This document shows positions 1 to 25,818 of a stretch of DNA of 25,818 nucleotides, piece by piece (the first letter of the stretch is position 1; the number at the start of each line of letters is the position of its first letter). Where the stretch lies: the NCBI GenBank assembly GCA_003511125.1, contig DOJV01000018.1, positions 1-25,818 on the forward strand, given 5' to 3'. The position numbers were made by a program, and so were the translations under genes. The DNA is from Candidatus Uhrbacteria bacterium (GTDB lineage: Bacteria > Patescibacteriota > Patescibacteriia > UBA9934 > GWF2-40-263). Under the pieces are notes generated by a model. The model was not told where the DNA came from and did not search any database. It saw only the letters and a program-made list of their open reading frames with translations.

Positions 1-718
1 AAAAATATAAACCGAACGCCACCATAATAATCCCAGACCATTGTCCTGGTGTCAAATAAATTAGAACCGTTTCACCGACTCGCAAAAAATCAAAAGCCAA
101 ACGAAATAAACCGTAAACCAATAAAAAAGAAACCAAAAAAGTTCCGATCGGAGCTTTAATTTTCTTGAACACTAAAAATACCAAGAATAAAATCAGACCA
201 AACAACGAATGATACAAACCAAGATCATGACGAACAACTCCGTCCGGATATTGCACGCCAAGAAAAAAATTCGTCGGCAAGCCCGGGTGATCATGGATCA
301 AAAAGCAACCGATGCGGCCGATAAAATAACCGAGCGGCAAACCAAAAATCAAAGTGTCGGAATATCGCCAGATGCCGAGTTTTTTTTGTCGCAAATAAAT
401 CAAGCCGAGCAAAACCGCGCCAAAAATTCCGCCCATCATACTCATACCGCCTTGCCAGATATAAAAAACCTCGAGCGGGTGCTCGATAAAATATCCGGGC
501 GAGTAGAAAAGAACAAAAAACAAACGACCAAAAACCATCGATCCGAGCAACAAGAGACCAAGAATTTCCCAAACAATTTCGGATTTCAAACCGCGCGCTC
601 GGCAAAGCCAAGCACTAGCCGCCCCGCCAGCAACAAAACCTAAGGAAACCAAGAGACCCCAGGTTTGAATGGTTATTGGACCAAGAGGAATAACAGTGGA
701 GGTTATGTATGGGAGCAT
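1..718 (-). CDS. lgt: Prolipoprotein diacylglyceryl transferase (Lgt)-like membrane protein, 3' end cut off by window edge
   Basis: Lgt moves diacylglycerol from phosphatidylglycerol to the lipobox cysteine of prelipoproteins in the cytoplasmic membrane. Translation from the ATG at 718 runs open for 239 codons to the window edge; the family is usually 260-290 residues, so only the tail is missing. Several hydrophobic segments are visible. The landmarks are recognisable: GGMSMMGG near residues 90-97, GRIGCF at 134-139, an RH..LYHS segment replacing the usual RHPSQLYE, and FRLAFDFLR near the end. Compared with E. coli Lgt from memory, the two arginines (R143 and R239 equivalents) are kept, but the Tyr26 position is Trp20, His103 is Met95 and Asn146 is Cys138. 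It starts 5 bases after the stop of the RhuM-family gene, so it is probably cotranscribed. Family assignment is fairly sure; classical activity is not. Confidence 0.85.
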   Translation of the reverse strand, partial: MLPYITSTVIPLGPITIQTWGLLVSLGFVAGGAASAWLCRARGLKSEIVWEILGLLLLGSMVFGRLFFVLFYSPGYFIEHPLEVFYIWQGGMSMMGGIFGAVLLGLIYLRQKKLGIWRYSDTLIFGLPLGYFIGRIGCFLIHDHPGLPTNFFLGVQYPDGVVRHDLGLYHSLFGLILFLVFLVFKKIKAPIGTFLVSFLLVYGLFRLAFDFLRVGETVLIYLTPGQWSGIIMVAFGLYF

Positions 719-723
719 AAAAA

Positions 724-1665
724 TTATTTCAACAATTTTTGATTAAACCTCTCCAATTCTTGTCTAACTCTTTGTTCCATATCATGTCGTGAAACACCGC
801 CGGAGTTATCCAAAATTTCTTTATCGTTCAAAATCAAAAAACCGTCGAGTTTTTGAATCCAGTCTTTCATGTACATAACCCGCTGTTCCACGCTCTGAAG
901 TTCGGCAAATGATAAAAACTGCTCAACTAATAAATTGAGTCGCTTCAATTCCAATTCTTCCAAATAATTTTTGGCGATTTCCGCTTGCTCGCGAGTAATG
1001 ACTTCACCCTTCCAATTGGTCAATCCAAGATTTTCTTTATTGCTATCCACACGACTAGAAACTATTTCCGCGGCCGTGAGGCCGGTAATGGCAAAATGAA
1101 ATTTATTTTGCACCACGGCGAAAAATTTCTGGGCATAATCGGTTTTAGGATTGTAATCGGCGCTGGTGGCAAAAACATCGCGAACTTTTTGATAAAAATT
1201 GGCTTCCGATGTCCTGATTTTTCTGATTCGTTCTTCCAACTCTTCAAAATATGGTTTTGGTACATGACCACTCTCCAATCTCTCGTCGTCTAGAACAAAA
1301 CCCTTAATAATGTATTCTTTCAGTTTTTGCGTGGCCCAGATGCGAAATTGGGTGCCGCGGAGAGAATTAATTCGATAACCAACCGAAATAATTGCGTCCA
1401 AATTATAATGTTTAACTTGATAATTTTTTCCGTCTCTGGCAGTTACCGAGGATTCCTCGGCAACTGAATTTTCGCTAAGTTCAGCTTCTAAAAAAACATT
1501 TTTTAAGTGCAAACCAATATTATCCGTACTGCAATCAAAAAGCTCGGCCATTTGTTTTTGGCTAAGCCAGACAGTTTCATCTTTCAGTTTAACCTCGAGC
1601 TTGGTCTGTCCGTCGTTGGAGTTGTAAATGATGATTTGATTGTTTTTTTCGTCCATAATTTCCAT
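724..1665 (-). CDS. RhuM-family (COG3943) protein
   Basis: This 313-residue protein matches the RhuM/COG3943 family (virulence RhuM, Salmonella SPI-3), whose biochemical role is unknown. Near the N-terminus it has the typical VWLSQKQMAELFDCS segment, a helix-turn-helix-like region, followed by KHYNLDAIISVGYRINS, RGTQFRIWATQ and LKEYIIKGFVLDDERL. The C-terminal half is charged and helical. Length is about normal for the family, so it appears intact. It lies between the displaced gatA tail, whose in-frame stop directly abuts this ATG, and lgt. RhuM genes are typical accessory genes found in islands and beside restriction-modification loci; the context here is consistent with an acquired gene. 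Whether it acts in defence or regulation cannot be read from the sequence. Confidence 0.85.
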   Translation of the reverse strand: MEIMDEKNNQIIIYNSNDGQTKLEVKLKDETVWLSQKQMAELFDCSTDNIGLHLKNVFLEAELSENSVAEESSVTARDGKNYQVKHYNLDAIISVGYRINSLRGTQFRIWATQKLKEYIIKGFVLDDERLESGHVPKPYFEELEERIRKIRTSEANFYQKVRDVFATSADYNPKTDYAQKFFAVVQNKFHFAITGLTAAEIVSSRVDSNKENLGLTNWKGEVITREQAEIAKNYLEELELKRLNLLVEQFLSFAELQSVEQRVMYMKDWIQKLDGFLILNDKEILDNSGGVSRHDMEQRVRQELERFNQKLLK

Positions 1666-1757
1666 TTAAAAATCCGGATGCCTCAAATGCCACTCTGTCA
1701 CGCCCTGATAAAACTTCCCGGCTCGGAACAAGCTTTCTTTGTCGAACAGCCTAACTA
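1666..1757 (-). pseudogene. Displaced remnant of a gatA 3' end
   Basis: Read on the minus strand this stretch encodes about 28 residues ending HLRHPDF-stop. They align without gaps to the end of the intact GatA (shared core ESLFRAGKFYQ, 17 of 28 identical by my count). At DNA level 1673-1757 aligns ungapped to 3992-4076 with about two thirds identity, including the 14-mer TGATAAAACTTCCC. There is no start codon, and the homology ends just before the stop of the repeat-protein gene. It is therefore a fragment of a gatA gene, not an independent gene. Its TEWH...HP ending looks at least as canonical as that of the intact gene. Confidence 0.85.
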
Positions 1758-1762
1758 AAAGA

Positions 1763-3979
1763 CTAAACAATATTTAAATTCGGATATTTTTTTATTATCT
1801 TTTGTTTTTCAGCCGTGGTAAGACCGTTAAGGTAGAGGTCTCTGCCGATTGTTTCCGGGAGGGTTAGACCTTCAGCAGTGGTAAGACCGTTAAGGTAGAG
1901 GTCTCTGCCGATTGTTTTCGGGAGGATTAGACCTTCAGCCGTGGTAAGACAATTGAGGTTGAGGTCTCCGCCGATTGTTTCCGGGAGGGTTAGACCTTCA
2001 GCAGTGGTAAGACGATTGAGGTTGAGATTTCCACCGATTGTTTTCGGGAGGGTTAGACCTTCAGCCGTGGTAAGACCGCTGAGGTAAAGGTCTCCGTCGA
2101 TTGTTTCAGGGAGGGTTAGACCTTCAGCTGTGGTAAGACCATTGAGGTAGAGGTCTCTGCCGATTGTTTCAGGGAGTGTTAGACCTTCAGCTGTGGCAAG
2201 ACCGCTGAGATCGAGGCTTCCGCCGATTGTTTCAGGGAGGGTTAGACCTTCAGCTGTGGTAAGACCGCTGAGATCGAGGTCTCCGCCGATTGTTTCAGGG
2301 AGGGTTACTTCAGCTGTGGTAAGACATCTGAGATCGAGGTATCCGCCGATTGTTTCAGGGAGGGTTAGACCTTCAGCTGTGGTAAGACATCTGAGATCGA
2401 GGCTTCCGCCGATTGTTTCAGGGAGGGCTAGACCTTCAGCTGTGGTAAGACCTATGAGATCGAGGTATCCGCCGATTGTTTCAGGGAGGGTTAGACCTTC
2501 AGCTGTGGTAAGACCGCTAAGGTTGAGATTTCCGTAATGATATCGTATTTCACCTCTCAAAGCTTCTTCTTTTGTAGTGCTAATTTGATCTCTGGAACAT
2601 CTGATAACTGTGGAAAGATCGTCTTTTGGATCTCGTCCGGCTAAGACTTCTTGGATTCTCGGGTCTTTTTCATAACCAAAACCTTCGATCTTGCTGTCGA
2701 ATTCGTAAAGGAAACGCAGGTCTTCTATTAAAAGCTCATTGGCTGACTTTTGTTTTTTGTTTTCCCATAAAAACGTCAAACGCTCCATGTTGGCAAGTCG
2801 TTTTTTGTACTTCTCTCCTTCAACCCCGAATTCAACAAGTTTTTCGTCTAAGACTTTGTGAATATATGGGTCAAGGTTTTGGTTGGGGGCAATGCCGCGA
2901 GGTGATTCGGCAATCTTGTTTTTTCCCTCCATGCGAATAGCCAAACGAGGAATGACTGGCTGACCATCTTCATTGAAAGAATAATAAACATAAAAGTCAC
3001 CGCCCTGCAGTTGGGTTCTGGCAGTGTCCGGATCGGCGGTACACCATTCCAAGGGGTAGCCCCCCAGACTTTTAACCAGTTCGTCGGGTTTTGATCCTTG
3101 CGGGAATTTTCTCCACTGACCGCGAGTTTCTTTTAGGCCTTCGGTGGAATACTCCGGTATCTCCAAAAGAAATTGAGCGTATAGATCGGAAAACTTTTCT
3201 GCTGATAACAGTCTTTGAAATTCCTGATCGCTTAATCTTTTGCTTACATTGGCCGCGGGCTGTCTTTGGTCTTTGGGTTTTGTTTTTTCTTCAACATAAG
3301 CGGCCATAACTCCAATGGTTTTGGCTAGGGCTCGAGGGTTTAAAAGCGGAAAAGAAGAAGTTGTGGTTTTGGTTCTTCTTTGGAAACGGGCTCTGACTTT
3401 ATTTTCATCCTCATCCTCATCTTTAGCTTCAACTTTTTCGTATTTGCCCATTTTAAGCATTGAGGTGAAAGACCAATACTTGGCCCAAGTTGGATATAGA
3501 GCGTCCGGAGAAGTTAGATAATCAAGCCAGGCATCCAGGCTTCTTTTTTGATTACTGATAATGACCGCCAGTTCTTGTTCCTTCATTTCATCGGGAAAAA
3601 GATAGTCAGTGTGTTCCTGATTATTTTCATCTGCCCAGACTTGTTTTTGAACTCCGCTTTTTGCCAAATCTCCGCCATAACCTTGTCTAATCATAATTTC
3701 GGCTTTGTTGTTCCAATAACTCTTAGGAATGTCCCCAAGAGTTATGGTAACATTCTGTTTGCGATAAAAATCCTTGATTCGCTCAAAAACCCGTGGGTCT
3801 TCGCGATGACCCATGTGAGTTTTTTCCAAGACCTTCAACCAATCGGCCAGTTTGTCGGCTGGTTTTTGTGAAGCTTCTTGATCATTTCGTCTCCTTCTTA
3901 CAACCTCATGTTCGACCGGTTTCGAGGTATGCAAAGACGGAACTTTTTGATGCAGAAATTGTTCGCCAGAATTTTTCAT
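1763..3979 (-). CDS. 738-residue tandem-repeat protein with a long conserved-looking N-terminal region; function unknown
   Basis: Function not recognised. Residues 1 to about 490 form a charged region with no signal peptide or membrane segment. It contains DWLKVLEKTHMGHRED near the start and, around residues 310-370, a block with LEWCTADPDTA, GDFYVYYS, PRLAIRM and RGIAPNQNLDPYI. The spacing of that block loosely recalls the PcfJ-like fold of plasmid and phage proteins (inference). I recall proteins of this layout in Parcubacteria genomes. The C-terminal third is eleven tandem units of about 21 residues (consensus LTTAEGLTLPETIGG.L.L) plus a capping unit ending PNLNIV, probably a beta-solenoid resembling leucine-rich repeats. 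The gene starts 5 bases after the gatA stop and is followed directly by the displaced gatA tail, which suggests it arrived by insertion at the gatA 3' end. A binding or adhesion-like role is possible but unproven. Confidence 0.8.
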   Translation of the reverse strand: MKNSGEQFLHQKVPSLHTSKPVEHEVVRRRRNDQEASQKPADKLADWLKVLEKTHMGHREDPRVFERIKDFYRKQNVTITLGDIPKSYWNNKAEIMIRQGYGGDLAKSGVQKQVWADENNQEHTDYLFPDEMKEQELAVIISNQKRSLDAWLDYLTSPDALYPTWAKYWSFTSMLKMGKYEKVEAKDEDEDENKVRARFQRRTKTTTSSFPLLNPRALAKTIGVMAAYVEEKTKPKDQRQPAANVSKRLSDQEFQRLLSAEKFSDLYAQFLLEIPEYSTEGLKETRGQWRKFPQGSKPDELVKSLGGYPLEWCTADPDTARTQLQGGDFYVYYSFNEDGQPVIPRLAIRMEGKNKIAESPRGIAPNQNLDPYIHKVLDEKLVEFGVEGEKYKKRLANMERLTFLWENKKQKSANELLIEDLRFLYEFDSKIEGFGYEKDPRIQEVLAGRDPKDDLSTVIRCSRDQISTTKEEALRGEIRYHYGNLNLSGLTTAEGLTLPETIGGYLDLIGLTTAEGLALPETIGGSLDLRCLTTAEGLTLPETIGGYLDLRCLTTAEVTLPETIGGDLDLSGLTTAEGLTLPETIGGSLDLSGLATAEGLTLPETIGRDLYLNGLTTAEGLTLPETIDGDLYLSGLTTAEGLTLPKTIGGNLNLNRLTTAEGLTLPETIGGDLNLNCLTTAEGLILPKTIGRDLYLNGLTTAEGLTLPETIGRDLYLNGLTTAEKQKIIKKYPNLNIV
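1808..2515 (-). repeat. 63-bp coding tandem repeat array (11 full units plus a capping part-unit)
   Basis: The 3' part of the 738-residue gene is a direct tandem array with a 63-bp period and very similar units; landmarks are TTAGACCTTCAGC and GCCGATTGTTTC on the plus strand. The fourth unit in coding order lacks three bases, so it is 60 bp and the frame is kept. Codons for LTTAEGLTLPETIG hardly change, whereas the codons after GG vary between units. High DNA identity between units points to recent expansion and likely copy-number variation. Confidence 0.95.
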
Positions 3980-3984
3980 AGTTT

Positions 3985-5439
3985 TTATAACTTCGGATGT
4001 TTAAAATGGTGATCGGTGATCGTTTGATAAAACTTCCCTGCCCGAAACAAACTTTCTTCATCAAACGGTTTGGCTAGCATCTGCAAACCGATCGGCAAGT
4101 CTTGATCAAAACCGCACGGAATCGACATGGCTGGGATGCCAGCCAGGTTGGCAGTGACGGTGTAAATGTCCGAGAGATACATGGTTAGTGGATCGTTAAA
4201 CTTGGCGCCAATATCCCAAGCGACCGAAGGCGAAGTTGGAGTGACAATGATATCAACTTTCTTAAAAGCCTCTTCAAAATCCCGACGAATGAGTTCGCGG
4301 ACGCGTAGGGCTTTTTTGTAATAAGCGTCGGAGTAACCAGTAGAAAGGGTGAAACTACCGAGCATGATGCGGCGCTTGGCTTCTGGGCCCAAGCCTTCAC
4401 CGCGAGCTTTAAGATAGGTGTCCAAGAGGTTCTTGCCATCAACGGCATGGCCGTAACGAATGCCGTCCATGCGGGCCAGGTTAGAGCTGACTTCGCAAGG
4501 CATAATGATGTAATAAGCAGCAATGCCATACTCGGCGTGCGGCAAAGAAATTTCTTCGACCTCAGCGCCATTAGTTTTCAAAAGTTCGACGGCTTCGAGA
4601 ACGGCTTTTTTGACGTTCTCGTCCATGCCTTCGATAAAATATTCTTTGGGAATACCGATTTTGAGACCCTTAACATCGTTCGGAATATTTTCAAAAGAAA
4701 AATAATGAGGTTTATCTACCGTAGTCGCGTCTTTATCATCAGAACCGGCGATAACCGAAAACAGCTCGGCAACCTCTTCGACTGTGCGCGCGCAAGGGCT
4801 GATTTGATCCAAACTCGAAGCCATGGCGATTACTCCGTAACGACTAACCCGACCGTAAGTCGGTTTAAGGCCGGTGACGCCGCAAAGCGCCGCTGGCTGG
4901 CGCACCGAGCCGCCGGTATCAGAACCGAGAGCTGCTGGCACAAAGCCAGCCGCTATCGCCGCAACCGAACCGCCGCTCGAGCCGCCCGGAACCTTGCTGG
5001 TGTTCCAAGGATTCTTGGTCGTGAAAAAAGCCGAGTTTTCGGTCGAGGAACCGTGGGCAAATTCGTCCATGTTAGTCTCGCCGATCAAAATAGCCCCGGC
5101 CGCGCGGAGGCGGCGAATGACCGAAGCGTCGTAAGCCGCTTCGTAATTTTCGAGCATTTTGGAACCGGCCGTGGCTTTGCGCCCTTGAACAAGAATATTG
5201 TTCTTGATAGCAATCGGGATTCCGGCCAACACAGGCAACTCTTCGCCAGCCGCTCGAGCCGCGTCCACTCGTCGAGCTTCGGCCAAGGCCTCGTCATCAG
5301 CCACATGCAAAAAAGCCCCAATCTCGTGATCGTGTTTTTTAATACGATTCAAAGCGTTCGAAACCAACTCTTCGCAAGTTATTTTCCCTTCGGCCAAAAG
5401 TTTTTTAATTTCGCCGATTGTTAAAAATTCAGTGTTCAT
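3985..5439 (-). CDS. gatA: Aspartyl/glutamyl-tRNA amidotransferase subunit A
   Basis: GatA hydrolyses glutamine and supplies ammonia to GatB, which converts misacylated Glu-tRNA(Gln) or Asp-tRNA(Asn) to the correct amide. The 484-residue protein is full length. The amidase-signature triad is intact: Lys79 in PIAIKNN, the cis-Ser Ser154 in PGGSSGGS and the nucleophile Ser178 in GSDTGGSVRQP, the same numbering I recall for Staphylococcus aureus GatA. It follows gatC by 49 bases in the ligA-gatC-gatA string; gatB is not in the window. The stop is 5 bases before the ATG of the repeat-protein gene. A second, diverged copy of its last 85 or so bases lies at 1673-1757, so the present 3' end may have been replaced or rebuilt. 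Confidence 0.97.
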   Translation of the reverse strand: MNTEFLTIGEIKKLLAEGKITCEELVSNALNRIKKHDHEIGAFLHVADDEALAEARRVDAARAAGEELPVLAGIPIAIKNNILVQGRKATAGSKMLENYEAAYDASVIRRLRAAGAILIGETNMDEFAHGSSTENSAFFTTKNPWNTSKVPGGSSGGSVAAIAAGFVPAALGSDTGGSVRQPAALCGVTGLKPTYGRVSRYGVIAMASSLDQISPCARTVEEVAELFSVIAGSDDKDATTVDKPHYFSFENIPNDVKGLKIGIPKEYFIEGMDENVKKAVLEAVELLKTNGAEVEEISLPHAEYGIAAYYIIMPCEVSSNLARMDGIRYGHAVDGKNLLDTYLKARGEGLGPEAKRRIMLGSFTLSTGYSDAYYKKALRVRELIRRDFEEAFKKVDIIVTPTSPSVAWDIGAKFNDPLTMYLSDIYTVTANLAGIPAMSIPCGFDQDLPIGLQMLAKPFDEESLFRAGKFYQTITDHHFKHPKL

Positions 5440-5488
5440 ATTTATAAATAAATTTCGTAAATTCGTAATTCATTCGTAATTCGCATTC

Positions 5489-5794
5489 TTATTCCGTTCT
5501 CCCTTCAAAAACTGCCGGCACCTCCATCAGAATTCCCTCTTTGCGCGGAAAAGAATCAATAATCGAATCGCGCTCACTCGAATCACAAATTTGCGCTTCG
5601 TCGGTTCGCCAAACGTTAAGCGAACCGGAAACCACGGCCATCTCTGGCACACCTTCAGTATCAACCTCGGCGAGCTTGTCGATATAATTCAAAATCGAAA
5701 CCAAATGGCCGCGATATTTTTCGACCTCGTCTTCGGCAAGCTCGAGACGTGAAAGAGTGGCAATGTGTTTAATGTCGTCGTTAGATAATTGCAT
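5489..5794 (-). CDS. gatC: Aspartyl/glutamyl-tRNA amidotransferase subunit C
   Basis: GatC is the small subunit that holds GatA and GatB together in the amidotransferase. The 101-residue product has the family pattern: IKHIATLSRLELAEDEVE at the N-terminus, the DTEGVPEMA segment in the middle, and FPRKEGILMEVPAVFE at the end. I chose the ATG at 5794 because MQLSNDDIKH is a normal GatC start and it lies 16 bases after the ligA stop. A longer in-frame reading to 5914 would run into ligA and adds residues unlike GatC. Cotranscription with ligA upstream and gatA downstream is likely. Confidence 0.95.
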   Translation of the reverse strand: MQLSNDDIKHIATLSRLELAEDEVEKYRGHLVSILNYIDKLAEVDTEGVPEMAVVSGSLNVWRTDEAQICDSSERDSIIDSFPRKEGILMEVPAVFEGRTE

Positions 5795-5810
5795 AAAAAT
5801 CTTAATAATT

Positions 5811-7862
<2,052 letters not shown>

Positions 7863-8004
7863 TAAAAAAACTGGTCTGGAAATGCCTTTTTTCTTCGTTT
7901 TTTCTTCGTTTTTGTTCCGGTAACAAGATCTTTTATTGCCCGGAGGATTTGTTCGGTTCGATCTCATCTGGCCGATCTTCCTCTCTCATCCAGTCGACTC
8001 GATT

Positions 8005-8126
8005 CCACCTCACCCAGGTTTGCTGTCGGAGGGTGGGTGGTTGCCGACAGCAAACCATCCCTCTCCCAAAAGGAGAGGGCCGTTAATCGGCTGGGCCGAC
8101 ACCAGCCGATTAACGGGGTGAGGTGG
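8005..8126. repeat. Cloverleaf-like multi-arm palindromic intergenic element
   Basis: A perfect 11-bp outer stem (CCACCTCACCC at 8005-8015 with 8116-8126) encloses three perfect hairpins: 13 bp (8017-8029 with 8044-8056), 8 bp (8059-8066 with 8072-8079, loop CAAAA) and 15 bp (8080-8094 with 8102-8116). Together they can fold into a four-way junction in either strand. It carries no gene. The rest of the ligA-pilin spacer, 7863-8004, shows only an AT-rich T-run region and nothing else I recognise. Confidence 0.85.
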
Positions 8127-8148
8127 AGGCAGAAAAAATCACGGAACG

Positions 8149-8179
8149 CAAAAAAAACGACTCAGCTACCTGAATCGTT
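8149..8179 (-). terminator. Intrinsic terminator of the pilM-receiver-pilin string
   Basis: On the minus strand AACGATTCAG and CTGAGTCGTT form a 10-bp stem (one wobble) with a 4-base loop, followed by a run of T, about 17 bases after the pilin-like stop codon. Confidence 0.85.
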
Positions 8180-8195
8180 TTTCTAAAATCTTTTT

Positions 8196-8702
8196 TTAAA
8201 ATCCTTTACAAGCCCCGGCTTTCATACCCTCTGGAGTCGCGCAATTCAAACCTTTAACCAATTCAGCCAAAGAAATGGCGTGCTCTAATTCAAACTGAAT
8301 AACATAGGTTGAACCGTCCTCGTTGGCCAAATAACAATAGGCGTTCACGGCCCCGCCACAAGAAGATAAACCATCAAGACCAATACCTAAAGTAGCCGGA
8401 ACAGCTCGAGTTAAAACACCTTCGGTTGAGGCATCACAAGTGGCTTGAAAACCATTTATCGTTAGACAACCAGCCGAACCAAAACCCAAAGCTGTTACTT
8501 CGCTCACCACCGGATAAGCATTGCGAGCCACAAAATGATCTTCGAGGGCCGACTGCATTTGGCGAACATTGGAAAGTCGCACGGCATCACGAGAGTTGGA
8601 ACGAGCCGAAGAAACCGCGACGGCCGCCAAAGTGCCAATTAAACCAATTACGGCAACAACCACCAAAATCTCGATTAGCAAAAAACGTTTTTGTTCATTC
8701 AT
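8196..8702 (-). CDS. Type IV pilin-like protein (N-terminal pilin helix)
   Basis: The 168-residue protein starts MNEQKRFLLIEILVVVAVIG, a class III signal/pilin-type helix, followed by SARSNSRDAVRLSNVRQMQ and an extracellular domain with six cysteines that could form three disulfides. Such proteins are assembled into type IV pili or pseudopili. Phe7 and Glu11 correspond to the conserved +1 Phe and +5 Glu, but residue -1 is Arg6 instead of the Gly needed for efficient prepilin peptidase cleavage. I chose the ATG at 8702 because pilin N-termini are short; an upstream in-frame reading to 8768 overlaps the receiver gene. It is last in the pilM-receiver-pilin string and ends in a strong terminator. 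Confidence 0.85.
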   Translation of the reverse strand: MNEQKRFLLIEILVVVAVIGLIGTLAAVAVSSARSNSRDAVRLSNVRQMQSALEDHFVARNAYPVVSEVTALGFGSAGCLTINGFQATCDASTEGVLTRAVPATLGIGLDGLSSCGGAVNAYCYLANEDGSTYVIQFELEHAISLAELVKGLNCATPEGMKAGACKGF

Positions 8703-8712
8703 AAATTTAAAA

Positions 8713-9105
8713 TTAAGAAAGTTGAGGAGTTTTATTAAACAGTTGATCAATTTGCCCGGCCAAAGCATGCGGTGTTATTTGGCTTTTTAAAAAATATTTG
8801 TCAGCTCCGGATTCCAAGGCTTCGTGAATACTTTCACGATCGCTAACACCAGTTAAAACAACGATTAAAATTTTACTCGTAGTTACCTCATGCCGCAAAA
8901 CTTTTAACCACTTGAGTCCGCTGCTTTCTTCAAGAGCAATATCAACCACAACCAAATCCGGAAGAGCTCGACTTATTTTTTTATTAGCCTCGGCAAAATT
9001 TTTAACAATCTTTGTTTGGTATTTATGCAACGCAAAATGTCGAGCGTAAATTTCGGCCAAATGTGAATCCTCCTCAACTATTAAAATCGTTGGTTTACGA
9101 GCCAT
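8713..9105 (-). CDS. Stand-alone response-regulator receiver domain protein
   Basis: This 130-residue protein is a single CheY-like receiver. The conserved sites are present: acidic pair Glu12-Asp13, phosphoacceptor Asp55 in VVVDIA, Thr85 in VVLTG and Lys107 in KYFLKS. There is no output domain, so it probably acts through protein contacts, as PilG/PilH-type receivers do in type IV pilus control. Its ATG lies one base after the pilM stop and its own stop is 10 bases before the pilin-like gene, implying one transcript and a role in pilus assembly or motility (inference). No histidine kinase gene is in the window. Confidence 0.92.
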   Translation of the reverse strand: MARKPTILIVEEDSHLAEIYARHFALHKYQTKIVKNFAEANKKISRALPDLVVVDIALEESSGLKWLKVLRHEVTTSKILIVVLTGVSDRESIHEALESGADKYFLKSQITPHALAGQIDQLFNKTPQLS

Positions 9106-9106
9106 A

Positions 9107-10210
9107 TTAATCTAATTCGCGCATAGCCAAACCAATAGCCACGGAAAGTTTGGGACCAATTTCATCTAAAACCGGCCGAAGTTCTTCGGGGGTCATAACC
9201 CGAGCCCAAGGATCGCCAATATAAACATTGGTGTTCATGGCCATGGTTAATTCTTTTACCAACCCCGGCAAATGAGCCGAACCGCCGGTTAAAATTATTT
9301 TTTCAACTTTTTTACCATCGGTCAATTCCATTTTGGCATAAACCTCGGAAGCATATTTGATTTCGTTGATCATTGGTTGCAAAACCGAGGCCAGGACAAC
9401 TTGCAGTCCCTCGCCGGTTTGCGGGTCGCTTTCGGCCATGGTACCTAAATCCTGTTTTAAACGTTCAGCCTCGGCTTCGGGGACGTTTAATTGTTCCATG
9501 ATCTTTTTGGTTACCGTACCACCGCCGACATTAATGCTTCTGGTTAAAAACGGAATACCTTTTTCGACAATTGTAAAATTGGTGCGAGTATAACCAATAT
9601 CTACAATCATAACCGTGCTCTTATCTTTTCCGACCAATGAACGGATAAGCGCAAAGGCCTCGGTATCCAAGGCAACCAAATCGATTTTAGCCAACTTGAA
9701 AATTTCGATATACTTTTGCACCAAAGACTTGGCCGCGCCGGTAACCAAAACCCGAACGTAATTTTTAGCATCGGTATTTAAAACCGTGGCGGTTTTTTTT
9801 TCTTCTTTGATTTTTAGAGGATCAATAAAAGTCGAGTAGGTGATCATTTCCTCGAGCGGCATGGGCGCAAGTTTTTTTACTTGTTCGTTAACCGCCTCTT
9901 TAATTATTTTCTCGTCTTTACCGCGAGGCACAGCGACAATAGCCGAAAAAACACTCGAGAGTGGTAAAGCCCCCACGGCTCGCACGGAAGTCATGCCGGA
10001 TTTTTTACAAATACTAGCAACAACCTCGGCCGTTGCTTTAACGTCCTCGAGCGGATGCAAACCATTACCATCAACTCCGCGTTCAGAATAACCATAAGTA
10101 ATCAGCCGACCGCGACCCTTTTCGTTCATGAGCTCGACAATTTTAACCCCGCCGGCGCCGATGTCGATGCCTAAATAATTTTTTGTTGTTTTTTTTCCGA
10201 AGCCAAACAT
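9107..10210 (-). CDS. pilM: Type IV pilus assembly protein PilM (actin-like ATPase)
   Basis: PilM is the cytoplasmic actin/FtsA-like component of the type IV pilus inner-membrane platform that binds the PilN tail. The 367-residue protein has the expected nucleotide-binding motifs: YLGIDIGAGGVKIVEL near the N-terminus (phosphate 1), MIVDIGYTRTNFTIV in the middle (phosphate 2) and ILTGGSAHLPGL near the C-terminus (adenosine). NEQVKKLAPMPLEEM and the INVGGGTVTKKI segment are typical of PilM. Partners PilN/PilO do not follow here; instead a receiver and a pilin-like gene do. A TGCTATAAT box ends 9 bases before the ATG, suggesting a leaderless transcript that starts the three-gene string. Confidence 0.93.
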   Translation of the reverse strand: MFGFGKKTTKNYLGIDIGAGGVKIVELMNEKGRGRLITYGYSERGVDGNGLHPLEDVKATAEVVASICKKSGMTSVRAVGALPLSSVFSAIVAVPRGKDEKIIKEAVNEQVKKLAPMPLEEMITYSTFIDPLKIKEEKKTATVLNTDAKNYVRVLVTGAAKSLVQKYIEIFKLAKIDLVALDTEAFALIRSLVGKDKSTVMIVDIGYTRTNFTIVEKGIPFLTRSINVGGGTVTKKIMEQLNVPEAEAERLKQDLGTMAESDPQTGEGLQVVLASVLQPMINEIKYASEVYAKMELTDGKKVEKIILTGGSAHLPGLVKELTMAMNTNVYIGDPWARVMTPEELRPVLDEIGPKLSVAIGLAMRELD

Positions 10211-10219
10211 AGTGTAAGT

Positions 10220-10228
10220 ATTATAGCA
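10220..10228 (-). promoter_or_regulatory. Extended -10 promoter box of pilM, probably leaderless
   Basis: TGCTATAAT on the minus strand is a perfect extended -10 and ends 9 bases before the pilM ATG. No convincing -35 lies 17 bases upstream, which fits an extended -10 promoter. The upstream stretch 10229-10265 contains two copies of GGGTGGTTAAG (plus strand). Confidence 0.7.
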
Positions 10229-10277
10229 CGAAAGGGTGGTTAAGGGGAGTTAAGGGTGGTTAAGAGGGGTTGTAGGG

Positions 10278-10305
10278 AAAAAAAAGCCGTCCACGAGGGG
10301 GACGG
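10278..10305 (-). terminator. Intrinsic terminator of the DUF5680-like gene
   Basis: On the minus strand CCGTCC and GGACGG form a 6-bp GC stem with a 7-base loop, followed by CTTTTTTTT, about 17 bases after the stop codon. Confidence 0.85.
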
Positions 10306-10322
10306 AAAGAGGAGGACGAAAG

Positions 10323-10847
10323 CTAGTTCTGGGGCAGATCAACGAGCAGACCACCTCCGTAACTATGAGAATAGACGGTCTGAGGAGCGGTGTTCGGGGA
10401 GTACCGGATGATCCGATCAAAGCCGGTGAAGGCCTTAATGTCATCTTCGCCATTCCAAAAATTCTGGTAGACCAAACAGCCTTCACTGTAGCTCATTGGT
10501 CCACGACCACCCATGAAGGTCTTGACCGCGGCCAAAGCTTTCTTCAGGAAAGGTGTAATTTTGTCAGGATCTTCTTCCAGACGCCAGCCGTCGTAGCGCA
10601 TGTACCAAACTGGCTGGATTCCACACCAGATGATCGTGAAGCCAAAGCTGTGCTTCCGGCGGTCGGCACGCGGCTGGCCAGAAACCCAGACATCGAGGTA
10701 GTGGAGTGACCCTCGGGAAAAACTGAAACACTTGGCGTCCGGAATGAGGTCGCCGAAAAGTCTCGGTTTTTCCCCAGAGGCGTAGCCGTATCGGCTGGCT
10801 TCGAGGTAGAAGGCAGTGATCTCAGCGACTTTGGGCAGGTCGGACAT
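10323..10847 (-). CDS. DUF5680-like protein
   Basis: The 174-residue product resembles DUF5680 proteins, whose function is unknown. Matching features are FYLEASRYGYASG at the N-terminus, FSFSRGSLHYLDVWVSG, IIWCGIQPVWYMRYDG and, later, GGRGPMSYSEGCLVYQNFWNG. No signal peptide or membrane segment is seen. I chose the ATG at 10847 because GGAG lies 7 bases upstream; an in-frame ATG at 10895 adds a hydrophobic stretch and lies inside the promoter's expected leader. The gene is monocistronic, with a TTGACT-N17-TAATTT promoter and its own terminator. It uses many C- and G-ending codons compared with neighbours, like the 133-residue and GNAT genes, which suggests separate acquisition. Confidence 0.7.
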   Translation of the reverse strand: MSDLPKVAEITAFYLEASRYGYASGEKPRLFGDLIPDAKCFSFSRGSLHYLDVWVSGQPRADRRKHSFGFTIIWCGIQPVWYMRYDGWRLEEDPDKITPFLKKALAAVKTFMGGRGPMSYSEGCLVYQNFWNGEDDIKAFTGFDRIIRYSPNTAPQTVYSHSYGGGLLVDLPQN

Positions 10848-10899
10848 GTTGAGTCTCCGGGTGAGAGGAAGGAACAAACAAAAGAACGGGAACACAAAA

Positions 10900-10928
10900 A
10901 AATTAGCATTAAAAAGCTAATCAGTCAA
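10900..10928 (-). promoter_or_regulatory. Sigma-70-type promoter of the DUF5680-like gene
   Basis: On the minus strand TTGACT, a 17-base spacer and TAATTT are seen, followed by a leader of roughly 45 bases with a GGAG ribosome binding site before the ATG at 10847. Confidence 0.75.
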
Positions 10929-10959
10929 GAGCAAACTAAAACTCGATCACTCAAAATCT

Positions 10960-11241
10960 TCAAACAAATCTCGCCAACTCCGGATTAAAAGAATTGATAA
11001 GAAAAATTTTCTTTTCGCGTCGCCACTTTTTTATTTCTTTTTCTCTCTCAATAGCACTAATTACCACTTCTACATTTTCAAAATAAACTAATTTTGAACA
11101 ATTATATTTACTGGTAAAACTTTTTTTATTGATTTTATCTTTATGTTCAAAAATTCGACGATCAAGATTGTTGATAACTCCGACGTAAAGAACTGTGTGT
11201 CTAGGATTGGTTAAAATATAAATGTAGAAATTTTTATCCAT
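10960..11241 (-). CDS. Small GIY-YIG nuclease-domain protein (UPF0213-like)
   Basis: A 93-residue protein consisting of one GIY-YIG domain: YIYILT at residues 6-11, LYVGV at 18-22 (the YIG part), NLDRRIFEHK with the conserved Arg, FTSKYNCSKLVYFE, and AIEREKEIKKWRREKK ahead of the terminal NPELARF. This is the usual length and layout of the UPF0213/YhbQ-type proteins, very common in Patescibacteria, often in multiple copies. Their cellular role is unclear; nuclease activity in DNA repair is often presumed. No Shine-Dalgarno sequence is evident. The ATG lies about 20 bases from a palindromic repeat that starts at 11261. Confidence 0.92.
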   Translation of the reverse strand: MDKNFYIYILTNPRHTVLYVGVINNLDRRIFEHKDKINKKSFTSKYNCSKLVYFENVEVVISAIEREKEIKKWRREKKIFLINSFNPELARFV

Positions 11242-11260
11242 ATTTATTTTTCTGTTCCCA

Positions 11261-11320
11261 CCGTCATCCTTAAGTCTGGGCTGTAACTTAGGGGATCCCT
11301 CCGTGGCGTCGGGATGACGG
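11261..11320. repeat. 60-bp palindromic repeat, copy 1
   Basis: Begins CCGTCATCC and ends GGGATGACGG, so the termini are inverted repeats. Inside are CCTTAAGT...ACTTAGG and GGGATCCC. Copy 2 at 11457-11514 differs by one base over the shared length. Elements of this look are typical REP/MITE-like intergenic repeats. Confidence 0.9.
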
Positions 11321-11367
11321 TAGTTGAAATTGAGGGTAGTAAAAAAAACGTTGACACCCCACCCCGG

Positions 11368-11404
11368 CCGTCATCCCGAAGCCTCTAAGGGATCCCGTTG
11401 GGGG
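11368..11404. repeat. Partial, inverted relative of the 60-bp repeat
   Basis: CCGTCATCCCGAAG, CTCTAAGGGATCCC and a G-rich end resemble the reverse complement of part of the flanking copies, but the opposite end is missing. It is a degraded or one-ended member lying between two full copies. The rest of the spacer 11242-11560 has G/T-rich and A/G-rich filler and no gene. Confidence 0.65.
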
Positions 11405-11456
11405 CAGAACAGCCTTTGGTTTACTCCTAACACAAAACACGCGGTTAAGGTTTTCA

Positions 11457-11514
11457 GTCATCCTTAAGTCTGGACTGTAACTTAGGGGATCCCTCCGTGG
11501 CGTCGGGATGACGG
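11457..11514. repeat. 60-bp palindromic repeat, copy 2
   Basis: Near-identical direct copy of the element at 11261, with GTCATCC and GGATGAC termini and one internal difference (GGACTG for GGGCTG). It lies just downstream of dnaJ in transcription order, so its RNA would fold into a hairpin at the 3' end of the dnaJ transcript. No T-run follows, so it is not a classical terminator. Confidence 0.85.
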
Positions 11515-11560
11515 TAGTGGTGGTGGGGGAAAAAAGAAGAAGTGAAGGAGGAGAAAAAAA

Positions 11561-12655
11561 TTACTCCAAATCTAATTCTTCCAACATCTGCTTTTGCTTC
11601 TTTGACAAATTTTTTGGCGTAACCACTTTTACGGTAACAATGTGATCGCCGCGACGACCACGAACTTGGACACCTTTGCCACGCAGACGGAATTCGCTTG
11701 CGGATTGGGTGCCGGGCGGAATTTTGAGCTCGACTTTGCCGTCAACAGTTTCGACATCGACTGTGCCGCCCAAGGCGGCTTTGGAAAAACTAATCGAGAT
11801 CACGGACAAAATATTTTCGCCAAGGCGTTCAAAACGCGAATCCGGATGAACTCGCAAACGAATATACAAATCGCCGGATTGTCCGCCTTTCACGGCCTCG
11901 CCTTGGCCGTGGAGACGCAAAGTATTTCCGCTTTCAACTCCGGAAGGGACATCGACGGTTAAAGTTTTTTTATTTTTTTGCAAACCAGAACCATTACAAA
12001 CCGAACAGCGCTTTTCCGGAACCTCGCCTTCACCGTCGCAGGCTTGGCAAGCGACTTTGGTTTGTATAACACCAAGAATTGTTCGCTGAACTCGAGTTTG
12101 ATAACCGGCGCCGCCACAAACCTCGCAACTCTTCATTTTGGTTCCCGGTTCGGCCCCAACTCCACCGCAATGTTCACAAGCTTCAGTGCGATTAAGAACA
12201 ATGTCTTTGGAAACACCGAAAACGCTTTCTTCAAAAGTCAAAGTCAAATCAGTCTGTAAATCCCGCCCGCGAGCCGGACCTCGGGAACGCCCGCCACCAA
12301 AGCCAAAAGCATTACCAAACATATCGCCCAGATCGCCAATATCACCAAAATCAAAATTAACTCCACCTTGTTGGAAACCACCAAAACCGCCGCCAGGAAA
12401 ACCTTGTGAACCATCCCAGCCATAGGCTGGTCCGCCTCCGGCAGAAAAAGCTGCCGAGCCAAACTGATCGTATTTCTGCCGTTTCTCGACATCGCCCAAA
12501 ACCTGATAAGCCTCGTTGATCTCTTTAAACTTCGCTTCATCACCGCCAGCCTTATCCGGATGATGCTTGTGCGCCAAAACCCGGAAGGCTTTTTTAACCT
12601 CTTCCGCCGAAGCTTTTTTTTCAATTCCAAGTGTTTTGTAATAATCTTTGGACAT
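11561..12655 (-). CDS. dnaJ: Chaperone protein DnaJ
   Basis: DnaJ (Hsp40) delivers unfolded clients to DnaK and stimulates its ATPase. The 364-residue protein is a full type I J protein: J domain with HPD at residues 32-34, a Gly/Phe-rich linker rich in GGFGG, four zinc-binding CxxCxGxG repeats (CEHCGGVG, CEVCGGAG, CQACDGEG, CSVCNGSG), and C-terminal substrate-binding domains with SGNTLRLHGQG and FRLRGKGVQVRGRRGDH. It is the last gene of the chaperone cluster but is separated from dnaK by a palindromic element, a DUF3467 gene and a small membrane protein gene. A hairpin at 12699-12744 lies about 45 bases before its ATG. Confidence 0.97.
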   Translation of the reverse strand: MSKDYYKTLGIEKKASAEEVKKAFRVLAHKHHPDKAGGDEAKFKEINEAYQVLGDVEKRQKYDQFGSAAFSAGGGPAYGWDGSQGFPGGGFGGFQQGGVNFDFGDIGDLGDMFGNAFGFGGGRSRGPARGRDLQTDLTLTFEESVFGVSKDIVLNRTEACEHCGGVGAEPGTKMKSCEVCGGAGYQTRVQRTILGVIQTKVACQACDGEGEVPEKRCSVCNGSGLQKNKKTLTVDVPSGVESGNTLRLHGQGEAVKGGQSGDLYIRLRVHPDSRFERLGENILSVISISFSKAALGGTVDVETVDGKVELKIPPGTQSASEFRLRGKGVQVRGRRGDHIVTVKVVTPKNLSKKQKQMLEELDLE

Positions 12656-12698
12656 AAGTTTTTTGGCAGGTGTAGAAACGGTCTAGTGGTGAAGCCTT

Positions 12699-12744
12699 GT
12701 AGAAAGCGTAGAAATCGTAGAAAGCGTAGATCTACGATTTCTAC
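12699..12744. repeat. 9-bp tandem repeats forming a long hairpin upstream of dnaJ
   Basis: The plus strand reads GTAGAAAGC, GTAGAAATC, GTAGAAAGC, GTAGATCTAC in tandem, then the inverse. A perfect 13-bp stem joins 12708-12720 to 12732-12744 around an 11-base loop. Positioned between the small membrane protein gene and dnaJ, it could be an mRNA processing or stability element or a protein-binding site. There is no terminator T-run. Confidence 0.8.
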
Positions 12745-12754
12745 ATCACCGTGT

Positions 12755-12985
12755 CTATTCTCTTTTCCCAATCGCCAAACCCACGAACATAAAAACCAAC
12801 ACGATGGCAAACATCGCGGTTACCACATGCCAATCGGCGGCGACTTCTAAAGTTTTAAAATAGCTCGGACACAAATCTTGATCGCTTGATGGCTGTAAAC
12901 TGCAACCCTGTTGTTTGGCCACGGCCTGCATAAACAAAGACTCGATCGAATCCGAATCGTCGGGGACAATTTTTGGTTGGATCAT
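12755..12985 (-). CDS. Small single-pass membrane protein, function unknown
   Basis: A 76-residue product. Residues 1-50 are polar and acidic at the start (PDDSDSIES) and contain two cysteines (GCSL, DLCP); residues about 53-73 form one membrane helix (TAMFAIVLVFMFVGLAIG), followed by a short basic tail GKRE. The topology is probably N-terminus outside with the basic tail in the cytoplasm. It starts 15 bases after the DUF3467 gene stop and precedes dnaJ. I recognise no family. The tight position in a gene string supports it being real. Confidence 0.65.
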   Translation of the reverse strand: MIQPKIVPDDSDSIESLFMQAVAKQQGCSLQPSSDQDLCPSYFKTLEVAADWHVVTAMFAIVLVFMFVGLAIGKRE

Positions 12986-13000
12986 AACTAATTTTCTAAA

Positions 13001-13285
13001 TTATTTTTGACCCATATTACCGAGATTAAACGGAATCGGCATTTCTTTAATAACCCCGAATTGTTTTTCATAACTCTCGATATTCTCGCTCAAAACTTTT
13101 AGCAAACGCTTGGCGTGCGCCGGCGAAATGGCGGCCCGAGCAATCATACTACCCTGCGGCGGATAAACCGAAAGCAACTCCAACACAAATTCTTCGGCCG
13201 AATGGGCAACCCGAATATAATTGGAATAGTTAAGCGCGAGTTTTTCGTCAGGAACTTTGATTTGGATTTGTTGTTGATCGGACAT
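13001..13285 (-). CDS. DUF3467 family protein
   Basis: The 94-residue protein matches the DUF3467 family: IKVPDEKLALNYSNYIRVAHSAEEFVLELLSVYPPQGSMIARAAISPAHAKRLLKVLSENIE, shown here as the motifs YSN, EFVLEL, ISPAHAKRL and L.ENI.YE. The function is unknown; it is small, soluble and widespread in bacteria and archaea. It lies between dnaK, from which a palindromic element separates it, and the small membrane protein gene. No clear Shine-Dalgarno sequence precedes the ATG. Confidence 0.88.
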   Translation of the reverse strand: MSDQQQIQIKVPDEKLALNYSNYIRVAHSAEEFVLELLSVYPPQGSMIARAAISPAHAKRLLKVLSENIESYEKQFGVIKEMPIPFNLGNMGQK

Positions 13286-13310
13286 AAAATTTTTTTTGAA
13301 TTATGGAAAA

Positions 13311-13438
13311 TGTGATCCCCCTCCTGTAGTCCTCCCCCTGGGGGGGGGAGGAACACGTTTCCGAAACACGCACCTCGCGTCCCTCCCCCCTAGGGGGAGG
13401 GCTAAGGCTGCGCCACGCAGCCCGGGAGGGGGGTCACA
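13311..13438. repeat. Multi-arm palindromic element between dnaK and the DUF3467 gene
   Basis: A 14-bp outer stem with one wobble (TGTGATCCCCCTCC at 13311-13324 with 13425-13438) encloses three hairpins: 13330-13338 with 13344-13352, 13381-13389 with 13393-13401, and GGCTGCG-CCA-CGCAGCC at 13406-13422. The layout equals that of the element at 8005-8126, and parts of the sequence recur at 25614-25793 (CCCCCTCCTGTAGTCCTCC, GGGGGAGGGCTAA). It may act as a transcript barrier after dnaK. Confidence 0.85.
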
Positions 13439-13441
13439 TCT

Positions 13442-15328
13442 TTACTCTTTCTCCTTAAACTCCGCATCCACCGGGCCCTCGTCTGGCTTCGAAGTCTCTT
13501 GCTGACCGGCGGCTTCTGGGCCCGGAGTTCCTTGCTGATACATTTTGGTGGAAACTTTTTGGGCCGCGGTAGTGAGTTCGTCGGCGGCTTTTTTGATGGC
13601 TTCGTGGTCGTCGCCATCTTTAACTTTTTTCAAAGCTTCAATTTTTTCTTCGACTTCTTTTTTCTCTTCTTCGGTAATTTTATCACCGGCATCTTTGAGC
13701 ATTTTTTCGGAAGTATAAACCATGGTGTCGGCCAAATTTTTGTGCTCGATCCATTCGCGCTTCTTGGCGTCTTCGGTGGCATTTGCTTCGGCTTCTTGTT
13801 TCATTTTAGCGACCTCGTCTTTGCTTAGACCAGTCGAGGCGGTAATGGTGATGGTTTGTTTTTGACCAGAGGCTTTGTCTTGAGCCACGACATTCAAAAT
13901 ACCGTTGGCATCAATATCAAAAGTCACTTCGACTTGAGGCACGCCACGCATGGCCGGCGGAATGCCGGAAAGCATGAATTTTCCAAGAGTCTTGTTATCG
14001 TTCGCCATGGGGCGTTCACCCTGAAGAACATGAATCTCGACACTCGGTTGATTATCAGCGGCCGTCGAAAAAGTCTGCGACTTGGAAGTTGGAATAGTAG
14101 TGTTGCGTTCGATGAGCGGTGTCATAACACCGCCGAGAGTTTCAATACCGAGCGAGAGCGGAGTGACATCGAGCAACAAAACGTCTTTGACATCGCCCGC
14201 CAAAACACCGCCTTGAACAGCCGCACCAATAGCCACAACCTCGTCCGGGTTAACCGTAATGTTCGGTTTTTTGCCAAAAAACTCTTCAACTTTTTTCAAG
14301 ACAAGTGGCATGCGAGTCATACCGCCAACCATAACAATTTCTTCGATGTCGCCTTTGCTTAACTTAGAGTCACGCAAAGCCGCCTCGACCGGGCCAAAAG
14401 TTTTGGCCACCAAATCGCCAACTAATTCCTCGAGTTTGGAACGAGAAAGAGTTAACAACATATGTTTTGGACCGTTGGCGTCACTTGTGATAAACGGCTG
14501 GTTGACTTCGGTTTGTTGAGTTGTTGAAAGTTCAATCTTGGCTTTTTCAGCGGCGTCTTTGATGCGTTGCAAAGCCAACGGATCTTTGGAAAGATCAATT
14601 CCCTCTTGCTTTTTGAATTCGGAAATAATCCAGTCGATAATAACGCGATCAAAATCATCGCCACCAAGATGAGTGTCGCCATTAGTCGCCTTCACTTCGA
14701 CAGTATCAGCGGAAACATCGAGAACCGAGACGTCGAAGGTACCACCGCCTAAATCATAAACTAAAATTTGCTGACCGACTTTTTTGTCAAAACCATAAGC
14801 CAAAGCCGCGGCTGTTGGTTCGTTGATAATCCGTTTGACGTCGAGTCCGGCAATCTCGCCAGCGGTTTTGGTGGCGGCGCGCTGAGCGTCGTCAAAATAA
14901 GCCGGCACAGTAATCACTGCTTCGGTAATTTTTTCGCCGAGTTTTTCTTCAGCGTCTTCTTTAAGTTTGCGCAAAATCATGGCCGAGATTTCTTCTGGCG
15001 AATAATCTTTGCCCGACATGGTCACAGCCACACCATCACCGCGTTTAACGATCTTATACGGCAAAAGTTGAAGATCGCGCTGGACTTCAGTGTCTTGCCA
15101 ACGACGGCCGATTAAGCGCTTGATGGAAAACAAAGTATTTTCCGGATTGGTGACAGCTTGACGTTTGGCCACAGCCCCACCAGTCCGCTCGCCGGTTTTG
15201 GAAACCGCGACAACTGACGGAGTGGTGCGCGCACCTTCTTTATTTTCTAAAACTTTGGGCTGGCCACCTTCCATGACAGCCATGCAGGAATTGGTTGTAC
15301 CGAGATCGATACCAAGTATTTTTGACAT
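13442..15328 (-). CDS. dnaK: Chaperone protein DnaK (Hsp70)
   Basis: DnaK binds and releases unfolded polypeptides in an ATP cycle driven by DnaJ and GrpE. The 628-residue protein is full length: [15 protein letters not shown] at the N-terminus, [24 protein letters not shown], the phosphate-2 loop [15 protein letters not shown], and [10 protein letters not shown] in the ATPase domain. The linker [19 protein letters not shown] leads to the substrate-binding domain, and a helical lid ends in a short tail [11 protein letters not shown]. It follows the unknown 350-residue gene by 80 bases that hold two small hairpins. It lies in the CIRCE-controlled cluster, and a multi-arm palindrome starts right after its stop. 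Confidence 0.98.
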
Positions 15329-15353
15329 AGGTGTGTAAAATTTTATAATTTTC

Positions 15354-15384
15354 TCCGCCGCTGGCGGATCAGCCTATGGCTGAT
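15354..15384. repeat. Two adjacent small palindromes upstream of dnaK
   Basis: TCCGCC-GCT-GGCGGA (15354-15368) and ATCAGCC-TAT-GGCTGAT (15368-15384) share one base. Both form tight 3-base-loop hairpins about 26 bases upstream of the dnaK ATG, within the operon. They may stabilise or punctuate the transcript; no T-run follows. Confidence 0.75.
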
Positions 15385-15408
15385 AATTAATTAATTTTCT
15401 AATTGAGG

Positions 15409-16461
15409 TTAAAAGATTATTCCTTCGAATAACTTTTTTAAAATTGCTTGAATTTTATTTTCGTCCGGCCTTTGGTTGTCTGGAATCAAATCTGTGAGTT
15501 TTTGATTTAGCTCGGGATAGAATTCAAAGGATTCAGCAAAAATTTTTTTTATGAATTCGCGAAGTTCGACCGATGTCATGGCGTTGACTATCTCTGGTTC
15601 GCCGTATTCCTCTTCGAATTTTTGGAAAAAATCGCTGGTGTCAATTTCGGCCAAACGACCGGGGAGATCGACAATGTTGCGACTTCTTTCTCTGATTGAA
15701 GGAGCAGAGACATTATCGACCGAGACGACACGAACAATATTTCTGTTTTTTTGTTCAACCAAATTTCTGGGGTCTTCTAAAAAAGTTTGTAGGTCAGGAA
15801 AATCGCTAAACTCGTTAGTTACCAACTTGATAGTTTTTTTAGCAACACCAATTTCAGAAAGTTGCTGCCAAGCAAAACTGACGACATAAGAACCATTTCC
15901 GCCTCTTTTGGAAATTGGCATGAAGCTTTTTAAAGCTCCAAACAACTTTTCCAGAAAAGGGCGATCACCACCGCCAACTTGTTCTGACCAAGCCTTTTCT
16001 TTATTAACCTCGGCTAACGGCTGTTGAAGATCAATTCTTCGAAAACGGATCCACGGAGCTGAAATCTGCGGTTCCAGGGCGTGATCTCGGACATAGTCAT
16101 AAACTTCTTCGACTGAGGACACCAACTCGGTCAAAGAAACCACAGCAAATCTTTCCTCGTGGACCACGCGAGAAAAGGCGTGACTAAAGGCGTCGACTAC
16201 AAAACTGTATTCCACAAAAACCGCTTTCGGATCGAAACCAAGTTCTTTCAGACCAGCGACACCGGAACGAAAGCACTCCAAATCTTTAGCCATGTTCTGC
16301 TCGAGCTTTTTAACAGTTTCTCGTTGCACCTCGACCGACATGAAACGATCGCGCCGCGCCTGGATAATCGGAATATGACTTTTAATTTTCGAGTCAAAAT
16401 CCGCGGATCTTTCTGCTTCTACTCCGAAATCTTCCGGAGGTGACTTTATTCTGTCTGACAT
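15409..16461 (-). CDS. Unknown soluble protein encoded between grpE and dnaK
   Basis: The 350-residue protein has no signal peptide or membrane helix and I recognise no family. It is mostly helical and charged; visible segments include a coiled-coil-like stretch (VQRETVKKLEQNMAKDLE), GGGDRPFLEKLFGALKSF and a C-terminal EFIKKIFAESFEFYPELNQKL. I chose the ATG at 16461 (MSDRIKSPP), 10 bases after the grpE stop, because several genes here start MSD/MSE. An in-frame ATG at 16482 that overlaps the grpE end by 11 bases is the alternative and would allow translational coupling. Its place inside the CIRCE-controlled hrcA-grpE-dnaK string suggests heat-shock coexpression and possibly a chaperone-related job, which is inference only. 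Confidence 0.8.
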   Translation of the reverse strand: MSDRIKSPPEDFGVEAERSADFDSKIKSHIPIIQARRDRFMSVEVQRETVKKLEQNMAKDLECFRSGVAGLKELGFDPKAVFVEYSFVVDAFSHAFSRVVHEERFAVVSLTELVSSVEEVYDYVRDHALEPQISAPWIRFRRIDLQQPLAEVNKEKAWSEQVGGGDRPFLEKLFGALKSFMPISKRGGNGSYVVSFAWQQLSEIGVAKKTIKLVTNEFSDFPDLQTFLEDPRNLVEQKNRNIVRVVSVDNVSAPSIRERSRNIVDLPGRLAEIDTSDFFQKFEEEYGEPEIVNAMTSVELREFIKKIFAESFEFYPELNQKLTDLIPDNQRPDENKIQAILKKLFEGIIF

Positions 16462-16471
16462 AAAGATTTTT

Positions 16472-16969
16472 TTAAATTCCATTAATAATCACCTTTGCCG
16501 GCAAAACCACACGTTCGCCAATCTTCCAGCCGCGCTGGACGACCTCAAGGACGATTTGATCTTCACGGTTTTCGTCGCGACGGATACTGACGGATTCGTG
16601 GAGAGCTGGATCGAATTTTTCGCCTTCGGACCCGAAGGGTTCGGCGCCGATTTCTTTGAGGGCTTCTTCGAGCTGAGAACGAATTTGCAAAGCACCGGAA
16701 ATCCAGGCCTCGACAGCTTGATCCTGAGTGTGCGGACGGTGTTTGGCGGCTTGATCAAAGTTGTTCAAGAGCGGCAAAAGGTTCAACAACATCTCGACCG
16801 CCACGGCCCGGCGCATTTCACCGCGCTCGCGAGCCAAATCTTTTTTGAGGTTGTCGTAGTCAGCAAGAGCTCGCTTCCAACCGGTCAGGTATTCGGCGGC
16901 TTGGATTTCGAGGGCTTGAGAGGCTTGATTTTGATTTTCGTCTTCTTTTTTTTGTTTTTCGTCGGACAT
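16472..16969 (-). CDS. grpE: Nucleotide exchange factor GrpE
   Basis: GrpE releases ADP from DnaK. The 165-residue protein has a polar N-terminus (KKEDENQNQ), the long dimerisation helix (EYLTGWKRALADYDNLKKD), then LLNLLPLLNNFDQAAKH and the C-terminal beta domain with EALKEIGAEPFGSEGEKFDPALHESVS and VVQRGWKIGERVVLPAKVIINGI, all standard for GrpE. It starts 36 bases after the hrcA stop and precedes the unknown gene, so it belongs to the CIRCE-controlled string. Confidence 0.96.
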   Translation of the reverse strand: MSDEKQKKEDENQNQASQALEIQAAEYLTGWKRALADYDNLKKDLARERGEMRRAVAVEMLLNLLPLLNNFDQAAKHRPHTQDQAVEAWISGALQIRSQLEEALKEIGAEPFGSEGEKFDPALHESVSIRRDENREDQIVLEVVQRGWKIGERVVLPAKVIINGI

Positions 16970-17005
16970 AATTTGATTGATAATAAAAGTGTAAAAGGTA
17001 AAATT

Positions 17006-17707
17006 TTATTCCTCCCCTAATATTTCTCTAACTCCTTCAATCAACGTTAAATTCTTTTGGTAATCCATTCTAAGCGGGCCAAGTAAACCGAGAAAACCCG
17101 TAACTTTGTTCGGTAACTGATATTTAACCAGAATGGCAGCCATGTCGTCACCAAAAGGATTTTCTTGGCCGATCATGATTTGCGGCTCGACGGCAATTTG
17201 ATCGAAAATTTGAGTCACGACTTCGTCGAAACGATCGACCATTGAAGACAGGCCTTGTAAAACTTCTAGATTTTGAAAATCCGGTTTTTGAAACAAGTTG
17301 GAAACGCCGGTGTAATAACTGTGATGCGGACCAAAGGCAACAATGGCGGTTTCGCCGGAAATGTCGACCAGAATTTTGGCCATTTTTTTTAATTTAGTTT
17401 CGTCGTCATCGTCAGCCAAAGCCGCTTGACGCAAGCGTGAGGAGATTTTTTGTCCGGGTTTAGAACCGACAAAATTTCGCAAATAATATTCGTAAGCCTT
17501 TTCGGTAGGCACTCGGCCGGCCGAAGGATGTGGTGAGCGTAAGTAACCTTCGTCTTCGAGAGCAACCATTTCGTTTCTGATGGTTGCCGGCGAAACCTCA
17601 AAACCGCATCTTTCCACAAGAAACTTAGAACCAACCGGCTGAGCCGAGCGGATATACTCTTCAATTATGGCGCGCAAAATGCGCTCACCACGATGATCCA
17701 TATTCAT
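17006..17707 (-). CDS. hrcA: Heat-inducible transcription repressor HrcA (short form)
   Basis: HrcA binds CIRCE operators and represses chaperone genes until heat stress. The N-terminal winged helix is well conserved: ERILRAIIEEYIRSAQPVGSK, then VSPATIRNEMVALEDEGYLRSPHPSAGRVPTEKAYEYY, cited here as the motifs QPVGSK, SPATIRNEM, EGYL and HTS-like HPSAGRVPT. The C-terminal end VTGFLGLLGPLRMDYQKNL matches the family. At 233 residues from the ATG at 17707 it is about 100 shorter than the usual 340 or so, with the middle domain reduced. Other in-frame starts are at 17701 and, less likely, 17743. It is the first gene after CIRCE, so it is autoregulated. Confidence 0.95.
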   Translation of the reverse strand: MNMDHRGERILRAIIEEYIRSAQPVGSKFLVERCGFEVSPATIRNEMVALEDEGYLRSPHPSAGRVPTEKAYEYYLRNFVGSKPGQKISSRLRQAALADDDDETKLKKMAKILVDISGETAIVAFGPHHSYYTGVSNLFQKPDFQNLEVLQGLSSMVDRFDEVVTQIFDQIAVEPQIMIGQENPFGDDMAAILVKYQLPNKVTGFLGLLGPLRMDYQKNLTLIEGVREILGEE

Positions 17708-17797
17708 AAGTAAAGTTACTAATCTACTGATACATAACCCCAAATTAGTAAGCTTCTTGGATTATAAACGACGGTCCGATACAAGCTAAAAACAAAC

Positions 17798-17824
17798 TTA
17801 GCACTCTTATTATAAGAGTGCTAA
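17798..17824. promoter_or_regulatory. CIRCE operator (HrcA binding site)
   Basis: A perfect TTAGCACTC-N9-GAGTGCTAA inverted repeat. It lies about 90 bases upstream of hrcA and covers the -10 box of the promoter at 17809-17837, so bound HrcA would block RNA polymerase directly. Confidence 0.98.
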
Positions 17825-17837
17825 GTATTAATGTCAA
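17809..17837 (-). promoter_or_regulatory. Consensus sigma-70 promoter of the hrcA-grpE-dnaK cluster
   Basis: On the minus strand TTGACA (17832-17837) and TATAAT (17809-17814) are separated by exactly 17 bases, a full match to consensus. The TATAAT sits in the 9-base CIRCE spacer. A leader of roughly 95 bases precedes the hrcA ATG. Confidence 0.95.
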
Positions 17838-17846
17838 GACCAATAA

Positions 17847-18308
17847 CTAGGCGGCTTTTCTCTGTTTGGTGGCAGTAACCAAATCTCGATGACGAATTTG
17901 ATCGGATAATCTAGTGATCTCTTTTTTCCAAGCAATCACAGCTTTTTCGGCTCCACCATTTTCGGTAATTCTGGAGCTCACCCACCTCTTTTCTTCCGGT
18001 GTGCAACTCATGTTAGCGACCGCCTGACCAACTCGTTCAAATTCGGAAAGAAGCTCCTGCAAACCCGCCAAATCGTCACGAAAATCCTCGGTTTCGTTAG
18101 CATCGAAATCTGTGCCTTCGGCGGCAATGGCTTCAGCGAGATCTCGAGCCTCTTGAGCCCTTTGATTATTTTCGGCTTCGATGGCTTGTCTGGCGGCAAG
18201 ATTCTTTTGATCGATTACCGCAAAAGCTCTTTCCGTGCCCGGAGACGACTTTGGCGCTTGCCAGTCTTGGTAGTCTTGTCCCCCACGATTTTCGATTTGA
18301 TTATCCAT
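17847..18308 (-). CDS. Unknown small helical protein next to the PP2C gene
   Basis: The 153-residue product is soluble, Ala/Glu/Arg-rich and mostly helical, with likely coiled-coil segments (QAIEAENNQRAQEARDLAE and LQELLSEFERVGQAV) and a basic tail ending TKQRKAA. I recognise no family. It starts 20 bases after the PP2C stop and ends about 10 bases before the -35 box of the chaperone promoter. It is probably cotranscribed with the phosphatase and could be its partner or substrate (inference). Confidence 0.75.
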   Translation of the reverse strand: MDNQIENRGGQDYQDWQAPKSSPGTERAFAVIDQKNLAARQAIEAENNQRAQEARDLAEAIAAEGTDFDANETEDFRDDLAGLQELLSEFERVGQAVANMSCTPEEKRWVSSRITENGGAEKAVIAWKKEITRLSDQIRHRDLVTATKQRKAA

Positions 18309-18328
18309 ATTTTTATTTCAAATTATTT

Positions 18329-19771
18329 TTAAGCAATTTTTTCTTGATTTTCTTTTTTTAAACGCAGTAATTGTAAGTCTCGTTTAAGTTTTGAAATATA
18401 ATCATCCCAATTTTCGTAAGCATCGCCCGAACCAACTCGGGCCATTTTAGCTATCTTAAGAACGACAGCCCGTTGATCAAAATAATTACCGATGTTACTA
18501 ACAAAATCGCCGGCCGCTTTAGAAACCTGACGCAGACGTTCTTCTTCTTTAATTTTTTCTTCCAACACAGCAACTTCCGGATCTTCTTCGGCCAGGTCTA
18601 AAGCCTTACCCAAAGCCTCGGAGATATTTTGAATTCGTGTTGTTTCTTGAAAACGCCGTCTGCCGGAAAGACGTCTGGTTTGTTCTTGAGATAGTCGACT
18701 ACCTCTAGCTTTACGCGCACCAGGAACAACCATTAAACCATTCAAAGTAATATCGTCTTCTTTGGACAAAAGATTTTCTATTTCTTGTGATCGGTCCGAG
18801 GCGGCCGCACGAAGGTTCTTCAAACCCTCTTGCAAAGAACCGGCCGAGGACAAAATTTGTCTGATTTCAGCTTTGGTTAAATTATCAGACAGTCCATCCG
18901 AAGTCAAAACCAGACGATCACCTGGACTTAACTTAACCAAGACGGTATGAGAAAAATTTACCCCTGGCAAACCAACGGCTTGAGTCAAAAGTGCTCGCTC
19001 TTGTGGGTTTCGATTAAAAATTTGAAAAAGTTTTAAAAGATGTAATTGTTGTTTTTGTCTGGGTGTCAAAAAAGCGGCATTTTTAAAAAGTCTCTTTTTT
19101 TGACTAATTTCTTCTGATGACAAATCGTAGACCTCTAAAACCTCATTCTCGGTAGCCAAACCGTTAAAGACTAATTCGGCGGCGAAATTCGCCCGCGTCG
19201 GCGCTTCACTAATTAATTCTGATTCAAGTTGAGTTATTCGCCCCTCATCGACATACTTTTGCAAAAGGCTGTCTTCGGGTAGACCTTTTTCGGCTCCCAA
19301 AAAAACCACTCGACCGTCGGCTTGCCAAACAAAAGCCGAGGAATCACCGATACTTTTGACAATCGCCCAAAAACCCTCTGGCCGCTCGACAATTTTGGCC
19401 GCCAAAAAAGTCGCCACGGCCCGAGCCTGGCCTTCGGGGGTTATTTGATTGGAATAAATATGAGCTTTGGCAACAATTTTTTGGACAACTTCTTCGAAAC
19501 GTTCCATAACTTCATCGAGCGAATCGCCGAAAATCTCGTGGCTATGTTCGTAGAGCATGGCCATAACAGCTCGACTCATGGTATCGCCGGCAGCTTGACC
19601 ACCAGCTCCATCAGACAAGCCGATCAAACCTTGATCGGCAATTTCTAAAGTGTAATCCTCGTTCCTGTTTGGGTGTCTTGGCGAGGCTTCGGTGGTTTTT
19701 TCAACCAAAAACATCGCCGGCTTTTTTTCCGGTGTTTGAAAAATTTCCGTGTTTTTTCTGAATTCCGACAT
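18329..19771 (-). CDS. PP2C-type protein serine/threonine phosphatase with a large internal insert
   Basis: PP2C phosphatases remove phosphate from Ser/Thr residues using two metal ions bound by aspartates. The 480-residue protein shows the expected sites: RNEDYTL (Asp39), LIGLSDGAGG (Asp54-Gly55), ATFLAAKI and SIGDSSAFVW, then GDRLVLTSDGLSDNL and EDDITLNGLMVV, which carry the last metal aspartates. Between SAFVW and the SDG motif is an insert of roughly 120 residues (ITQLESELISE..., LSSEEISQKKRLF) not normal for the core domain. About 130 residues after the domain are charged and helical, with no membrane helix. A TGCTAAAAT box ends 9 bases before the ATG. No Ser/Thr kinase gene is in the window. 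Confidence 0.88.
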   Translation of the reverse strand: MSEFRKNTEIFQTPEKKPAMFLVEKTTEASPRHPNRNEDYTLEIADQGLIGLSDGAGGQAAGDTMSRAVMAMLYEHSHEIFGDSLDEVMERFEEVVQKIVAKAHIYSNQITPEGQARAVATFLAAKIVERPEGFWAIVKSIGDSSAFVWQADGRVVFLGAEKGLPEDSLLQKYVDEGRITQLESELISEAPTRANFAAELVFNGLATENEVLEVYDLSSEEISQKKRLFKNAAFLTPRQKQQLHLLKLFQIFNRNPQERALLTQAVGLPGVNFSHTVLVKLSPGDRLVLTSDGLSDNLTKAEIRQILSSAGSLQEGLKNLRAAASDRSQEIENLLSKEDDITLNGLMVVPGARKARGSRLSQEQTRRLSGRRRFQETTRIQNISEALGKALDLAEEDPEVAVLEEKIKEEERLRQVSKAAGDFVSNIGNYFDQRAVVLKIAKMARVGSGDAYENWDDYISKLKRDLQLLRLKKENQEKIA

Positions 19772-19780
19772 GTTGATTTT

Positions 19781-19789
19781 ATTTTAGCA
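19781..19789 (-). promoter_or_regulatory. Extended -10 promoter box of the PP2C gene, probably leaderless
   Basis: TGCTAAAAT on the minus strand ends 9 bases before the PP2C ATG, the same geometry as at ligA and pilM. No Shine-Dalgarno sequence is present. Confidence 0.6.
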
Positions 19790-19818
19790 TATTTTAGAAG
19801 TGGTGTGGATAGTAAATG

Positions 19819-19865
19819 ACCGGCCGATTGTTGGTAATCAACCACCCACCAACAACCGTGGCCGG
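19819..19865. repeat. Imperfect long palindrome upstream of the PP2C gene
   Basis: TTGTTGGT (19828-19835) pairs with ACCAACAA (19848-19855), and CCGGCC (19820-19825) with GGCCGG (19860-19865), around a 12-base loop. It lies between the terminator of the 133-residue gene and the PP2C promoter and could be an operator or a second termination hairpin. Confidence 0.65.
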
Positions 19866-19873
19866 GGTAAGAA

Positions 19874-19901
19874 TAAAAAAACACCACCTCCTACGAGATG
19901 G
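19874..19901 (-). terminator. Intrinsic terminator of the 133-residue gene, overlapping its stop codon
   Basis: On the minus strand CCATCTC and GAGGTGG pair (one wobble) around a GTAG loop that contains part of the TAG stop codon, followed by TGTTTTTTT. Confidence 0.8.
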
Positions 19902-20292
19902 CTTGAGTCTGGATAAGCCGAGCTGCGGAATCGGCCAGGAAAAGAATGGCCCCGGGCGCATACTGTTCGCCAAAGACCTCGTGTGGTCGCAAGTCGCGTC
20001 GTTTCTCGGTCTTGAGTGTGAGAATGCGACTGGATCGAGTGAAGCTGAGATGAGCGACCTCGTGCAACTCGAATCGAGTACCGACCCGAAACACCAATCT
20101 GAGGACTGTCACCCAATCAAGCGAGAGTCTAACTCTCGAACGAATAGTCATTCGGATCGAACCGTCAGGTTGCACACTGACATTGATCCGACTGCCAATC
20201 TGACCGAGAAAAAAAACATCGCGTCCCAAATTGTTCAAGAACGCGATGTTGCCGAGACCCGAAGATCGCTGAGCAGTAGCCGCGTTCGCCAT
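19891..20292 (-). CDS. Unrecognised 133-residue protein, self-contained transcription unit
   Basis: I do not recognise a family. The protein is soluble, basic, beta-rich in the middle (RINVSVQPDGSIRMTIRSRVRL, then VLRLVFRVGTRFELHEV), and has no signal peptide, membrane segment or cysteine. It is judged real rather than the overlapping plus-strand frame because the minus strand has a TTGACA-N17-TAGAGT promoter, a GAGGTG ribosome binding site 4 bases before the ATG, and a terminator at the stop codon. The -35 box lies inside the 3' end of the antiporter gene. G/C-rich codon choice resembles that of the DUF5680-like and GNAT genes. Confidence 0.7.
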   Translation of the reverse strand: MANAATAQRSSGLGNIAFLNNLGRDVFFLGQIGSRINVSVQPDGSIRMTIRSRVRLSLDWVTVLRLVFRVGTRFELHEVAHLSFTRSSRILTLKTEKRRDLRPHEVFGEQYAPGAILFLADSAARLIQTQAIS

Positions 20293-20318
20293 GGAACACC
20301 TCTTGTTGGGGACTCTTG

Positions 20319-20347
20319 ACTCTACGCCCCTTTTTACTCTCTGTCAA
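20319..20347 (-). promoter_or_regulatory. Sigma-70-type promoter of the 133-residue gene
   Basis: TTGACA (20342-20347), a 17-base spacer and TAGAGT (20319-20324) on the minus strand. The -35 overlaps the last codons of the antiporter gene, so the promoter is embedded in coding sequence. Confidence 0.8.
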
Positions 20348-22028
20348 GCTCGATCTCTTTGCAAACATCGGCTTTTTCAATTTTTCTTGATTTCTTCCAT
20401 TGTTTGGCTTCGCTTTGATTTCGCTTCAATAAGTCACGAAACTTCTCGGCACCCAAAATACTTGGAACAATGACATAGTCGGCACCAGCGGCGTAACAAT
20501 CCATGGCTTCTTCTGGCGTGCGAGCGGCTACAATGGCTGTGCCTTTAAAATTGGTTTCTCGCAAATAACTCAGAAGTTCTAAACTGGTGGTAACATCGGG
20601 AATTGACGAAAGGACGAGTTTGGTTTTTTCCACTCGCAGTTCGCGCAAAAAATCTTCGTCGCCAGCATCGCCATAAACCGCAGAAATTTTTCGTTTTAGC
20701 AAATCTTCAAGAACGTGCGGATCATAATCAACCACCAAAAACTTGCGACGCATTTTTTGAATTTCTTCGATTAAGATTTCGCCGGTGCGATGACAACCAA
20801 AAAGAATCACACTTGGCGAAGCCAAACGCCGAGCTCTGGCCGCGTGTCGAACTCGTTGTTTTTCAAAAATTCTAAGCAACGGCTGGAACTTTTCGTAAAT
20901 GAATTCGTTTTCTTTGATGAAATAAGTGGAGACAGCAATGGTAATCAAACCGACAACCGTGGTAAGTGTCATGGCGGTTGGCGAAACCAAACCCAAAGCC
21001 ACACCGGCGCCGAGCATAATAAAAGAAAACTCGGAAATCTGGGCCGTGGTTGTGCCGGTTAAAAATCCGGTCTCGGGATGATAGCCGAGGGCTCGCATGA
21101 CTACCATCATGATTAAAGGATTACCGATCAAGACAAAAACCACCATGGCCACGATTGGCCAAAACATTTCTGTGGCCGCGGCCGGATGAAGCTGAGTACC
21201 AAGGACAATAAAAAACAAAATCAAGAAAAAATCACGGAGCGGTTTAACCCGAGAGTTAATTTCGTGTTGATAATGAGTTCCAGAAAGTGAAACACCGGCA
21301 ATCAGGGCACCAATTTCCATACCAAAACCAAAGAAGGACAAAATTCCGGCCACAGCAAAACACCAACCCAAAGAAAAAATCAAAAGCAGTTCTTGACTTC
21401 CGGCAGCAAATTTAACCAAATGGGGAATGACAAAAGTCGACAACAACCAAAACAAAATCACCACCAAAATTCCCTTTAACAAAGACCAACCCAAAATCTG
21501 CGAAATAGTTTCGCCGCGACCAATAGCTCCCAAAACCAAAAGGATTACCATGGCCACCAGATCTTGGACGATCAAAAAACCCACAGTAATTTTTCCGTAC
21601 AAAGTATCCAGGTCGTCTTTATCCGCCAACATTTTAACAATAATAATGGTTGAGGAAAAAGAAAAAGCAATGCCAATAAACAAACTGGTCAGCAAATCAA
21701 AACCAAAAGCATAAAGCACCAAAAACCCGGCCGCCGAGGTAACAACAATCTGCCCGAGCCCGCTCGCCACGGCCACGGCCCCAACCTCCCTAATCCGCCG
21801 CCAGTTCAGACTCAAACCAACAGTAAACAAAAGAAAAGCAATACCGATTTGCGCCAAAGTCTCAAAAACCCCGCTCTCGTTTGTGAGCGACAAAACCGCC
21901 GGACCAATTATGATTCCGGCCAGCATGTAGGCAATAATCATAGGTTGCTTCAGCGAGCGCATCAAAAACGCGCAAGCCGCGGCAATAACCATAACGCCTC
22001 CGATTTGAAAAAATAAACTTTCGGGCAT
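20334..22028 (-). CDS. Kef/CPA2-type monovalent cation:proton antiporter with TrkA-N domain
   Basis: CPA2 transporters exchange K+ or Na+ for protons across the cytoplasmic membrane. The 564-residue protein has about a dozen hydrophobic segments in residues 1-380, including QPMIIAYMLAGIIIGP near the start, AFSFSSTIIIVKML, FLIVQDLVAMVIL with the QD motif typical of the family, and ALIAGVSLSGTHY. After an RRLASPS linker the C-terminal part is a Rossmann TrkA-N (RCK) domain: VILFGCHRTGEILIEEI with a modified glycine loop, LVVDYDPHVLEDL, YGDAGDEDFL and SSIPDVTTSLELL. NAD(H) or another nucleotide probably gates transport. The tail is charged (KQWKKSRKIEKADVCKEIELDRE). No KefF/KefG-like partner is nearby. 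Confidence 0.93.
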   Translation of the reverse strand: MPESLFFQIGGVMVIAAACAFLMRSLKQPMIIAYMLAGIIIGPAVLSLTNESGVFETLAQIGIAFLLFTVGLSLNWRRIREVGAVAVASGLGQIVVTSAAGFLVLYAFGFDLLTSLFIGIAFSFSSTIIIVKMLADKDDLDTLYGKITVGFLIVQDLVAMVILLVLGAIGRGETISQILGWSLLKGILVVILFWLLSTFVIPHLVKFAAGSQELLLIFSLGWCFAVAGILSFFGFGMEIGALIAGVSLSGTHYQHEINSRVKPLRDFFLILFFIVLGTQLHPAAATEMFWPIVAMVVFVLIGNPLIMMVVMRALGYHPETGFLTGTTTAQISEFSFIMLGAGVALGLVSPTAMTLTTVVGLITIAVSTYFIKENEFIYEKFQPLLRIFEKQRVRHAARARRLASPSVILFGCHRTGEILIEEIQKMRRKFLVVDYDPHVLEDLLKRKISAVYGDAGDEDFLRELRVEKTKLVLSSIPDVTTSLELLSYLRETNFKGTAIVAARTPEEAMDCYAAGADYVIVPSILGAEKFRDLLKRNQSEAKQWKKSRKIEKADVCKEIELDRE

Positions 22029-22170
22029 AGCGATGGAAATTCCAAAATTTGAATTCCAGATTCCAAATAAATCTCAAAATTTAAATTTTAAAATTTGGAA
22101 TTTATAATTGGAATTGGAATTTTTTAATTTGGAATTTTCCACAATTATTATACCACAAAAATCTTTGTCC
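22029..22170. other. AT-rich spacer with repeated GGAATTT-type motifs
   Basis: This spacer upstream of the antiporter gene has many short copies of TTGGAATT and its complement AATTCCA, which can fold into several alternative weak hairpins. I see no gene and no convincing consensus promoter for the antiporter here. Confidence 0.6.
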
Positions 22171-22216
22171 AAAAAGAAAACTCACTAGCCTTGAAAAAAT
22201 CAAGAGCAGTGAGTTT
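22171..22216 (-). terminator. Terminator of the GNAT gene, overlapping its 3' end
   Basis: On the minus strand ACTCACT and AGTGAGT form the lower stem, CTTGA and TCAAG the upper stem, with a T-rich loop; TTTTCTTTTT follows. The TGA stop codon is inside the hairpin. Confidence 0.8.
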
Positions 22217-22637
22217 GAGGAGACAGCTTCATGGATGATGAGCTTGAAAGAACTTGAAAGCCGAGCGAATGGTAGAGAGCTCGGGCTTCGGGAGTTGAGG
22301 TGCTTAAAAGAACTTCACGACAGCCGAGAGCGCGAGCTCTGGCAATCGTGCCAACCATGAGTTTCCGTCCGAAGCCGCGGCCGCGGAACGGTTTGTCGAT
22401 GACGACGTAATCAATGTGGCCGCACCAGTTGTACTTGGGATTGGGCAGACGGTTTAGCACAGCTGCGCCAACGACTTGATGTTTTTCGTCCTCGAGAACG
22501 AAGACATGGAACGTCGGAAGAAGCAGTCTGGTTGCAAACCACCACCTCGACGGAACCGGAAACTCAGAACGACCGACTTGGCGGAAAAGTTCGACGACTC
22601 GCGAAGTGTCGGAAATCTTCATGGAACGAAAGAACAT
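22200..22637 (-). CDS. GNAT-family N-acetyltransferase
   Basis: GNAT enzymes transfer an acetyl group from acetyl-CoA to an amine. The 145-residue protein has the core fold: MKISDTSRVVELFRQVG (helix 1), FHVFVLEDEKHQVVGAAVLN (strands 2-4), HIDYVVIDKPFRGRGFGRKLM, which holds the acetyl-CoA pyrophosphate loop RGRGFG, and EVLLSTSTPEARALYHSLGF at the end. The substrate cannot be predicted. The ATG at 22637 has AGGAG 5 bases upstream. A weak TTGCCA-N17-TAAAGT promoter can be drawn upstream. The gene stands alone, with a terminator overlapping its stop, and diverges from the TrmB-like gene. Confidence 0.92.
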   Translation of the reverse strand: MFFRSMKISDTSRVVELFRQVGRSEFPVPSRWWFATRLLLPTFHVFVLEDEKHQVVGAAVLNRLPNPKYNWCGHIDYVVIDKPFRGRGFGRKLMVGTIARARALGCREVLLSTSTPEARALYHSLGFQVLSSSSSMKLSPQTHCS

Positions 22638-22754
22638 TGATTCTCCTCTTGATTAAACTTTAAACTCCGGTAAAAAACCTGGCAAACTTTTTTCTAAAAA
22701 TTTTTCAAAAAATAAAATTAAGAGCTTAGCAAAGCCAAAATTCCCTTCCTTTGT

Positions 22755-22790
22755 TTTGTCCAAAAAAAACCGACGAAATTGTCGGACAAA
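22755..22790. promoter_or_regulatory. Inverted repeat in the GNAT/TrmB-like divergent spacer, possible operator
   Basis: TTTGTCC (22755-22761) is mirrored by GGACAAA (22784-22790), with an inner CCGAC-GAAATT-GTCGG hairpin overlapping its right arm; another CAGACAAA follows. A possible TTGTAT-N17-TACTGT promoter lies just downstream on the plus strand. An autoregulatory site for the TrmB-like protein is a guess. Nothing else is seen in the spacer 22638-22879. Confidence 0.45.
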
Positions 22791-22879
22791 TTCAGACAAA
22801 CTATCTCTTGTATTTATTGGCTTAAACTAGTACTGTTTTCTTAGAAAGAAATAATTTTTTAAAATTAATTTTGACTGAT

Positions 22880-23635
22880 ATGAAGACAGAAATTAATCTA
22901 AAAGTACGGACACTCGAGCTCCTTGGCCTAAAACCAAAAGAATTCGAAATTTATCTTGCTGTTCTGAAACTCGGCACAGCCCCGCTTCGGCGAGTGTCCG
23001 AGGTGGCCGGGTACAATCGCGGCACCACCTACGACGCTCTCAAGATTTTAATCGAAGCCGGCCTTGTGAATTTTGTCGAAGCCAAACCACACCGCTATTT
23101 CACGGCCGAGGATCCGCAAAAACTCCGTGGACTGGCCACCCGCCGCGAAGTTGCTATTCAAGAAGCTCGCCTGCAACTTGATTCCCTGCTCCCGGACTTT
23201 CAGGCCCTGGCCGGTTCATCAGCCTATCGCCCAGCGGTTCGCTATTACGAAGGCCGCGACGGCATCAAAGATATTTTGAAAGATGTTTTAAAAACCACCG
23301 AGCGAACAAAAAATAAAACTTATCGCATTTATTCATCTTCAAAACTGCGCGAGTTGATCGCCGAGGCTTGGCCGAATTTCACCAAAACCCGAGTGCAATC
23401 AAAAATCCAGGTCAAAGCTATTTCCATCGGCCCGGGCGGCGAAACCGCCGGCCTCGACGAGCGCAAATGGCTGAGTAAAGAAAAAAGCTCCTCGGCCTAC
23501 ATTTTCATCTATGGACAAAAAACCGCTTATGTTTCCGCCGACGAATATAATCGACTTTTCGGAGCGATTATCAACGACGAAAATATCGCCTCGTCGCAGA
23601 TGATGATTTTTGACGCTCTGTGGAAGTCGCTTTAA
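22880..23635 (+). CDS. TrmB-like transcriptional regulator
   Basis: The protein of 251 residues has an N-terminal TrmB-type winged helix-turn-helix (LELLGLKPKEFEIYLAVLKLG, APLRRVSEVAGYNRGTTYDAL, LIEAGLVNFVEAKPHRYFTAEDP), a helical linker with coiled-coil character, and a C-terminal domain (VRYYEGRDGIKDILKDVL, TYRIYSSSKLRELI) of the kind fused to TrmB in many Patescibacteria and archaea. TrmB proteins often sense sugars. I chose the ATG at 22880; a TTG at 22871 is in frame but unneeded, and neither has a clear Shine-Dalgarno sequence. It lies 93 bases upstream of glmS on the same strand, so it may control amino-sugar synthesis or itself (inference). Confidence 0.9.
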   Translation: MKTEINLKVRTLELLGLKPKEFEIYLAVLKLGTAPLRRVSEVAGYNRGTTYDALKILIEAGLVNFVEAKPHRYFTAEDPQKLRGLATRREVAIQEARLQLDSLLPDFQALAGSSAYRPAVRYYEGRDGIKDILKDVLKTTERTKNKTYRIYSSSKLRELIAEAWPNFTKTRVQSKIQVKAISIGPGGETAGLDERKWLSKEKSSSAYIFIYGQKTAYVSADEYNRLFGAIINDENIASSQMMIFDALWKSL

Positions 23636-23640
23636 AAGCG

Positions 23641-23713
23641 ACGAAGCAAGTTCTTGAGAAAACAAACTCGGGAACTCACTTCGTTGTTTTAAGACTCCCT
23701 TTATAACAACGAA
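23641..23713 (+). promoter_or_regulatory. Two mutually exclusive hairpins in the glmS leader
   Basis: Hairpin 1 pairs ACGAAG (23641-23646) with CTTCGT (23679-23684), extended inside by GTTC/GAAC. Hairpin 2 pairs TTCGTTGTT (23680-23688) with AACAACGAA (23705-23713). Both use 23680-23684, so they cannot coexist. Hairpin 2 ends just before the TGGGG-like ribosome binding site of glmS, and its loop contains ACTCCC, which could pair with GGGGT. This has the layout of an attenuator or translational switch. It does not match the glmS ribozyme. Confidence 0.55.
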
Positions 23714-23728
23714 AATGGGGTAAAAAAT

Positions 23729-25555
23729 ATGTGCGGAATCATCGGCTACATCGGCCACCGGACTGACTGTGTGCAAAGCGTAATTCTTCCGGGCCTCGCG
23801 GCCATGGAGGAACGCGGCTATGACTCGGCCGGAGTGGCTTGTTTACGGGCCGGACAAATGTTGCGAGCCCGAGCGATTGGCAAGCTCGGAGAGCTTCGTC
23901 TTTGTCCAGAAATTCAAGAAATGGACGAAGTCGGGGCGGCTATCGGCCACACTCGCTGGGCCACGCACGGCGGCGTGACTGTGAAAAACACCCACCCTCA
24001 TGCTGACTGCACTGGTGGACTGGTTGTTATCCACAACGGTATCATCGAAAACCACGACGAGCTTCGTCGCGAACTTAAAGAACACGGTCACCATCTCTCG
24101 AGCCAGACCGACACCGAGCTTATTGCTCATCTTATCGAAGAAGCTTTCCAGGCTCACGAAACCTTGGAAGAAGCTGTCCGACTGGCTGTCTCGCACCTCA
24201 AGGGAACTTGGGGTTTGGTGATCTTGTCGGCCCGCTTCCCGAACGAGCTAGTAGTGGCCCGTCACGGCTCACCGATCCTCATTGGTATTGGCAATGGCGA
24301 AATGTTTGTGGCTTCGCTCGAAGACGCTTTCACTCGCCATACCAAGCGCTTCAACGTGCTCCCAGAAAACAGCGTCCGCACCGTGCGCGCCAACGGCTTT
24401 ACCGGCAGCGAACTGCCGGTCATCACGGCCGAAGAGATGAACCAGGTCAGCTCGGCTCCTTTTGCGCATTTCATGCTCAAAGAAATCATGGAACAACCGG
24501 ACACAGCTCTACGTACCACCAACTTCGGCGCTCGCCTGATAATCGAAGACGGCACGGCCAAACTCGGCGGCCTAGAAGGCCGCCGAGACGAGCTTCTCGG
24601 TTGTCGACATCTGCGACTAGTGGCTTGCGGCACAGCTTCATTCGCGGCCGGACTCGGCGCCCACTGGCTCGAGGAATTCGGCGGTTTCGAAACCGTCCAA
24701 ATGATCGCGGCTTGCGACGCTCGCCCGCGACTCTTCCCACCCGGCACCGCCTTCCTGGCCATCAGCCAGTCCGGCGAGACCTACGATGTCTTGGAGGCCT
24801 TGAAAGCAGCCAAACGCGGCGGACACTCGGTTTTTTCTATCGTCAACCGCGTCGGCAAGGCCATTGCCCGCGAAACCGGCTGCGGCATCTACACAAACGC
24901 CGGCGTCGAAAAAGCCGTGGCTTCGACCAAAGTCTTCTTGGCCCAAAGCGTTGCCCTTTTGCTCCTGACGGCCTGGTTCGGCCGTCAACGCGAAAAAATG
25001 AACCGCTCGCAAGGCCGAGCCTTGGGTCGTGCCCTGAACGAACTCCCCGACCAAATCCGCTGTGTCCTCGAAATGAATAACAGCGAACTCCTGGCTCTCG
25101 CTACCAGATTCTTCATCTCCCCAAATTGCTACTTCCTCGGCCGCGGCCCGGCCTACTGGATCGCCGCCGAAGGCGCCCTAAAGATCAAAGAGGTCGCCTA
25201 CATCCACGCCGAAGCCTACAACGCCGGCGAAATGAAACACGGTCCAATCGCTCTCATCGAAAACGGTTTCCCGGTCATCGGCATTGTCCTCGATGACGAA
25301 TACACCTCGGCCACCATGAACAACCTTCAAGAAGCCAAGGCTCGCGGCGCCTACATCGTCGTAGTCGCGCCAAACAGACTGAAGCTCCCGACCGATCTCG
25401 CCGACTTGGTTCTACGGTTTCCGAATTCGCACCACCTAACCTCGCCGCTCCTGGCCACTGTTCCACTTCAACTCCTAGCCTACTACTCGGCCCTCGCCCT
25501 CGGACACGATCCGGATCGGCCGCGCAATTTGGCAAAGAGCGTGACAGTAAGTTAA
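23729..25555 (+). CDS. glmS: Glutamine--fructose-6-phosphate aminotransferase (isomerizing)
   Basis: GlmS makes glucosamine-6-phosphate from fructose-6-phosphate and glutamine, the first step to UDP-GlcNAc for peptidoglycan and other glycans. The 608-residue protein is full length. The Ntn glutaminase domain starts MCGIIGYIG, with Cys2 as nucleophile after Met removal, and has RGYDSAGVA, HTRWATHG and HNGIIEN. Two SIS domains follow: ACGTASFAAGL, SQSGETYDVLEAL and EKAVASTKVF in the first; LGRGPAYWIAAEGALKIKE and EMKHGPIALI in the second. The C-terminus DPDRPRNLAKSVTVS is canonical. It follows the TrmB-like gene on the plus strand, has possible alternative leader hairpins, and ends in a clear terminator. 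Confidence 0.98.
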   Translation: MCGIIGYIGHRTDCVQSVILPGLAAMEERGYDSAGVACLRAGQMLRARAIGKLGELRLCPEIQEMDEVGAAIGHTRWATHGGVTVKNTHPHADCTGGLVVIHNGIIENHDELRRELKEHGHHLSSQTDTELIAHLIEEAFQAHETLEEAVRLAVSHLKGTWGLVILSARFPNELVVARHGSPILIGIGNGEMFVASLEDAFTRHTKRFNVLPENSVRTVRANGFTGSELPVITAEEMNQVSSAPFAHFMLKEIMEQPDTALRTTNFGARLIIEDGTAKLGGLEGRRDELLGCRHLRLVACGTASFAAGLGAHWLEEFGGFETVQMIAACDARPRLFPPGTAFLAISQSGETYDVLEALKAAKRGGHSVFSIVNRVGKAIARETGCGIYTNAGVEKAVASTKVFLAQSVALLLLTAWFGRQREKMNRSQGRALGRALNELPDQIRCVLEMNNSELLALATRFFISPNCYFLGRGPAYWIAAEGALKIKEVAYIHAEAYNAGEMKHGPIALIENGFPVIGIVLDDEYTSATMNNLQEAKARGAYIVVVAPNRLKLPTDLADLVLRFPNSHHLTSPLLATVPLQLLAYYSALALGHDPDRPRNLAKSVTVS

Positions 25556-25564
25556 GTTTCTTTT

Positions 25565-25590
25565 GACAGCTGAAAGGCTGTCTTTTTTTT
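25565..25590 (+). terminator. Intrinsic terminator of glmS
   Basis: GACAGC-TGAAAG-GCTGTC followed by eight T, starting 9 bases after the glmS stop. Confidence 0.95.
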
Positions 25591-25613
25591 GGGATTTGAA
25601 CGGGAAAATGCGA

Positions 25614-25793
25614 TTTCCCCCTCCCTGGCCCGTGGCGGGCTTTAGCCCTCCCCCTTGGGGGGAGGAACGCGTTTATACGGGGCCGGATCGTTGTTTATTC
25701 GAACTCCTCCCCCCAGGGGGAGGACTACAGGAGGGGGACCGGATCGTTGTTTATTCGAACTCCTCCCCCCAGGGGGAGGACTACAGGAGGGGG
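25614..25793. repeat. Right-edge multi-arm palindromic element, same family as 13311-13438 but inverted and enlarged
   Basis: CCCCCTCC at the left end pairs with GGAGGGGG at the right end. Inside are GCCCG-TGG-CGGGC (25628-25640), CCCTCCCCC with its GGGGGGAGG partner, and two copies of a TCCTCCCCCCAGGGGGAGGA hairpin. In reverse complement the order of motifs follows the element between dnaK and the DUF3467 gene. Confidence 0.8.
25683..25793. repeat. 56-bp perfect tandem duplication inside the right-edge element
   Basis: The 55-base stretch starting CCGGATCGTTGTTTATTCG at 25683 recurs without change at 25739, one base (A) separating the copies. Each copy holds one hairpin arm, so a whole arm has been duplicated. 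Confidence 0.95.
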
Positions 25794-25818
25794 CCACGTA
25801 TTTCCAAAAAAAAATCCG

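Follow-up and report, generated by a model that had tools for sequence, protein, structure and literature searches.

The window analysed here is a stretch of 25,818 nucleotides, a single contig (C39) of a draft Candidatus Uhrbacteria genome, G000, which has a total size of 1.11 Mb in 67 contigs. On the minus strand, the genes run in the order ligA, gatC, gatA, rep, a remnant of a gatA tail, rhuM and lgt, and the features relevant to this study are summarised in Table 1 together with those of a second genome of the same genus, G020, which is also a draft assembly, of about 110 contigs. The named relatives in the protein searches are Uhrbacteria and other Patescibacteria. The intact GatA scores 602.6 bits against the NCBIfam model TIGR00132 (cut-off 481.1), it also matches Pfam PF01425, and its gene is the single full gatA matched in G000. 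RhuM matches Pfam PF13310 (E 2.5e-98, 328.8 bits) and the PADLOC model PDC-S05 (E 4.1e-128, 425.3 bits), and the latter profile match makes it a candidate defence gene. The rep gene starts 5 bases past the gatA stop and ends 5 bases before the start of the alignment between the two gatA tails, confirming an earlier sequence-only reading which had placed this 738-residue gene exactly between the two copies. The stop codon of the remnant, TAA at 1666-1668, abuts the ATG of rhuM without an intervening base, and 5 bases lie between the end of rhuM and lgt. No integrase or recombinase was recognised by Pfam in rep, RhuM, GatA, Lgt, LigA or GatC.

Table 1. Features of the gatA-lgt region in the window and displaced gene ends detected in the genome G020.
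Feature	Position or locus	Strand	Basis or similarity of the pair	Cargo
gatA, intact, 484 aa, Asp/Glu-tRNA amidotransferase subunit A	3985..5439	-	TIGR00132, PF01425	
Intact gatA tail, counterpart of the remnant	3985..4076	-	ungapped alignment, 58/85 bases	
rep, 738 aa	1763..3979	-	flush between both gatA tails	
Displaced gatA tail (stub), 31 codons and stop	1666..1761	-	alignment, GatA search, shuffles	
rhuM, 313 aa, defence candidate PDC-S05	724..1665	-	PF13310, PADLOC PDC-S05	
lgt, cut by contig end, ancestral gatA neighbour	2..718	-	PF01790	
G020 uvrA, end displaced	L208		124 bases, 93.5%	small open frame without family
G020 trmD, start displaced	L210		87 bases, 92%	Fic (SoFic profile)
G020 valS, start displaced	L207		122 bases, 95%	Fic (PDC-S04 profile)
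G020 gene of 165 residues, start displaced	L211		103 bases, 85%	PheRS-like gene
G020 DUF5680 gene, start displaced	L086		111 bases, 88%	rhuM (PDC-S05)

The remnant, referred to below as the stub, is clearly related to the end of gatA. Positions 1673-1757 align without gaps to positions 3992-4076, with 58 of 85 bases identical, in agreement with the two-thirds identity claimed earlier, and the pair was also detected as a direct-repeat family (D3) with 71% identity over 83 nt. The stub frame, 1666-1761 on the minus strand, translates to LLVRLFDKESLFRAGKFYQGVTEWHLRHPDF followed by the stop. Up to that stop it shares 58/87 bases and 17/29 residues with the intact tail, such that the shared residues and the retained stop reported before are both borne out. 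When the codon order of the stub was shuffled 20,000 times, taking the best of 21 offsets each time, the maximum was 39 matches out of 85, and the concern that the alignment might prove no better than shuffled sequence can be set aside. Moreover, a GatA search of G000 recovers the stub with an E-value of 6e-7. The earlier statement that the stub lacks a start codon holds for its head, although in-frame TTG and GTG codons do occur inside it.

The intact tail, the stub and the corresponding tail of G020 are approximately equidistant (intact-stub 58, intact-G020 62 and stub-G020 64 of 87 bases), as would be expected of two lineages rather than of a recent local copy. The intact tail differs alone at 14 sites, the stub at 12 and G020 at 8, and all three differ at 3 sites; the longest exact core common to the intact tail and the stub is 14 bases. 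When polarised with G020, changes specific to the stub fall at codon positions one to three in the numbers 2, 5 and 5, fitting decay since its displacement, while those specific to the intact tail number 3, 1 and 10. Differences between the two tails are biased to the third position (18/29 against 11/58). At first sight this bias suggests that both tails diverged as working genes, an argument that does not hold since the bias stems from the intact tail. The distance between the two is what separates the tails of different species in the genus, in line with the earlier proposal that they come from different lineages or that the event is old. There is moderate support for an origin of the two tails in distinct lineages within one small group and, given this distance, they were more probably brought together by recombination than by local duplication.

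When the stub was added to a gatA tree, it placed best beside the window gatA, beside its nearest relative, P0001, whose GatA is 83% identical to that of the window, or on their common stem (0 to -0.5 lnL). Placement at P0011 was 2.5 log units worse and was not rejected, while placement beside G020 was rejected. With the 30 residues available the placement is weak, 14 of 31 places not being rejected at p 0.05, including P0011 and the outgroups.

The DNA behind gatA was read in 29 of the 38 relatives, namely those for which loci were returned. In 27 of these lgt follows gatA, directly in 24 and past one extra gene in 3, with a 4-base overlap between the two genes in 14 of the 27 and a gap of 2-181 bases in 10; in G020 lgt lies 116 bases past gatA. 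The two remaining relatives carry no lgt in the stretch read, which in one of them ends with the contig. This distribution identifies gatA-lgt as the old order, with a junction that takes up single genes now and then. As judged by eye, the extra genes (L037, L042 and L052) encode two related membrane proteins and one acetyltransferase-like protein, and no matched displaced gatA tail was found at any of the three. Relatives with gatA followed by lgt and no repeat gene, which the sequence-only reading had proposed to seek, are thus available, among them G020, in which rep has no match. No second gatA piece was found next to gatA at E 0.001 in the 38 relatives, a search that more diverged stubs could escape, and the complete second gatA that might have explained the stub by deletion was likewise not seen among them. 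Across the 39 genomes, the stub was matched only in G000. G020 does carry a second gatA, which is 52% identical and lies on another contig.

The rep protein consists of an N-terminal domain and eleven 21-residue repeats, one of which has 20 residues, and the corresponding 63-nt DNA repeats lie within 1745-2619. It matched no family in Pfam, NCBIfam or PADLOC. For the N-terminal 493 residues a fold was predicted with a mean pLDDT of 88.8, for which Foldseek found no match in the PDB at E 0.001 or better; residues 284-393 compare with acetyltransferases at a middling Z of 5.6, possibly reflecting a common arrangement. Of 7,995 candidates scored, 1,202 proved to be homologues. One in Candidatus Uhrbacteria GW2011_GWE2_45_35 is 98% identical, and another, from Falkowbacteria, is 63% identical over 99% of the length. 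The former has 650 residues against 738, with fewer repeats and a different end, and the genome carrying the latter belongs to a separate lineage. Within the family, rep is matched in 10 of 42 genomes, G000 included, and these family matches are 27-47% identical outside the repeats and up to 73% within them. Such a patchy occurrence, with closer kin far away, points to a horizontal spread of rep. A scan of viral contigs confirmed no relative of rep. At six other rep loci no displaced end of a neighbouring gene flanks rep, so rep as such would not be the cause of the displacement. At L089 (G003:C3) the end of the rep relative itself is repeated downstream, at 9234-9362, with 65% identity over 43 residues. 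In the same locus (L089:8916-9362) rhuM and the rep relative are neighbours.

Displaced gene ends were also sought more widely. The last 40 or first 50 residues of each gene were used as a query for pieces on the same strand and within 6 kb that were not whole genes, and a filter of coverage under 0.4 and at most 4 places left 20 rows. Twelve of these were dropped by eye, namely rows at L198 and L210 (repeats of diversity-generating retroelements, DGR), L203 (a dispersed repeat), three at L223 (presumably a heavy-metal domain, to judge by its motif), two at L201 (paralogues), one at L193 (near a contig end) and one each at L124, L265 and L085 (the wrong side). The eight rows kept comprise five among 351 genes of G020, gatA as the single case among 477 genes of G000, one (L220) among 548 genes of the other relatives and one (L131) among 739 genes of diverse bacteria. 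Compared with the other relatives and diverse bacteria combined, G020 gives p 0.006, G000 gives p 1.0 and the two genus genomes together p 0.06. The enrichment thus comes from five cases in a single genome. The G000 sample included the window, and that of G020 included four loci fetched for rhuM, one of which yielded a case; without the rhuM-chosen loci the comparison for G020 becomes 4/318 against 2/1,287 (p 0.016). A reversed-tail control, covering tails and not heads, produced no row.

In three of the five G020 cases the displaced end adjoins a Fic or RhuM gene matching a defence or defence-candidate model. The PDC-S and SoFic models describe single-gene systems. G020 has 7 Fic and 4 RhuM matches, one fusion being counted twice, and 3 of the 10 genes adjoin a displaced end. 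The G020 displaced ends and the gatA stub measure 87-124 bases, though longer ones were detectable. For the uvrA, trmD and valS pairs, three of the five, differences by codon position number 2, 5 and 10 (p 0.03), which hints that these pairs diverged partly as genes. No recombinase was recognised in the G020 cargo beside the displaced ends. Seven further loci around Fic genes yielded a DGR (L371), a paralogue array (L376) and a sub-threshold match of 24 bits (L374). Taken together, the survey carries a hint of a wider habit of displaced ends in the genus.

The homology of the stub, a site that is empty or otherwise filled in relatives, the stubs of G020 and the presence of competence gene families together favour one-sided recombination as the origin of this arrangement. 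With evenly poised confidence, we consider the stub to be the cell's own old gatA end, displaced by DNA of a related cell that brought a new tail together with rep. An incoming strand would have comprised the 3' part of gatA from a relative, followed immediately by rep, and RecA-type pairing could have anchored that strand in gatA. The joint at its other end would then have formed a few bases beyond rep, inside the recipient's gatA tail and with no real homology. As a result, gatA would have remained whole with a borrowed end, rep would have joined the operon, and the old tail would have been left as a stub ahead of rhuM and lgt, where it may have been decaying since. The sequence-only reading had a DNA segment with a gatA tail entering at this site; this part probably stands, with recombination as the means of entry. 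Both G000 and G020 encode Pfam families of the ComEC type (PF03772) and DprA type (PF02481), and a DNA uptake machinery is predicted for both. DNA uptake by Patescibacteria has also been argued for in PMC12455944. In the window gatA is continuous and whole, tails of what appear to be two lineages are present, and no parent sequence shows the crossover; among the sequences compared, neither a donor nor a parent from before the event was found.

The reverse direction of transfer, which we judge unlikely, would start from a recipient with the order gatA-rep-lgt, into which a foreign gatA tail entered together with rhuM and lgt, with homology in lgt and a non-homologous joint behind rep. It accords with the continuity of the stub with rhuM and lgt, with 0 or 5 bases between them, and it finds some support in a comparison of gatA and lgt trees, in which rows of five lineages and two outgroups were linked across two protein searches indirectly, by equal lengths of the longest contig. 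The window lgt lies near G020, c36420 and c11220 in its tree (90/90), while the window gatA lies outside the matching group of the gatA tree (83/86). The AU test rejects a group made up solely of the window lgt, c66858, c45594 and their relatives (p 0.015), and the lgt tree is rejected by gatA when the comparison is confined to nine shared lineages (p 9e-8). Against this, lgt accepts the gatA tree on the same nine lineages (p 0.18), gatA together with P0001 may be placed in the matching group (p 0.52), and lgt grouped with the whole of the other group gives p 0.09. Mosaicism had been considered on the strength of this tree conflict and was dropped, the conflict on the nine shared rows being one-way only, and the two trees give no clear independent sign of it for these lineages. 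Moreover, the tree positions that suit the stub best are those near the gatA of the window.

A small circle carrying a gatA end and rep, and entering by one crossover within the gatA tail, would leave a stub whose left part stems from the donor and whose right part is native. It predicts a gene with a new end, then cargo, then a displaced end, as is seen, and Jackson et al. (2009, PMC2935791) proposed such a circle for Rhs tips. The exact 14-base core and the length of 87-124 bases of the six displaced ends kept for G000 and G020 are compatible with it. There is, however, no clear mosaic to the left and right of the core (intact-stub 24/36 and 20/37; stub-G020 24/36 and 26/37), and some 90 bases at 67% identity are poorly suited to a crossover unless most of the divergence came later. 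We consider such a circle distinctly unlikely.

Very unlikely, in our estimate, is a tandem duplication that covered the 3' end of gatA, or covered the whole gene and was followed by deletion, with subsequent decay and with rep between the copies or arriving later. A Glu-Ser pair that the stub shares only with the intact tail and P0001, among 17 GatA rows, together with its best placement beside them, speaks for a local copy, as does the lack of third-position bias in the stub's changes. Nevertheless, each of the two tails resembles that of G020 no less than it resembles the other (58/87 against 62/87 and 64/87), so old a copy might still be traceable in G020, in which lgt follows gatA after 116 bases, and no second copy at the site was matched in the 38 relatives.

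An assembly error, in which two genomes were joined at the repeat-rich end of rep, is highly improbable. The 63-base repeats of rep are hard to assemble, both genomes are drafts, with 67 contigs in G000 and about 110 in G020, and displaced ends of 87-124 bases are near the length of a short read. On the other hand, the window lgt is the sole lgt matched in G000, and a full-length lgt, identical over the 239 residues of the window's lgt, occurs in a cluster of three contigs of which the longest has 66,348 bases; this occurrence outside the window's contig makes it less likely that the contig combines two species, as far as such matches can tell. Tails that are 67% identical are presumably too dissimilar for an assembler to merge, and the same arrangement is seen again at five genes of G020, where the cargo differs. 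For the gene that adjoins lgt in G020, no match was obtained in G000.

Prophage e14 integrates site-specifically in icd and restores the end of that gene. A similar event at the 3' end of gatA would give the same outline, the gene having acquired a new 3' end and the old one lying apart, but it is barely credible here given that no integrase was recognised between or beside the tails, that the copies are far from identical (58/87, with a core of 14 bases) and that G020 displays displaced starts as well, with no recombinase recognised in their cargo. The analogy with islands at tRNA genes, drawn in the sequence-only reading, is not supported, on the same grounds, including the absence of att-like copies.

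Among known processes, homology-facilitated illegitimate recombination comes close to the one-sided recombination favoured above. As described in PMC3240628 for three competent species, Streptococcus pneumoniae, Acinetobacter baylyi and Pseudomonas stutzeri, one end of the incoming DNA is homologous and the other is not, the joint usually having 3-10 bp of microhomology, and the published events, which come from laboratory transformation, usually delete about as much as they insert. A probably foreign gene lodged beside a conserved anchor and the presence of competence gene families are common to both, and at gatA too one end would be joined by homology and the other without it. For Vibrio T6SS effector-immunity modules, the mechanism proposed in PMC5361080 has a new module entering via an upstream anchor and the old piece being shunted downstream as an orphan. 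The displacement of an old piece downstream of a newcomer is similar, although the displaced immunity genes, as described there, seem to be kept for use, while at gatA the anchor is an essential gene and the displaced end an equivalent one in decay.

In the displacement of Rhs C-terminal tips (PMC2935791) the old end, with a fragment of the core, comes to lie downstream of the intact gene, and the stub agrees with this in retaining part of the conserved gene and in its position downstream of the intact gatA. Rhs proteins differ in combining a constant core with variable conserved tips, whereas the two gatA tails code for the same conserved end, what is new being the cargo. Prophage e14, an element of 15 kb, separates 163 bases of icd by site-specific integration (PMC6379469); the replaced 3' end and displaced old end of a gene are common to both cases, but at gatA there is one gene, no recognised integrase and no near-identical att repeats. 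What is seen at gatA is an unusually clear scar in an essential gene, probably left by an event of a known kind.

Patescibacteria have small genomes and, to our knowledge, the route by which accessory and defence genes enter their tight operons is poorly known. Displaced gene ends would provide a readable footprint of DNA uptake and one-sided recombination, for which any genome could be scanned. In the literature searched, no paper was found linking illegitimate recombination with Patescibacteria or the Candidate Phyla Radiation, and none on anti-phage defence with Fic in Patescibacteria. A more far-reaching idea, which we hold to be quite unlikely, is that in this genus single genes, many of them one-gene Fic or RhuM phage-defence modules, might spread as minimal cassettes that use a piece of a neighbouring essential gene, about 90-125 bases from its start or its end, as a landing signal, independently of an integrase or transposase, each landing leaving a displaced end.

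Diversity-generating retroelements likewise duplicate the 3' end of a gene at a site further down. Gene ends with such a second copy, about 310-330 bases downstream, were observed at L198:16065-17301 (G000:C17), L210:15640-16810 (G020:C10) and L371:4216-5531 (G000:C27). The mismatches lie at template adenines in 19/19 and 12/13 cases at the first two loci, and by eye at the third, and by this mismatch pattern the three are classed as DGR repeats. A DGR origin was rejected for the gatA pair, in which the template base is A at only 3 of 27 mismatches.

Several other arrangements were encountered. At L376:1-12000 (G000:C61) and L084 (G000:C40), about five paralogues of about 580 residues alternate with rhuM, Fic and another gene; those paralogues tested gave no Pfam match. 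Dispersed repeats of about 110 bases, of the type CATTGCGAGGAGC, surround a small gene at L203:1881-3998 (G020:C2), which we take to resemble GIY-YIG. At L096:75-1950 (G014:C12) related pieces, maybe of one broken gene, flank a rhuM that appears truncated. Finally, valS of G020 (L207:4844-7534) is 53% identical to that of G000 and 71% identical over 626 residues to that of G018, and to judge from these identities may itself have been exchanged.
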